Source: Parabacteroides sp. (lineage in GTDB: Bacteria; Bacteroidota; Bacteroidia; Bacteroidales; Tannerellaceae). From it: a DNA stretch of 64,000 nucleotides. Positions 1 through 64,000 of the stretch are shown here, piece after piece. The notes under the pieces were generated by a model. The model had not been told where the DNA came from. It made no database searches and saw nothing but the letters and a program-made list of their open reading frames with translations. The position numbers and the translations under genes were made by a program. Numbering within the stretch: the first letter of the stretch is position 1; every line of letters starts with the position of its first letter. Where the stretch lies: NCBI GenBank assembly GCA_028689545.1, contig JAQVCX010000003.1, positions 1-64,000 on the forward strand, given 5' to 3'.

Positions 1-1695
1 CACCGTTTCCCGGTCTATTTCACTCATTATTACCAGGCGCAGATCGGTTTCCTTTGCAACTGGAAAAAGCTGGCCTGCCTTATTCTCGTATTGGCTTTCG
101 GACTACCGATATTTTTATTGCCGGAGAAGATCGAGCCGGAAGAGAAGGATCTATCCGCGAGGGACTCTTTATGGATCGCTCGCTACAATGAGTTCGCGGC
201 GAAAGATATTTGGAAAGAAACGATAAAGCCTATCGTCGATAAGAGCTTAGGGGGAACCTTGCGCCTATTTGTCCAAAAGGTGTACGAGGGAAGTTATTTT
301 ACCCGGAATGAGGAAACGGTATTAAGTATCAGCGCTTCCATGCCGAACGGTACGACCCTAGACCAAATGAACCACTTGATCAACCGAATGGAGGCTTACT
401 TGAGTACCTATAAGGAAATACGGCAATTCCAGACCAGTATCTATAATGCACGCCAAGCCAGCATCAACGTCTATTTCACCCGTGAGAACGAGCGGAGTGG
501 TTTCCCCTACACCTTGAAAAGCCGGGTAATTAGCAAAGCGTTGGAGCTAGGTGGCGGAAGTTGGGGCGTATGGGGACTTATGGACCAAGGTTTCAGCAAC
601 GACGTACGTGAGAACGCGGGTTCTTTCCGCATCGAGATGTACGGATATAATTATGACGAGCTGTATGAATGGGCGGAGAAACTACGGGAGAAATTGCTTA
701 CCTATCGCCGTATCAAGGAGGTATTGATCAATTCAGAGTTCTCTTGGTGGAAGGATGATTATCAGGAATTTTACTTTAACCTGAATAAAGCCCGTATGGC
801 ACAAGCGGATATATTGCCGATCGACTTATTCGCTTCTATCCGCCCCGTTTTCGGTAAAGATATCTATGCGGGTACCATTGTCGTTGATAACGAGACGGAA
901 AAGCTAAAGCTCTCTTCCCGCCAATCAAAGGAGTTCGATATCTGGAGTATGCAATATGTACCTCAATCCATTCGTGATAAATCCTATAAGTTATCCGAAC
1001 TCGCTACCGTCGAGAAAAGCCAGACCCCTCAACAGATAGCGAAAGTAAACCAGCAATACAGGCTTTGCCTGCAATATGAATATATCGGCGCTTCCTCACA
1101 AGGCGAGAAGATACAGAAAAGGGAACTCAGGGAGTTCAACCAAATCTTGCCTATGGGATATACGGCGAAAGCGGAAAAGAGCTATTGGTCGTGGGATCAG
1201 AAGGACAATAAACAATACGCGTTATTGTTCTTGATCATCATCATTATTTTCTTCACCACCAGTATCTTGTTCAATTCCTTGAAACAACCGCTGGCGGTCA
1301 TCTTTGTCATTCCGATCTCTTATATCGGGGTATTCCTGACCTTCTATTGGTTCAAGCTGAACTTCGATCAAGGTGGGTTCGCCTCCTTCGTCTTATTATG
1401 CGGTATCACGGTAAACGCCAGTATCTATATCTTAAACGAATATAACCAAATTCGGGAACGGATACCCGCTATCTCCCCAATCCGTGCTTATCTAAAGGCA
1501 TGGAACGCCAAGATCACCCCGATATTCCTAACCGTTATATCGACCATACTCGGATTTATCCCGTTCATGCTCGGTACCGATAAAGAAGCCTTTTGGTTCC
1601 CGCTCGCCGCCGGAACAATAGGCGGCCTCATCATGTCCATCCTAGGCATCTTCCTTTATTTGCCGATATTTACGCTGAAGAAAGGACAGCGTTAA
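1..1695 (+). CDS. RND-family efflux transporter permease, C-terminal part (truncated by window start)
   Basis: Frame is open from base 1 (HRFPVYFTHYYQAQIGFLCNWKK...), the listed start at 91 is an internal TTG; C-terminal hydrophobic helices and 'GGFASFVLLCGITVNASIYILNEYNQIRE' / 'AWNAKITPIFLTVISTILGFIPFMLG' are typical of AcrB/CusA-type permeases. Confidence 0.85.
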   Translation, partial: HRFPVYFTHYYQAQIGFLCNWKKLACLILVLAFGLPIFLLPEKIEPEEKDLSARDSLWIARYNEFAAKDIWKETIKPIVDKSLGGTLRLFVQKVYEGSYFTRNEETVLSISASMPNGTTLDQMNHLINRMEAYLSTYKEIRQFQTSIYNARQASINVYFTRENERSGFPYTLKSRVISKALELGGGSWGVWGLMDQGFSNDVRENAGSFRIEMYGYNYDELYEWAEKLREKLLTYRRIKEVLINSEFSWWKDDYQEFYFNLNKARMAQADILPIDLFASIRPVFGKDIYAGTIVVDNETEKLKLSSRQSKEFDIWSMQYVPQSIRDKSYKLSELATVEKSQTPQQIAKVNQQYRLCLQYEYIGASSQGEKIQKRELREFNQILPMGYTAKAEKSYWSWDQKDNKQYALLFLIIIIIFFTTSILFNSLKQPLAVIFVIPISYIGVFLTFYWFKLNFDQGGFASFVLLCGITVNASIYILNEYNQIRERIPAISPIRAYLKAWNAKITPIFLTVISTILGFIPFMLGTDKEAFWFPLAAGTIGGLIMSILGIFLYLPIFTLKKGQR

Positions 1696-1747
1696 ACAAG
1701 AATACGTATCTTTAGCGGATAAATTGTTTATCTAATTCACTAAACTT

Positions 1748-3094
1748 ATGAGACACATAAATTATTTAGTATTGCTGCTGGGGGCTTGCTGCGTGGGGGC
1801 TTGCAGTTCCCCGGAAAAGGGCACAAAAGAGGCTTATCCGATGTTCTGGACTTGGATGGATTACCGGCCCGGAATGAATTTCGATTCCATCTGCACGGTA
1901 ATGAACGAGGTAGGGATAGACGGTGTCATGCTAAACGCCCCTACTCCGGATGATTACCGCATCGCTATCCCCATCGCCCAGAAACAGGGGATAGAGGTCT
2001 ACGCCTGGTTATGGACGATGAATCTGGAACACGACCGAGACGCTATCTTAAAAGAACATCCCGAATGGTTCAGCGTAAACCGCGACGGACAAAGCTTGGC
2101 CGATACCACCGCCTACGTGAATTACTACAAATTCATGTGTCCCGCCCTTCCTGAGGTACGGGAGTTTATCAAGAAGAAAATCGAGGCTTACTGCGAGGTA
2201 GAGGGTTTGAACGGTATCGCTATCGATTATCACCGCTTCGTGGATGTCATCCTCCCCACCACCCTTTGGCCGAGATACGGTATCGTGCAAGACCAAGAAT
2301 ATCCGCAATGGGATTTTGGTTATCACCCGGCTATGATCGAGAAGTTCAAGACCGCTTACGGATATGACCCACGCGAGCAGGAAGATCCCTCGCAAGATGA
2401 GAAATGGCTCCAGTTCCGTTGCGACCAGATCACGGAGGTGGCCAACATGATCGCCGAGGTGGTTCACTCGCATGGCAAGAAGATGGCGGCCTCCCCGTTC
2501 CCAACGCCCAAGATGGCATCCAAGATGGTTCGCCAGGACTGGGGTAAATGGAACTTGGATATTGTGTTCCCGATGGTATATCACAACTTCTATACGAAAG
2601 ATATCAGCTTCGTATCCGACTGTATGATCGAGGACGCGCGGGATAAGAACCCGAATACCACGCTATATTGCGGATTGATGGCGGGCGACGACATACAGGA
2701 GGCGATGAACGCCGCGCTCAATCATGGGGCGGAAGGTGTCGCCATATTTACGGTATCCTCTTTGCGCACGCCGGAACAACGGGCCTTGTTTCGCGCCTAT
2801 ACGGATAGCATCCGTGCGGCCCGTACACAGAACAACGGGGTGAACCCGGCCTTGGTCAAGAACCCGAAAGTAACCGATCCGTTCGAGAACATGCGTATCC
2901 TTGGCATGATCAACGCGAAGATCCAAGAACTAGCCAACGTCCCTACGCCCAACATCGCCGACTATAAACTGGTGAAAGAGCAAGGAGCCACGAAATACTA
3001 CGAGGTAAAAGAGCTGAACACGGGGAAGACCTTCTGCGTAGACTTCTACTTCTACGGAGGTATTCTTTCAGGATGGAACGTGACGGAGAAATAA
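1748..3094 (+). CDS. Lipoprotein with glycosyl-hydrolase-like (GHL10/COG1649-type) TIM-barrel domain
   Basis: Lipobox LGACCVGACSS; 'GIDGVMLNAPTPDDYRIAIPIAQKQGIEVYAWLWTMN' and 'EGLNGIAIDYHRFVDV' barrel-type motifs. Confidence 0.6.
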   Translation: MRHINYLVLLLGACCVGACSSPEKGTKEAYPMFWTWMDYRPGMNFDSICTVMNEVGIDGVMLNAPTPDDYRIAIPIAQKQGIEVYAWLWTMNLEHDRDAILKEHPEWFSVNRDGQSLADTTAYVNYYKFMCPALPEVREFIKKKIEAYCEVEGLNGIAIDYHRFVDVILPTTLWPRYGIVQDQEYPQWDFGYHPAMIEKFKTAYGYDPREQEDPSQDEKWLQFRCDQITEVANMIAEVVHSHGKKMAASPFPTPKMASKMVRQDWGKWNLDIVFPMVYHNFYTKDISFVSDCMIEDARDKNPNTTLYCGLMAGDDIQEAMNAALNHGAEGVAIFTVSSLRTPEQRALFRAYTDSIRAARTQNNGVNPALVKNPKVTDPFENMRILGMINAKIQELANVPTPNIADYKLVKEQGATKYYEVKELNTGKTFCVDFYFYGGILSGWNVTEK

Positions 3095-3116
3095 ATACTT
3101 GATAAGAGCTATCTTT

Positions 3117-3154
3117 ATGCGACCTGCCTCGTAAATCCACAAGGCAGGTCGCAT
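3117..3154 (+). terminator. Terminator-like hairpin ATGCGACCTGCCT...AGGCAGGTCGCAT
   Basis: 13-bp perfect inverted repeat 23 nt after the stop of the upstream gene; no strong U tract. Confidence 0.55.
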
Positions 3155-3240
3155 GCGTAAACACTCCTATTCCAAAACATAAGAACAAATCAGTTGGAGC
3201 TACCGGCTTAATTGCCCATTCCTTCCTAAAGAGACCTCCG

Positions 3241-3322
3241 TTTCCATAGCAGGACACTGTAGTGTCCACTAATGGACACTACAGTGTCCTGCTATGGAAA
3301 CGGCAGTGTCCTACTATGGAAA
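3241..3322. repeat. Intergenic inverted/direct repeat cluster A
   Basis: Perfect 27-bp inverted repeat TTTCCATAGCAGGACACTGTAGTGTCC-ACTAAT-GGACACTACAGTGTCCTGCTATGGAAA (3241-3300) followed by a third partial copy CAGTGTCCTACTATGGAAA. Confidence 0.9.
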
Positions 3323-3387
3323 TTAGAGGAAACTATAATAGACTTATAAGCAAGATCTTATATCATACCTATTCTTCTCCTAAATTT

Positions 3388-5118
3388 CTAGGAAAAACAT
3401 CCTGGAGTCACCTCCCAGCACTTCCATCCCTTGTTGGCACAGATATATACAATGTAGGAACGGACATGATAGAGAGGGAACTTCTCGTTGGTATCCTTGG
3501 CGTAGGCGAGTACTTGCGCCACGTCCTCGGGACGGGGATCGTTGAGCGCCAGCATGCGCTCCGCCTCTTTCGCCTTGAAATACTTAAACTCCACCAACCG
3601 GTCATCCTTGTAATAGTCCGTACCGGGGATACCGGTCATCTCGAAATCGGAACGGCCCGCCGAATTGTTCTGCTCTATGGCAAACGTATAGCAGCTGCTC
3701 AGGTAACGGGAACAAAGCTCGAAGAAGGAGCAGCGGATGAAATTCTCGTTGATCTTGTCGAACACCTGCGCCGGAAACTGCCCGAGGTATTGCTCGAAGT
3801 AGTTTTGCACGAGCGACTCGAAACGACGCTCTTCCGTGAAACGCTCGTAAGTGGGAACATAGCGTTGGGCGTTTCCCTCTATATGATTCATCTCGTTGTA
3901 ATAGTCCATGTAGATGCTGCGCATCGTGAGGTTGGGTAGCACCATGCGGTAATTATTCCGCAGCGTGGTCATGCCCAGATAAAAGAGGCTGATAGGATAG
4001 AAGTTCTTGTCGAAGAATTTCCGCTTGTTGAACTTGCTGGACAGGTCGGAAACGTTGTAGGACAACTCATTGTCGATCACCAACGCGTCCAGCATCTCCT
4101 TGGCGTTCTCAAGGGAAAGAGTCAGACGACGAATCCAACCGATATCCGTACGCAGGTTCTCATCCACCAGCTCACTAGGGATCATGCCTTTGCGAACAGC
4201 GAATTTCTTGAGGAAATAGGTCAGGATGGTGGAGTTGAACAAGGGCTCAGTTTCTGGTAAGAAGCGGTAGCCATCGTAATTGTTTACGATCAGTTCCCAA
4301 ATTTCCTCGAACCTCTCCTGTCCCTCGGTATATTTATCGAGCACATAACGTAAGTAAGCGGTTGCTTCATCATACGTAAATCCCAGCATATTCAGAAAAT
4401 CCGGTTCCAGTGTCAAGATCTCCGCTATATTATACCCGCTTGTCAAATCGTCCATCGTGACAGGAAGCACTCCCGTGCAGAAACACGTACGGATACTACC
4501 TTCGCCGATACCCGCCTTGATCACCTTAAAGAAAGTACGCAGGAAACTATCCTTCGTGGTTACCTGCTCATAGAGCGGATCCTTGTAGGCCGTCAACAAC
4601 TGATTGGTGAAATTATCGTACTCATCGATCAGCACATACACTTTAGGCAGTCCATGCTCGCGGACGTATCCCAAGACCTCCTCAAGCATCTGGGAAGCAT
4701 CATCACGGCTAGAGAACTGAAAGTCCTTGAACACGTCACGGTTATGCGTCACCATAATTTCCACCGGAGAACAGTTCAAACGATTGAAGTTACACTCCAG
4801 CCCTTCCATGTCATCGGCCATCACCATCTTGGAGAAATCATAGCGCACGATCATATAACGATTATGTTCCTCCGTCGGGTGCTCCCCGATCCAAGTCCCG
4901 CCAAAGAGTTCCTCGAACCGGCCGGCCTTGGTGCGGTCGTAGTAACACGCCAAGGTAGAGACAAACAAGCTCTTGCCGAAACGCCGGGGGCGGAGGAAAA
5001 CAGGGGCTTTATAATCTTCCAAGCCCGGGATAAAATCGGTCTTGTCCACATAGTAGAAATCACGTTCACGCATTTCTACGAAATCTGCCACCGCATAAGG
5101 AATCGTTATTCGTGCCAT
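3388..5118 (-). CDS. AAA-ATPase-like / PD-(D/E)XK nuclease-domain protein
   Basis: N-term 'FVEMRERDFYYVDKTDFIPGLEDYKAPVFLRPRRFGKSLFVSTLACYYD' and C-term 'GRSDFEMTGIPGTDYYKDDRLVEFKYFK' are characteristic of the AAA-ATPase_like/PDDEXK_9 family common in Bacteroidetes. Confidence 0.85.
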   Translation of the reverse strand: MARITIPYAVADFVEMRERDFYYVDKTDFIPGLEDYKAPVFLRPRRFGKSLFVSTLACYYDRTKAGRFEELFGGTWIGEHPTEEHNRYMIVRYDFSKMVMADDMEGLECNFNRLNCSPVEIMVTHNRDVFKDFQFSSRDDASQMLEEVLGYVREHGLPKVYVLIDEYDNFTNQLLTAYKDPLYEQVTTKDSFLRTFFKVIKAGIGEGSIRTCFCTGVLPVTMDDLTSGYNIAEILTLEPDFLNMLGFTYDEATAYLRYVLDKYTEGQERFEEIWELIVNNYDGYRFLPETEPLFNSTILTYFLKKFAVRKGMIPSELVDENLRTDIGWIRRLTLSLENAKEMLDALVIDNELSYNVSDLSSKFNKRKFFDKNFYPISLFYLGMTTLRNNYRMVLPNLTMRSIYMDYYNEMNHIEGNAQRYVPTYERFTEERRFESLVQNYFEQYLGQFPAQVFDKINENFIRCSFFELCSRYLSSCYTFAIEQNNSAGRSDFEMTGIPGTDYYKDDRLVEFKYFKAKEAERMLALNDPRPEDVAQVLAYAKDTNEKFPLYHVRSYIVYICANKGWKCWEVTPGCFS

Positions 5119-5413
5119 AAGCTTTCTTTTTTCTAATTATGGAAACAAATATAGAAATAAAAAGTGAGATAATGTTCAATCATTTAATCCGAGAAACACC
5201 ACGATGGCAAAGCACTGGCAATGAAACTTTCTATTCATCAACGCTTTGATGTACCATTTTAGGAATTCAGTATGGAAAGCGTGTAGCAAAGCGGTCAGCC
5301 CTAGTCTTGGACGTATTGATCCTCGAAGTGCAGGGGCTGAAAAAAAACAAAACAGTTTCTTAGGCAGAAACCATAAAGAAGTATATTTTTGTATCAAATC
5401 AAATCATAAAGCC

Positions 5414-6202
5414 ATGATTGTACATGATATGTCAGCAGAGAACAAGTTGCAAGAACTAAAAACAGATTATTGGAGACTAATTCCCAAGATCGAAATGGCG
5501 GCTGAATCCTATGCGCGGGATGCATGCAAGATCATTTGTTCGAAATTGTTGCGCAGATATCCCATCGCCCCCCGTCACTTAACATTTAAGAGCCAAAACA
5601 ACAACCATTGGACGTTGGCGCTTTCCATCCAATGCAACATGGTAGCCAGCCTAACTTATATCACGATACCCGGTGTCAAAAACACATATATATCCTTTTA
5701 TTCCAACGCGAGGAACCGTCACTCCGCACGTGAGTTCACCCACCATTTCATCCAACGCTACAAGGAACGCTTGTTGATTCCGAATGGTCTCGATCTATCG
5801 GGCGGAAACGTAATAGAAGACTATTTATGGAGAACCGGGAACGCTATTGAATACGATGTCGATGAAAACCTGACCTACTCCGTATCCAGACATGGTTTCG
5901 CCATTATTCACCCCCTCATACCTCACTATTTCTTAATGAAGACCTATATAGCCAAAGACGAGACATTTAGCAAAAACAAAGCCAATTTCAGCGATCAAGT
6001 GGCCAGCGTATTGAATCTTTACCTGTTTTTGAGCGAAAACCGCTTCCAACTGACCTACGAGATCGTGGAAGAGCAATTTCGCAAATGCGAGCATATCGAC
6101 GAGACATTCATGGAGGCTTATGCCAAAAAATTCAGACCTAACCGTCCGGTCAATTACGATGACATCAATGCTTTCTGCCGAGAGGAATTCGGTCATACCT
6201 AA
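5414..6202 (+). CDS. Hypothetical protein
   Basis: ORF 5246-6202; likely start at ATG 5414 (MIVHDMSAENKLQELK...); no family recognised. Confidence 0.55.
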   Translation: MIVHDMSAENKLQELKTDYWRLIPKIEMAAESYARDACKIICSKLLRRYPIAPRHLTFKSQNNNHWTLALSIQCNMVASLTYITIPGVKNTYISFYSNARNRHSAREFTHHFIQRYKERLLIPNGLDLSGGNVIEDYLWRTGNAIEYDVDENLTYSVSRHGFAIIHPLIPHYFLMKTYIAKDETFSKNKANFSDQVASVLNLYLFLSENRFQLTYEIVEEQFRKCEHIDETFMEAYAKKFRPNRPVNYDDINAFCREEFGHT

Positions 6203-6253
6203 CATTCATATGATGTCTTGGCGAAAAACCGGCAAATTAATATGCCTTCAAAA

Positions 6254-6284
6254 TTTGTTCTTTCAAACAAAACTTATACCTTTG
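6254..6284 (+). promoter_or_regulatory. Bacteroidetes-type promoter (-33 TTTG, 19 nt, -7 TACCTTTG)
   Basis: TTTG at 6254-6257, TACCTTTG at 6277-6284, spacing 19 nt, matching TTTG-N19-21-TAnnTTTG. Confidence 0.6.
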
Positions 6285-6306
6285 CCGAAATTTCTGAAGA
6301 GAGCAC

Positions 6307-6411
6307 ATGACGAACAAGACACATAAGGACAATCCGAAGTTCTATTCCGGTTATATGTCGGAGGTTGAGGCTCTTTTCTCTATTTTACGGGATTATAATT
6401 TGGTTATATAA
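6307..6411 (+). CDS. Putative 34-aa small protein MTNKTHKDNPKFYSGYMSEVEALFSILRDYNLVI
   Basis: ATG preceded by purine-rich GAAGAGAG; own promoter upstream and intrinsic terminator immediately downstream. Confidence 0.45.
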   Translation: MTNKTHKDNPKFYSGYMSEVEALFSILRDYNLVI

Positions 6412-6412
6412 G

Positions 6413-6446
6413 ATGCGTTGGTTACTTTTACTAACGCATTTTTTTT
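6413..6446 (+). terminator. Intrinsic terminator ATGCGTTGGT-loop-ACTAACGCAT-TTTTTT
   Basis: 10-bp stem with one G-U pair, followed by a T tract. Confidence 0.8.
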
Positions 6447-6528
6447 GCGCCCGTCAGTACGGTGATATAATATATAAGGTATAACATTCTATAAAATCAT
6501 TATAACAAATAAAACAACCCAAATTACT

Positions 6529-9500
6529 ATGTCGAAAAGTGATATCAAAAAGGTGATTGTTCTGGGCTCGGGTGCCCTGAAGATCGGACAAGCCGGGGAG
6601 TTTGACTACTCTGGTTCGCAAGCGTTAAAGGCTCTGAAAGAAGAAGGGATCAGTACCGTATTGCTAAATCCGAACATCGCGACGATCCAAACATCCGAGG
6701 GAGTAGCCGATAAGGTGTATTTCTTGCCTATCACTCCTTACTTCGTGGAGGAAGTTATCAAAAAAGAACAACCGGACGGAATCCTATTGGCGTTTGGCGG
6801 CCAGACCGCTTTGAACTGCGGTACTCAACTTTACACCAGCGGTACGTTGGCTAAATACGACGTGAAAGTATTGGGTACATCCGTTGAGGCTATCATGTAC
6901 ACCGAGGACCGTGACCTATTTGTTAAGAAACTGAATGAGATAGAAGTGAAGACCCCGATCAGCCAAGCCGTAGAAAGCATGGAAGATGCCGTGGCTGCCG
7001 CTTACAAGATCGGTTTCCCGATAATGATCCGTTCCGCTTACGCACTAGGTGGTATGGGTAGTGGTATTTGCAAGGACGAGGCCGAGCTTCGCACGTTGGC
7101 GGAAAGCGCCTTCGCTTACTCATCCCAGATCTTGGTCGAGGAATCGTTGAAGGGTTGGAAAGAGATCGAGTTCGAGGTGATCCGCGACAAGAACGACCAC
7201 TGCTTCACGGTAGTGAGTATGGAGAACGTTGACCCGCTAGGCGTACACACCGGCGAGAGTATCGTAGTAGCTCCGACTTGCTCCCTGACAGAAAAAGAAT
7301 TAGACCTGTTGAAGGAACTTTCTACCAAGACGATCCGCCACTTAGGTATCGTGGGTGAATGTAATATCCAATACGCTTTCAACTCCGAGACTTGCGATTA
7401 CCGCGTGATCGAGGTGAACGCTCGTTTGAGCCGTTCTTCCGCCTTGGCATCCAAGGCCAGCGGTTATCCATTGGCTTTCGTCGCCGCGAAGTTGGCGTTG
7501 GGCTACGGATTGGACGAGATCGGCGAGATGGGTACCCCAAACTCCGCGTACAAAGCGCCGGAGGTAGATTATATGATCGTGAAGATCCCTCGTTGGGACT
7601 TGACGAAGTTCGTGGGTGTCAGCCGCCAGATCGGTTCCAGCATGAAATCCGTCGGCGAGATCATGTCTATCGGTAAGAGCTTCGAGGAGATCATGCAGAA
7701 GGGTCTTCGTATGATCGGACAAGGCATGCATGGTTTCGTAGGAAATAACGACATCACCTTCGACAATCTGGACGAGGAGTTGGCGAACCCTACCGACTTG
7801 CGTATCTTCGCCGTGGCACAAGCCCTGGAACAAGGATATAGCGTAGACAAGATACATGAGTTGTCAAAGATCACACGCTGGTTCTTGGAAGGCTTAAAGA
7901 ATATCGTGGATTACGCCCAGGTATTGAAAGGTTACAACAAGATCGAGGATCTTCCGGAGGATGTATTGAAAGAGGCGAAACGCCTTGGTTTCTCAGACTT
8001 CCAGATCGCTCGTTACGTAGAGGACCCGGAAGGCAATATGGAGAAAGAGAATATCCGCGTACGTAACTTGCGTAAGAAAATGGGCATTCTCCCTACCGTG
8101 AAACGTATCAACACGATCGCTTCCGAGCATCCGGAATTGACCAACTATCTATATATGACTTACGACGGAACACCGCACGATATCACCTACTACCCGAATG
8201 AGAAAAACGTGATTATCTTGGGTTCCGGGGCTTATCGTATCGGCTCGTCCGTTGAGTTCGACTGGTGTTCGGTGAATGCCGCCCAAACCGCTCGTAAGCT
8301 AGGTTACAAATCGATCATGATCAACTATAACCCGGAGACCGTATCCACCGACTACGATATGTGCGACCGCCTTTACTTCGACGAGCTTTCGTTCGAGCGT
8401 GTGCTAGACGTGATCGATCTGGAATTGCCGAAGGGTGTGATCGTCTCCGTAGGTGGACAGATCCCGAACAACTTGGCGATGAAACTGTACCGCCAGAATG
8501 TTCCGGTATTGGGTACTTCCCCGCTATCGATCGACCGTGCCGAGAACCGTCATAAATTCTCCGCAATGTTGGATTCGCTAAGTATCGACCAACCTCGTTG
8601 GGCGGAGCTTACCAGCATGGAAGAGATCGACGCGTTTATCGAGAAAGTAGATTTCCCGATCTTGATCCGTCCGTCTTACGTATTGTCCGGTGCGGCTATG
8701 AACGTTTGCCATACGAAAGAGCAGATGATCGAGTTCTTGGATTTGGCCGCTAAGGTTTCCAAAGAATATCCGGTGGTCGTATCCGAGTTTATGCAAGGAA
8801 CGAAAGAGATCGAGTTCGACGCTGTCGCTATGAATGGCGAGGTGGTTGAGTACGCTATCTCCGAGCATATCGAGTTCGCCGGTGTTCACTCCGGTGACGC
8901 TACCTTGGTGTTCCCGGCTCAGAAGATTTACTTCGAGACAGCCCGCCGTATCAAGAAAGTAAGCAAGATGATCGCTAAGGAATTAAATATCAGCGGTCCG
9001 TTCAATATCCAGTTCTTGGCGAAGAATAACTTCGTGAAAGTAATCGAATGTAACTTACGTGCCTCACGTAGCTTCCCGTTTGTATCTAAAGTATTGAAAC
9101 GCAACTTTATCGAGACAGCTACCCGCATCATGCTGGACGCTCCGTACACGCAACCGGATAAGAGCGCGTTCGATATCGACTGGATCGGCATCAAGGCTTC
9201 CCAGTTCTCATTCGCCCGTCTGCACAAGGCAGACCCCGTATTAGGCGTGGACATGAGCTCTACCGGCGAGGTAGGTTGTATCGGCGACGATTTCAACGAG
9301 GCTTTACTTTCCGCTATGATCGCCGTAGGCAACAGTATTCCTAAGAAGAACATTTTAGTATCTTCCGGTGCCGCCAAAAGCAAGGTTGATTTATTGGAGC
9401 CTTGCCGTATGCTAGATGCCAAAGGATACACGATCTATGGTACGCACGGAACCGCCAAGTTCCTAAACGATAACGGAATCAAGGCTACAACCGTTTGCTG

Positions 9501-9747
9501 GCCGGATGAGGAAGGCGATTTGAACATCATGGATATGTTCAGCAAGCATGCTTTCGAACTGGTAGTAAATATCCCGAAAGATCATAGCAAACGTGAGTTG
9601 ACGAATGGATACAAGATCCGCCGTGCGGCAATCGACCATAACATTCCATTGATCACAAACGCACGTCTGGCTAGCGCCTTTATCGACGCTTTCTGCAATA
9701 TGAACGTAGAAGATATACAGATTAAGAGCTGGCAAGAGTACAAGTAA
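6529..9747 (+). CDS. carB: Carbamoyl-phosphate synthase large subunit
   Basis: 1072 aa, duplicated ATP-grasp halves ('KKVIVLGSGALKIGQAGEFDYSGSQALKALKEEG', 'NVIILGSGAYRIGSSVEFDWCSVNAA') and C-terminal MGS-like domain. Confidence 0.97.
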   Translation: MSKSDIKKVIVLGSGALKIGQAGEFDYSGSQALKALKEEGISTVLLNPNIATIQTSEGVADKVYFLPITPYFVEEVIKKEQPDGILLAFGGQTALNCGTQLYTSGTLAKYDVKVLGTSVEAIMYTEDRDLFVKKLNEIEVKTPISQAVESMEDAVAAAYKIGFPIMIRSAYALGGMGSGICKDEAELRTLAESAFAYSSQILVEESLKGWKEIEFEVIRDKNDHCFTVVSMENVDPLGVHTGESIVVAPTCSLTEKELDLLKELSTKTIRHLGIVGECNIQYAFNSETCDYRVIEVNARLSRSSALASKASGYPLAFVAAKLALGYGLDEIGEMGTPNSAYKAPEVDYMIVKIPRWDLTKFVGVSRQIGSSMKSVGEIMSIGKSFEEIMQKGLRMIGQGMHGFVGNNDITFDNLDEELANPTDLRIFAVAQALEQGYSVDKIHELSKITRWFLEGLKNIVDYAQVLKGYNKIEDLPEDVLKEAKRLGFSDFQIARYVEDPEGNMEKENIRVRNLRKKMGILPTVKRINTIASEHPELTNYLYMTYDGTPHDITYYPNEKNVIILGSGAYRIGSSVEFDWCSVNAAQTARKLGYKSIMINYNPETVSTDYDMCDRLYFDELSFERVLDVIDLELPKGVIVSVGGQIPNNLAMKLYRQNVPVLGTSPLSIDRAENRHKFSAMLDSLSIDQPRWAELTSMEEIDAFIEKVDFPILIRPSYVLSGAAMNVCHTKEQMIEFLDLAAKVSKEYPVVVSEFMQGTKEIEFDAVAMNGEVVEYAISEHIEFAGVHSGDATLVFPAQKIYFETARRIKKVSKMIAKELNISGPFNIQFLAKNNFVKVIECNLRASRSFPFVSKVLKRNFIETATRIMLDAPYTQPDKSAFDIDWIGIKASQFSFARLHKADPVLGVDMSSTGEVGCIGDDFNEALLSAMIAVGNSIPKKNILVSSGAAKSKVDLLEPCRMLDAKGYTIYGTHGTAKFLNDNGIKATTVCWPDEEGDLNIMDMFSKHAFELVVNIPKDHSKRELTNGYKIRRAAIDHNIPLITNARLASAFIDAFCNMNVEDIQIKSWQEYK

Positions 9748-9782
9748 TCAAAATTTGATTATATTTGCATGTGTGTAATATA

Positions 9783-9809
9783 AGAGACAAGGCTTAATGC
9801 CTTGTCTCT
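9783..9809. terminator. Hairpin AGAGACAAGGC-ttaat-GCCTTGTCTCT downstream of carB
   Basis: 11-bp perfect stem, 5-nt loop. Confidence 0.6.
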
Positions 9810-9823
9810 ATAGTTTAAAGACC

Positions 9824-11884
9824 ATGTACAGACGACTACCTTTCATCCTATTATTATCCCTAGTGGCAAAATTCGCCTTACGTGCGTCCGTAGTCGCTCC
9901 CTCTATCCTTGTCCAAAATTATTCAGTGGATGATTATAAGGCCAGTTGCCAGAATTGGGATATAGCGGTTTCCCATCATGGTATCTTATATGTCGCTAAT
10001 AATTCCGGTCTGGTTACTTTCGACGGGAATACATGGAAAACGTATCCTTTACCGGATAAAACTCCTATTTATAACGTATCTTTCCAGAACGATTCTATCT
10101 ATACCCAAGGCAAATCATCGTTAGGGTATTGGCTCTACGACAAACTCGGGAATCTGGAATACCATCCGATCGATACGCTCCCATCACACATCGATTTCGA
10201 TAATCCAAAGACGGGTTACACGATCCCGAAAGAAATCGAGGAAAAGTTCCCTACTTCCTTCGCTAGCGCCGGAGATCTCAATTTCACGGGAACATCTACG
10301 TCCGGTATTTATATCACCAACGACGAAGGGGAGATCTTCCAACATCTCAACATCAACAATCAGTTGCAAGATAATATCGTACGCTCCATCTGCGTACAAG
10401 ATGATAACTTAATCTGGATAGCTTTGGATAATGGTATCTCCCAAATAGATATCAATCCTCCCATCGCCATGTTAGGTAAAAGAAACCAGATCGGGAAGTT
10501 GGAAGACGCGGTAAAAGAGGATAACCGTCTCTATATCCGGACCAATGTCGGCTACTTCAGCCGGAGCTTGATGTTTGGTGATAAGTTTACCTCGATGTCT
10601 GATGAGGTAGGGCGTTCATATATCCACCCGGACACAGCCGACAACCATTTATCGATAAGCACTTTATTTAAGAATAAAGACGTATTGGGCGTATTCGCCA
10701 ACGCCGAAAGTATTTACCCGGTTCCAGATGATTTGTATTGGCTCACGACCAAGAACGAGGCAGGACTCTTCCATCTGGAAAACGGTAAAGGAACTTTAAA
10801 ATGCCGGATTCTATTCGATAATTACAATTTGAACCTAGTGACCAATGGCAAACGGATTATCCCGTTGAATGACTCGCTCGATTTGGTATCCGCCATGCAA
10901 GGGACCCTATTAATCAACACCCGCCAATTAATAGAAGGAAGCCTAGGAGGATTGACAATGCCACGGTTTATGCGTATCGAGTATCAAGATCAAGAAGGTA
11001 CACATTATTTATCTCCGGATACTCAAAGGATCAACATGCCCCATAACTTCCAAGAGCTCTCGCTATACATCGGGACAACGGTATTCACCCCCAATCACCA
11101 AATCAGTTATAAGCTGGAAGGGGTATCCGCCGATTGGTCTTCTTGGCAGAAGGACGGCAAAATTACCTTCTTACAACTTCCGGAAGGGACTTATGAACTA
11201 AGGATACGTAAATATGTGACCCGGGGTCCGTTTCCCGAGATCACGATGCAAATCACGGTTCGCCCTCCTTGGTATAATAGCGTATGGGCCTATTTGATCT
11301 ACGTCGCTTTGATATGGTTCGCCATTCAAGAAGGGCTTCGGTATCATTTAAGGAATCTGCGAGAAAAAGAACAAGAAAAGCTGGAGGCCGAACGGCAAGC
11401 CGAACAGCAAAGACTTCAACAAATGAGAAGCGAGATGCTGGAAACGGAGTTGCAAAATAAGAACAATGAGCTTACTCTCCAGACTACGGCTTTGGTAAAA
11501 AGAAACGAGGCGATCCAAGCTTTGTTGGAAGAACTGGATAAGCAGAAGGAGACATTGGGAGACCGATATCCCAATAAGTTATATACCCGTTTACGTTCCT
11601 TGATGGAGTCTACCTTGAACGATCAAGCGGATTGGGTACAGTTCGAGACCTATTTCAACAGCGCCCACCAGAATTTCATGGATCGTTTACGCCAGCAATA
11701 CGCAGATATAACGGCTGGCGATTTGCGCATTTGTTGCTTACTCCGCATGAACCTTTCCACGAAGGAAATCGCATCGTTAATGAATGTATCCATACGGGCT
11801 ATCGAACTAAGGAGATACCGCTTAAGAAAGCGATTAGCTCTTGATGGGGATACGAATCTTGTCGATTTCCTAATGAACTACTAA
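9824..11884 (+). CDS. Y_Y_Y (triple-tyrosine) domain regulator with coiled coil and LuxR-type C-terminal HTH
   Basis: Likely start MYRRLPFILLL at 9824; N-terminal beta-propeller-like region, 'YKLEGVSADWSSWQKDGKITFLQLPEGTYELRIRK' Y_Y_Y, C-term 'ITAGDLRICCLLRMNLSTKEIASLMNVSIRAIELRRYRLRKRL'. Confidence 0.8.
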   Translation: MYRRLPFILLLSLVAKFALRASVVAPSILVQNYSVDDYKASCQNWDIAVSHHGILYVANNSGLVTFDGNTWKTYPLPDKTPIYNVSFQNDSIYTQGKSSLGYWLYDKLGNLEYHPIDTLPSHIDFDNPKTGYTIPKEIEEKFPTSFASAGDLNFTGTSTSGIYITNDEGEIFQHLNINNQLQDNIVRSICVQDDNLIWIALDNGISQIDINPPIAMLGKRNQIGKLEDAVKEDNRLYIRTNVGYFSRSLMFGDKFTSMSDEVGRSYIHPDTADNHLSISTLFKNKDVLGVFANAESIYPVPDDLYWLTTKNEAGLFHLENGKGTLKCRILFDNYNLNLVTNGKRIIPLNDSLDLVSAMQGTLLINTRQLIEGSLGGLTMPRFMRIEYQDQEGTHYLSPDTQRINMPHNFQELSLYIGTTVFTPNHQISYKLEGVSADWSSWQKDGKITFLQLPEGTYELRIRKYVTRGPFPEITMQITVRPPWYNSVWAYLIYVALIWFAIQEGLRYHLRNLREKEQEKLEAERQAEQQRLQQMRSEMLETELQNKNNELTLQTTALVKRNEAIQALLEELDKQKETLGDRYPNKLYTRLRSLMESTLNDQADWVQFETYFNSAHQNFMDRLRQQYADITAGDLRICCLLRMNLSTKEIASLMNVSIRAIELRRYRLRKRLALDGDTNLVDFLMNY

Positions 11885-12140
11885 AAATATTTTCCGAGAA
11901 TCTCACCAGAACGCCCGACGGGTTGGTTATACGTCCTCAAATTGCACATGGCTACCGGAGGGGAAGAAAGCTACAAGATCGTATTGAAGTAAAAAAGTCT
12001 TCCCGAAAATGATCTCTCGACAAACTCAACATCTAACGTGAATAATTTATTCCGGGAAATTTTCACATGGAAATCATTACACTATCAATATATATATATA
12101 TTTGCATTCAAACTTTTGTTTCACTTAAATTTAATGATGT

Positions 12141-12380
12141 ATGGGAAAGAGATTTTTAAAATTCACGGCGTTAATCAGTTTGATCTTTTTCGCTATAAAC
12201 GTAGATGTTTTAGCAGAAGGTGACAGTGATGATCATGCTTGCCCGGATGGCGACCAAGGCCCAGGCATAAGCTGCGGCAGATATGAGGGGACTTGCTGGA
12301 ATGTAGATTGGATAAGTGGTATTTATTATGTGCATTGTTATTTCTCAGGAATGCAAGAACATCATTGTTATCCAGATTAA
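12141..12380 (+). CDS. NVEALA-type exported small peptide
   Basis: MGKRFLKFTALISLIFFAINVDVLAEGDSDD...: NVEALA-like junction (NVDVLA) followed by a Cys-rich mature region. Confidence 0.65.
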   Translation: MGKRFLKFTALISLIFFAINVDVLAEGDSDDHACPDGDQGPGISCGRYEGTCWNVDWISGIYYVHCYFSGMQEHHCYPD

Positions 12381-12385
12381 AAAGC

Positions 12386-13519
12386 ATGAAAAGTATCATC
12401 TATTATTTTTCGATGATATCCATATTTTTCTTTCTTTCTTGTACGGGATGGAAGGATAAAAAAAATATGGAATCAGATATCATCACCGTGAATTTGGACG
12501 AGCGAGACGAGATCTCCACTAAAGATCTATTTTCCGAGATCCAACTCGTTCCGTTAGAGACAACGCCGGAATCGCTGATCCGTAATATAACCCAAATCAA
12601 GTTTTTTGAGGATCGATATTATATTCACGATTATTCGAGATCCCAAATCTTTGTTTTCGATAGGGAGGGACATTTCCAATTCGCGCTTAACGAGAAAGGA
12701 AACGGCCCGGGTGAGTATTTAAACTTAACAGATTTCGCGATCGATACGACCCGCAGGAACCTTGTAGTACTTTGCGCCGTCAGCAACGCTCTCTTTTTCT
12801 ATGATCTAGGGGGCAAGTTCATCGAGAAAAAGAAACTTCCTGAAATAGCGGGGGCCTACAACAGCCTACAGTTCCAAAACAAGGATACGATAGCTTTCTT
12901 CACATACGATTACGACCATCGCTTGAAGTTTTATTCCCTATCAAGAAACGAGATACTCGATGAATATTTTCCTGAAGACATAAAAGATGTATTTTGTAGG
13001 GGTGTATTTCCATTTCCACACGCTTTTCGAAGGTCTTTGACTAATACGATTTATTCACTATCGGGAGCGACCTTTACAGAGCTTTATCGTTGGGATTTTG
13101 GTGATTTAAATAATGACATCGAAAAATTAGAATTCCATCCCAATATGAGCAAGCAAGAAATAATTCAATACGCAAAGGATGTCTATTCCTCTAAGAGCGT
13201 AAATTACATAATAGACTCTCAGGGACAAAACAGCAGATATCGATACGCCATGGTAGTCCGCAAAAACAAGTACATCCAACTGTTTTATAACAGGAAAAAC
13301 CATGACTTGCTTCAATTCGAGCGAACCAAGGAGGGCTTGCAACTTTACCCGATCTACTTCGGAGAAGACTTCATCCTCTGTACTCCGGAAGGAGGGCTTC
13401 CATTAAATGATCTATTTCCCGAGAAGTTAAGAAATGAGGATCAGCAAAAAATTATTCAATCACATTCGGAACAAGAGAATCCTGTCTTAGTAAAATATGT
13501 TTTCAAAAATGAAGGTTAA
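12386..13519 (+). CDS. 6-bladed beta-propeller lipoprotein
   Basis: Likely start MKSIIYYFSMISIFFFLSCTG at 12386; 'ISTKDLFSEIQLVPLETTPESLI...FEDRYYIHDYSRSQIFVFDREGHFQFALNEKGNGPGEY' typical of the family. Confidence 0.8.
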   Translation: MKSIIYYFSMISIFFFLSCTGWKDKKNMESDIITVNLDERDEISTKDLFSEIQLVPLETTPESLIRNITQIKFFEDRYYIHDYSRSQIFVFDREGHFQFALNEKGNGPGEYLNLTDFAIDTTRRNLVVLCAVSNALFFYDLGGKFIEKKKLPEIAGAYNSLQFQNKDTIAFFTYDYDHRLKFYSLSRNEILDEYFPEDIKDVFCRGVFPFPHAFRRSLTNTIYSLSGATFTELYRWDFGDLNNDIEKLEFHPNMSKQEIIQYAKDVYSSKSVNYIIDSQGQNSRYRYAMVVRKNKYIQLFYNRKNHDLLQFERTKEGLQLYPIYFGEDFILCTPEGGLPLNDLFPEKLRNEDQQKIIQSHSEQENPVLVKYVFKNEG

Positions 13520-14102
13520 CGAGAATACAATTTATATTTTCCTTTTGGGGATACTGGCAGGTATAATTTGTATGCAATGCGTGAATCATTTTAGAAAATC
13601 CCCGAAGGATGTGTATGTTGACAATTTTGAATACGAGAAAGAAAGTCTGGGTATCCTTAAAAGAGAAGAACTAAAAAATGAACACTATGAATGCCTTGAT
13701 CAAATAGCCTATTGGGGAACAGACTCTCTAGATTCTTTCTCCTTAAGTAATTTATGTAATGATAAAAAATTATTCTTTTGTTTTTCAGAGAAAACATGTC
13801 CTCCTTGTATCGATGCAGTTGTCGATATAATGAACGAGGTTTTTACAGACGAGGAAATAAAAACAAAAATAGTTTTCGTATCGCCTGATTATCCTGCTCG
13901 ATTAAGAAACGATTACTATGGAAAAAAACTATTGAGCTTACATAATAAGAATTTAGGGCTACCTATGGAACTAGAAGATTCTTTCGCTCCTTTTTTATTC
14001 ATTATGGATAAATATTTATGTGTTAAATATTTACATATTCACAATAAACCACTCCCACGACTTACTTTAATTTATCTGGAAGAGATAAAAAAAATGTGGT
14101 AG
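13509..14102 (+). CDS. Membrane-anchored thioredoxin-like protein with CPPC motif
   Basis: N-terminal TM anchor; 'KLFFCFSEKTCPPCIDAVVDIMNEVF'. Confidence 0.5.
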   Translation: MKVNENTIYIFLLGILAGIICMQCVNHFRKSPKDVYVDNFEYEKESLGILKREELKNEHYECLDQIAYWGTDSLDSFSLSNLCNDKKLFFCFSEKTCPPCIDAVVDIMNEVFTDEEIKTKIVFVSPDYPARLRNDYYGKKLLSLHNKNLGLPMELEDSFAPFLFIMDKYLCVKYLHIHNKPLPRLTLIYLEEIKKMW

Positions 14103-14106
14103 ATCT

Positions 14107-14283
14107 TATTGCGGTTGATCGTACGATATTAAGCCGCAGGATGGTAAGGAGGATTTGATCATCGTCGGAAGCTTTGAGGAAGCGGAAGGAATGATCGAAG
14201 AAAGAATCGTGTTGGAATTGGAGGAGGTGCCAGCGTATCTCTGGCTTCCGGATCGCATCACTTTAGAATCTCGCAAAAAGTAA
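14107..14283 (+). pseudogene. Possible 3' remnant of a coding gene
   Basis: Short open stretch ...SYDIKPQDGKEDLIIVGSFEEAEGMIEERIVLELEEVPAYLWLPDRITLESRKK* with no start region after an upstream in-frame TGA. Confidence 0.3.
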
Positions 14284-14487
14284 GTCTTATATAATTTTAA
14301 TCTATTTGATATATAATATGCTATATAACAGCACATTATATATATACAAAAGGAGCATGAGAAAGTCTTGTAGTAGTCTTATCCAATAAAAAAATCATTT
14401 GCGCAAGTCGTGTAGTAGTCGTTTTTATGGCTACCATAGTTTATTGTGCTTCCTTTGCCGCCGAATGAAATCTTAAAATCTTTCGAC

Positions 14488-15864
14488 ATGATGAAACACG
14501 AGCTGGATAAACAATTAGATGCGCTAGAAAAGAAAGGTATCGACAGACGGCATTTCTTTAAGTTATTAGCAGCGACAGGACTGATCGCAGGAGCTAATAC
14601 CGGAAAAGCGAACGCTTTTTCAAGCAGCGCAAAAGGTAAAATCGTTATTATCGGTGGAGGAGCCGCTGGTATCAGTATGGCTGCCCGATTAAAACATTGG
14701 CTTGATGAACCAGATATCACCTTGATTGACCCCAGTGATCGTCAGTTTTATCAACCGGGATTCACTCTGATCGCCTCAGGCGTGTACCAGCCGGAAGATG
14801 TTTGGAAGAAACAAGAGGATTGCATGCCTAGCGGTATAAAATGGATAAAAGACTCGGTCGCCTCGGTTGATCCCGTATGGAATCAAGTAACGACCAAAAG
14901 TAACGGAAAGATTCCGTACGACTTTTTAGTACTAACCCCGGGATTACAATGTAATTGGGAGAAGGTGGAGGGCATTACCCACGATACCCTAGGACAAGGA
15001 AACGCAAACTCTATTTATGATTTCGAAGGAGCTCAAAAAACATGGAAAGCTCTTCAAGAATTCGCTAAAAAAGGAGGTAAAGGTATTTATACCGACACTT
15101 ACACAAAACATAAATGTGGTGGCGCTCCCAAAAAGATCTGTTTATTATCCGAGCATTACGCAAGGAAACAAGGGACTCGCGACAAACTGCAATTGAATTA
15201 TTTTACCGCATCGAAGGAGCTATACGATATCCCGTATTTCACACCTCGCTTGCTGGAAATATATAAAGAGCGCAACATACCTATCAATCTAAATGTACGG
15301 GTAAAAGGCGTGGATACATCCGCGAAACAAGTACACTTCGAGAAGATAGAGACAAAAGGTGAAGAAAAGATCGTAACGCCGTTTGTAGAGGATTACGATT
15401 TCCTACACTTCGCGCCACCGATGTCCGCTCCCGATTTCGTTCGTGAAGCCGGATTAGGATGGACAGAAGGCAAGTTGGCAGCCGACGCATGGGTAATGGT
15501 AGACAAAGAAACCTTGATACATAAAAAATATCAAAATATAGTTTCTTTAGGTGACGTAGCCGGTATTCCTACCAGCAAGACATCAGCCGCTATCCGTGTG
15601 CAAGTGCCTATCGCAGCCAAGAACCTGATCGCGCTCATGGAAGGCAAAGAGCCGACCGAGAAATACAACGGTTATGCCGCTTGCCCGATCGTCACGGATT
15701 ATGGACACGTGTTGCTCTGCGAATTTGACTATGAAAAGAAACCTGACATATCATTCCCGTTCTCGATGATCGATACATCAAAAGAGCAATGGCTCGCTTG
15801 GATCTTAAAAGTATACATATTAAAACCGATGTATTTTTACGGGATGCTTAATGGTTATGCGTAA
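14488..15864 (+). CDS. FAD-dependent pyridine nucleotide-disulfide oxidoreductase, sulfide:quinone oxidoreductase-like
   Basis: Twin-arginine-like 'DRRHFFKLLAATGLIAG', Rossmann 'GKIVIIGGGAAGISMAARL', 'YDFLVLTPGLQ', 'QYNIVSLGDVAG'-type C-terminus. Confidence 0.75.
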   Translation: MMKHELDKQLDALEKKGIDRRHFFKLLAATGLIAGANTGKANAFSSSAKGKIVIIGGGAAGISMAARLKHWLDEPDITLIDPSDRQFYQPGFTLIASGVYQPEDVWKKQEDCMPSGIKWIKDSVASVDPVWNQVTTKSNGKIPYDFLVLTPGLQCNWEKVEGITHDTLGQGNANSIYDFEGAQKTWKALQEFAKKGGKGIYTDTYTKHKCGGAPKKICLLSEHYARKQGTRDKLQLNYFTASKELYDIPYFTPRLLEIYKERNIPINLNVRVKGVDTSAKQVHFEKIETKGEEKIVTPFVEDYDFLHFAPPMSAPDFVREAGLGWTEGKLAADAWVMVDKETLIHKKYQNIVSLGDVAGIPTSKTSAAIRVQVPIAAKNLIALMEGKEPTEKYNGYAACPIVTDYGHVLLCEFDYEKKPDISFPFSMIDTSKEQWLAWILKVYILKPMYFYGMLNGYA

Positions 15865-15919
15865 TATAGATAAAGAATCTATGAAATAAAACTCCCTATA
15901 ATTTAGAATGCCAAACTAC

Positions 15920-15957
15920 AAAACCCCGGATTTCAGTTGTACGGAACCGGGGTTTCT
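15920..15957. terminator. Bidirectional terminator AAACCCCGG...CCGGGGTTT between convergent genes
   Basis: 9-bp GC-rich stem with flanking A/T tracts. Confidence 0.75.
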
Positions 15958-18746
15958 CATTTTTCACGAGTAGCCTTTTCCACTAAATAAATGATCGACT
16001 TATAGGATATGCCACTATTCATCGTCAGACCAATCTCGCAGGTACGGCTATTACTATATCCTTCCGTCGCTCCACGTAAGTTAGATTTCAGATAATGAAG
16101 GCCGGAAGCGTTTAGTTCCGGATAGAAGAAACCACGATCGCCCGCCCAACCGCAACAAGTAACTTGTGCCGGAGAAACTACCCGGTTCGCGCATAAGCCT
16201 GCCAGTTCCAGCAGTTTGTCTTGTACTCCCATCTTCGTGGTACTACAAGTGGAGTGTACCGCTACCACAACCGGCAACTTAGTAAAGTTCAGACGATCAC
16301 GCATAAAGTCATAAACGAACTCCACAGGTTCATATAATCGTAAACGTTTATCCAAGTTTTCCCTCATATGCAGCAGGCAAGGGCTCATGTCACACAAAAT
16401 AGGCAAGCGGCCGTTATCGCTCACCCGCAAAAAAGCCTCATCCAATTCCTCCGCCTTCCGCGTCGCTTGTTTCCGGAACCCCTTACTGCTAAAAGCCATA
16501 CCGCAACAAAGCTTGCTTAGATTCTCTGGATAACGAATCGCAAAGCCAGCTCTTGTCAACAAAACAATTGTTTGTTCCGTTACACTCGCGAAATCCACAT
16601 CCTCATAATCAGCCGAAGCCCCCATCGTACGGGTAATACAAGAGGGGAAATAAACCATTTCCATCCCATTCTCTACACCAGGCAGTTTCTTGAACTTTGA
16701 TGCGCCAGAAGGTGTATATCGAGTCCAAAGCGGGAATTTGTGAGCGGAAGCTTTAAACAAGAAAGAGGTGAATTTCTCGAACGCATTATACCCCACCAAC
16801 TTTGAAAGCGCATGAGGTAGCTTAAGCAAAGGACGAAGCATACCCGTTACGGCTCCCATATTCCCGGCGATACCCGAAGCGATAGCATTGGCCAAGGCAC
16901 CATTCTCTTTCCACCGTAACTCTTTTATCAATAAACCAGTATTAATTCCAACCGGACATGCCGTAGCACATAGGCCATCGGTAGCGCAGGTAGCGTTACC
17001 TTTATAGTTAAAGGCTTTCTTGAGTTCTTTATATCGTTTAGAGTTTGTTTCCCCATGTTCCGCCAAAGCTGATAATTCCCGATAGATCACGATACGTTGC
17101 CGGGGTGTCAATGTCACATGCCTTGACGGACATTGTATCTCGCAAAAACCACACTCGATGCATTTATCGATCAGCTCATTCGCCAAAGGTATTTGCTTTA
17201 AGTTCTTTATGAACACATCCGGGTCCCGATTTAAAAGGACACCCGGATTTAATATATTTTCGGGGTCAAAGAGCCTTTTGATCTTCCACATCAACTCATA
17301 AATCTCCTCCCCCCATTCATCTTTAACAAATGGGGCCATATTTCGCCCCGTACCATGCTCCGCTTTCAAGCTACCGTTATAGTGGAGTACCACATCTACA
17401 AGGCTACGCATAAAAGAAGCGTAATGATCGATACCTTCCTGCGCGTTTATATCCGGGAAAATCGTAAAATGAACGTTTCCATCCAATAAATGCCCCCACA
17501 TCACCGCATTTCCATATCCATAATCCGACAAGACTTCACGCACTTGCTCCAAAGCCTCACCTAAGACCTCTTCCCGGAAAGCGATATCCTCAATGATAGA
17601 TACAGTCCCCCGGGGGCGCCTTCCCGCAGCGGAAGTAAATAAACCGTTTCGTACCCGCCAATAAGTAGCGTAAAGCGTCGGATCGGTCGTAAATGATACC
17701 GGATATAAAGTCTGTATATCTGCCAGCCGCTCCTCTATATCCCGGAATTGGAATTGAAGTTCTTCTTCCGAATTGGAAGAAGTGTCGATCAGCAACGCTA
17801 CCGCATCCTCGGGCAAAGAGCGTAATATCTCCGGCATCCCCGGTTCATCCTCTACCGCATGTAAGGCATTTCGATCCATCAACTCGGCGGCAGACACCTT
17901 GCATTGGCGTAACGGGCCTATGGCTCTGCATGCTTCCATCAAAGAGGGGAAATAAATCAAGGCGGAAGCTTTCAAGGACTCATCGGGTACTGTCTCGAAA
18001 GTAACCGAAGAAATAAACCCTAAGGTTCCTTCCGAACCAATCATTAAATGCATGAGTATATCGTATGGATCGGTATAATCCAATAAAGAGTTCATTCCAT
18101 AACCACAGGTATTCTTCAACTCATATTTAGATAGAATCCGGTCTTCCATGTCCGGATTCAACAAGATCTCCAAACGGAAATTCATCAGCTTTTCCAATAA
18201 GGCTATATGCGTTTGCATGAAATCCCTACGACTCGCCAACGAAGAGGTATCCAAAAAGGTCCCATCCGCCAAGATAATTTCCATATCCCGAATCGTATTA
18301 TACGAGTTATGGATAATACCATAGCTAGAACCACTCGAGTTATTCGCTACGATCCCACCTATACGTGCGGATTTGATAGAGGCAGGGCTAGGCCCCAGTT
18401 TACGGCCATAAGGCCTGAGCCACCGATTCGCCTCTTCTCCAGTTATACCACATGGAAATTTAGCTAAACTCCCATCTCCTGAAATTTTGACCTCTCCATA
18501 ATCAGAACTGATTTCCATCAATACTGAGTCTGTGATAGTCTGACCGGATAAAGATGTTCCACCAGCTTTAAAGGTTACAGATTTACCAGTCTTCTTACAT
18601 TCAGAAAGAATACGTTTTACATCTTCCTCACAACTCACGATTTCAACTCGTTCGGGATTCAACCTGTAAATCCCAGCATCTGTTCCTTTCGCTAATTTGG
18701 TGAGTGTGTCTAAATACACTTTTCTCATCTCCATGGCCTGTATCAT
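15957..18746 (-). CDS. FAD-binding / Fe-S / CCG-domain oxidoreductase (D-lactate dehydrogenase/GlcD-GlpC-type fusion)
   Basis: FAD_binding_4 'GKSVTFKAGGTSLSGQT', 'GRIARIGGIVANNSSGSSYG'-type region, ferredoxin 'CIECGFCEIQCPSR' and 'CATDGLCATACPVGINTG', C-terminal CCG motifs. Confidence 0.9.
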   Translation of the reverse strand: MIQAMEMRKVYLDTLTKLAKGTDAGIYRLNPERVEIVSCEEDVKRILSECKKTGKSVTFKAGGTSLSGQTITDSVLMEISSDYGEVKISGDGSLAKFPCGITGEEANRWLRPYGRKLGPSPASIKSARIGGIVANNSSGSSYGIIHNSYNTIRDMEIILADGTFLDTSSLASRRDFMQTHIALLEKLMNFRLEILLNPDMEDRILSKYELKNTCGYGMNSLLDYTDPYDILMHLMIGSEGTLGFISSVTFETVPDESLKASALIYFPSLMEACRAIGPLRQCKVSAAELMDRNALHAVEDEPGMPEILRSLPEDAVALLIDTSSNSEEELQFQFRDIEERLADIQTLYPVSFTTDPTLYATYWRVRNGLFTSAAGRRPRGTVSIIEDIAFREEVLGEALEQVREVLSDYGYGNAVMWGHLLDGNVHFTIFPDINAQEGIDHYASFMRSLVDVVLHYNGSLKAEHGTGRNMAPFVKDEWGEEIYELMWKIKRLFDPENILNPGVLLNRDPDVFIKNLKQIPLANELIDKCIECGFCEIQCPSRHVTLTPRQRIVIYRELSALAEHGETNSKRYKELKKAFNYKGNATCATDGLCATACPVGINTGLLIKELRWKENGALANAIASGIAGNMGAVTGMLRPLLKLPHALSKLVGYNAFEKFTSFLFKASAHKFPLWTRYTPSGASKFKKLPGVENGMEMVYFPSCITRTMGASADYEDVDFASVTEQTIVLLTRAGFAIRYPENLSKLCCGMAFSSKGFRKQATRKAEELDEAFLRVSDNGRLPILCDMSPCLLHMRENLDKRLRLYEPVEFVYDFMRDRLNFTKLPVVVAVHSTCSTTKMGVQDKLLELAGLCANRVVSPAQVTCCGWAGDRGFFYPELNASGLHYLKSNLRGATEGYSNSRTCEIGLTMNSGISYKSIIYLVEKATREK

Positions 18747-18797
18747 TGTTTCACATCAATACGACATAGCCACAAAGATACGAAACCATTAAGATAA

Positions 18798-19916
18798 TCA
18801 CGACATTTCATGAAAATAACGAGGTGAATATCCGGATACTAGCTCCGGATGAAAAATCCAGATTAGATCTTTCAATAGATATTCCGGATGTAAAGGAAAT
18901 TCCTCGTAATAGGGTACTACCCCTGTATTACAGGTATAAATCCGTTGTTTTCTAAAAGCGTCGAAGTTCTCGTAAGGAGTATATTCGGAGCGTAAATCGT
19001 TATAGGTCATCTCGGAAGATTGATTATATTTAACAACCCAGATATCCGCATGGATCGCTTTATCAAACACGGTCTCAAACGCTAAGGGGGTACTTCCGGC
19101 ACCCGGTAAATCCTTAAACATATAATCCGCTCCGGCATCCTCGAAAAGATGAGCCATATAACTATCTCCGGCCGGTACATACCACGAAGAGCCAAACTTC
19201 TTCTCCGACAAAACCGTAGGACGGTTCTCTATATTAGCGGTTAAGGCCTTTAGAGACAGATAGGCTCGCTCTGTTTCCTTGAATATAGAATCGGCCATTT
19301 CCTCCTTTCCGAATAGCAAACCATAAAAACGAATCCACTCCGTACGCCCCAAAGGAAATGCCTCCATATAGTCGGCCCCTTCGATAATGGGTATCCCTAT
19401 CTTCTCGACAGGCCCATAACTACTATTCTGAAACGGGGAAGCGATCACTAGTTCCGCTCCGATCTCTATCATTTTCTCTATATTCGGAGAGGTAGCTTCG
19501 CCTAAATCAGCGATCCGGCTGGCCTGTATGCCCTCTTGTATGGCAGGGGTATCCATATAACGAGGCTCACAAACACCTATAACCTTATTGATTTCGTGCA
19601 ATTGATCAATAATAGCCGCATGGACAGAAGTATAAACCACAATATCTTTTACAGGGACCTTCACGATCGTGCCTTTGGGTAATCCGTCTGGAACCGACTT
19701 TTCCCGGTCTACCAATAAATAACGTTGAAGAAGACGGGCGCTATCCCACGGATCACGTACTTCCACCATTGTATAAGCATCAAAGTGCCGTATCGTGAAA
19801 CCTTGGGCATATTGAATACTATCCGAGGAAATAGCTTCCCCGGAAGAAGTTCGCTTCCCGGATGGCGTACATGCCACCATCCAGAAAGCCAACCCTAAGA
19901 GAATCAGTAATCGCAT
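18798..19916 (-). CDS. ABC transporter substrate-binding lipoprotein, BtuF-like
   Basis: Lipobox 'AFWMVAC'; Peripla_BP_2-type sequence 'AAIIDQLHEINKVIGVCEPRYMDTPAIQEGIQASRIADLGEATSPNIEKMIEIGAELVIAS'; follows btuB-btuG. Confidence 0.8.
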   Translation of the reverse strand: MRLLILLGLAFWMVACTPSGKRTSSGEAISSDSIQYAQGFTIRHFDAYTMVEVRDPWDSARLLQRYLLVDREKSVPDGLPKGTIVKVPVKDIVVYTSVHAAIIDQLHEINKVIGVCEPRYMDTPAIQEGIQASRIADLGEATSPNIEKMIEIGAELVIASPFQNSSYGPVEKIGIPIIEGADYMEAFPLGRTEWIRFYGLLFGKEEMADSIFKETERAYLSLKALTANIENRPTVLSEKKFGSSWYVPAGDSYMAHLFEDAGADYMFKDLPGAGSTPLAFETVFDKAIHADIWVVKYNQSSEMTYNDLRSEYTPYENFDAFRKQRIYTCNTGVVPYYEEFPLHPEYLLKDLIWIFHPELVSGYSPRYFHEMS

Positions 19917-21049
19917 TAGATATTATCTTTTTGAGCGAGGACTACTTTCATGGGATTTAAACCAGCCTCAAACTTCTTGACAAGTTTACCGTCTGTTCCA
20001 AAACCATAAATATCGCCGTTATTCTTATAATCAGATTCGCTCACATATACATTACTTCCTGCCACATTCAACTTATATGGCTTAGCGATAGTGGTTCCAT
20101 CCTTGATCCAACTCTCCACCGCACCGGTATTCGTATCATAGCTCGTAAAAGTCGTCACGCTATTCCAATTCGCGTCATATTGAGAATAATAGGTATATAG
20201 TTTTCCATCCAGATAGTCCATTTCCGTAGCGTTCGGGCAAGCCTCCAATACCTTGACCTCATCCGTACGAGAGTCAATATATTGCAACGTATTCAACACC
20301 TCCGCATAATTACCCATCGACACTACATATACATTACCTTTATCATCAGAACGTACAAGTGTCGGATTAAGGACAACATCCAGTTTCTTGGTTTCGGTGA
20401 AAGAAGCCAAATCTACGACCGACACGGTTTTGTCATAACCAACCTCCGTAGCATAATCCATACCACCCGAATTAGCCACGTACAGTTTTTTATTGGCCAC
20501 CGCCATTTGTTCCGGGTTACGTCCCACCTTAACAGTCGCCTCTACTTCCAGCGAAGCGGTATCCAAGCGGGCTACCTGGCCGTTATAGTAGGAAGCATAT
20601 ACCTTGCCCCCATCCGCGATCAAGGCACGGGGTTGTCCCTCGGTCTTCACCTGCTTGATGGATTTAGCATGCAAATCTGTTACCTCAATCGTCGATTCAC
20701 CATAAACAGCGATATACATCTTATCGCCATAAACGATCATGTCTTGTGCCGTATCTCCCAGTCCTCTGCCGTTCTGAGCCAAGAAATAATCGGGAACCAA
20801 CTCGTCCTTCTCCACGTCATACATATACAAGCTGGAATTATTGTTTCCCATTTTACCGGAATTCAAGAAATAGAGGGCGAACACGGAGTTGTCTTCTCCC
20901 GGCTCTTCCGGTGTTTCCGGTGTTTCCGGTGTTGAAGGTTTTTCCGGTGTTGAAGGCTCGGGAATAGGATCACTGTCACTACAACCTACAAAGGAGAAAG
21001 ACATCAATGCGCATAAAGCGGAGATGTAAATAAAGTTTTTCTTTTTCAT
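19916..21049 (-). CDS. btuG: BtuG-like surface lipoprotein (YncE/DUF5074-type beta-propeller)
   Basis: Likely start MKKKNFIYISALCALMSFSFVGCSDS (21049); repeated propeller units 'GDKMYIAVYGESTIEVTDLHAKSIKQVKTEGQPRALIADGGKVYASYYNGQVARLDTASLEVEATVKVGRNPEQMAVANKKLYVANSGG'; downstream of btuB. Confidence 0.75.
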   Translation of the reverse strand: MKKKNFIYISALCALMSFSFVGCSDSDPIPEPSTPEKPSTPETPETPEEPGEDNSVFALYFLNSGKMGNNNSSLYMYDVEKDELVPDYFLAQNGRGLGDTAQDMIVYGDKMYIAVYGESTIEVTDLHAKSIKQVKTEGQPRALIADGGKVYASYYNGQVARLDTASLEVEATVKVGRNPEQMAVANKKLYVANSGGMDYATEVGYDKTVSVVDLASFTETKKLDVVLNPTLVRSDDKGNVYVVSMGNYAEVLNTLQYIDSRTDEVKVLEACPNATEMDYLDGKLYTYYSQYDANWNSVTTFTSYDTNTGAVESWIKDGTTIAKPYKLNVAGSNVYVSESDYKNNGDIYGFGTDGKLVKKFEAGLNPMKVVLAQKDNI

Positions 21050-21068
21050 TGTTCTACTATATAATTTA

Positions 21069-23072
21069 TTAATAAGATAAACAAACACTTAACCGCCAAG
21101 AACAGCCCGGCATCGGATAATACTGGATCACGTCATAATTCACATTCGCGAGATTCAACAATTCACCTTGCAGACGTAAGCTAAAATGACGGAAACGGAA
21201 ATCCCTATTTAAGGAAACACTTTGTTCCATATAGGAGTCGATCCTGTTCCGGTTGATGTTCTGTGGCAATGCATAACGATCTCCTACCGCGGTTAATAGA
21301 TAAGAGACATTCACCCACGGATTCTCCAAGGAAATGGAAACCGTTCCGGAATGACGAGGCGTATAAGGAATCTGATCCTTATAGTTTTTGGCCTCCGGAT
21401 CCGTTATATCTACCGCATACTGATAGGAATAGGTAGAAGCCAAGAGCAATTCCATCTTCAACGGCAGAGGAAATTGTGCCGAAAGATTCAAATCCGCACC
21501 TTTAATATCGACCTCTCCAAGATTCATCATCCGCCAGATATACATTGTAGGCAATGCCACAATCTTATCTTTCACGGTGTTATAATATCCATCAGCGGAG
21601 ACACTAAAATGCCTCAACCAATCACCACACGAACCGCTCCATGTTACGCCTACATTATATTGAGAGGTTTCTTCCGGCTTCAGATTAGTATTTCCCATAC
21701 GGAGATAATATAGATCCGTAAAAGTCGGCACCCGGAAAATATCTTTATAAGAAGCTCTTACCCTTAACGTACTCTCCGGAAAAGGTCTCCAAGATAAACT
21801 CACCGCTGGCGACAAACGTTTTTTATCCGCAGGTTTCTCACCTTGTTCTACCTTATCCGTAATATAGGTACCCAATAGACTTCCGGTAGCCGTAAACCGA
21901 CCATCCTTATATTGCACCGCTAGTACCGATTGAGAGGCCATTCGCTTGGGGTTAGGACCGTTCACGAAATTATTGTCCAGCATAGAGCGAGTTAAATCCG
22001 TTGTTAACGTAGCCGATACATTCTTTATAGGACTATAGAGCAAACCTACAGAGCCATAATACTCATTCTGTGTATTCAAATCGACTTGTTCCCCTGCCGC
22101 ATATTTATCATTTACATCTAGATAACGAGTAAAAGCATAATTATACTTAGCCATGGCCCGTAGCGTAAATTTCTCATTAAGAACATTCTTATACCCTGAT
22201 TGCACGAAGAAATTATTATCCCATAATCGCTCCGAAGTGTTCTTGTTGTATAAGTTAATAGAACCGGGAAGTCCCCGCTCCGAATCAAAATAGTACACCT
22301 TAAAGGAAAGTTCGCCTCCCTTGCCTAAATCACCGAAAAGATTACTTTCCAAATGGTAAGAATGGATATCACTGTTTCTACGCTCCTCGCTCGTTTCCAA
22401 TTCCCCATTAATTAATGTATAGGGATATTGTCCATCCGCACGCACGAAATCACCATGTAAGGATACGCTCCAACGCTTTCCTAATTTTTGATCATAATGC
22501 AGCATGGGATTAAAAAGCCCGAAGGAACCGCCCTTAACCTTAAGATAAGTATTAAACGATTTATCTTTAAACGTGGGCTTTCCGGTTTCTATATTCAAAG
22601 CCCCTGCCGAGGCATACACCCTTGCCGTTTGGAAGATGTCATCCGATTGCCCGATCGACAAGGAGACCATCTCCACATTATCCAAAGAGAAACGGCTGAT
22701 ATCGACTTGCCCGCTTTGCGCATCCGTAATCGTCACCCCATCGTAACTCACGGCGGTATGCTTCGCTCCCAAGCTACGTACCGAGACCGTTTTCAAGCCT
22801 CCGATCCCTCCATAATCCTGTACCGTAACTCCCGAGAAGCGTTTCACGGCCTCGGATAGGTCTTGTACACCCAACCGATCAATCCCCGCCCGGTCCATAA
22901 TTTGCAAAGGCGTACCTTCACGGGTGACCGACGGACGTACCTTTTCCACTACTTCCACCCCGGAAAGTTCGTGGTAGGCCGTCGTATCGATCTGTTGACC
23001 GGAAACGACACCCAAAGAAAATAACCATACGCTAAACACGCACAGGCATCTTATAAGATATAAATCTCGCAT
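21069..23072 (-). CDS. btuB: TonB-dependent outer-membrane corrinoid receptor
   Basis: Signal MRDLYLIRCLCVFSVWLFSLGVVSGQ; plug 'SEAVKRFSGVTVQDYGGIGGLKTVSVRSLGAKHTAVSYDGVTITDAQSGQVD'; directly downstream of a cobalamin riboswitch; the listed start at 23126 falls in the riboswitch 3' end. Confidence 0.9.
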   Translation of the reverse strand: MRDLYLIRCLCVFSVWLFSLGVVSGQQIDTTAYHELSGVEVVEKVRPSVTREGTPLQIMDRAGIDRLGVQDLSEAVKRFSGVTVQDYGGIGGLKTVSVRSLGAKHTAVSYDGVTITDAQSGQVDISRFSLDNVEMVSLSIGQSDDIFQTARVYASAGALNIETGKPTFKDKSFNTYLKVKGGSFGLFNPMLHYDQKLGKRWSVSLHGDFVRADGQYPYTLINGELETSEERRNSDIHSYHLESNLFGDLGKGGELSFKVYYFDSERGLPGSINLYNKNTSERLWDNNFFVQSGYKNVLNEKFTLRAMAKYNYAFTRYLDVNDKYAAGEQVDLNTQNEYYGSVGLLYSPIKNVSATLTTDLTRSMLDNNFVNGPNPKRMASQSVLAVQYKDGRFTATGSLLGTYITDKVEQGEKPADKKRLSPAVSLSWRPFPESTLRVRASYKDIFRVPTFTDLYYLRMGNTNLKPEETSQYNVGVTWSGSCGDWLRHFSVSADGYYNTVKDKIVALPTMYIWRMMNLGEVDIKGADLNLSAQFPLPLKMELLLASTYSYQYAVDITDPEAKNYKDQIPYTPRHSGTVSISLENPWVNVSYLLTAVGDRYALPQNINRNRIDSYMEQSVSLNRDFRFRHFSLRLQGELLNLANVNYDVIQYYPMPGCSWRLSVCLSY

Positions 23073-23124
23073 AATCATTCTAGGTTTACCAACGTCTTCA
23101 CCCGAAACGTCGCATAACAGAATC

Positions 23125-23305
23125 ATGGCAGGTTTTCTGACTCGTCCACCCTCTGTCGGCTACCTTCCCACCTATCCGATAGGCAGTGGCAACAAGATTT
23201 ACCGGGGCTTCAAGGACTTACAGCTACGGGTACAGCTCCGGACTCGCACCGGATTCCCTTTTACTAACCATTACCGGAATAGGCAATAGCTACACCTTGA
23301 TCGAT
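23125..23305 (-). ncRNA. Cobalamin riboswitch 1
   Basis: RNA-sense GGGAATCCGGTGCGAGTCCGGAGCTG...GTTGCCACTGCC...GTCAGAAAACCTGCC (B12 box); -7-like TATCTTCG upstream. Confidence 0.93.
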
Positions 23306-23727
23306 CGCGAAGATACGAGTTTAGTTTTTGATTAGCAACAAGAAAAGCAGGGCAAGCGCATCAAAATCCACATCTTTGTTGGATACCTATTCGTAATCAT
23401 GTTTGGTCAACTTTCACTTAGTTCTGCGAGAACTAAGATTTTTAGGCTTGGTTGCTGTAGCAAACTCCGTTCCATAAATAGACACAATGTGAAGAGAGAG
23501 TAATTTCCTGCCGTTCTTTTAGCAAACGATGTATTATTTTTACAAAAAGAATTTCTTTTCATAAATAATTAATATATTTGCAGCGGTAAAAACACTTTTG
23601 TTCTCGCAGGACTATACTTAAGAGAAAGAAAATAACCGCTAAATGAAGTAACGTATGTATGCGTTTTACAAAAGAATATTTTTATTATGAGTAATCTCAC
23701 ATATCATTAACTTAAACATTGTTATTT

Positions 23728-26700
23728 ATGTTAAAGAAGATCAACCATGCTAGTTTGCTCCTGCTTACAGGAACAATGGCCTTTTCCTTAAATGCCTACG
23801 CAGACTTAGCGCCAGAAAAGCCTATGATGACGATCTCCCAGCAAACAGGGAAAGTCAAAGGCGTTGTAGAGGATGATTTCGGTCCCGTAGCCGGAGCATC
23901 CGTAGTAGTGAAAGGAACAACCAATGGAACAATTACCGACATGGACGGTAATTTCACCTTGGACGGGATTAAGAATGGAGATATAATCCAAATCTCCTTT
24001 ATTGGATATTCGACACAAGAACTCAAGTACACGGGAGAACCGTCCTTGAAAATCAAGCTAGTCGAAGACTCCCAAAAGCTAGATGAAGTGGTTGTAACAG
24101 CCATGGGTATTAAAAAAGACGCAAAGAAATTAGGTTATGCGGTAAGTACGATCGACGCGGGAGATTTGGTAAAAACAGGAACACCCGACTTCGCGACTTC
24201 CCTATATGGTAAGGCATCCGGAGTACGTATACAAGCAGCACCCGGAGGAGGAACATCTGCGGTTTCCATCTCTGTTCGTGGCCTTTCTTCTATTTCGGGA
24301 ACAACACAGCCATTAATTGTAATGGATGGAGTGCCCATTCACAATGGAGACGCAAACAAGGATGACTATTGGACTAATCAGCGTGTAGAATCAAACGGCT
24401 TGGTTGACATCAACCCCGAGGATATCGCGAACATCTCTATATTGAAAGGTGCCGCGGCTTCCGCGTTATATGGATCGGAGGCAGCCAATGGTGTTGTAAT
24501 GATCACAACAAAAACCGGTAAGGGGACGAGTGGCCTGGGTATAGATTTCAGCGCGAATGTTAGTTTTGACAAGGTTGCCTATATGCCATCTATACAAGAT
24601 CAATTCGGACCTGGCTACGATAATGCGCTACGCTATTCATATGGCAATGAATATGAGCAACAGACCGGATTTCAAAACACCCGTACAGATCGTAATGGAA
24701 ATTCCGTAATCAGTCCGCGTAACACCTATTACTCTTGGGGTATGCCTTATGACAACACTACCCAACTGTATACGTTTAATGGACAGACTCGTACTTATTC
24801 CCCAGTTGGGCATAATCAATGGAATGATATCTTCCAAACGGGCGTGAACCAGACATACAACTTGGCCGTCACGAGTGGTTCGGAGAAAGGCAACATGCGT
24901 TTTTCTTATACCTATATGGATAATACACCGACGCAGTTGAATTCTCATAACAACAAGCATAACTTTTCGGTATCGGGCAACACCAATATCACAAAGACCT
25001 TGAAACTTGATTATTCCGCCAACTACATGCGGCAACAGATCAAGAATCGTACGTATCGTATCAGTCGCCTGCTGACCAATTATTCCGGTATGTTTACAAG
25101 CTTCGACGACGTGGCCTATTTGCGAGATCACACTGTTACCAGCATGGGCTACCAAAACACGAATTACACAAGCGACACATTGACTCCCGACGAGGCTTAC
25201 GATTGGAATCCGTCTTTCAATGCCTTGGGAAGCGAATACTTCTGGAATCTATATGGAAAGGAACAGCGGGAAAATAACAACCGTCTTATCGCCAGTGTTA
25301 CTCCTAGCTGGGAAATCATTCACGGACTGACCGCCCGTGGTCGTTTGTCTACCGACTTGACCTTTGACGAAGTAGAGAATAAGAATAGCACGGAGACTCC
25401 TAACGTGTTCAAGACTCCTGGTAATTATACAGGTTCCTATGGCACCAGCAACTCCAAGTATGAGATTTACTACGGCGATATCATGTTGATGTTCGACCGT
25501 ACGTTCGCCGAGAAATACAATGTTACGGCCAATGTAGGTTGGTCTGGCCGACAAGAACGCTACTTGAAGACCTCTGTAGAAACACGAGGTGGCCTCAGCG
25601 TGGAAAACTGGTTCCACTTGAACGCGTCCGCGTTGAGCCCGGGAAATCCAAGTATGGATAAAAGCACATTGTTGAAGACCGCGTTCTTCGCTACCGCTTC
25701 TGTTGGCTATGACAATTGGGCTTATCTGGAAGGAACAGTCCGCCAAGAGAAGATATCCACGCTAGCACCGGGTATGAACTCTTTCTTCTATCCCTCAGTA
25801 AATGGTAGCGTTATCTATACATCCTTGCTAAAAGACAATAATCCCAGTTGGTACGATTATGGAAAAGTACGCGTCAGCTATGGTATCGTAGGTAACGCCC
25901 CCATGATTTATAAAGCGGCTACCGGCTATAAACAAGGCACGGCAGATAGCTATATCTACAACCAGATTCTCACAAGCGGGCTTGGAAATGACAACATCAA
26001 ACCCGAGAAAAAGTATGAGTTTGAGTTAGGATGGGAAAACAAATTCTTAGGCAACCGTTTGGGATTCGAGATGTCATATTATCATAACCGGATCAAGGAT
26101 CAGATATTGAACGCGTCTTCTTCCGCGTCTTCCGGAGCATCTTCTATCTGGATGAATGTAGGCGAGTTGAAAAATGTCGGCGTTGAAATGTCAATGTATG
26201 GAACTCCTATCCAGACCAAAGACTGGAATTGGGAACTTCGTGCCAACTGGGCATGGAACCGCAATGAGGTAGTTAAATTGGCAGACGGCATCAACTCCAT
26301 CGATCATAGCAATGTAGATAACGGAGCGGCCATCTTGCAATCGTATGTGGGAGAGTCTATGGGTGACTGGTATGTGTACGGCACGGTGAAAGATGAAAAC
26401 GGCAACAAAGTTGTTGATGATAAAGGTATGTATAAAGTAGACTACACAAAACGGGTAAAAGCAGGTAACGCCATGCCGAAAGTAGTAGGTGGATTTGGAA
26501 CTTCTCTTAGTTACAAGGATTTTTACCTAGATGCCACATTTGATTTCCGTTTCGGCGGTGATGTCTTGAACTTGCCTTATCAGTATATGTCTGAACTCGG
26601 TATCTTGGAAGCTTCCTTGGGTGGACGCGACGCCGCCAATGGTGGATTGAGTTGGTATGCGGATGGCAATGACTTGTCTGACCCCTCAAAACGTCACCTT

Positions 26701-27129
26701 ACGACCCAAGCTGCCGGATCTACGGTAAATGGCAACTTCGTATATGACAATGGTGTCATCCAATCCGGAGTGAAAGAAGATGGGACAAGCAACGATATTA
26801 TTGCCACCGCGGGAGAAACGTGGTACAATCAATACGGATGGGGCTATTCGGGCAACATCACATACGAGAACGCGGTGCAGAAGAACTCTTATATCAAATT
26901 GCGTGAGCTAAGCCTAGGCTACAACTTGCCTAAAAACCTTGTCTCCAAATTTGGCTGCAAGAACTTGATGGTTTCCGTATACGGACGAAACCTGTTCTAT
27001 ATTTATAAAACATTGAAAGAGTTTGACGCAGAATGCACAGATGGTACAACCTGGATTACCCAAGCACAGATCGGAGGTTCAACCGCTACGACACGTTCTT
27101 TCGGTTTCTCTGTTCGCGCTAGTTTCTAA
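23728..27129 (+). CDS. SusC/RagA-family TonB-linked outer membrane protein
   Basis: Carboxypeptidase-regulatory-like N-domain 'GKVKGVVEDDFGPVAGASVVVKGTTNGTITDMDGNF', 'DEVVVTAMGIKKD', SusC plug; ATG at 23728. Confidence 0.95.
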   Translation: MLKKINHASLLLLTGTMAFSLNAYADLAPEKPMMTISQQTGKVKGVVEDDFGPVAGASVVVKGTTNGTITDMDGNFTLDGIKNGDIIQISFIGYSTQELKYTGEPSLKIKLVEDSQKLDEVVVTAMGIKKDAKKLGYAVSTIDAGDLVKTGTPDFATSLYGKASGVRIQAAPGGGTSAVSISVRGLSSISGTTQPLIVMDGVPIHNGDANKDDYWTNQRVESNGLVDINPEDIANISILKGAAASALYGSEAANGVVMITTKTGKGTSGLGIDFSANVSFDKVAYMPSIQDQFGPGYDNALRYSYGNEYEQQTGFQNTRTDRNGNSVISPRNTYYSWGMPYDNTTQLYTFNGQTRTYSPVGHNQWNDIFQTGVNQTYNLAVTSGSEKGNMRFSYTYMDNTPTQLNSHNNKHNFSVSGNTNITKTLKLDYSANYMRQQIKNRTYRISRLLTNYSGMFTSFDDVAYLRDHTVTSMGYQNTNYTSDTLTPDEAYDWNPSFNALGSEYFWNLYGKEQRENNNRLIASVTPSWEIIHGLTARGRLSTDLTFDEVENKNSTETPNVFKTPGNYTGSYGTSNSKYEIYYGDIMLMFDRTFAEKYNVTANVGWSGRQERYLKTSVETRGGLSVENWFHLNASALSPGNPSMDKSTLLKTAFFATASVGYDNWAYLEGTVRQEKISTLAPGMNSFFYPSVNGSVIYTSLLKDNNPSWYDYGKVRVSYGIVGNAPMIYKAATGYKQGTADSYIYNQILTSGLGNDNIKPEKKYEFELGWENKFLGNRLGFEMSYYHNRIKDQILNASSSASSGASSIWMNVGELKNVGVEMSMYGTPIQTKDWNWELRANWAWNRNEVVKLADGINSIDHSNVDNGAAILQSYVGESMGDWYVYGTVKDENGNKVVDDKGMYKVDYTKRVKAGNAMPKVVGGFGTSLSYKDFYLDATFDFRFGGDVLNLPYQYMSELGILEASLGGRDAANGGLSWYADGNDLSDPSKRHLTTQAAGSTVNGNFVYDNGVIQSGVKEDGTSNDIIATAGETWYNQYGWGYSGNITYENAVQKNSYIKLRELSLGYNLPKNLVSKFGCKNLMVSVYGRNLFYIYKTLKEFDAECTDGTTWITQAQIGGSTATTRSFGFSVRASF

Positions 27130-27162
27130 ATTGGAAAATAAACAGATAAAAATGGCATATTT

Positions 27163-28767
27163 ATGAAAAGAATATATTCACTCGCACTTGGATGTGCGGC
27201 CTTACTTGCTACATTCTCTTGTAGCGACGATAAATACACGGATCAATATCGAGATCCGTCCAAGACACAGTCCGTTTCATGTCCCGCTTTGATGGTAGGT
27301 ATATGGCAGGCCTGTAATACATGGATGAACCCTGTTTACTACAGATATTATGTGTCTTCCACAACTTCCGGCAGGTTCTCGGGAGTCATCGGTTATACAA
27401 ACGCGAAAGACCGCTTCGCCGGAGCCGGACAAGGGTATTTCAACGAACGTTGGAAAAACTTTTATCAAACGTTGGCCCAGTACAGATTACTGGAGAAGAC
27501 TTACAACGAGGCGGCGGAGAGCGACAAACAAGATCAATATGTGTTTTATCTTTTAGGTCGGTCCGTCATGGAAGAGCAATTGTATGAAGTGCTTTCCTTA
27601 TGGGGAGGTTGTCCTTTCTCTGAGGCAGGTACACTGGGTCTTACTGGCGACATCGCGGCTTCCAAGCCTAAATATGATTCCGCGACAGACCTATACAAGA
27701 TGATCTTGAACGATCTGGATGAGGTGAATACCTATTTGAACAATAATACGTTAACCAGTGCCGCAAATACATATCTCAAGTCAGAGGATTATGTAAACGA
27801 TGGTGATATCACCTTGTGGCAAAAGTACATAAACTCCGTACGTTTGCGTGTAGCGACCCATCTAGCCTCCAACGGCGACTTGGCAAGCGACGCACGAGCA
27901 GTCATCCAGAGTATGCTGAGCAATCCGGGCGCGTATCCATTGGTAGACACGAACAACGAGAATGCCACGGTATCACAAAGCGACGACGCGTTCAACTTCG
28001 ACAAAGATTTGCAAAATGCGATAGAGAACTCCAACTACAATCGTATGTCTGGCTTTATGCAACGTGCCTTGAACGCGAACACATCCAATCCGGACCCTCG
28101 CTTGGAAGCCCTGTATGATCCTAATTGGGATAACGAATACATCGGATTGGATCCAACCGAGAGCGTATCAGATCAAGACGCTAATATGAGTATCTCTACA
28201 CATGGTACGGCTAAGTATTACGCGGCTCTGGATACATCCACCTTCACACGTAACCCCGGTTTCCCCGGTATTTGGATGACAGCCGCCGAGGTCGCGTTCA
28301 TGAAAGCCGAGGCTTACGCCAATAATTGGGCCAGCGGCGACGCTAAAGAGGCTTACATAGATGGCGTGAAACTATCCACGGAATTCTATTTTAACTTAAA
28401 CTCCACCGGAACTTATCGCGATGCCTTAACCCCGCCGACAACGGCCGTGGTTGAAGCTTACGCGGAATCCCAATGGAACGCGAGCAACCCGCTAAAATCG
28501 ATCTTGACACAACGCTGGATCCACCATGGTGCCATACAGGAACTAGAGGCATGGAATGTGGTTCGCCGTACGGGATACCCTGAACTCTATTTCAAGAAGG
28601 ATCCTCAATCAACCGCTACTAAGCTTCCCTTGGAGCGTTTGATGTATCCTTCGGATGAGATAGACTATAATCAAGACAATCTGAATCAATTCTTAAACGG
28701 CACAGAAGATTCTTGGTATATAACGCTACCTTGGATGAAAAGCTCATGGTATTCGGTGATAGATTAA
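27163..28767 (+). CDS. SusD/RagB-family nutrient-binding lipoprotein
   Basis: Lipobox 'LLATFSC', C-terminal SusD-type features, immediately downstream of SusC. Confidence 0.9.
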   Translation: MKRIYSLALGCAALLATFSCSDDKYTDQYRDPSKTQSVSCPALMVGIWQACNTWMNPVYYRYYVSSTTSGRFSGVIGYTNAKDRFAGAGQGYFNERWKNFYQTLAQYRLLEKTYNEAAESDKQDQYVFYLLGRSVMEEQLYEVLSLWGGCPFSEAGTLGLTGDIAASKPKYDSATDLYKMILNDLDEVNTYLNNNTLTSAANTYLKSEDYVNDGDITLWQKYINSVRLRVATHLASNGDLASDARAVIQSMLSNPGAYPLVDTNNENATVSQSDDAFNFDKDLQNAIENSNYNRMSGFMQRALNANTSNPDPRLEALYDPNWDNEYIGLDPTESVSDQDANMSISTHGTAKYYAALDTSTFTRNPGFPGIWMTAAEVAFMKAEAYANNWASGDAKEAYIDGVKLSTEFYFNLNSTGTYRDALTPPTTAVVEAYAESQWNASNPLKSILTQRWIHHGAIQELEAWNVVRRTGYPELYFKKDPQSTATKLPLERLMYPSDEIDYNQDNLNQFLNGTEDSWYITLPWMKSSWYSVID

Positions 28768-28841
28768 GACGAGACACTATATATGAGTAAATTATACCAC
28801 AATAATGTTACAACATAACTGATGGAATATTGTGGATCAGG

Positions 28842-28872
28842 AAACCGCGCCGAAGTGATTCGCCGCGGTTTT
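28842..28872 (+). terminator. Intrinsic terminator AAACCGCG...CGCGGTTTT
   Basis: GC-rich 8-bp stem then TTTT, after the SusD gene. Confidence 0.7.
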
Positions 28873-28919
28873 ATTTTGCATATCTCCCGGATTTTCACGA
28901 ATATCGCGTATCGGAAATC

Positions 28920-29486
28920 CTACCGCAACACAGAACAGTCCCTTGCTGATTCCCACTTGAAGCAATGTATATCCGTTAAGTTGATTCTCATGATATACTC
29001 ATCCTCGCCAATATACTCATCCAGCAATCTTTGCGAGAAGCCGCATCCACCGCAAGACTCCGCTTTCTTCAAGACTTCTACAAGCGGATAGAACGTATGC
29101 GCGTACTCCCCCGGCCGATAAACCTCCTCCTCGCACATAAGCGTTTCTTTTGTATCACATATGATTAGGAATTCACTATTATCTCTGGTGAATCTTCTCG
29201 CGCATTCCAATCGCGCGGTAAAACTTGCTATTTTGCCCTCCTTACCGATTTCTGCGCACGTGCGGAATAGAACAGGTCTGGTTTTCGGCAGATAGTTTCT
29301 CAAGACGATGTCCCACACATCGAAAAAGGCTTTTCCCTTTTCGGCGGGACCTGTACGAATCCAGTTATCAATAAACGTAATGGTCCGCTCGGTTATCCCC
29401 GAGTCTTTTTCCAGGATATCAATCAAGTTTTGAGCTATCTCAATCTTCTGATTCCCGGATAGCCTGTATCGGAACTTATCATCCAT
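28920..29486 (-). CDS. Hypothetical protein with possible ADP-ribosyltransferase-like fold
   Basis: Likely start MDDKFRYRL (29486); 'RPVLFRTCAEI' (R), 'KIASFTARLECARRF' (STS-like), 'DEYIGEDEYIMRINL' (ExE-like) in the correct order. Confidence 0.4.
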   Translation of the reverse strand: MDDKFRYRLSGNQKIEIAQNLIDILEKDSGITERTITFIDNWIRTGPAEKGKAFFDVWDIVLRNYLPKTRPVLFRTCAEIGKEGKIASFTARLECARRFTRDNSEFLIICDTKETLMCEEEVYRPGEYAHTFYPLVEVLKKAESCGGCGFSQRLLDEYIGEDEYIMRINLTDIHCFKWESARDCSVLR

Positions 29487-29676
29487 CAACTCCAAGGAAT
29501 AACCGTACAAGGCTTACCTGTCGAAGGGCAGGCCTTGTCGAAATTAACACATATCGTTTGGATGTATAGCAATCAATGTGAGTGCCGAAATGTCCTTTCG
29601 CACGGATCTTGTCGGCCTGCCTTTCTAGCCATTCGTATGCCGGATGGCTCGTATCTAATTCAATATGTAGATTCAT
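29479..29676 (-). pseudogene. Possible truncated cyclase/kynurenine formamidase-like gene (N-terminal fragment)
   Basis: MNLHIELDTSHPAYEWLERQADKIRAKGHFGTHIDCYTS resembles the GTHIDxP/Y motif of the cyclase family, then sequence degenerates. Confidence 0.35.
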
Positions 29677-29821
29677 CTTTTTCCGTATTCAGAAGTTTAT
29701 CTGGAACAAAGTTAATATAAAAAGCGAGATTGAGAAAAAACGGATCTCATCCGTTCGTCTTCTTCTCGATTTTTAATAACTTCGCGTCTTTAGGCTGTAA
29801 CAATTTGGTTTAAACAAGAAT

Positions 29822-30619
29822 ATGGGAATCGGGAAATGGATAGGCGGTGTCTTGGGCTTTATGGCTTTCGGGCCGCTAGGTGCCTTGGGCGGTATTATAT
29901 TGGGCTCTTTCTTTGAGGGAGGGGCGAACATGACGGGACAATCGTTCGGTGGTGGAAGTAGTTATAGTGATGAATATACGCAAAGGGATGCGGATGCCGG
30001 TCAGCGGAACAGTTTCCTTTTCTCCATGCTGGTAATGGCATCCTATATCATCCGCGCCGACGGGAAGATCATGCATAGCGAGATGGAATACGTCCGTCAA
30101 TTCCTACGGAGGAACTTCGGCGAGATCGCCGTAGGCCAAGGCGAGGAGATCTTGCTGAAGCTTTTCGACCAGGCCAAGCGCATGGATCAAGAGAGCGGCA
30201 TGGGATTCAAGAACACCATCCGGGAATGCGGGACCCAGATCGCGTACAGCCTAAGTTATGAGGAGCGGCTGCAACTGCTGGCCTTCCTCGCCGAGATCGC
30301 CAAGAGCGACGGGAATGTGTGCGCGGCCGAGATCGAGGCCTTGAAAGAGATAGCGATGGCGATGGGAATGTCGGATAGAGAGGTGGAGTCTATGTTGAAT
30401 CTTCAAGGAAACTCCCTAGATGATGCCTATAAGGTATTGGAGATAGAATCCACGGCTACGGACGAGGAGGTGCGGACCGCTTACCGCCGCATGGCCGTCA
30501 AGCATCATCCGGACAAAGTGGCCAACCTAGGAGAGGATATCCGCAAGGCGGCTAACGAGAAACTCCAAAAGATCAATGAGGCAAAGGAACGTATCTATAA
30601 AGCGAGAGGCTTAAAGTAA
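29822..30619 (+). CDS. DjlA-like TerB/J-domain co-chaperone
   Basis: Central TerB-like helical region and C-terminal J domain 'DAYKVLEIESTATDEEVRTAYRRMAVKHHPDKV'. Confidence 0.9.
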   Translation: MGIGKWIGGVLGFMAFGPLGALGGIILGSFFEGGANMTGQSFGGGSSYSDEYTQRDADAGQRNSFLFSMLVMASYIIRADGKIMHSEMEYVRQFLRRNFGEIAVGQGEEILLKLFDQAKRMDQESGMGFKNTIRECGTQIAYSLSYEERLQLLAFLAEIAKSDGNVCAAEIEALKEIAMAMGMSDREVESMLNLQGNSLDDAYKVLEIESTATDEEVRTAYRRMAVKHHPDKVANLGEDIRKAANEKLQKINEAKERIYKARGLK

Positions 30620-30680
30620 GACTCGGCGAATGGTATTACTATCGGATTATCAAGAGATTATATTTACCGGAATTTCCTTT

Positions 30681-30778
30681 ATAATGTAAAAGCTTTTACC
30701 GTTATATGTAAAGGCTTTTACCTCTATATGTAACGGCCTTTACATATAGAGGTAAATGGCGTTACATATAGAGGTAAA
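30681..30778. repeat. Intergenic inverted/direct repeat cluster B
   Basis: TTTACCTCTATATGTAA (30717-30733) with two reverse-complement copies TTACATATAGAGGTAAA (30740-30756, 30762-30778) plus degenerate upstream units (TTTTACCGTTATATGTAAAGGC). Confidence 0.9.
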
Positions 30779-30929
30779 CGATCACACGTCCATATGTATC
30801 TATTCATTCTTATAAATAGAGGCGGAAAGACATACCATACCTTATGAGAACGCGACCGGATGCTTAGAGAAAAACTTTTCCATATATATTTTCTTAATAT
30901 TAGAAAACATTCATATCTTTGCCTCGATT

Positions 30930-31096
30930 TTAGTAACCAAGCTACCACGTAGCTTGGCGTAAGGGAATCCGGTGTAAATCCGGAGCTGTTCCTGCAGCTG
31001 TAAATCCTCTTTATGTTGGTTGGAAGTTCGATAGCCACTGTTCCTTTCGGGGAATGGGAAGGTTTCTAACCAGAGGAAAGCCAGAATACCTGCTAA
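30930..31096 (+). ncRNA. Cobalamin riboswitch 2
   Basis: GGGAATCCGGTGTAAATCCGGAGCTGTTCCTGCAGCTGTAA...GATAGCCACTG...GGGAAGG...AGCCAGAATACCTGCT; -7 TATCTTTG just upstream. Confidence 0.93.
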
Positions 31097-31222
31097 GGTC
31101 TTACAAGAGCATCAAGCTTCCAGGATAGAAGTACGTGTCATACAAAAAACAATTCAGTTTATTTTTTGAGACATTATCGATAGAGGCTTGCTGTTTTATT
31201 TCGTGTATAAATAAAACACTAT

Positions 31223-33286
31223 ATGAGGCTTTTAGCATTCGCTATTCTGGCGGCATGCGTACAATCCGTATGCGCCCAAAGCATATTGAAAGATCCAAAG
31301 GAACTTTCCGTGCTATTGAACGAGGTCGTGGTTACCGGTACAGGTACCGAACACTACCTGAAAGACGCTCCTGTGCAGACAGAGGTAATCACCGGTAAGG
31401 CCCTCGACAGTTACCAAGGACGTAGTATGCAAGATATATTGGAAGGGCTGAACGCTTCCATCACCTTCAATCCGAGTGACATGGGCAGTGGCATCCAGAT
31501 GAACGGATTGGGCAACGATTATATCTTGATCCTTATCAATGGCAAACGGATCAACGGAGATACCGGCGGGCAAAACGACTTAAGCATTATCAACCCCGCA
31601 AATATAGAACGTATCGAGATCGTAAAAGGCGCCGCCTCGTCCCTTTATGGCTCGGACGCTATCGCCGGAGTGATCAATATCATCACGAAAAAGAACCGGG
31701 ATAAAGTGAGCGTATCGAATACGACTCGTGCCGGATCGTATGGAGATCTATTGGAAAGCGTACAAATAGGCTTCGGGCATAAGAGGCTCAACTCCACGAC
31801 CTCCCTCAGCACGACCCATACGGATGGCTGGCGCAACACGACCCAGGAATGGGACCATCACGAGATAGTGGATGGAACCGTGACACGGACCGTGAACCGA
31901 TCCACGAACTTTACGTTGAGGGAGAACTTAACCTATAAAGTGAACGATCGGCTGAGCCTCTCGGCCGATGGCTCTTTTTACCAGAAGTGGAATTATCGGC
32001 CGCACGGCGCGTTCAAGTATTATACCTACGACCAATTCTACCGGAACCTAGATGTGGCCGGAGGAGCTAACTACGCGTTGGGCGGATCGAATTTCCTTTC
32101 GGTAGATCTAACGTATGGCAACTACAGCTACTTCTATAATTACCATCATAAAGATGTCACGAACTTCTTCGATCCGGAGACGGATTTACGTATTACCCGT
32201 TATCCGGGGGAACATATCCTGGAAAGCTCTCAACAACGTTTCCTAGGACAGGCCAAAAGCGTATTCCACCTCGGTGAGAACAATATACTGAGCGCCGGAC
32301 TCGAATATCAATACGATCATTTGAAATCTCCCCGCCGTATCGAGAACGGGAAAGCCTCCGTATTCACGGCTTCCGCTTACGTACAAGACGAATGGAACCC
32401 GACGGATCGGTTGAACATGACGGTAGGCGGACGCTTTGTCGTGCACCAAGAGTTCGGGGCTACGTTTACCCCCAAAGTCTCCGTCCTCTATAAGTTAGGA
32501 GACTTCAATATCCGGGCCACGTACTCTAATGGATTTAAGGCCCCAACCTTAAAGGAGTTGAACGATGATTATATCACGCAGATCGGCGGCGGCCCCTGGA
32601 AGCATTATTATGGCAATAAGGACTTGAAACCGCAAAAGTCCAATTACTACTCGGCGAGCGTGGAATATCACGCGTCGAACCTGCAGATCACGGTAACAGG
32701 GTTCTACAACCGCATCAAGAACATGATCGCCTTGAGCGAGGTCCCGACAAGCGCCGAAGACCGATTGGATGAGATAGAAGCCAGCATGCAACACAAGAAC
32801 TTATCCAAAGCCCGCTCGTTCGGAGGAGATCTATCGCTCACCTATCAAATCCTACCTTCCTTGGCTGTCGGCGGAGGCTATAGCTATACGGATGCCAAGG
32901 CGCAATACACGGATGATCCGACCGACCCGAATTATATGCTCTATACCCCGATCAACGGTACCTCACTCCATAATGCCAATTGGAAACTGGCCTGGAACCA
33001 TGCGTGGAAAAAGTATAAACTAGATGTCACCTTGTTCGGCCGCTACCAATCCACCCGCTTTTATATCACGGACGGCGATGGGAAAAGTTATCAGCTATGG
33101 CGATTGAATACCCGCCATAACGTATTGAAAAAGAAGAAATGGAACCTCGATATCAATATCGGCATCGATAATATCTTCGATTATGTGGATCGCACCCCAT
33201 TCGGCCGCCATCGAGGGACCACCTCTCCCGGACGTACTTGGTACGCCTCCGTTATCGTGAAATTTCAGAATAAACACAAACTATAA
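31223..33286 (+). CDS. TonB-dependent receptor (corrinoid/tetrapyrrole type)
   Basis: Signal MRLLAFAILAACVQSVCAQ; plug 'NEVVVTGTGTEHYLKDAPVQTEVITGKAL', 'IEIVKGAASSLYGSDAIAGVINIITKK'; downstream of riboswitch 2. Confidence 0.88.
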   Translation: MRLLAFAILAACVQSVCAQSILKDPKELSVLLNEVVVTGTGTEHYLKDAPVQTEVITGKALDSYQGRSMQDILEGLNASITFNPSDMGSGIQMNGLGNDYILILINGKRINGDTGGQNDLSIINPANIERIEIVKGAASSLYGSDAIAGVINIITKKNRDKVSVSNTTRAGSYGDLLESVQIGFGHKRLNSTTSLSTTHTDGWRNTTQEWDHHEIVDGTVTRTVNRSTNFTLRENLTYKVNDRLSLSADGSFYQKWNYRPHGAFKYYTYDQFYRNLDVAGGANYALGGSNFLSVDLTYGNYSYFYNYHHKDVTNFFDPETDLRITRYPGEHILESSQQRFLGQAKSVFHLGENNILSAGLEYQYDHLKSPRRIENGKASVFTASAYVQDEWNPTDRLNMTVGGRFVVHQEFGATFTPKVSVLYKLGDFNIRATYSNGFKAPTLKELNDDYITQIGGGPWKHYYGNKDLKPQKSNYYSASVEYHASNLQITVTGFYNRIKNMIALSEVPTSAEDRLDEIEASMQHKNLSKARSFGGDLSLTYQILPSLAVGGGYSYTDAKAQYTDDPTDPNYMLYTPINGTSLHNANWKLAWNHAWKKYKLDVTLFGRYQSTRFYITDGDGKSYQLWRLNTRHNVLKKKKWNLDINIGIDNIFDYVDRTPFGRHRGTTSPGRTWYASVIVKFQNKHKL

Positions 33287-33308
33287 ACGATCTTAAAAGT
33301 CAAAAGCA

Positions 33309-34406
33309 ATGAACAGATTTAAGTCCCTTTTGCTCGTGGCAAGTCTATTTGCCTCAAGCGCGGTTTTCACCTCCTGTGATAATGGAGACGACGACAACAC
33401 CACAAACCCGGCGGAAGAAGTCGTGAAGACAAGTAAGAAACATGACACGGCGATCTTGTTGTGTACGTTCGGTAGCACATTCAAGGAGTCTATCAAGACC
33501 TACGACGCGGCATTGGCCGATTTCCAGAACGCGTTTCCCGACGCGGACATCTATCTATCGTTCACCTCCCGTACTTGCGTGAATCGTGTAGAGGCAGAGA
33601 CCGGTATCGCACGTTATCAACCCGACCTTTGGCTGCAAGCCCTGGGAAATGCCGGTTACAAGAAGGTGGCGGTACAGTCCTTACACATCATCCCGGGTGA
33701 GGAATATCTAAGCTTGATGAATACGGACGTGAAGAAGAAATTCATGATCGAGTCTTTCCCGAGTGTTCAAGTCGTGAAAAGCCCTTGCCTGGTATACGAC
33801 GAGGAGGATGTGGAGGCCGTAGCGAAAGTTCTATACGGTCATTACAGCGATAAATTGGCGAATAACAAAAACATCCTTTTATTAATGGGACATGGTAACC
33901 CGGATAAGAACTATAACGCGAACACGAAGTACACGGAAACGGAAGAGGCCCTGCAAGCCTTGGCCGCCAACAAGAATGTATTCGTAGGTACCGTTGATTA
34001 CGGAGATATGTTGTTCTGGCCGGAAGCAGGCGAGCCAAATCCGGAATGCGTATATTCCAAGCTAACCAAATACTGCGAGGATCATAACTTGAAACCGGAA
34101 GAGATCACGATCACCCTGGCTCCGTTCATGTCTATCGCCGGAGACCATGCGCATAATGACCTTTGGGGCATCGAGGAAGGTGACAACTTCAGCGCCGCCG
34201 CTCCTAACGCTGACGCTTGCTGGAGACTGAAACTATTGAAGATGGGCTTCAAGATCGACACGAAAGAAAGCCATAACGGAAGCTTAGAGAATTGCAAGAT
34301 CATAGGCTTAGGCGATTACGAGGCTGTCCGTCAGATCTGGGTGAACCACCTAAAAGCATTATATAATGACGCGAAGGCTTGGGAAACCGGAGAAGACTAT
34401 CAATAA
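33309..34406 (+). CDS. CbiK-like sirohydrochlorin cobaltochelatase-family lipoprotein (IhtB/FetB-like)
   Basis: Lipobox 'LFASSAVFTSC'; 'HDTAILLCTFGSTFKESIKTYDAALADFQNAFPDADIYLSFTSRT'; 'LLLMGHGNPD' and 'MSIAGDHAHNDLWG' metal/tetrapyrrole-binding His motifs. Confidence 0.88.
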   Translation: MNRFKSLLLVASLFASSAVFTSCDNGDDDNTTNPAEEVVKTSKKHDTAILLCTFGSTFKESIKTYDAALADFQNAFPDADIYLSFTSRTCVNRVEAETGIARYQPDLWLQALGNAGYKKVAVQSLHIIPGEEYLSLMNTDVKKKFMIESFPSVQVVKSPCLVYDEEDVEAVAKVLYGHYSDKLANNKNILLLMGHGNPDKNYNANTKYTETEEALQALAANKNVFVGTVDYGDMLFWPEAGEPNPECVYSKLTKYCEDHNLKPEEITITLAPFMSIAGDHAHNDLWGIEEGDNFSAAAPNADACWRLKLLKMGFKIDTKESHNGSLENCKIIGLGDYEAVRQIWVNHLKALYNDAKAWETGEDYQ

Positions 34407-34413
34407 TAATTGA

Positions 34414-34470
34414 GAATGGAGCATTGAGAATTAGCTCAGTAAGTACACCCTAACGCTCAATGCTCCATCC
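34414..34470. terminator. Inverted repeat ATGGAGCATTGAG...CTCAATGCTCCAT between convergent chelatase-like genes
   Basis: 13-bp perfect arms with a ~27-nt loop. Confidence 0.6.
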
Positions 34471-34471
34471 C

Positions 34472-35401
34472 TCAGTGCGTATATAGTTTCTTCCGATCAA
34501 AAATAGTCGCTCGCTTATATTTCATGGCGAAACGAATATGATCGATAAATAAAGACCGGATCGCCGGATTCTCACCTAGAGGCTTCAAATAAATATCCAC
34601 ATCGAAACCCTGCTGACGCAATCCTTTCTGCCAGAAATCCGTAACCGTGTTTTCCGTACCTCGAATCAGTACGAACATAAAAGGGATCAACTGCACACGC
34701 TTATGACCGGCTTGGCGCATTTGCTCACCCACATCCTCGATCGTAGGGAAACCCTCACGGGTTCCGGCATAATAATCTTTCATTCCCTTGGTCTGAAACA
34801 TATAGCTCAATTTCGCATAAGCCGAGTTGCTGGCATGATAAGTTCCGTGCGCCACCAGTAATTTAGCCCCCTTCTTAGACACTCCGGCAGGAGAGGAAAC
34901 CGCTTTCATCACCGCCTCGTAATCAGTGTCGTCATATAGCAAGGGATTGCCCACCCGTAAATCCTTAAACAGGCCTTTCCGCTGTTCCGCCTCTTTACGG
35001 ATCGCTTCCATCTCTACACCCTCTATAATGATAGTCGGCTGGATGATCACATGGGTAAACCCTTGATCACGCAACTCTACCAAGGCATCCGCCGGCAACT
35101 GTACCCAGACACCTTGCGCCCTCAACCGGCTCACCACGCTACGAGCGCTATAAGCCTGCCGAACCTCCACGCCCGGGAAAGCCTCCTTGACACGCTTGTT
35201 CATCACATCGAGTACTTGGGTACGAGCTTCCGGGTAAGCACTCCCGAAATGTACCATCAAGATCGCTAACTTATCTCCCTTTTCCATGCTCTCCCGGATA
35301 TCGGAAGCGTAAAACTCCCGCCCGGGTTTCGCCCATAACGAACAGGCGAGCCCAAGCAGGAGTGAACAAACAAACATGGATTGTAAAAATCTCCTATACA
35401 T
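34472..35401 (-). CDS. CbiK-family exported protein, divergent paralog
   Basis: Signal 'FVCSLLLGLACSLWAKPG'; 'DKLAILMVHFGSAYPEARTQVLDVMNKRVKEAFPGVEVRQAYSARSV'; 'LLVAHGTYH'. Confidence 0.8.
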   Translation of the reverse strand: MYRRFLQSMFVCSLLLGLACSLWAKPGREFYASDIRESMEKGDKLAILMVHFGSAYPEARTQVLDVMNKRVKEAFPGVEVRQAYSARSVVSRLRAQGVWVQLPADALVELRDQGFTHVIIQPTIIIEGVEMEAIRKEAEQRKGLFKDLRVGNPLLYDDTDYEAVMKAVSSPAGVSKKGAKLLVAHGTYHASNSAYAKLSYMFQTKGMKDYYAGTREGFPTIEDVGEQMRQAGHKRVQLIPFMFVLIRGTENTVTDFWQKGLRQQGFDVDIYLKPLGENPAIRSLFIDHIRFAMKYKRATIFDRKKLYTH

Positions 35402-35420
35402 TATTATATTAGTTGACTGT

Positions 35421-37604
35421 TTACTGCTTGAAACGGACCAGGAGGCTGACGTAATAGGTACGGCCCGGGGTCAATGTCGCATAATTGTAATTGAAAGGAC
35501 GATCGTCTACATAATCAAAAAGGTTCTCGATGCCTACGCCCGGTTCCAGCAAGAAATCGCCGGCTCTAAACGTATGGCTCGTATTGAGGTTCCACAAGGA
35601 ATACTTCGGCGCGTATCCATAAGAAGTAGAATAACGTTCCCCTTGGATACGTCCGTTAAAATTCACGTTCAGCTTATACTTGTTCCACGTATGAGACCAC
35701 ATAGCCGCTACCGTACCACTATGCTTGACGGTCTTATCCAAAGGCTCATCCTCATATACGTTCTTTCCATCCATGAAACTATAGCCACCATTCAAGGTAA
35801 AGCCCGCTCCCAGATAGCTATTGAAGGTTACGTTAATACCTTTGATCTTCGCTTTATCGATATTCGCGCGCATCTGTACCTCGTCATAGTCCGTACCATG
35901 AGCGGCGTTATAAGCATCCCGTTCCGACGTATCCAACATCTTATAGTTGATCATGCTACGTACGTTATTCATGAAAGCGGATACGGACAAAGAGAAATAG
36001 CGCATCGTATATTCGGCGCTCAACGTGAAGTTGTCGCTCTTCTCCGGGTCCAGATCCGGATTACCGATCGTAAGGCGAGTCGCCCCGGAGGCTTTCTTCT
36101 CCGATTCCGTATACAACTCCTTCAATTCGGGTGTACGGAAACCGGACGCATACGATCCACGGAAATTAAAACCGCCTATCTTATACAGCAAAGCCACGTT
36201 AGGAGTGGCGTAACTCTTAAAGTTCTGATGGTAAATATAGCGCAAGCCCGCATACGCCTGGAAATGCTCATTGATATTGATCTCGTCTTGCGCATAAAGA
36301 GCGGTCGTGTACATACTTTTACCCGTTATGTTATCCGTCTCGCTACTCAGCGACTCCTTGATGAACTCCGCGCCTGCCGAGAGCTTATTATACTTACCCA
36401 AACGGAAGATTCCTTTGACATTCAAGTTATGGTAATGAATCCGCTTCGTCATATCGCTCTCTCCGCTTTTCTTTCCATCAAAGAAGTCCTTATACGTACT
36501 ATGATTGTCCGACAGATAATCCGCGTTCAAGTAAGAGTTCTTATTAATCATGTACTGAGCGCCCGCCCCGTAAGTGAACGTCTCTTTCCGCAAATCATAG
36601 TTGGTCGTATTCACTTTATCCATTGGCATCGGACGATCGCTGGAACGCCCGAAGAAAGCACCCCGCGCATAAAAAGACAAACGATCCGTAGCGTCGTACG
36701 TGAAACGCTGGTTGACCACGTTCCGGTGGAATCCCTCGGACGCTTGCTTATTGGTAGAGACCAGCTCCCCTTTGCTCTCCGTATAGGGATTCAATTGCCA
36801 ACCATCGGCCCGTTGATATTGATAAGAAGTATACGAACCGAACTTCCCGACATTCACGTCCGCATTGACCGATTGCAAGAATTGGTTCTTGCTACCATAA
36901 CGGCTATTGCTCGTCACGTTCACCTTATTGCGGGAATCATCCGTGATGATATTGATAACGCCGGCTATCGCGTCGCTACCATACAAAGCGGAAGCCGCCC
37001 CGTTCAATATCTCTACCCGCTTCACGTTAGACATATCGATACGGGAATAGGTGTCATCGCCGGCCAAACGCTTGCCGTTTTCCAAGATAACCACGTATTT
37101 CTCCGTCAATCCGTTCATGTTCATCGTAGCGCCCTGTCCGTTTTCCATAAATACGATACTCGGATTCAGCTTGGTCATCGCGTCCTGGAAATTGGTTACG
37201 CTCGCCTCTTTCAAGTCTTTTCCCGTAAGCACTTTCACGGGAATAGGGGAATTACTCATACGACGGTGCGAACCGGTACCGGTCACCACCACCTGGTCGA
37301 TATTCACATACTTTTCTCTCAGCCTAATAACGACATCTTTTTCCGAGTGATCCGTTTGATACACACCCTGCTCATAGCCTAGGTAAGTCACACGGATACG
37401 ATGGCTACCATCGGGAAGGTTCAACTCAAACTTCCCGCCGGCATCCGTAGTCGTACCATTTAATGATTCCGACACACGGATATTCGCGCCCGGGATCGGC
37501 TCATTACTATCATCCACGACTTTACCCTGTAAACGTACCTGCGCAAAGGATACGCTTATCGCACAACTTACCGCTAAAGCCGCGCACAAACACTTTCTTC
37601 TCAT
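35421..37604 (-). CDS. TonB-dependent receptor with N-terminal carboxypeptidase-regulatory-like domain
   Basis: 'QVRLQGKVVDDSNEPIPGANIRVSESLNGTTTDAGGKFELNLPDG', 'IDQVVVTGTGSHRRMSNSPIPVKVLTGKDL'; downstream of riboswitch 3. Confidence 0.9.
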   Translation of the reverse strand: MRRKCLCAALAVSCAISVSFAQVRLQGKVVDDSNEPIPGANIRVSESLNGTTTDAGGKFELNLPDGSHRIRVTYLGYEQGVYQTDHSEKDVVIRLREKYVNIDQVVVTGTGSHRRMSNSPIPVKVLTGKDLKEASVTNFQDAMTKLNPSIVFMENGQGATMNMNGLTEKYVVILENGKRLAGDDTYSRIDMSNVKRVEILNGAASALYGSDAIAGVINIITDDSRNKVNVTSNSRYGSKNQFLQSVNADVNVGKFGSYTSYQYQRADGWQLNPYTESKGELVSTNKQASEGFHRNVVNQRFTYDATDRLSFYARGAFFGRSSDRPMPMDKVNTTNYDLRKETFTYGAGAQYMINKNSYLNADYLSDNHSTYKDFFDGKKSGESDMTKRIHYHNLNVKGIFRLGKYNKLSAGAEFIKESLSSETDNITGKSMYTTALYAQDEININEHFQAYAGLRYIYHQNFKSYATPNVALLYKIGGFNFRGSYASGFRTPELKELYTESEKKASGATRLTIGNPDLDPEKSDNFTLSAEYTMRYFSLSVSAFMNNVRSMINYKMLDTSERDAYNAAHGTDYDEVQMRANIDKAKIKGINVTFNSYLGAGFTLNGGYSFMDGKNVYEDEPLDKTVKHSGTVAAMWSHTWNKYKLNVNFNGRIQGERYSTSYGYAPKYSLWNLNTSHTFRAGDFLLEPGVGIENLFDYVDDRPFNYNYATLTPGRTYYVSLLVRFKQ

Positions 37605-37669
37605 AAACGATTTATTATTATGTATATTTCCGCTTTCCTGACCCCGAGAAAAACAGCAATAAAAGCGTT

Positions 37670-37845
37670 TGGCAGGTTTCCTGACTTACCTCTTAGAAAA
37701 CGGCCTTCCCGTCTTTCACCGACAGTGGCATAAGAAATGTTTTCTACTTTACAAAGGCTTACAGTAGCGGGCACTGCTCCGGATTCGCACCGGATTCCCT
37801 CTTTATGACAAAACCGGATGGTTGTACGTCATCACCAAAACGGAG
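37670..37845 (-). ncRNA. Cobalamin riboswitch 3
   Basis: Reverse complement contains GGGAATCCGGTGCGAATCCGGAGCAGTGCCCGCTACTGTAA, ATGCCACTGTCGG, GGGAAGGC and GTCAGGAAACCTGCC; -7 TACTTTTG upstream. Confidence 0.93.
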
Positions 37846-38115
37846 GCAAAAGTATGAATTATTTTATATAAACAAAAATATATATCGACTTATGTATTTT
37901 AAAAGCCTTACAAAGAGAATCTTGTAATACATATAAGTACGAAAGAGAAAAGAAGAATAACCGAACAAAGAAGAAAGTTTCCTAAAACAATTCTCAATAC
38001 ATTGCATATAAACTGATTAACATTATTTAATCAGCATAAAGTTTTCCAAAAAGAAAATCATCCAGAGTAATGAGATACCTTCGCGCCTATAATCAATCAC
38101 AAATTAATCGACATC

Positions 38116-40323
38116 ATGATACAGACAATTGTTAAACGAGACGGGCGTATCGTTGGCTTCAACGAGGAGAAGATAGCTACCGCTATCCGCAAGGCCATGT
38201 TGCATACAGACAAGGGAGAGGACATGCAACTGATCCGCCAGATCACAGACCATATCTCTTTCAAGGGAGAACCTCAAATGACCGTAGAGGCTATTCAAGA
38301 TGCCGTGGAATTGGAGCTGATGGCCAGTAGCCGGAAGGATGTAGCGCAGAAATATATCGCTTACCGCAATCAGCGAAGCGTAGCCCGCAAGGCGAAAACA
38401 CGGGATATGTTCTTGGAGATTATCAATATCAAATCCAACGATATCACCCGTGAGAACGCGAACATGAACGCCGATACACCCGCCGGCATGATGATGAAAT
38501 TCTCCAGCGAGACCACCAAGCCGTTTGTCGATGACTATTTATTGAGCGAGGAGGTCAAGGAAGCCTTGTCTAACAACTATCTCCATATTCATGATAAAGA
38601 TTATTATCCGACTAAAAGCTTGACTTGCGTACAACACCCGCTGGATCACATCCTGAAACACGGTTTCTCCGCCGGCCATGGCGAATCACGCCCGGCCAAA
38701 CGGATCGAGACCGCCAGCATCCTTGGCTGTATCTCCCTGGAGACCGCCCAAAACGAGATGCATGGCGGACAGGCGATACCGGCGTTCGACTTCTACCTCG
38801 CCCCTTACGTACGTAACAGCTTTATCGAGGAAGTAAAGACCCTAGAGGATTTATACGGACAAGACTTCTCCCACTTATACAATAAGCCTATCGACGATTT
38901 CCTGACACAGACCTTGGATGGATTAAGCGGCGATAAACGCGTCATGCAACATGCCATCAACCGCACGGTAAGCCGTGTACACCAATCGATGGAGGCTTTT
39001 ATCCATAATATGAACACGATCCATTCCCGCGGGGGCAACCAGGTGGTATTCAGCTCCATCAATTATGGGACCGATACCTCGGCGGAAGGTCGTTGCATCA
39101 TCCGGGAGTTATTAAAAAGCACGTACAGAGGCGTAGGCAACGGCGAGACCGCTATCTTCCCGATCCAGATATGGAAAAAGAAACGAGGCGTAAGCTATCT
39201 GCCGGAAGACCGCAACTACGATCTTTACCAACTGGCTTGCAAGGTCACCGCCCGTCGCTTCTTCCCGAACTTCTTGAATCTTGACGCCACCTTCAACCAA
39301 AGCGAGAATTGGAAAGCGGACGATCCCGAGCGCTATATCCACGAGGTAGCTACCATGGGATGCCGTACCCGTGTATTCGAGAATCGTTTCGGGCCGAAGA
39401 CTTCTATCGGACGAGGTAATATCTCTTTCTCCACGATCAATATCGTGCGATTGGCTATCGAGTGCATGCGGGTGGAGAAGCAGGAAGAGCGCATCGCCCT
39501 GTTTTTCGCCAAACTAGATCAGATGCTGGAGCTTACGGCTCGTCAGTTGCATGAGCGTATGGAGTTCCAGAAGACCGCTTATGCGAAGCAATTCCCCTTG
39601 CTGATGTCTTCCTTGTGGTTGGGTTCGGAGAAGTTGAGCCCCAACGACTCGATCGCCCCGGTTATCAACCAAGGTACCTTGGGTATCGGCTTTATCGGAC
39701 TGGCCGAATGCTTGGTGGCCCTTACCGGCAAGCATCATGGCGAAGACGAGGATTCGCAGGCCTTGGGCGTAAGGATCGTTACGTATATGCGGGATTGCGC
39801 CAACCAATTCTCCGATCGATACCAACACAATTATAGCGTATTGGCGACTCCGGCCGAAGGTTTGTCCGGCAAGTTCACGGGAAGAGATCGTGAGGAATTC
39901 GGATCGCTTCCGGGCATCACGGATCGGGATTATTACACGAACTCTAATCACGTCCCGGTCTATTATAAGTGCAGCGCCCGTCATAAGGCCGAAGTGGAAG
40001 CTCCTTATCATGACCTGACCCGGGGCGGCCATATCTTCTACGTGGAGATGGATGGCGACGCTACCCATAACCCCGAAGCGATCATGCGTGTCGTGGATAT
40101 GATGGATAAATACAATATCGGATACGGTTCCGTGAACCATAACCGAAACCGTTGCCTGGATTGTGGCTACGAGAACTCCACCCCGAATCTGGAAGCCTGC
40201 CCCAAATGCGGCAGCAAGCATCTGGATAAGCTGCAACGCATCACCGGTTATCTGGTAGGAACCACCGACCGCTGGAACAAGGCCAAGCTATCCGAGCTAA
40301 ACGACCGCGTGACCCACAACTAA
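38116..40323 (+). CDS. nrdD: Anaerobic (class III) ribonucleoside-triphosphate reductase
   Basis: N-terminal ATP-cone 'IVKRDGRIVGFNEEKIATAIRKAM', C-terminal zinc site 'CLDCGYENSTPNLEACPKCGS' and glycyl radical 'RITGYLVGTTDRWNKAK'. Confidence 0.97.
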   Translation: MIQTIVKRDGRIVGFNEEKIATAIRKAMLHTDKGEDMQLIRQITDHISFKGEPQMTVEAIQDAVELELMASSRKDVAQKYIAYRNQRSVARKAKTRDMFLEIINIKSNDITRENANMNADTPAGMMMKFSSETTKPFVDDYLLSEEVKEALSNNYLHIHDKDYYPTKSLTCVQHPLDHILKHGFSAGHGESRPAKRIETASILGCISLETAQNEMHGGQAIPAFDFYLAPYVRNSFIEEVKTLEDLYGQDFSHLYNKPIDDFLTQTLDGLSGDKRVMQHAINRTVSRVHQSMEAFIHNMNTIHSRGGNQVVFSSINYGTDTSAEGRCIIRELLKSTYRGVGNGETAIFPIQIWKKKRGVSYLPEDRNYDLYQLACKVTARRFFPNFLNLDATFNQSENWKADDPERYIHEVATMGCRTRVFENRFGPKTSIGRGNISFSTINIVRLAIECMRVEKQEERIALFFAKLDQMLELTARQLHERMEFQKTAYAKQFPLLMSSLWLGSEKLSPNDSIAPVINQGTLGIGFIGLAECLVALTGKHHGEDEDSQALGVRIVTYMRDCANQFSDRYQHNYSVLATPAEGLSGKFTGRDREEFGSLPGITDRDYYTNSNHVPVYYKCSARHKAEVEAPYHDLTRGGHIFYVEMDGDATHNPEAIMRVVDMMDKYNIGYGSVNHNRNRCLDCGYENSTPNLEACPKCGSKHLDKLQRITGYLVGTTDRWNKAKLSELNDRVTHN

Positions 40324-40354
40324 CTGTCAACTATCAACTGTCAACTATCAACTA
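40321..40354. repeat. Short tandem repeat (AACTGTC/AACTATC) between nrdD and nrdG
   Basis: taACTGTCAACTATCAACTGTCAACTATCAACTaatc. Confidence 0.75.
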
Positions 40355-40357
40355 ATC

Positions 40358-40858
40358 ATGTTGTCTATCATAGATATCATCGAAGATACCACCGTAGACG
40401 GTCCGGGATTCCGGACCGCCATCTACGCGGCGGGTTGCCCGAACCAATGCCCGGGTTGCCATAACCCCGAATCGTGGGACATCCATAAAGGGAAGAAAGT
40501 AAGAACGGAAGAGATCGTGGAGAAAGTATTGGCCGACGAGTTCGCCAACGTCACCTTCAGCGGTGGAGACCCCATGTTCCAGCCCGAAGGTTTCACCGAG
40601 GTGGCCAAGGCGATCAAGGACAAAAGCCGGAAGACGATCTGGTGCTACACGGGATATAAATTCGAGGACCTCATCCAAAACCCGGCGCAAGCCGCCTTAT
40701 TGTCTTACATCGACGTATTGGTGGACGGCCGCTACAAGCAAGCCCTCCGAGACGAAAGCCTTCTATTCCGTGGAAGCAGCAACCAGCGGCTGATCGACGT
40801 ACAAGCCTCTCTAAATCAAAAGAAAGTCGTAACGTATCAGTACGACCCTTTCCTTTAA
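40358..40858 (+). CDS. nrdG: Anaerobic ribonucleotide reductase activating protein
   Basis: Radical SAM 'YAAGCPNQCPGCHNPESW', downstream of nrdD. Confidence 0.95.
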   Translation: MLSIIDIIEDTTVDGPGFRTAIYAAGCPNQCPGCHNPESWDIHKGKKVRTEEIVEKVLADEFANVTFSGGDPMFQPEGFTEVAKAIKDKSRKTIWCYTGYKFEDLIQNPAQAALLSYIDVLVDGRYKQALRDESLLFRGSSNQRLIDVQASLNQKKVVTYQYDPFL

Positions 40859-40950
40859 GGCACGCACATACATAGATTCTTGTACGGAACAAGGAATAAA
40901 CATCCGCCCTCTTACCCATAAAGAGAATCACATCAGTATCTATCTTATAA

Positions 40951-41026
40951 ATCACGACGTGGTCTGTACAGATCACGCCATGGTTTATACAGACCACGAC
41001 GTGAATTGTACAGACCACGTCGTGAT
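40951..41026. repeat. Intergenic inverted/direct repeat cluster C
   Basis: ATCACGACGTGGTCTGTACA (40951-40970) is perfectly complementary to TGTACAGACCACGTCGTGAT (41007-41026); intermediate degenerate units GATCACGCCATGGTTTATACAGACCACGACGTG between. Confidence 0.9.
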
Positions 41027-41130
41027 CTGTACAATAGAAGTATATCCGACGAAGAATATAGAAGCATCCAAATAATTATTCTTACTGAAGTAAGACGGAT
41101 ATTAACTTGATTTCATATCTTTGCCTCGAA

Positions 41131-41306
41131 TTGGTTTCGTACGCTCGTTCGGGCATACGGATTAAAAGGGAATCAGGTGTAAATCCTGAACAGTCCCGTT
41201 GCTGTGAAGCTCTATTTCAAACATTCCGGAAACACTTTCGCCACTGGTATATAAGGATATATACCGGGAAGGCTTTCGGGATGGGAGTCAGTCAGAAGAC
41301 CTGCCA
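41131..41306 (+). ncRNA. Cobalamin riboswitch 4
   Basis: GGGAATCAGGTGTAAATCCTGAACAGTCCCGTTGCTGTGAAG...TTCGCCACTGG...GGGAAGG...GTCAGAAGACCTGCC; -7 TATCTTTG upstream. Confidence 0.95.
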
Positions 41307-41375
41307 ATTAGGGAGAAGTCGTTCGCGAGGACAGAGCGGCTTGGTACGAATCATTTTCTAAACAGGTTTTAAATA

Positions 41376-43391
41376 ATGGCGTTATCCTTTGCTAGAAAGG
41401 GGTACCTCGCTGGCGTATTATCTATGCTGGCGATAGGTATGTCCCACGGACAAAGCAAACTCGACTCTATCCAGCACTTGGACGAAGTTACGGTCACAGC
41501 CCGGAGTTTCAGCTTTAAAGAGGTAATTCCTTCCCAAAAACTATCGGGAAAAGAATTACAGAATTTGAACAGTCACACGGTAGCGGATGCCTTACGCTAC
41601 TTCTCGGGTGTCCAGCTGAAAGACTATGGGGGCGTAGGAGGTATCAAGACCGTAAATATCCGGAGTATGGGAACGAACCACATGGGTGTCTTCTACGACG
41701 GCATCGAATTGAGCAACGCGCAAAACGGACAAGTAGACCTCGGGATGTATTCCTTGGACAATATCGAGGAGATCTCTTTATACAATGGCCAGAAGAGCGA
41801 CATCTTCCAGTCCGCTAAAGATTTCGGCGCGGCCGGCACGCTTTATCTGCGTTCCCGTCGCCCTCGTTTCAAAGAAGGGAAAACGACGAATATCCGAGCC
41901 ACGATGAAAGTAGGCTCCTTCGACGTTATCAATCCCTCGGCCCTGTTCGAATATAAGATATCGGAAAACGTAGCCGCCTCTTTCAGCGCCGAATGGTTAA
42001 GCGGAAGCGGTAAATACAAATTCCGTTACCGCCGTATCAACCCCGCCGGAGAGATCGCTTACGATACGACCGCCGTCCGGGAAAACGGGGACATCAACGC
42101 CACCCGCCTAGAGGCCGGGCTGTATGGTAAGATGAGCGACGGCACTTGGAATCTTAAGTTCTACAACTACAATTCCGAACGAGGCATCCCGGGAGCCATC
42201 GTAAACAACGTATGGAGACGTGGCGAACGGGTATGGGACATGAACTCTTTCATGCAAGGCTCCTACATCAAAGAAATCAACAGCAAATTCAAGACACAGG
42301 TCAACGCAAAATACGCCTTCTACCGTACGCATTATGTGAACAACGACGACAAGCTGATTCATGTAGACAACCTGTATAAGCAACGAGAGATTTACCTATC
42401 CTCCGCGAACGTCTATTCCATCCTCTCGAACTGGGACGTATCCGCTTCTTACGACTTGCAATGGAACAAGATGAACGCCGACATGTATGGATTCGTCTAC
42501 CCGGAACGCTTCACCAACCTCCTTTCGGTCGCCACGGCGCTCCGGTTAGGGAAAGTGAAATTGCAGACCAGCGGACTGGCCACCTTTATCAACGACCGTG
42601 TAAAGGAAGGCCCCGCGCCCGAAGCCCGGCAAATCCTTACACCCGCCGTGTTCGCCTCGTATAAGCCGTTCGAGAAACACGACTTTAATGTACGCGCTTT
42701 CTATAAACGGATCTTCCGCATGCCTACCTTCAACGATTTATATTACGCCGATATGGGAAACTCCAAATTAAACCCGGAATACGTAACCCAATATGACGCC
42801 GGCTTCGCTTACGCGAAAACGTGGGAGAACCATCTTTTCTATCGCTTCAAGATACAGGCGGATGGTTATTACAACAAAGTGAAAGATAAGATCATCGCTT
42901 ACCCCAAAGGCCAGCAATTCCGCTGGACGATGCTGAATTTGGGTAAGGTAGAAATCAAAGGCATAGATGTCAGCGCGGAGACGACCGTCAATCCTGCAAA
43001 AGATCTATTCGTCACGTTGCGCGTACAATACACCTATCAAAAGGCCCAAGACTTCACGGATCCCTCGGATACCTATTACGGCGACCAGATCCCTTATATC
43101 CCTTGGCACAGCGGTTCCGCCATCGCGCAAGCCTCCTTCAAGGGATGGAACCTCAACTACAGCTTTATCTATGTGGGAGAGCGGTATAACCAGCAAGAGA
43201 ATATCAAGTATAATTATACGCAACCTTGGTACACCAGCGATATCTCCTTGTCGAAAGATCTGAAATTCAAATTCGGGCTTATCAAGGCCGCCGTAGAGGT
43301 AAACAACCTGTTAAGCCAAGATTACGACGTGATCTTGAACTATCCGATGCCGAAGCGGAATTACAAAGTATCTTTAACCATCGAGCTATGA
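41376..43391 (+). CDS. btuB: TonB-dependent corrinoid receptor
   Basis: Paralog of the 21069-23072 receptor: 'ADALRYFSGVQLKDYGGVGGIKTVNIRSMGTNHMGVFYDGIELSNAQNGQVDLGMYSLDNIEEISLYNGQKSDIFQSAKDFGAAGTLYLRSRRP'; downstream of riboswitch 4. Confidence 0.92.
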   Translation: MALSFARKGYLAGVLSMLAIGMSHGQSKLDSIQHLDEVTVTARSFSFKEVIPSQKLSGKELQNLNSHTVADALRYFSGVQLKDYGGVGGIKTVNIRSMGTNHMGVFYDGIELSNAQNGQVDLGMYSLDNIEEISLYNGQKSDIFQSAKDFGAAGTLYLRSRRPRFKEGKTTNIRATMKVGSFDVINPSALFEYKISENVAASFSAEWLSGSGKYKFRYRRINPAGEIAYDTTAVRENGDINATRLEAGLYGKMSDGTWNLKFYNYNSERGIPGAIVNNVWRRGERVWDMNSFMQGSYIKEINSKFKTQVNAKYAFYRTHYVNNDDKLIHVDNLYKQREIYLSSANVYSILSNWDVSASYDLQWNKMNADMYGFVYPERFTNLLSVATALRLGKVKLQTSGLATFINDRVKEGPAPEARQILTPAVFASYKPFEKHDFNVRAFYKRIFRMPTFNDLYYADMGNSKLNPEYVTQYDAGFAYAKTWENHLFYRFKIQADGYYNKVKDKIIAYPKGQQFRWTMLNLGKVEIKGIDVSAETTVNPAKDLFVTLRVQYTYQKAQDFTDPSDTYYGDQIPYIPWHSGSAIAQASFKGWNLNYSFIYVGERYNQQENIKYNYTQPWYTSDISLSKDLKFKFGLIKAAVEVNNLLSQDYDVILNYPMPKRNYKVSLTIEL

Positions 43392-44548
43392 AAAGATATA
43401 CATTATATATAATAGGTATCCTGATCGGTATCGGTTGCGCTTTCTCATCCTGCCGCAAGATCGAGATCGTGGTCCCATCGGAATACGAGCTGGTATCCGA
43501 CGGTATCCATCCCGAGGCGAATCCCCAAGGGATGTATTTGGTGAACGAGGGGAATATGGGAAGCAATAAATGTACGCTGGATTATCTGGATTACGTGAAC
43601 GGTTATTATATCCGTAACCTTTACTCGGAGCGAAACCCGAACGTGGTCAAGGAGCTGGGCGATGTAGGCAATGATATCCAGATTTACGGAAGTAAGCTAT
43701 ACGTCGTAGTCAATTGTTCCCATAAAGTAGAGGTACTGGATGCCCGGACTTGCGAGCGGATCACGCAGATAGACATCCCCAACTGCCGGTATATCCGTTT
43801 CTATCGGGGAAACGCCTATGTAACCTCTTATGTAGGCCCGGTGCAAATCGACCCGAACGCTCCGCAAGGAGCCGTCTACCGGGTAGATACGACCAGCCTG
43901 AAAGTGGACGCCAAAGTCATCGTCGGTTACCAACCGGATGAGTTAGAGATTCTGGGTGAATATATCTACGTAGCGAATTCCGGAGGATATCGTGCCCCGG
44001 AGTACGACAATACGGTTTCCGTCATCGAGCTAAACCGCTTCAAGCAAGTCCAGAAGATTCCGGTAGGGATCAACCTGCACCGTATCCGTGCGGATAAATA
44101 CGGTAAATTATGGGTAACCTCCCGGGGAGATTACGACACGGTACATTCCAACCTGTATGTGCTGCAAAAGCGGAAAGGATATAATGAGATGGTGGTTACC
44201 GACACCCTGAATATCCCTTGCTCCAACCTTTGCATCAGCGGAGATTCCCTTTTCTATTACAGTACGGAATGGAACGTGAACACGCAGAGCAACACCCTCT
44301 CGTACGGAATCATAGATGTCCGTACCAAAAAGGTGATCAGCACGAACTTTATCACCGACGGTAGCGAGAAAGACATTCGCATCCCTTACGGGATCATGGT
44401 CCATCCCTATACGAAAGACATCTTCGTCACCGATGCCAAGAATTACGTATCCAGCGGAACCCTCTATTGCTACGATAAGAACGGGATACGGAAATGGGGC
44501 GTACGCACCGGGGATATCCCCGCCCATATGGTTTTCCTTTATAAATAG
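43388..44548 (+). CDS. btuG: BtuG-like surface lipoprotein (YncE/DUF5074-type propeller)
   Basis: Start MKRYTLYIIGILIGIGCAFSSC overlaps btuB stop (ATGA); 'MYLVNEGNMGSNKCTLDYLDYVNGYYIRNLYSERNPNVVKELGDVGNDIQIYGSKLYVVVNCSHKVEVLDARTCERITQIDIPNCRYIRFYRGNAYVTSY'. Confidence 0.8.
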   Translation: MKRYTLYIIGILIGIGCAFSSCRKIEIVVPSEYELVSDGIHPEANPQGMYLVNEGNMGSNKCTLDYLDYVNGYYIRNLYSERNPNVVKELGDVGNDIQIYGSKLYVVVNCSHKVEVLDARTCERITQIDIPNCRYIRFYRGNAYVTSYVGPVQIDPNAPQGAVYRVDTTSLKVDAKVIVGYQPDELEILGEYIYVANSGGYRAPEYDNTVSVIELNRFKQVQKIPVGINLHRIRADKYGKLWVTSRGDYDTVHSNLYVLQKRKGYNEMVVTDTLNIPCSNLCISGDSLFYYSTEWNVNTQSNTLSYGIIDVRTKKVISTNFITDGSEKDIRIPYGIMVHPYTKDIFVTDAKNYVSSGTLYCYDKNGIRKWGVRTGDIPAHMVFLYK

Positions 44549-44557
44549 AACAACGTT

Positions 44558-45838
44558 ATGAGACAAGCTTTATATCTATTCCTTTCAGGTTTCCTGGCAT
44601 TTCTATCCTGTACCCAAGACAAGATACAGATGGTCAGCTTGGGTATCGATGATGTCTATTATCTGCCCCGCATGAAGACCTACCTGCTCAGCCCGGCCTT
44701 TACCGGCGACGAGTATCGGTGGACACTGCACCGGAACGGGACGGACTCTCTCGTATCTACCGAACGTTCTTATATCTTCCTCGCGAAAGACACGGGCACC
44801 TATCAGATGACCTTCCAGATCATTGATAAGGAGACCCTCTATAAGCACGAGTTCCGTTTCGAGGTGATGCAGGAGGAAATAGAATACAGCCCTTATTTAT
44901 CCAAGGTGTACGACTTTTGCCCCGCACCGGGTCAGTTCGTCAATACGATGCCCGAATACGAGGAAGGCGATACGAAAGAAACCATCCTGAAGAAGGTAGA
45001 GGAGAATATCTCCGGCACGAACGACGTGATGATCTCCCTCGGAGGATACGGAGGATATGTGATCTTCGGCTTCGACCATACCGTTATCAACGTGAAAGGG
45101 AAGCAGGACTTTATGATCCTTGGAAACTCTTTCTATTCCGACCTGCCGGAATATCAAGAGAAAAAGGGAGGCAGCTGCGAGCCCGGCATCGTCATGGTCT
45201 CTTTCGACACGAACCAGAACGGCCTGCCGGACGACGAATGGTACGAACTGGCCGGTAGCGAGTACGATAAACCGGAAACCATCAAGAATTATCGCATTAC
45301 CTATGATCGTCCGGATCCCAACAAGATCCCCGAGCCAGACATGAGCCAGCAATGGAGTGATGCCACTTACGTGCCATGGAAAGATAATCAAGGCAATACC
45401 GGTTATCTGGCGAAAAACATATACCATACGCAAAGTTATTATCCGAAGTGGATCGAGGAGCATTCTCTGACTTTCTCCGGTACCCGGTTAAAGGACAACG
45501 CCACGGACGAGAGCGGCTCGGGCAAATACTACGTGCTCTACTCCTATCCATGGGGATACGTAGATAACCATCCGAACGATCACAAGGATCTGAACGGCTT
45601 CGATATCGAATGGGCCGTAGATACGGAAGGCAATAAGGTAGAACTACCCGGCGTAGACTTTATCAAGGTGTACACGGCGGTAAACCAATATTGCGGTTGG
45701 ATCGGCGAGACCTCGACGGAGATTATCCGTGCGCAGGATTTACACATCGCCCCCCCTTCCATCGTCGTACCCGATCCGGTAAGCGAACAAATGAAATCAC
45801 AATACGATCAAGCAATCTTAAAAATAAAAAGCTTATGA
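44558..45838 (+). CDS. Cell-surface lipoprotein with PKD-like N-domain, B12-operon accessory protein
   Basis: Lipobox 'LAFLSC'; N-terminal Ig/PKD-like region, conserved 'VMISLGGYGGYVIFGFDHTVINVKGKQDFMILGNSF...PGIVMVSFDTNQNGLPDDEWYELAGSEY'; in operon with btuBG. Confidence 0.7.
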   Translation: MRQALYLFLSGFLAFLSCTQDKIQMVSLGIDDVYYLPRMKTYLLSPAFTGDEYRWTLHRNGTDSLVSTERSYIFLAKDTGTYQMTFQIIDKETLYKHEFRFEVMQEEIEYSPYLSKVYDFCPAPGQFVNTMPEYEEGDTKETILKKVEENISGTNDVMISLGGYGGYVIFGFDHTVINVKGKQDFMILGNSFYSDLPEYQEKKGGSCEPGIVMVSFDTNQNGLPDDEWYELAGSEYDKPETIKNYRITYDRPDPNKIPEPDMSQQWSDATYVPWKDNQGNTGYLAKNIYHTQSYYPKWIEEHSLTFSGTRLKDNATDESGSGKYYVLYSYPWGYVDNHPNDHKDLNGFDIEWAVDTEGNKVELPGVDFIKVYTAVNQYCGWIGETSTEIIRAQDLHIAPPSIVVPDPVSEQMKSQYDQAILKIKSL

Positions 45839-47694
45839 AAAAGACGATTACCTTACTTCTCTGTACGTTCGCCACGAGCGGCCTAATGGCCCAAGGCAAC
45901 ACCTCATGGATGGCCGCCGGCATAGATCCGGCCCAAATGAGGGATGTACCGTCACAATCATCCATCCTACGTTCCGCGGATATGGATTACAGTCAAGGGA
46001 CATTCATCGTAAACGAGGATTGGTACGGCCATCAGAACAGTACCGTCAATTTCCTTACTCACGATGGAGAATGGCACTATCGTGTCTTCCAAACCGAGAA
46101 TCCGGGTCATGAGTTAGGATGTACCACGCAATTCGGCACGATCTACGGCGATAAGTTCTACTTAGTCTCTAAGCAAGAGCGAGATCCCGGGGCAAAAATC
46201 ACCGGAAGCCGGTTTGCCGTATGCGATGCCAAGACCATGAAGGTGATCAAGGAGTTCAAGTATATCGCCCAAAACACCAAGGGTAAATCCATAGCCGACG
46301 GACGTTCTTATCTTCCGGTAGACGAGCACAAAGGCTATATAGGAACCAGCAACGGTATCTGGATTTACGATAGCGATAAGATGACGATCGACAAACAAGT
46401 AGAAGGTTCCGGAAATCCGAACGCCGATGGATACGGTGAATTGTATTATGCCCAGATCGGAACCATGGTACGAGCCAACGACCTTGTCTTCGCCGTCCAT
46501 CAACAATATGGCTTATTGATAATAGACCCGAAAACCGATAAAGTCATCCGTACCATCGCCGCCCCGATCGAGAAAGAGACCGTAAAAGGGCAAGAGAAGG
46601 ATATCCAACGGGGTTTCGGCTCTATCGTTCAGTCCAAGGATGGCACGCTCTGGATCAGCATGACCCAAAATACGGCCGGGGATGGCTCGGCCTTGGAATA
46701 TATGCTCAACTTAAACCCCTATACCTTTCAGGTAGACACGGTAAAGATCCCGTTAAGCGAGACCATCGGTGTCGTCCCGAACTCTTGGTACGCATGGACC
46801 GCCGATGGTTTCTGCGCCAGTGCCAAAGAAAATAAGATTTATTGGAACGGACAACCGAAAAAAGGCAGTTGGTTCACGGGGTATCAAATCTGCGGGTATG
46901 ATATCGACAAGAAACAATTCTTCCAGCTAATCGACCTTACCCAATTGGAAGAGGGAAATTGGCGCTTATACGGAACGGGATTCCGCCTAAATCCTCAGAC
47001 GGATGAGCTATACACCCTTTTGTATCATGAGTTCCAAGATCCTACGCATCTGTTAGCTCGTATCAGTAACAAAGGCGAAGTAATACAAGAATATTCTATG
47101 ATCGTAAACTATTGGTTCCCGGCTCTTCCGGTATTTCCGGATAATGCGGCACCTGTAGTTTCCTCCAGCTTCCCTTCTTCTATCAGTCTGACGGAAGACA
47201 AGCCCGTCTATAAACTCGCCTTAGGTAATATGGTTAGTGACGCGGACAATATGGACGCTGCCATCGTGAAATCGATCTCCTCCGTTACGCCCTCATCTCC
47301 TATCAGCGCAATTATTCGTAACGACTCATTAATTGTCAGCTCGACCGCTACGACTCCGGAGGATCATCGTTCCACGGTAACGATCCGTTTCAATTCCAAC
47401 GGTAAAATCATCACGAAAGATCTTCTTGTTACCACGGGTAATCCCCCGACAAGCGTAGAAGAACTCGCACGCCCGACGCTTCATCTCTACCCTAATCCAG
47501 CGGTAAATACCATACGAATCAGTATCGGCACAGCCGCCACCGTAGAGATTTACACGACAAACGGCACCAGGGTTCAAAAAGCAGCGATCCAACCGGGTGA
47601 ATCCATAGACGTAAGTCATTTATCCCAAGGACTCTATTTCGTCCGTGTAATCACGGGAGAAAAGACAGAGACCGTAAGGATGATCAAGAGATAA
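45835..47694 (+). CDS. DUF5074-like beta-propeller protein with T9SS type A C-terminal sorting domain
   Basis: Start MKKTITLLLCTFATSGLMAQ overlaps previous stop; propeller 'GTFIVNEDWYGHQNSTVNFLTHDGEWHYRVFQTENPGHELGCTTQFG'; C-term 'LHLYPNPAVNTIRISIGTAATVEIYTTNGTRVQKAAIQPGESIDVSHLSQGLYFVRVITGEKTETVRMIKR'. Confidence 0.85.
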   Translation: MKKTITLLLCTFATSGLMAQGNTSWMAAGIDPAQMRDVPSQSSILRSADMDYSQGTFIVNEDWYGHQNSTVNFLTHDGEWHYRVFQTENPGHELGCTTQFGTIYGDKFYLVSKQERDPGAKITGSRFAVCDAKTMKVIKEFKYIAQNTKGKSIADGRSYLPVDEHKGYIGTSNGIWIYDSDKMTIDKQVEGSGNPNADGYGELYYAQIGTMVRANDLVFAVHQQYGLLIIDPKTDKVIRTIAAPIEKETVKGQEKDIQRGFGSIVQSKDGTLWISMTQNTAGDGSALEYMLNLNPYTFQVDTVKIPLSETIGVVPNSWYAWTADGFCASAKENKIYWNGQPKKGSWFTGYQICGYDIDKKQFFQLIDLTQLEEGNWRLYGTGFRLNPQTDELYTLLYHEFQDPTHLLARISNKGEVIQEYSMIVNYWFPALPVFPDNAAPVVSSSFPSSISLTEDKPVYKLALGNMVSDADNMDAAIVKSISSVTPSSPISAIIRNDSLIVSSTATTPEDHRSTVTIRFNSNGKIITKDLLVTTGNPPTSVEELARPTLHLYPNPAVNTIRISIGTAATVEIYTTNGTRVQKAAIQPGESIDVSHLSQGLYFVRVITGEKTETVRMIKR

Positions 47695-47703
47695 AAATTT
47701 CCT

Positions 47704-47711
47704 TACCTTTG
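47704..47711 (+). promoter_or_regulatory. -7 element TACCTTTG for riboswitch 5
   Basis: Matches TAnnTTTG, directly 5' of the riboswitch and 10 nt after the preceding stop codon. Confidence 0.5.
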
Positions 47712-47719
47712 TGCCCGAA

Positions 47720-47886
47720 TTGGTTTCGTAAAGCCTATTCGGGCATACGGATTAAAAGGGAATCCGGTGAGAATCCGGAACAGTCCCGCTGCTGTGAAAC
47801 TCCTTTAACATTCTAATACTACTTTCGCCACTGGCTCAAGATAGTCGGGAAGGCATTAGAATGGGAGCTAGTCAGAAGACCTGCCA
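47720..47886 (+). ncRNA. Cobalamin riboswitch 5
   Basis: GGGAATCCGGTGAGAATCCGGAACAGTCCCGCTGCTGTGAAACTCC...TTCGCCACTGG...GGGAAGGC...GTCAGAAGACCTGCC; very similar to riboswitch 4. Confidence 0.95.
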
Positions 47887-47947
47887 TTCATTTAAGATTC
47901 ATATCCTCGTGGGTTAGGATATAACGTAAATATAAGAACAAAAAGAA

Positions 47948-49285
47948 ATGATGACAGACAAGGAAGTATTGTTGTTACGGCGTAAATTGGATCTTTTGCT
48001 CCGCACGGGAAAATTGTTGATGGAAAGTGCCGCCGACACGAACCGTATTGAGCGAAACATGAAACGGGTTGCCGCCTTTATGGGTATCCCCGAGGAGAAG
48101 TTGCATATCGATATCCGATGGACCATGATCATGGTGAACGTAAGCGATGAGCGAAACTCATTCTCCAAATTCCAGAAATGTGAGAAGCATGGTATTAACA
48201 TGACGACGATCTCACAGGTAAGCAAGCTTTCATGGCGGGCGATCGAGCAAGATTATTCCTTGGATAAATATGAGGAAGAACTGGAGAAGATCGCTCACCA
48301 ACCCCGGAATTACACCCCTTATATCGTAGCCATTGGAGCGGGATTCGCTTGCGGAGGATTCTGTAAGTTATTCGGATGCGACTGGATGGCATTCCTCTTC
48401 GCTTCCATTTGCGCTTTCGTAGGGTTTAGGGTACGGGCCCGCTGTGTAGAGGCGGGACTTAACGTATATATGAGTATCGCCGCCGCCGCTTTCGTATCCA
48501 CCTGCTTGGCCTATGCGTCCTCTTTCTCCGGGCTATCCCACACACCTTATCATCCATTATTAGCCTGTGCTTTATTTATCGTACCGGGCGTACCCTTGAT
48601 CAACTTCGTGGATGATATGCTAGACAATCATTTGCTGGTCGGCATTACCCGAGCCTCCAATACGGTCATGATGGTAGCCGCCATGACTTTCGGTATCGCG
48701 TTCGCCATGCGGGTACTTGTCATGAATGATGTAGAGATCGATCATAAGTTCAGTGAATTAAGTATGGTTCCACATGATCCATACTACATATACGCGATAG
48801 CAGCCGCTATTGCGGCCATAGGTTTTTCCATGATATTCAACGTTCAGCGTCGTCTATTATGGGTAGTCGCCGTAGGAGGTATCATCGCCGTATGTACCCG
48901 TAACTTCGTAAACTTCGAGTTGGGATATGGTCCCGTGATCGGTTCGTTTATGGGAAGCTTCGTAGTCAGCGTGCTTGCTATCAAGGCCGTCCATTGGTGC
49001 CACGTGCCCAATCATGTGCTGACCATCCCATCGGTTATCCCCATGATCCCGGGAGTCTTGATGTATCGTTCTCTATTAGCGTTCATCAATCTGCATGGAG
49101 TAATCGGTGAGGTCACAAACGCGTTCTTCAATGGTATCAACTCCGCCCTTATCATCCTTTGTATCTCCTTGGGAGTAGCTGTCCCGAACATCTTCGCCCG
49201 CCGCTACATCGCCAAAGATCGCCACCGCCACCTACAAGAAGAGTTGGAGAAGCGTAGGCAAAGGGGGAAGTTTATTGAATGGTAG
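47948..49285 (+). CDS. ThrE-family exporter, fused YjjP-like (DUF1212) and YjjB-like (ThrE_2) halves
   Basis: N-half 'RKLDLLLRTGKLLMESAADTNRIERNMKRVAAFMGI'; ~10 hydrophobic segments; C-half 'VPNHVLTIPSVIPMIPGVLMYRSLLAFI'. Confidence 0.85.
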   Translation: MMTDKEVLLLRRKLDLLLRTGKLLMESAADTNRIERNMKRVAAFMGIPEEKLHIDIRWTMIMVNVSDERNSFSKFQKCEKHGINMTTISQVSKLSWRAIEQDYSLDKYEEELEKIAHQPRNYTPYIVAIGAGFACGGFCKLFGCDWMAFLFASICAFVGFRVRARCVEAGLNVYMSIAAAAFVSTCLAYASSFSGLSHTPYHPLLACALFIVPGVPLINFVDDMLDNHLLVGITRASNTVMMVAAMTFGIAFAMRVLVMNDVEIDHKFSELSMVPHDPYYIYAIAAAIAAIGFSMIFNVQRRLLWVVAVGGIIAVCTRNFVNFELGYGPVIGSFMGSFVVSVLAIKAVHWCHVPNHVLTIPSVIPMIPGVLMYRSLLAFINLHGVIGEVTNAFFNGINSALIILCISLGVAVPNIFARRYIAKDRHRHLQEELEKRRQRGKFIEW

Positions 49286-49350
49286 AATACAATACCAGTA
49301 ATACCATTAATAATCAACCACTTAACCATCGCCACATGTTCTCTATAAAA

Positions 49351-49454
49351 GGCTGTTCAAGTGATCAGTTATTCACTACTTAAGCCGTTAACTAGCGGCT
49401 AGGTATAGCCGCTAGTTGTTCATTTGACAAGTCGCTAGTTATTCACTTCAACAG
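49351..49454. repeat. Intergenic inverted repeat cluster D
   Basis: Inner AACTAGCGGCTA-GGTA-TAGCCGCTAGTT (49390-49417); further copy GTCGCTAGTTATTCACTTC; outer near-inverted GGCTGTTCAAGTGA / TCACTTCAACAGCC. Confidence 0.85.
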
Positions 49455-49586
49455 CCCCAAAAAGGCTCCTATTTCCCGAACGGTAGAATCCGCAGGTTTC
49501 AAGGGAACGACGGGATGCGAAAAGGATGACGGCAAGCCTTTCCAGACCTGCGTGTACACTCTTCCCCAGGTAAAGAAATAAAAAAA

Positions 49587-49626
49587 ATCAGTAAGAATCG
49601 GGCATAAGAGCACCATTCTTACTGAT
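49587..49626. terminator. Terminator ATCAGTAAGAAT...ATTCTTACTGAT between convergent operons
   Basis: 12-bp perfect stem flanked by A tract and CTTTCTTT. Confidence 0.75.
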
Positions 49627-49677
49627 CTTTCTTTAAACTACTCTAGTATATTTACAAGAGGCTTATCCAATCATGGC

Positions 49678-50961
49678 TTATTTCACCACGAACTTAACAG
49701 AAACTTTTTCGGCTCCTTTTACGGCAGTGAAGCCATAAACACCCTTGTTCAAGCTCAATGTCTTCACGTCATCAGAAGATGTGATCGCATAGCTAGACAC
49801 AACAGAACCTGCGGTGTTCGTAATGTAACCGGTATAGCCTGCCAAGTCTTTTGCACGCAAGGTGTTGTCTGAGTAAGAGACAGTAGAAGAGTACTCGCTT
49901 ACTTGAAGAGCTGAGGCTGTAACCGTAACCGTACAATAAGCATTAAATAGTTCATCATCTGATACTAATTTAATTTCAGTAGTTCCCACACCAATCGCAG
50001 AAACAACACCTTGAGCATTCACTTTAGCAACATTCTCATTTTTACTTATCCATGTAGGCTCATCTACAGATGTATAATTCTCATCCGCAAAAGCTTGCAA
50101 TGTCTCAGATTTTCCAATATTCAATGTTATAGATTTTTTATTCATCCATACCATAGGAGTCGCAGCGACTAGATTATCTCCGGGATCTGTTCCTTCTGTT
50201 GTTCCCATAAAACTATTCCAACTCCAAGCATCCCAAGTTCCATTTTGAACCCTACGACTTGATGCACCATATCCAGAATAGCTAAAATCAGAATCATAAG
50301 AATCACGAACGAAATAACTCCAATAACCTTGATACCAACCAGCAAACCAATGAGTACTAGATGCTACCGGAGCCGTCCAATAATCATAATCATAGACAGG
50401 TCTCCCTCCCATTGTGTTCGCATTAAATGGATGATCTATTATACCTGTATTATTTCCGTTTGTTATTGCCGCACTAGCTAGAGTCACCGCATTATCTGGA
50501 TATGAATTACCATGCCCCTTTGATCCTTCATAATCAAAAGAAACAGCAACAGTAGATCTGCCTCCATTTCCATAGCCAATACCATTAATAGTGTATCCCA
50601 TAGAGCCCGTATATTGGATCAAACCAATTAAACGAGGATCCGCTTTCATTACTTCTTGAAACAAAACTAATCCAGAAATGGTATCTGCATCAGCAGACCA
50701 CCGATATCCCCATACCATATTATCGGGTACGATTTTATTCGTGTCATGCCAAGTCAGAACTATAGCCGCACGGTTTTCACCATCGCCTACCCAGAAGTCT
50801 ATACTGTCAAAAGAGAAAGTTTGATTACTTCTTGCCGATCGCAAAGCCGTTTTCTGTTTCTCTGCCGGTAAATCGGAACGTAATACACCCTGTACCATAC
50901 GCTGTGCGCTGATACTTCCCGCCATTAAGATTAATGCGAGAAAGAATAAAATCTTCTTCAT
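49678..50961 (-). CDS. DUF4465-like exported protein with Big_2-type domain and T9SS-like C-terminus
   Basis: Signal MKKILFFLALILMAGSISAQ; 'FSFDSIDFWVGDGENRAAIVLTWHD...VWGYRWSADADTISG' shared with 55938-57611; Big_2-like 'DEPTWISKNENVAKVNAQGVVSAIGVGTTEIKLVS'; C-term 'LRAKDLAGYTGYITNTAGSVVSSYAI...LNKGVYGFTAVKGAEKVSVKFVVK'. Confidence 0.7.
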   Translation of the reverse strand: MKKILFFLALILMAGSISAQRMVQGVLRSDLPAEKQKTALRSARSNQTFSFDSIDFWVGDGENRAAIVLTWHDTNKIVPDNMVWGYRWSADADTISGLVLFQEVMKADPRLIGLIQYTGSMGYTINGIGYGNGGRSTVAVSFDYEGSKGHGNSYPDNAVTLASAAITNGNNTGIIDHPFNANTMGGRPVYDYDYWTAPVASSTHWFAGWYQGYWSYFVRDSYDSDFSYSGYGASSRRVQNGTWDAWSWNSFMGTTEGTDPGDNLVAATPMVWMNKKSITLNIGKSETLQAFADENYTSVDEPTWISKNENVAKVNAQGVVSAIGVGTTEIKLVSDDELFNAYCTVTVTASALQVSEYSSTVSYSDNTLRAKDLAGYTGYITNTAGSVVSSYAITSSDDVKTLSLNKGVYGFTAVKGAEKVSVKFVVK

Positions 50962-50988
50962 TTTTTAAAAGATTTAATTGTTAATTAA

Positions 50989-53900
50989 TTATTTATTAAT
51001 AACGATCTTCTTACTAATCCGATCGTCGTCTTTCACCAATGTTATTATATAGGCTCCTCGTGAATATGAAATCAAACGAGACTCGTTTATTCCCATAACC
51101 TCGAAAATATCCAATATAGCTCCATTCAAACTTATAATGTAGCAGTGATACCCCATCAAGTTATTCAAATGCAATTGTCCATCTTGATAGTAAATCGCCA
51201 CTTCACCAGCACCGATTGCCTCATTACCCACCGGACCGGATGTGGAGAATGGCTCACTATAGAAGGTTCCTAATATCTCTTGACTACCATTCCCTTCCTT
51301 GATAACTGTAACTTTCACAATATATTCTGAACTCCCATCTAATTCCGGAATAGAGACCTTGATCTTTTCTTGTTCTCCGGAACGAAGCTCACTCATCAAA
51401 CCGGTAAGAACATTACCATCCGCATCAGTCGTGTACACTCCAAATAATACAGGTATTTCATTTACGTACTTATAAACAGACACCTCGTAGAAAGTAGCCT
51501 CCGGGACTTTCGGGAATGTTAATATAGCCGTGGAATCTTGTACTTCAACCACAGGTTTTTCTAAATCTGGATCTATTACCGTCACTTCGCAAGTAGCGGT
51601 ATAACCTCCTTCGTCAGTTGTTACCGTAATTGTAGCTACACCAGCGATACCCGCCTTAACCGTACCGTTGCTACCTACCATGGCTACCGTAGCATCCGAG
51701 GAACTCCAAGTTACCGATTTATTAATCGCACTAGCTGGAGATACCACCGCTGCTAATACAGCCTCCTCACCTTTATTCAAAGACAAAGAAGACGCATTTA
51801 GGCTAACACCCGTAACATTTGCCCCCGGTTTTTCCGATTCTGCGGAAACAATCACTTTACAAGTAGCCGTATAGCCACCATCAAGGGTTTCAGCCGTAAT
51901 CGTCGCAGTTCCCTCACTCATAGCTTTCACATTGCCATCCTTGTCAATATCGACTACAAAGCGGTCATCGCTTAACCAATTTACGACTTTTGTTTTTGCG
52001 TTTTCCGGAGTAATAGTCGCCTTTAACAATGCACCTTCTCCAACTTTCAACTCTAATCGTTCTTGATCCAAGGATACACCTGTTACCTTAATGATACCTT
52101 CGCCAACCGAGAGTGTGCAAGAAGCGACAAAGCCGCCTGTATTCGTAGTCACTCGAATTGTTGTCTCACCATCGCTTAGGGCTTGAATTTTACCTGTCTC
52201 CGGATCAATAGAAGCCACATTCTCATCACTGCTAGACCAAGTAACACTCTTATCCACATCCGGTTTGCTCGGATCTGTTTGCACTTCATATTTCAATAGC
52301 TGTTCTCCTCCTACAGAAGCAACCATCTGCGAAGCTTCCAAGGTTACCCCCCACATTCCTGTACTACGATCCGTTACATGAAGTAAGATTTCATCTGTAA
52401 CACCATCTGCTTTCGCCTTAAAAAAGACCTTAGTTGTTCCGACTTTCCGGGGACGATAATATCCAAAAGAACCATCCAAAACGAATTTAAGCACCTCTTC
52501 ATCTTCAATTGTAAACTTTGGTATTTTCAATATCACATCATCACAAATACTCGCATTTTCCGGAAAATAACTATATTTAAAAAGACCCATAAAATCTTTA
52601 ATATTCTGCTGACTCATATCAATCGACAATTCCCGAGGCTCAATCTTTAGGCTTTGAGCAGGGATATCACCTTGTATATAAATCACACATGTATCCGAGA
52701 ACAGGCCATCTTCACTTTTCGCATATGCGATAACTTCTCCAACTGTTTTAGAGCCAGAAAAAAAGCCATCTGACGTAACATTATTACCCGACCACTCAAT
52801 CGAAGAAAAAGTAGCATTTTCAGGATAAATCTGAGCCTTCAGTTGTATAGTCTCATTTCTTTTTATCCTTATTTCCTTTTGTTGAACAACAACCTTTTCA
52901 ACCGGCACAGAACAAACAAAGACTTGACACTCTCCCTTAAATTGAACGTTATTATCATTACTACCATCCGAAAGATAAGCTTTCACAGTTGTCTTACCTT
53001 CTCCTACCGCTGTAATCAAACCATTCTCGTCGATCTTTGCGACAGTTTCATCCGCAGAAGAATAAAGGAGTTTCTTGTTTTCCCGCTCCTCTTCAGAAAG
53101 AGAGCCATAATCTACAACAGCCCCAATTTGAATTGGATCGTCACCAACTTGCATTGAATGAGTATATTCATTTAAAGTCAAAGAATTCGCCCAATTGGAA
53201 ACAACGACCAAACATTCTATCGGATATGATTTTCCTATTTTTGAGTCCTCAACTGTAGCTGTTATTTTAGCTTTTCCTATACGCTTTGCTGAAGTGCCTT
53301 TTCGTTGTATCGTTATCTCGGAATCTGTGAATGACAAGCCCCATTTCGTTCCTGGCTCTTCAATCCATTCAATAGACGCATTGGATGCCTTCATCGTATT
53401 TGTTTTTCCCGGATAATAAGATATAGGCAATACTGTTTTTAGAGGTGTAGAAGAAGCTTTAATACCAAAAATCTTATTTGTAAATTCAACACGTTCCACC
53501 TCAAACTCAGGGCAAACCACCTTACAGGATACCTCTACCTCTCCAGATGTAGCAGTTATAGTAGCCTCTCCAACTCCACACGCAGTCACAACGCCATCCT
53601 TTACAGAGAAAGAAGCATCCGAACTACTCCACTTAACAGTTTTATTTGTAGCGTCTTCCGGTGTTACAATTGCTTTTAATTCTATTTGCTGGCTCATTTC
53701 AATGGAGATAGGTCCCTCTGAAATTAAGTCTCCTGCTGAGTTCCTCAGTACTATCTCTGCTACAGGAATTGCTTTCAATACCTTAACCTTACATTTCGTG
53801 ATTGATAATTCTTCTCCGGTTTCCTTCGAGGTTATCGTTCCCCATACTTCGGTTTCACCTTCCGAGATTGCCTGTATCCTTGGATGTGGCCCAGCCATTC

Positions 53901-55923
53901 CATTCAGAATAACAATTTCCTCATTTAAAGATTTCCATTCGATCTCTTCAGTGGTCGCATCAAGTCCTGTTTCCGTATCACCGTCAGGAGTCAAGCTTTC
54001 GCTCTCACCTATATACAACACGAATGAAGATTTACTCAATCCCATAGATCGACGTTTAATCGTTATAACGCAAACATCCGATTTGTCCTTTCTATCCTTG
54101 CTTGTAGCCTGAATCTTAACGGTACCATAAGCCTTACTGGTAACCACACCTTGTTCGGACACTTCCGCAATATTTGGGTTAAGGCTTGTCCATTCTATCG
54201 CTTCTCCCTCCAATCCATTAATCATCAATGTCACGGATTTGCCTTTTCCATCCATTGTCAGCTCTTTTTCTTTAAACGCAAATGGAACTGCTGATGACGC
54301 AGATAATTTCACAACCAAAGTCTTGTTCACGATCTTACCATTTGAGTTAAAGCTCAATACAAGAGGAACTTCTTTCGTTTCTTTACTTTGCACGATTGGA
54401 GCGATCGTCAATGTATTATTTATTACCTCCACATTGATCAACTCCGGATTCGGGTTTTCAATAGTAGTAACAACCGCAGAGACCATATTATCACCGTCTT
54501 CTATAATCTCATCCATAGATTTACTATACTTTGTGTTTTCAGCGGAGAACGTAATTTCGCTAGGTAAACCGTCTGTGATTGTCGGAGCTATGTTATCCGG
54601 GAACACCGGTAAAGCCGGGAACCAATAGTTTACTTTCTCATAAGGATAGCGACCTACCATTGTTCCATTCGTATCTCCTCTTCCGTCTGTCTTAATTATC
54701 GCTAATTCATGTTCCGGATTTAAAAATTCATGATAAAGGAAACAATACATATTATCATCTACCGGATCAATACGAAATCCCGTACCATAAAGACGCCAAT
54801 CTCCTTTATCTAGCTTTGTGAAATCAAACACTTGATAAAAAGAATCCTTATCTATGTCATAACAGAAGACCTTATATCCCGTGAACCAACTACCGGAACC
54901 TTGTCCTTTCCAATAGATCTTATTCTCTTTCGTACTAGCACAGAAACCATCGGCGGTCCATGCATACCAAGAGTTAGGAATCTCCTCCATACCATCCGAT
55001 GTAGGTATATCTATTTTTTGGGTAGTCAATGTGTACGGGTTCACTTTCCACAGATAAGGCATTGTCGCCCCGGAACCCGTCAGCTCGAAGGTTACACTTG
55101 CCCACAAACTTCCATCCTTTGAAAGGACGATAGAACCTAAACCGTGATTACTGTTCTCTTCCGGTTTCAACAATGTATTTACCACCTCGTCTTTTTCTGG
55201 ATCAATCACCAATAATCCTTTCGTTTGATGTACCGCAAATACATATTTTCCAACACGAACCATCGATCCTATCTGAGAATGATATAAATCACCGGCAGAA
55301 ATACCTGTCGTACCGTCAATAGCGGTAGTTTCTATTGACATTTTACTTTCATCGTACGTTCCGCTATTTGCATCATATCCTGTATAAAAAACATAAATAC
55401 CGTTACTCGTTCCAATGTAGCCCTTCGTCAGATCCACGCCTAAAAAAGAACGTCCGTCCGCACCCGGCTCACCAATCTTCTGGAATTCCTTCTTCACTTT
55501 CATTGTTTTCGCATCGATCACTGCTAAGCGACTTCCCTCTACAGATGCCGCACCATCTTTTGATTGCTTAGACACGATATATAATAAATCCCCATAAATC
55601 GCACCAAACTGGCTCGTACATCCCAGTTCATGTCCCGGATTCTCTTTTTGGAACGCATTATACGTCCAAGTCCCATCATCCGAGAAGAAGTTTACCGAGC
55701 TATTCTGGTGTCCATACCAATCCTCGTTTACGATAAAGGTTCCTTTTGTGTAATCCGCGTTTCCACCGGAACGAAGCATCGAGGATCGTACCTGTGAAAC
55801 GGGTAATTCCGGTAATTGCAGTTTCTGCTTCTCGATAGGATTCAGATCCCGCGAACCGGTTTGGCCGGCTACCGACAGGGCCGATAGCAAACAGGCCATA
55901 CTTAAGTAAAGTGTTCGTCTCAT
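50989..55923 (-). CDS. 1644-aa exported protein: DUF5074-like propeller, multiple Big_2 Ig-like repeats, T9SS-like C-terminus
   Basis: N-term 'GTFIVNEDWYGHQNSSVNFFSDDGTWTYNAFQKENPGHELGCTSQFGAIYGD' paralogous to 45835-47694; many 'VTWSSSDENVASIDPETGKIQALSDGETTIRVTT' Big_2 units; C-term 'LHLNNLMGYHCYIISLNGAILDIFEV...SRGAYIITLVKDDDRISKKIVINK'. Confidence 0.85.
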   Translation of the reverse strand: MRRTLYLSMACLLSALSVAGQTGSRDLNPIEKQKLQLPELPVSQVRSSMLRSGGNADYTKGTFIVNEDWYGHQNSSVNFFSDDGTWTYNAFQKENPGHELGCTSQFGAIYGDLLYIVSKQSKDGAASVEGSRLAVIDAKTMKVKKEFQKIGEPGADGRSFLGVDLTKGYIGTSNGIYVFYTGYDANSGTYDESKMSIETTAIDGTTGISAGDLYHSQIGSMVRVGKYVFAVHQTKGLLVIDPEKDEVVNTLLKPEENSNHGLGSIVLSKDGSLWASVTFELTGSGATMPYLWKVNPYTLTTQKIDIPTSDGMEEIPNSWYAWTADGFCASTKENKIYWKGQGSGSWFTGYKVFCYDIDKDSFYQVFDFTKLDKGDWRLYGTGFRIDPVDDNMYCFLYHEFLNPEHELAIIKTDGRGDTNGTMVGRYPYEKVNYWFPALPVFPDNIAPTITDGLPSEITFSAENTKYSKSMDEIIEDGDNMVSAVVTTIENPNPELINVEVINNTLTIAPIVQSKETKEVPLVLSFNSNGKIVNKTLVVKLSASSAVPFAFKEKELTMDGKGKSVTLMINGLEGEAIEWTSLNPNIAEVSEQGVVTSKAYGTVKIQATSKDRKDKSDVCVITIKRRSMGLSKSSFVLYIGESESLTPDGDTETGLDATTEEIEWKSLNEEIVILNGMAGPHPRIQAISEGETEVWGTITSKETGEELSITKCKVKVLKAIPVAEIVLRNSAGDLISEGPISIEMSQQIELKAIVTPEDATNKTVKWSSSDASFSVKDGVVTACGVGEATITATSGEVEVSCKVVCPEFEVERVEFTNKIFGIKASSTPLKTVLPISYYPGKTNTMKASNASIEWIEEPGTKWGLSFTDSEITIQRKGTSAKRIGKAKITATVEDSKIGKSYPIECLVVVSNWANSLTLNEYTHSMQVGDDPIQIGAVVDYGSLSEEERENKKLLYSSADETVAKIDENGLITAVGEGKTTVKAYLSDGSNDNNVQFKGECQVFVCSVPVEKVVVQQKEIRIKRNETIQLKAQIYPENATFSSIEWSGNNVTSDGFFSGSKTVGEVIAYAKSEDGLFSDTCVIYIQGDIPAQSLKIEPRELSIDMSQQNIKDFMGLFKYSYFPENASICDDVILKIPKFTIEDEEVLKFVLDGSFGYYRPRKVGTTKVFFKAKADGVTDEILLHVTDRSTGMWGVTLEASQMVASVGGEQLLKYEVQTDPSKPDVDKSVTWSSSDENVASIDPETGKIQALSDGETTIRVTTNTGGFVASCTLSVGEGIIKVTGVSLDQERLELKVGEGALLKATITPENAKTKVVNWLSDDRFVVDIDKDGNVKAMSEGTATITAETLDGGYTATCKVIVSAESEKPGANVTGVSLNASSLSLNKGEEAVLAAVVSPASAINKSVTWSSSDATVAMVGSNGTVKAGIAGVATITVTTDEGGYTATCEVTVIDPDLEKPVVEVQDSTAILTFPKVPEATFYEVSVYKYVNEIPVLFGVYTTDADGNVLTGLMSELRSGEQEKIKVSIPELDGSSEYIVKVTVIKEGNGSQEILGTFYSEPFSTSGPVGNEAIGAGEVAIYYQDGQLHLNNLMGYHCYIISLNGAILDIFEVMGINESRLISYSRGAYIITLVKDDDRISKKIVINK

Positions 55924-55937
55924 GTTAATGAATTTAA

Positions 55938-57611
55938 TTAGTGTGTAATATGAATTTTGAATGTCTTTTTATCTCCGTCTTTCTCTCCGATCAATAGGTA
56001 AATACCCGTAGGAAGGGATACCGTATGAAGTTCCGACGGAACTTGAATCGGGAAGTTTCCCAGTATCTGACCCTTTACGGTTGCCAAATAGAAATGATAT
56101 CCGGTCAAATGCTCGAATCGCAACGCTCCATTCTGATAAAGAACTTGACAAATACTAGGAGACAGCTTTTCATTACTAACCGGATTAGAGATTTTTTCTA
56201 CCCGGAAGGTATCGATTACGTCCAGTCCATCCATTACTTGTATTTCTATGGTATAAACTCCATCCGATTCTATATTTTTCAATGGAATATTAATCAGGTC
56301 TGAAGTAGCCTGAGCTGTTTTAGTTCCCAATTCGGCTATGACATTACCTTCCGCATCAACAACATAAGTAGCGATTTTCTTATAACTGTTATTTTCGTGT
56401 TTATAAACCCGAACCTCATAGGAGGTAGCCTCCTCTACTTTTGGGAACGATAGCACAGCGTTCGTATCTCCAAAATCAACGGTTGGAACAACGGTTTCGG
56501 TAATTGTCATCTCACAATGGGCTGTATATCCGCCATCTACTGTCTGAGCCGTAATTTTTGCCGTACCGGGTTTAATGCCTGTTACTACCCCATCTTTCAC
56601 GGTAGCGATTCCGGTATCCGAGCTAGTCCAAGTGACCGATTTATTATCCGCGTTCACCGGAGAGATATTTACGGTCAAGGTCGCGTTCGCTCCCGCTTGC
56701 AGACGTAAAGACGACCTATCTAAAGAAATGGACGTTACGTGGATCACCGGGATATCAGGAGTATCTCCCCCACCACCTTCTGAAGGTACTGTCGCCGCGA
56801 CAAAGACATCTCCGGGCTGAGTGCCCTCCGACGTGCCCATATCGCCATTCCAACTCCACGCGTCCCAACAACCATCCGTCAATATACGGCTTGTCGCACC
56901 TAAGCCCGAATAGCTAAAATCAGAGGTTTGGCTACTCCTCACAAAATAACTCCAATAGCCATAATACCAACCCGCTTGCCAATGAATACCGTTGCTACAA
57001 CTCCAATAGTCGTAATCATAGGAAGGATATCCATATCTCTCCGCATTTATCGGGTGATAAATAACACCCGTTTGTACCCCTTGCCGAATGGCATCCGCCA
57101 CATCCTCCGCCGGACGCTCCGGAAAAGAGGTCTGTCCCAACAGCGTATTCGTGATAGGAGGCTCAAACTTAAACGCATTATGCGACTCAGACTTCGCCCC
57201 CTCTAAATCATAAGAGATATTCAGCCGGCTCTCGCCATACCCGATCCCGTCGATCGTATATCCCATCCAACCGGTGTACTGCGTGAGCAATACCAATCGC
57301 GGATCCGCCTGGGCGATCGCCACGATCATATCATGACCGTTGGCCTCACCATCCCAACGATATCCCCATACTATGGCATCCGGACTATTACGATCGTGCC
57401 ATTCAATAACTAACGCGGCTTTCTTACTGCCACTTCCTACCCAGAATTGGATATCATCAAACGAGAAGCTGGCATCAGCCCTTAATTGAGACTCCGGTTT
57501 CGTTGGTATATAACGAGCCGAGGGATGTGGTTGACCTTGAACCAGTCCCTGAGCCGAAACACCAATTGCACACAAAGCCATTACGAAGAAAAGAGATAAA
57601 ATTTTTCTCAT
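55938..57611 (-). CDS. DUF4465-like exported protein with Big_2 domain and T9SS-like C-terminus
   Basis: Likely start MRKILSLFFVMALCAIGVSAQ (57611); 'FSFDDIQFWVGSGSKKAALVIEWHDRNSPDAIVWGYRWDGEANGHDMIVAIAQADPRLVLLTQYTGWMGYTIDGIGYG'; Big_2 unit; C-terminal sorting-like tail. Confidence 0.75.
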   Translation of the reverse strand: MRKILSLFFVMALCAIGVSAQGLVQGQPHPSARYIPTKPESQLRADASFSFDDIQFWVGSGSKKAALVIEWHDRNSPDAIVWGYRWDGEANGHDMIVAIAQADPRLVLLTQYTGWMGYTIDGIGYGESRLNISYDLEGAKSESHNAFKFEPPITNTLLGQTSFPERPAEDVADAIRQGVQTGVIYHPINAERYGYPSYDYDYWSCSNGIHWQAGWYYGYWSYFVRSSQTSDFSYSGLGATSRILTDGCWDAWSWNGDMGTSEGTQPGDVFVAATVPSEGGGGDTPDIPVIHVTSISLDRSSLRLQAGANATLTVNISPVNADNKSVTWTSSDTGIATVKDGVVTGIKPGTAKITAQTVDGGYTAHCEMTITETVVPTVDFGDTNAVLSFPKVEEATSYEVRVYKHENNSYKKIATYVVDAEGNVIAELGTKTAQATSDLINIPLKNIESDGVYTIEIQVMDGLDVIDTFRVEKISNPVSNEKLSPSICQVLYQNGALRFEHLTGYHFYLATVKGQILGNFPIQVPSELHTVSLPTGIYLLIGEKDGDKKTFKIHITH

Positions 57612-57837
57612 AAACTTTGATATTAAAATGAAAAACTCCAAAATGCGATTAACCGGGCAGGACAAAAAGAAGCAAGAAAGAATAAATTGACAACGACAAA
57701 ATATTCCATAGCTCTGCCGAAACCATGTCATAGTTCATCCTATCAATCACTCCCTTAAAGCAATATCTCTTTGTATCCCATTTTTGAATCATACGCTAAA
57801 CCCCGGTAGCGTAAAATCACGGCGGTTATCCGGCATT

Positions 57838-58010
57838 GGCAGGTCTTCTGACTTACCCCACTTTAGAACTACCTTCCCGTTCCTTCCGGAAACAGTGGCA
57901 TTGAGTGTTGTCTAAAGCTTTTTTGGAGCTTACAGCAGCGGGACTGTTTAGGTTTTACACCTAATTCCCTTTTAATCGCCGTACCCTGAATAAGGTAGGC
58001 GAACCAATAC
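57838..58010 (-). ncRNA. Cobalamin riboswitch 6
   Basis: Reverse complement contains GGGAATTAGGTGTAAAACCTAAACAGTCCCGCTGCTGTAAG, ATGCCACTGTTTCC, GGGAAGG and GTCAGAAGACCTGCC; -7 TAAATTTG upstream. Confidence 0.94.
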
Positions 58011-58192
58011 AAGGGCAAATTTATGAAAAACAATTCAATTTATACACAAAATTATCAAATCCTTCCTTTTTCCGATAGCCGCTGGTCATTCGTGGGTATT
58101 CCTGCCCTCAAAATACATATTTGTAGGTATTGCCAAGACGGATAAGATGTCGGATATTTGCTTCCGTTATCAAACTATAAAAACAAATAGAA

Positions 58193-58690
58193 ATGAAGAC
58201 TATAGGAATATTCTACGGCTCCTCTACAGGGACAACGGAAGGGATCGCGAAATGTATCGCGGAGAAACTGGGTGTGGAAGATAAAGATATTCATGACGTA
58301 TCCAACGCTTCTCCCGCTGATGTAGCGCCTTATGAGATCTTGTTACTGGGCTGCTCCACTTGGGGGGCCGGGGATTTGCAAGATGATTGGGATAGCTATC
58401 TGGGGAAACTGAAAAAGCTGGATTTAAGCGGGAAAACCGTCGCGCTATTCGGTTGCGGAGATTCCGCCTCTTTTAGCGACACCTTCTGTGATGCCATCGG
58501 TACGATCTATTCAGACCTCCAACATACGGATTGTAAATTCATTGGCGCTGTAGATGCTTCGGGGTACTCATTTGACAGTTCCACCGCTTGTATAAACGGT
58601 ATGTTCGTTGGGCTTCCTCTGGATGAGATGAACGAGGACGACCAAACGGAAGGCCGGATCAATGAATGGCTGACCTCCTTACTATCTTAG
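58193..58690 (+). CDS. fldA: Flavodoxin
   Basis: 'KTIGIFYGSSTGTTEGIAKCIAEKLG', 'LLLGCSTWGAGDLQDDWDSYLGKL'. Confidence 0.93.
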   Translation: MKTIGIFYGSSTGTTEGIAKCIAEKLGVEDKDIHDVSNASPADVAPYEILLLGCSTWGAGDLQDDWDSYLGKLKKLDLSGKTVALFGCGDSASFSDTFCDAIGTIYSDLQHTDCKFIGAVDASGYSFDSSTACINGMFVGLPLDEMNEDDQTEGRINEWLTSLLS

Positions 58691-58725
58691 CATTTGCGTA
58701 TTCGACTAATTTGTTTAGATTTATG

Positions 58726-58760
58726 AAGAGGTATGCTTAACCCACATACCTCTTTCTTTT
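58726..58760. terminator. Bidirectional terminator AAGAGGTATG...CATACCTCTTTCTTTTT
   Basis: 10-bp stem between convergent genes with T tract. Confidence 0.75.
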
Positions 58761-58765
58761 TATCC

Positions 58766-59920
58766 CTACTTCCGAATCTTTTTCCTTATCCAGAAATAAT
58801 AACCGGTCATAGCGAAGATTGCCCCCAACAAGGAAACCAAGCAAGTCAATATACGGGTAGTCATCCCTCCCCATAAACCGACGTGCACGGAGTAGATCCA
58901 TCCTCTTATTTTCCCTGATTTGGGGAGATCCTTATATAATTGGACTTCCGTAATCTCACCCGTAGCCGGATCAAAGGAATAGCGGTCGCTTCCTCTCGTA
59001 TTTCCATAACGAGCCGTAGAAACCGTAGCGGAACCGTCTTGAATCGTAATTGAATTAAAGTCCGGATAAAGGTCTTTTAAAGAGGATAACACCTCTGCCC
59101 ATCGTAGATAATCGATCTTTATCTGTTCCTCTCCTTTTCTCTCCGGTGATCTGCCGTTTTTATCTCTCGCACCTTTACCGCCGGAACCTCCTTCCGGGCT
59201 GGAAGGAGAAGGCGCATGATGCGCTTGGGGTTGGTTTGCGCTAACACCGAATACATTATAAAAGGCATTTTGATACCAGTCGAACGACCATGTCAACCCT
59301 GTCAACGCGAAGACAAGCAAAAGTAATGACGCATAGAATCCCCCGGAGACATGTAAATCATAGAAGAAACGAAACCAGCCCGCCCGGGTCTTTACTCTCA
59401 ACCGGTTTTTCAACACCTTTTTATTACGGGGATACCAGAGAACCATTCCACTGATAAGGATAATCGCGAGGACCAATGTCGCATAGCCAACGATTGATTT
59501 CCCCCAAGAGAAACTCCCATCCCGCTTATATTCATCCAGCAGCCAACGATGAAGACGCATCGTTTTCATGAAAAAGCCTTGCCCGTCATCCATCCCGGTT
59601 ACCTCCCCGGTATAAGGATCGATAAAGCCAGCCGCCTTTTTCCCGGGTAACACCAGTTGATAGGTTCGTTTCGGGTCAGACGATACCCGGATACCCTTTA
59701 TCTGAACCGACTCGGGTAATTGCTGGCGCGCCGATTCTATCAAGGCGGCAGGCGAGAGCGGTTCCCCTTTTACTTCCTTTACAAAATAACGGGAAGGGTA
59801 ACATACTTCTAATATCTCTGTCTCGAAGACAAGAATCGACCCGGTCAGGCAGACAATCGCTATAATAATGCCAAAGGGTATCGATAGCCATAAATGTACT
59901 TTCTCAAAGAATCTTTTCAT
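58766..59920 (-). CDS. xusC: PepSY-associated TM protein (XusC-like)
   Basis: 'VHLWLSIPFGIIIAIVCLTGSILVFETEI', 'LHVSGGFYASLLLLVFALTGLTWSF' PepSY_TM; operon context with DUF4374 and TonB receptor. Confidence 0.8.
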   Translation of the reverse strand: MKRFFEKVHLWLSIPFGIIIAIVCLTGSILVFETEILEVCYPSRYFVKEVKGEPLSPAALIESARQQLPESVQIKGIRVSSDPKRTYQLVLPGKKAAGFIDPYTGEVTGMDDGQGFFMKTMRLHRWLLDEYKRDGSFSWGKSIVGYATLVLAIILISGMVLWYPRNKKVLKNRLRVKTRAGWFRFFYDLHVSGGFYASLLLLVFALTGLTWSFDWYQNAFYNVFGVSANQPQAHHAPSPSSPEGGSGGKGARDKNGRSPERKGEEQIKIDYLRWAEVLSSLKDLYPDFNSITIQDGSATVSTARYGNTRGSDRYSFDPATGEITEVQLYKDLPKSGKIRGWIYSVHVGLWGGMTTRILTCLVSLLGAIFAMTGYYFWIRKKIRK

Positions 59921-60747
59921 TTTCCGAATAATTGTTTAATCCCGTCATATATACCCGGAATCGCTATGGTTCCGTGGTTCTCGTCGGGAAATGATTTACT
60001 AAAGAAACGCAGGTTCTCCGCTTGTGGCAAAACCTCCGAAAGAAGATAACTTACTTTGTCAAGATGAATATCCACCCGGTCTGTCCTCTTTTTAGACGCG
60101 ACACCGATATAGAGGCTTTTCCCCTTAAAATCCCGGCCTGCCACCAAAGACTCCGCCTCCCGGACCAATCGCCCCTGATCCCACCATAAACTAGGATCGA
60201 CCGCTAGATAAGTATCAAATAATTCCGTATGACGCAGGAACGTATTCAAGGTAAAAAGCCCCGCATATGAATGACCGATAAGCATATTCCAGCCGTTCGT
60301 ACGATAGGTACTGTCGATAACAGTCCGAAGCTCTTCCGTAAGAAACTTACTGAAAGCCTCACTTCCTCCTCCTTCCGGAATCGTATCTATAGCGATTTTA
60401 CCATCCCGCCCGGCGGCGGAAGCGGTAGGCGTAAAATCACGTGTCCGATCCGTGTTTAATACCCCGACAATAATACAGGGAGGTAGATATTTCCCTCTAC
60501 CGGATGCCAACGTTTTCCTTATGCCTACTAGCGAATGGAAGAAAGAATCTCCATCAAGCAGATAAACGACCGGATAGCCTTGCTCCGCATCCGTATCATA
60601 ACGCTCCGGCAAGTGTATCCAATAACTCCGTTCTTCTTGCAGTACGGTAGAGTACAAAGCCTGTTCCTTTCCTATACAAATATCCTCCTGGCTCCGCAGG
60701 GTTAACGGGAGCAGGAGGAATATTAAAAGAATGTGAGTCCAGCTCAT
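59917..60747 (-). CDS. Exported alpha/beta hydrolase, esterase D / Fes-IroE-like
   Basis: Signal 'LLIFLLLPLTLRSQ'; 'YPVVYLLDGDSFF', nucleophile elbow 'MLIGHSYAGLFTL', C-terminal 'DENHGTIAIPGIYDGI'; 4-nt overlap with the PepSY gene. Confidence 0.85.
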   Translation of the reverse strand: MSWTHILLIFLLLPLTLRSQEDICIGKEQALYSTVLQEERSYWIHLPERYDTDAEQGYPVVYLLDGDSFFHSLVGIRKTLASGRGKYLPPCIIVGVLNTDRTRDFTPTASAAGRDGKIAIDTIPEGGGSEAFSKFLTEELRTVIDSTYRTNGWNMLIGHSYAGLFTLNTFLRHTELFDTYLAVDPSLWWDQGRLVREAESLVAGRDFKGKSLYIGVASKKRTDRVDIHLDKVSYLLSEVLPQAENLRFFSKSFPDENHGTIAIPGIYDGIKQLFGK

Positions 60748-60756
60748 ACTTGCTTA

Positions 60757-62178
60757 TTACTCTTGCGCGGCAGTCAATTTACCTACGCCACTGATTTGCT
60801 CGGCCTCAATGGTAAGACCTTTCGCCGCGGTAGCTGTCTTCGGATCGATACGGTACACGGCCGGTTGGCTTCCATCGGTAGTCGTAACCGCCATATAAGC
60901 GATGCCATCCTCCGAGAACGGAGCCTTACCAAATCCGGAAATCACATCTGAAGAGGGCATACCTTTCACGTAAGTAAGTACTTTATCCTTTCCTTTAAAA
61001 ATAGCCAATTGATTCGCCACAAAGCCTTTTTCGGTTAAAGGTCTGTCATACATCAGCAACAAGAAATAATCCTCCGTGATATGCCAACAGCTCAAAAAAG
61101 CGTTTCCGCCTGTCTGTTCCTCCAAATTACAGTAATAATCCGGATCAAAATCGTTTGTAGAAGCGTTAATACGAACGACACCGGCTGGCAGGGTAGTCTT
61201 TTGGACATCCGCGGTCATTGTCTTCGCGTAACTGGGGGAGAACACATACACATCACCGTTATCCGCCGCCCAGATTGTTTGATAATATTGAGATTTGAAA
61301 CGTCCGCAAGCATAACTGATCTTATCAGTCTTGATCAACTTCGGGTTTTCGAATTTCTCATTATCATAGATGGCGATCCATGCTTCATTAGGATACTGCG
61401 TCCATTGCAGCTCGCCCTTTTCATAAGCGCTGCTAGAGCTACCACCGGATTCGGTCTTCACGAGTTCCGGGTATTTAACATATTTGCCACCTTCGGCCTT
61501 TACACCGTATTGGCTCAGTCCCATAGGGATAGTCGCTGAATAAATCTTACTATTCGCTTGTAAGATACCCGCTAAAGTGACAAACTCACCATTGCCCAGG
61601 TAATTCTCCGACATAATCGCGTTGCTATTGGTCGTGAAAGTCTCTTTCGCTACATCCAGGAAAGACAACAAGAAACCTTTCGGCAAATAACCATTCTCGT
61701 CCGCGTATTCCGTCCCCAGATCACCGGTAGAGGACGTAATGATATAATCACCATACATACCGAAAGAGGTAAATCGCTTAATCTCGTAGGTATTATCGCG
61801 CTCTTCCACTTTGCCTTCCGCGTTTAAGATATAGGAAGAAGTCACACCCGCGTTCCCTTGGTTGTAGACTAAACGATATAAATATTTCTCTTGATAGAAA
61901 ATCCATTGAGTCACGCTTTCCGTAGTGAGACCATTGTTTTTAGCGGAGACCGTACCTTCCCCTAAAGTATCGGCGGTCAACAAATAGTTGGCATCCCCTA
62001 CCGACGCTGCTACCACATAATTGGATACAGCCTTTTTTCCGGATTCTTCACCATTTCCATTACCACCCCCGTTATCCGGATTGGCAGGATCATCATTGCT
62101 ACAAGAAGTTAATACACATCCTGCCAACACAACCGCGGCAAGGCCTTTCATTAAATAACTCATCTTCATGCTGTTCAA
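60757..62178 (-). CDS. xusB: DUF4374-type surface lipoprotein (XusB-like)
   Basis: Lipobox '[13 protein letters not shown]'; '[74 protein letters not shown]' typical DUF4374. Confidence 0.8.
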
Positions 62179-62190
62179 TTTATTATGTTT

Positions 62191-64000
62191 TTAATTACCA
62201 AAATAAACACGGACCTTTCCATAGAAGGCTCTGCCTGCTTTCTGCAAGCTGAAATTATCATATAGTTTCTCATTCGTGAGATTCCGGCATTCGAAGGATA
62301 CATTGTAGCGTCCCTTCCGGATACCGTATGAGATCGTCAGATTATGAGAGAACTGAGTCGGAACGACAAAGTCCGATTCACTACCTACCGCCTCCGAGTA
62401 GAGCGGGAAACTATGCATATATAAATTATCGTAAGTGACACTTAGCGTATTGCCTTTCTTCCACAGATTAGGCCAATAGAATGTCACATCCGAGTTGGCA
62501 AACTGATAAGGAAGATTCGGCATACGTGCGCCATACGTCAAACTCTCTTGGCTCGTCCCGCTAGTAACCGTCTTCACGTTATCCCTTACATTCATCTGCG
62601 TAAAGTTTCCTCCTACGCTTACCCAGCTAGCGAAGCCGTAGCGAACCGACACATTGTAACCCTTGGTCTCCACACGACCATGATTCACATAGGTAGCGCC
62701 ATATTTACCGCCACTCAAATCCGATATATTCCGTTGGATATAATCTTTCGTATTCCGGTAGATCAATCCAGCTTCCACATATACGGAATGCTTACCGAAG
62801 GTCTCGTTGTAGCTCAAATTCAGATTCACGTTATCGCTGTTCTCCGGTTTCAAGGAAATATCGCCGGTCTCAAGGTCCTCGTCACCAAACATCTCCTCAT
62901 TGGTCGGCAGGCGGTAGGCTTTCTCATAAGACAATTTCGCTTGCAAGCTATTCAAGATAAAGTAAGTTCCCGCGGCTCCATATCCCATCGCGCTTACCGA
63001 ATTGGTAGTACGTATATAGTTATCTTGAGCCGTAGAGGTAGCTACCGGTCCCGCGATAAACTGATTGTAATATTTACCGAACACAGACAGGTTCCAATGT
63101 TCCGTAGGCATCAAACGATACGAAAGACCGCTGATATTTTTACGGGTTTCCTTCGGGATAGCGTTCGCTTCCGAGTCCTCGTTCAAAAGAGATTGGTTCG
63201 AACGCCGGAACGCATTGATCACGTGATTGAACGTGAACGTATGCGCCTTGCCGATACGGTAGTTGGCCGTTAAGGTACCGTTCCAGTTATTATTATCCGA
63301 CCGGGTGTTCTGGTAAGACTGCTCACCGGGCATCCGGAGCGAACGCATCTCACCCCGCCAGTTATATTCATAGGAAGACGTATCTACATTGTTTGTCATA
63401 TTCTTATTATAGTTTGCCGTTACTATCACGTCCAAGCCCCTGACAAAGAAATCACGCTTGCGATAGTCCAACGACGGCATGATAGAATACCCCTTACGAT
63501 ATTTACCGCCAAACACCACTTCCTGGCGTACGCCCGTCTGTATATCTTTATACATATGTGAATAAGTAAACCCGAACATTAAACGATCCGCCCATTTCTT
63601 ATCCACGAAACCGATTTTCCCGATAACGGCCTCGTTATGATATGTATCATGAAAACGTTTCACACGCTCTATCTTTTTCTTATTGATCGCTCCGGTCGTA
63701 AAGTCCTTCACCGGCGTATCCACATCGTAATTATTATCCGAATAGTTCTGGAAAACATTGATCTCATACGTAAGTCCGCTCCGGAAAGTCTGTCCGAAGT
63801 TCACATAGGATTTATGCGTATTGAAAGACCCGTACGAATAAGAAGCATCCAAGAACCATTTGTTTCGGTTCTTCTTGGTAATGATATTGATAATACCTCC
63901 GATAGCGTCCGTTCCGAAGCCCACCGGCACCACGCCTTTATAGACCTCTATACGTTCGGCATAATTCACCGGGATATTATTCAGTCCGAAAGAACTGCCC
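62191..64000 (-). CDS. xusA: TonB-dependent siderophore receptor (XusA-like), truncated by window end
   Basis: Open reading frame continues to base 64000 (GSSFGLNNIPVNYAERIEVYKGVVPVGFGTDAIGGIINIITKKNRNK); listed start at 63969 is an internal GTG. Confidence 0.88.
   Translation of the reverse strand, partial: GSSFGLNNIPVNYAERIEVYKGVVPVGFGTDAIGGIINIITKKNRNKWFLDASYSYGSFNTHKSYVNFGQTFRSGLTYEINVFQNYSDNNYDVDTPVKDFTTGAINKKKIERVKRFHDTYHNEAVIGKIGFVDKKWADRLMFGFTYSHMYKDIQTGVRQEVVFGGKYRKGYSIMPSLDYRKRDFFVRGLDVIVTANYNKNMTNNVDTSSYEYNWRGEMRSLRMPGEQSYQNTRSDNNNWNGTLTANYRIGKAHTFTFNHVINAFRRSNQSLLNEDSEANAIPKETRKNISGLSYRLMPTEHWNLSVFGKYYNQFIAGPVATSTAQDNYIRTTNSVSAMGYGAAGTYFILNSLQAKLSYEKAYRLPTNEEMFGDEDLETGDISLKPENSDNVNLNLSYNETFGKHSVYVEAGLIYRNTKDYIQRNISDLSGGKYGATYVNHGRVETKGYNVSVRYGFASWVSVGGNFTQMNVRDNVKTVTSGTSQESLTYGARMPNLPYQFANSDVTFYWPNLWKKGNTLSVTYDNLYMHSFPLYSEAVGSESDFVVPTQFSHNLTISYGIRKGRYNVSFECRNLTNEKLYDNFSLQKAGRAFYGKVRVYFGN

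Follow-up and report, generated by a model that had tools for sequence, protein, structure and literature searches.

A complete cobalamin riboswitch stands directly before a gene of the ThrE exporter family, here called thrE, in Parabacteroides sp., and the same direct arrangement is found intact in seven genomes from two families. As anatomy, we are highly confident that this arrangement is real and recurrent, and judged from the sequence the riboswitch probably acts as a working regulator of thrE. More tentatively, and at somewhat less than probable strength, we propose an OFF-type B12 switch over an exporter that relieves metabolite build-up, with succinate as the leading cargo. The features concerned are given below by their positions in the window, i.e. 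the whole stretch of 64,000 nucleotides that was analysed.

41115..41322, + strand: cobalamin riboswitch heading the neighbouring operon (RF00174, 101.7 bits)
41376..47694, + strand: operon of B12-uptake type, with a TonB receptor with plug domain, a DUF5074 gene, a PKD-like gene and a DUF5074 gene with Por secretion tail (Pfam)
47704..47902, + strand: cobalamin riboswitch aptamer of thrE (RF00174; cmscan, 107.2 bits, full model)
47704..47711, + strand: putative -7 promoter box TACCTTTG (TAnnTTTG type of Bacteroidales), at the riboswitch's 5' edge
47785..47789, + strand: L5 loop CCCGC, which can pair with L13 GTGGG (read from the sequence)
47870..47885, + strand: B12 box AGTCAGAAGACCTGCC (read from the sequence)
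47901..47922, + strand: P13 regulatory hairpin, with stem 47901-47906/47917-47922 and L13 GTGGG at 47909-47913 (from loop conservation)
47948..49285, + strand: fused ThrE/ThrE_2 (YjjP-YjjB-type) putative exporter of 445 aa (PF06738 and PF12821)

The leader matched RF00174 over model positions 1-189 with 107.2 bits (gathering score 31.5; E 7e-26), confirming the complete cobalamin riboswitch that an earlier note on this DNA had placed ahead of a single ORF. The distance of about 60 nt given there agrees with the 62 nt measured between the end of the B12 box and the thrE ATG (45 nt from the end of the Rfam match); the corresponding spacing is 66-80 nt for three uptake-type genes elsewhere in this genome whose start is clear. 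L13 is complementary to L5, whose motif CAGTCCCGCTGC was identical in all eight leaders compared. The P13 loop reads CTCGTGG(G/A)TT in seven of these eight, drawn from two families, and CTCGCGGGATT in the eighth, while the stem around it differs in sequence between clades. The P13 name, the kissing between L5 and L13 and the OFF direction of control are assigned to the thrE leader by analogy with the known behaviour of this riboswitch class. In its full aptamer, the TAnnTTTG box at the 5' edge, the L5-complementary P13 loop and a start codon roughly 60-70 nt past the B12 box, the thrE leader resembles the btuB-type RF00174 leaders of Bacteroidales; unlike them, it leads to a ThrE-family exporter and not to a gene for B12 uptake, B12 synthesis or a B12-independent isozyme. 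The leader anatomy, its recurrence in seven genomes of two families and a P13 loop that is kept while the stem changes together support B12 control of the exporter gene.

An exact TAnnTTTG box occurs only once between 47600 and 47960, at 47704, and a TAnnTTTG or TAnnTTCG box lies at the same riboswitch position in all nine cobalamin riboswitches of the genome. The earlier note had considered that thrE might be transcribed only from a promoter downstream of the riboswitch. The position of the sole strict box speaks against this, but a looser -7-like match, TACTTTCG at 47820 inside the aptamer, leaves room for an internal start. A chance juxtaposition or assembly artefact was rejected, as the same leader is found in other species and in the relative G004, a single contig of 4,811,379 bp in which riboswitch and thrE are about 50 nt apart.

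Six of the nine riboswitches of the genome lie inside the window. Those with a recognisable target there lead TonB receptors, followed by CbiK-type chelatase, DUF5074 or binding-protein genes; a surface gene with Big_2 domains follows the one at 57821-58023. The thrE gene is an outlier in this set, in line with the earlier suggestion that an exporter would be an unusual regulon member: the other identifiable targets in the genome are mostly B12-uptake or cobalt-chelatase genes. To our knowledge, cobalamin riboswitches are described mostly for uptake, synthesis and B12-independent isozymes. Like thrE, metE and the alternative ribonucleotide reductases are neither uptake nor synthesis genes and are found under cobalamin riboswitches; thrE differs from them in encoding a transporter that would vent a metabolite and not a B12-independent enzyme. 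The uptake-type operon at 41376-47694 ends 9 nt before the -7 box of the thrE riboswitch, a gap too short for a terminator, and read-through from this operon into thrE may occur.

Two further observations concern the surroundings. The gene group that follows the riboswitch at 57821-58023 begins with a gene at 55938-57731 and includes a 1644-aa protein (50989-55923, - strand) in which DUF5074 is combined with numerous Big_2 domains; this may be a large B12-binding protein of the cell surface. The top-scoring riboswitch of the genome (L001; G000 C150:9184-9385) lies a few kilobases downstream of mutAB, after a kinase-like gene, and no clear target gene was found close behind it.

The thrE product carries both Pfam domains of the family in order and far above gathering score: PF06738 (ThrE) at residues 15-256 (E 6e-72; 242.5 bits versus 26.3) and PF12821 (ThrE_2) at residues 283-415 (E 1e-30; 106.7 bits versus 27). 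As the earlier note had stated, its two halves resemble YjjP and YjjB of Escherichia coli, with 23% identity and E 3e-22 for the N-terminal half and a hhalign probability of 97% for the C-terminal half. Both halves are thus homologous, and in the same order, to the putative succinate exporter YjjP-YjjB; unlike that pair, the window protein is one fused, riboswitch-led ORF, and it scored 48.8 bits against a cut-off of 249 for the NCBIfam YjjB/PRK09917 equivalog (succinate or threonine/serine exporter). With ThrE of Corynebacterium glutamicum it shares the presence of both halves in a single polypeptide; it differs in its score against the NCBIfam threonine/serine exporter equivalog, which matched residues 14-420 with 92.7 bits against a cut-off of 550. 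We know of no B12 control described for C. glutamicum ThrE. In a ColabFold model (pLDDT 79), the protein is predicted as a helical membrane protein whose N-terminal part is soluble. The predicted structure is uninformative on the cargo because a fold search of the PDB gave no significant match (all E>0.001), and a sequence search among solved structures found no homologue. A scan of the exporter for defence genes gave no hit. Succinate export is reported for E. coli YjjPB (Fukui 2017, as cited in PMC10717943), whereas ThrE, the founding member, exports threonine and serine and is a proposed proline exporter (PMC8850433). At the level of sequence, homology is unable to choose between these cargoes.

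The description of the family as efflux systems for amino acids or organic acids (PMC8850433) bears on a different explanation, in which the protein imports or exports a B12-related compound, e.g. a cobamide precursor such as threonine-derived aminopropanol, and thrE is an ordinary member of the B12-supply regulon. The leader is of the same type as those of B12-uptake genes, and in one genome (G002) a Cys-rich CWC gene lies under the riboswitch as well. Against this explanation stand that description of the family and the frequent occurrence in Bacteroidaceae of thrE orthologues that have no riboswitch. We regard this explanation as very improbable.

The metabolic setting is consistent with a build-up of metabolites in B12 shortage. 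The window genome encodes both methylmalonyl-CoA mutase subunits (mutAB), the epimerase and decarboxylase subunits of MmdA/B/C type, which bears out the B12-dependent succinate-to-propionate route assumed in the earlier note. A further B12-binding protein, cut by the contig end, is consistent with MetH. MetE (PF01717) was absent from the 13 genomes tested, which included riboswitch-thrE carriers of both families (completeness 90.5% for the window genome and 99% for several others); as a control, it was detected in ten reference genomes (Bacteroides ihuae and nine others). Given the mutase-route genes and the lack of a detected MetE, B12 shortage would be expected to hold up the synthesis of propionate as well as that of methionine, and either succinate or amino acids of the aspartate family could then accumulate.

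We therefore consider two cargoes under the same switch. In the mechanism that we prefer, the leader would be an OFF-type cobalamin riboswitch that has a promoter of its own and, next to the gene start, a P13 hairpin whose L13 kisses L5. Plentiful B12 would repress thrE; when B12 is scarce, the ThrE-family inner-membrane exporter would be made and would relieve the build-up of a metabolite behind stalled B12-dependent enzymes, the leading candidate being succinate, blocked from propionate without methylmalonyl-CoA mutase. Three things are inferred here: that B12 turns the gene off, that the protein exports and does not import, and what it carries. Findings reported for X. ruminicola fit this mechanism in one respect and not in another: without cobalamin the organism accumulates succinate, but its four riboswitches are all located away from genes of the succinate pathway (PMC11575231).

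Alternatively, threonine, homoserine, serine or a related amino acid could be exported. Without MetE, cells would rely on MetH, and once B12 runs out methionine synthesis would stall, aspartate-family flux would become unbalanced and amino acids would be vented. The MetE result, the presence of MetH-size B12-binding proteins, the known substrates of the founding member and the full-length match of the window protein to the ThrE model all favour such a cargo. Against it, close relatives that have lost the riboswitch also lack MetE, so that MetE absence fails to separate carriers from non-carriers; moreover, no amino-acid gene was recognised adjoining thrE, and methionine shortage alone demands no export. 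Taken together, an amino-acid cargo appears unlikely, and succinate leads by a small margin.

Genomic context in a sister clade mildly favours the propionate side. In four genomes of the P. massiliensis clade (G001, G013, G015 and G016), thrE follows a riboswitch-led carboxylase operon; in L065:1-3824 the order is accC, BCCP and mmdA-type carboxyltransferase, with thrE 154 nt further. Since thrE of this clade has its own -7 box, the operon is context and not co-regulation. Orthologues of the mmdA-type carboxyltransferase also occur near thrE in G009, G010 and G038. A B12 riboswitch ahead of an acyl-CoA carboxylase seems unusual in itself. Such riboswitch-led operons of biotin carboxylase, biotin carrier and carboxyltransferase are present in several Parabacteroides (L065; also G013, G016 and G001), and in P. 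goldsteinii (G014) only an 87-nt carboxyltransferase match is left (C77:133268-133354; L140), about 250 nt from a cobalamin riboswitch; the carboxylase operon appears to have been lost there while the riboswitch stays. A search of the open-access literature for a link between riboswitches and ThrE or propionyl-CoA carboxylase in Bacteroides returned nothing relevant.

We surveyed riboswitch-ThrE pairs, as the earlier note had proposed, and found the seven genomes with an intact direct pair. In 39 genomes of Parabacteroides, 26 full-length thrE loci were present. Four of these loci have an intact same-strand riboswitch directly upstream (the window, G004, G009, which is P. faecis, and G038), and one (G002) has the order riboswitch-CWC-thrE, with no -7 box within the 360 nt before thrE. 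Deletion remnants of the riboswitch were found at six loci (G005, G023, G014, G010, G003 and G036). At G005 the 3' half is deleted and 38.9 bits are left; the MAFFT alignment misplaced the G014 leader, and the raw sequence was used to assess the remnant at this locus. In all six, thrE is an intact 445-aa ORF and the upstream TAnnTT(T/C)G box is kept. The other 15 loci have no riboswitch, two of them with less than 300 nt of upstream sequence. Split YjjP/YjjB paralogues were considered as further carriers and were not counted: in L086 and L089, from other Parabacteroides without fused thrE, two cobalamin riboswitches lie near the split genes on the opposite strand and face the other way.

In the thrE riboswitches of L062 and L074 (G009 and G038), the loop that comes after GCCACTG is enlarged by an insert, several dozen nucleotides long, which contains palindromic GTTGACAG/CTGTCAAC repeats. 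The insert may represent a small repeat element with a preference for riboswitch loops. A full-length, lower-scoring riboswitch at L137:409-691 has a similar length (283 nt) to the insert-bearing ones.

Outside Parabacteroides, none of 31 Bacteroidaceae thrE loci had a riboswitch (one offered only 206 nt to scan), nor did any of four scanned loci from other families; wide conservation of the pairing was rejected on these counts. Pattern scans of the remaining contig loci gave no riboswitch-thrE pair in Bacteroides or Phocaeicola. Among 150 sampled Rikenellaceae genomes, six carry thrE. An intact riboswitch precedes it in Rikenella, Millionella and Alistipes dk3624, with no annotatable gene between; it is decayed in G482 (35.9 bits), and no riboswitch was found at thrE in G444 and G456. 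The Rikenellaceae P13 hairpin lies well over 100 nt from the start codon, and the off mechanism may therefore differ in this family. In Rikenella microfusus (L050:5581-8360), a second riboswitch right after thrE leads the large subunit of ribonucleotide reductase, a classic riboswitch target for B12 shortage.

In the protein tree, all Parabacteroides carriers and remnants fall into one 13-row clade (SH-aLRT 81). The Rikenellaceae carriers are placed far from them with non-carriers between, several forks being weakly supported. The simplest reading would be a single gain in Parabacteroides and six or more later losses, with a separate and probable second origin in Rikenellaceae; alternatively, an ancestral riboswitch could have been lost even more often. 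B12 control of thrE is thus sporadic and repeatedly lost.

This history can also be explained by recombination: thrE, situated in a riboswitch-rich B12 island, would have gained its leader and come under B12 control with little adaptive meaning, and the leader would now be disappearing again. The density of riboswitches in the window, the divergent riboswitches that adjoin thrE in P. faecis, P. goldsteinii and P. gordonii, the fit of one gain and repeated losses to the tree and the retention of the promoter box in every remnant speak for such a capture. However, the same pairing exists in Rikenellaceae, where two of the three carriers have no other riboswitch within about 4 kb of thrE, and P13/L13 is preserved in all carriers. 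We consider capture of this kind unlikely.

The losses nevertheless weigh on our preferred mechanism of an OFF switch over an exporter. Six of the eleven Parabacteroides with a recognisable leader have lost the riboswitch and kept both promoter box and gene, and those checked still have mutase-size B12-binding proteins, so that B12 gating of thrE seems dispensable; repeated loss of this kind argues against gating being essential to the exporter's job. The mechanism is also burdened by homology that is mute on cargo, by the distant P13 of Rikenellaceae, by the location of the X. ruminicola riboswitches away from succinate genes (PMC11575231) and by the separate -7 box of sister-clade thrE. It is supported by the full-length RF00174 match with uptake-leader geometry, the P13 loop, recurrence in two families, the mutase-route genes, succinate accumulation in X. 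ruminicola (PMC11575231), the YjjPB report and the sister-clade operon. For the B12-gated succinate exporter of the earlier note, this means that riboswitch control of a ThrE-family gene held up on anatomy, on seven genomes and on P13. The succinate cargo did not gain the same support, as the protein falls below both equivalog cut-offs, the family also exports threonine and serine, and MetE was not found. That B12 opens the succinate-to-propionate route and at the same time closes the exit for succinate through the riboswitch is therefore possible but doubtful.

A metabolite exporter under a cobalamin riboswitch would tie the vitamin directly to the products that a gut bacterium releases, and the P. 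distasonis-type leader makes this testable. If thrE is indeed a B12-gated succinate exporter, B12 supply would set how much succinate versus propionate is handed to neighbours and host, a balance of importance for cross-feeding and for the metabolism of the host. That the switch was lost repeatedly while the gene stayed tempers the claim of B12 gating and is a result in its own right. The clade thereby offers a natural experiment, in which one and the same riboswitch is, among close relatives, retained, riddled with an insert, or deleted while its promoter stays.
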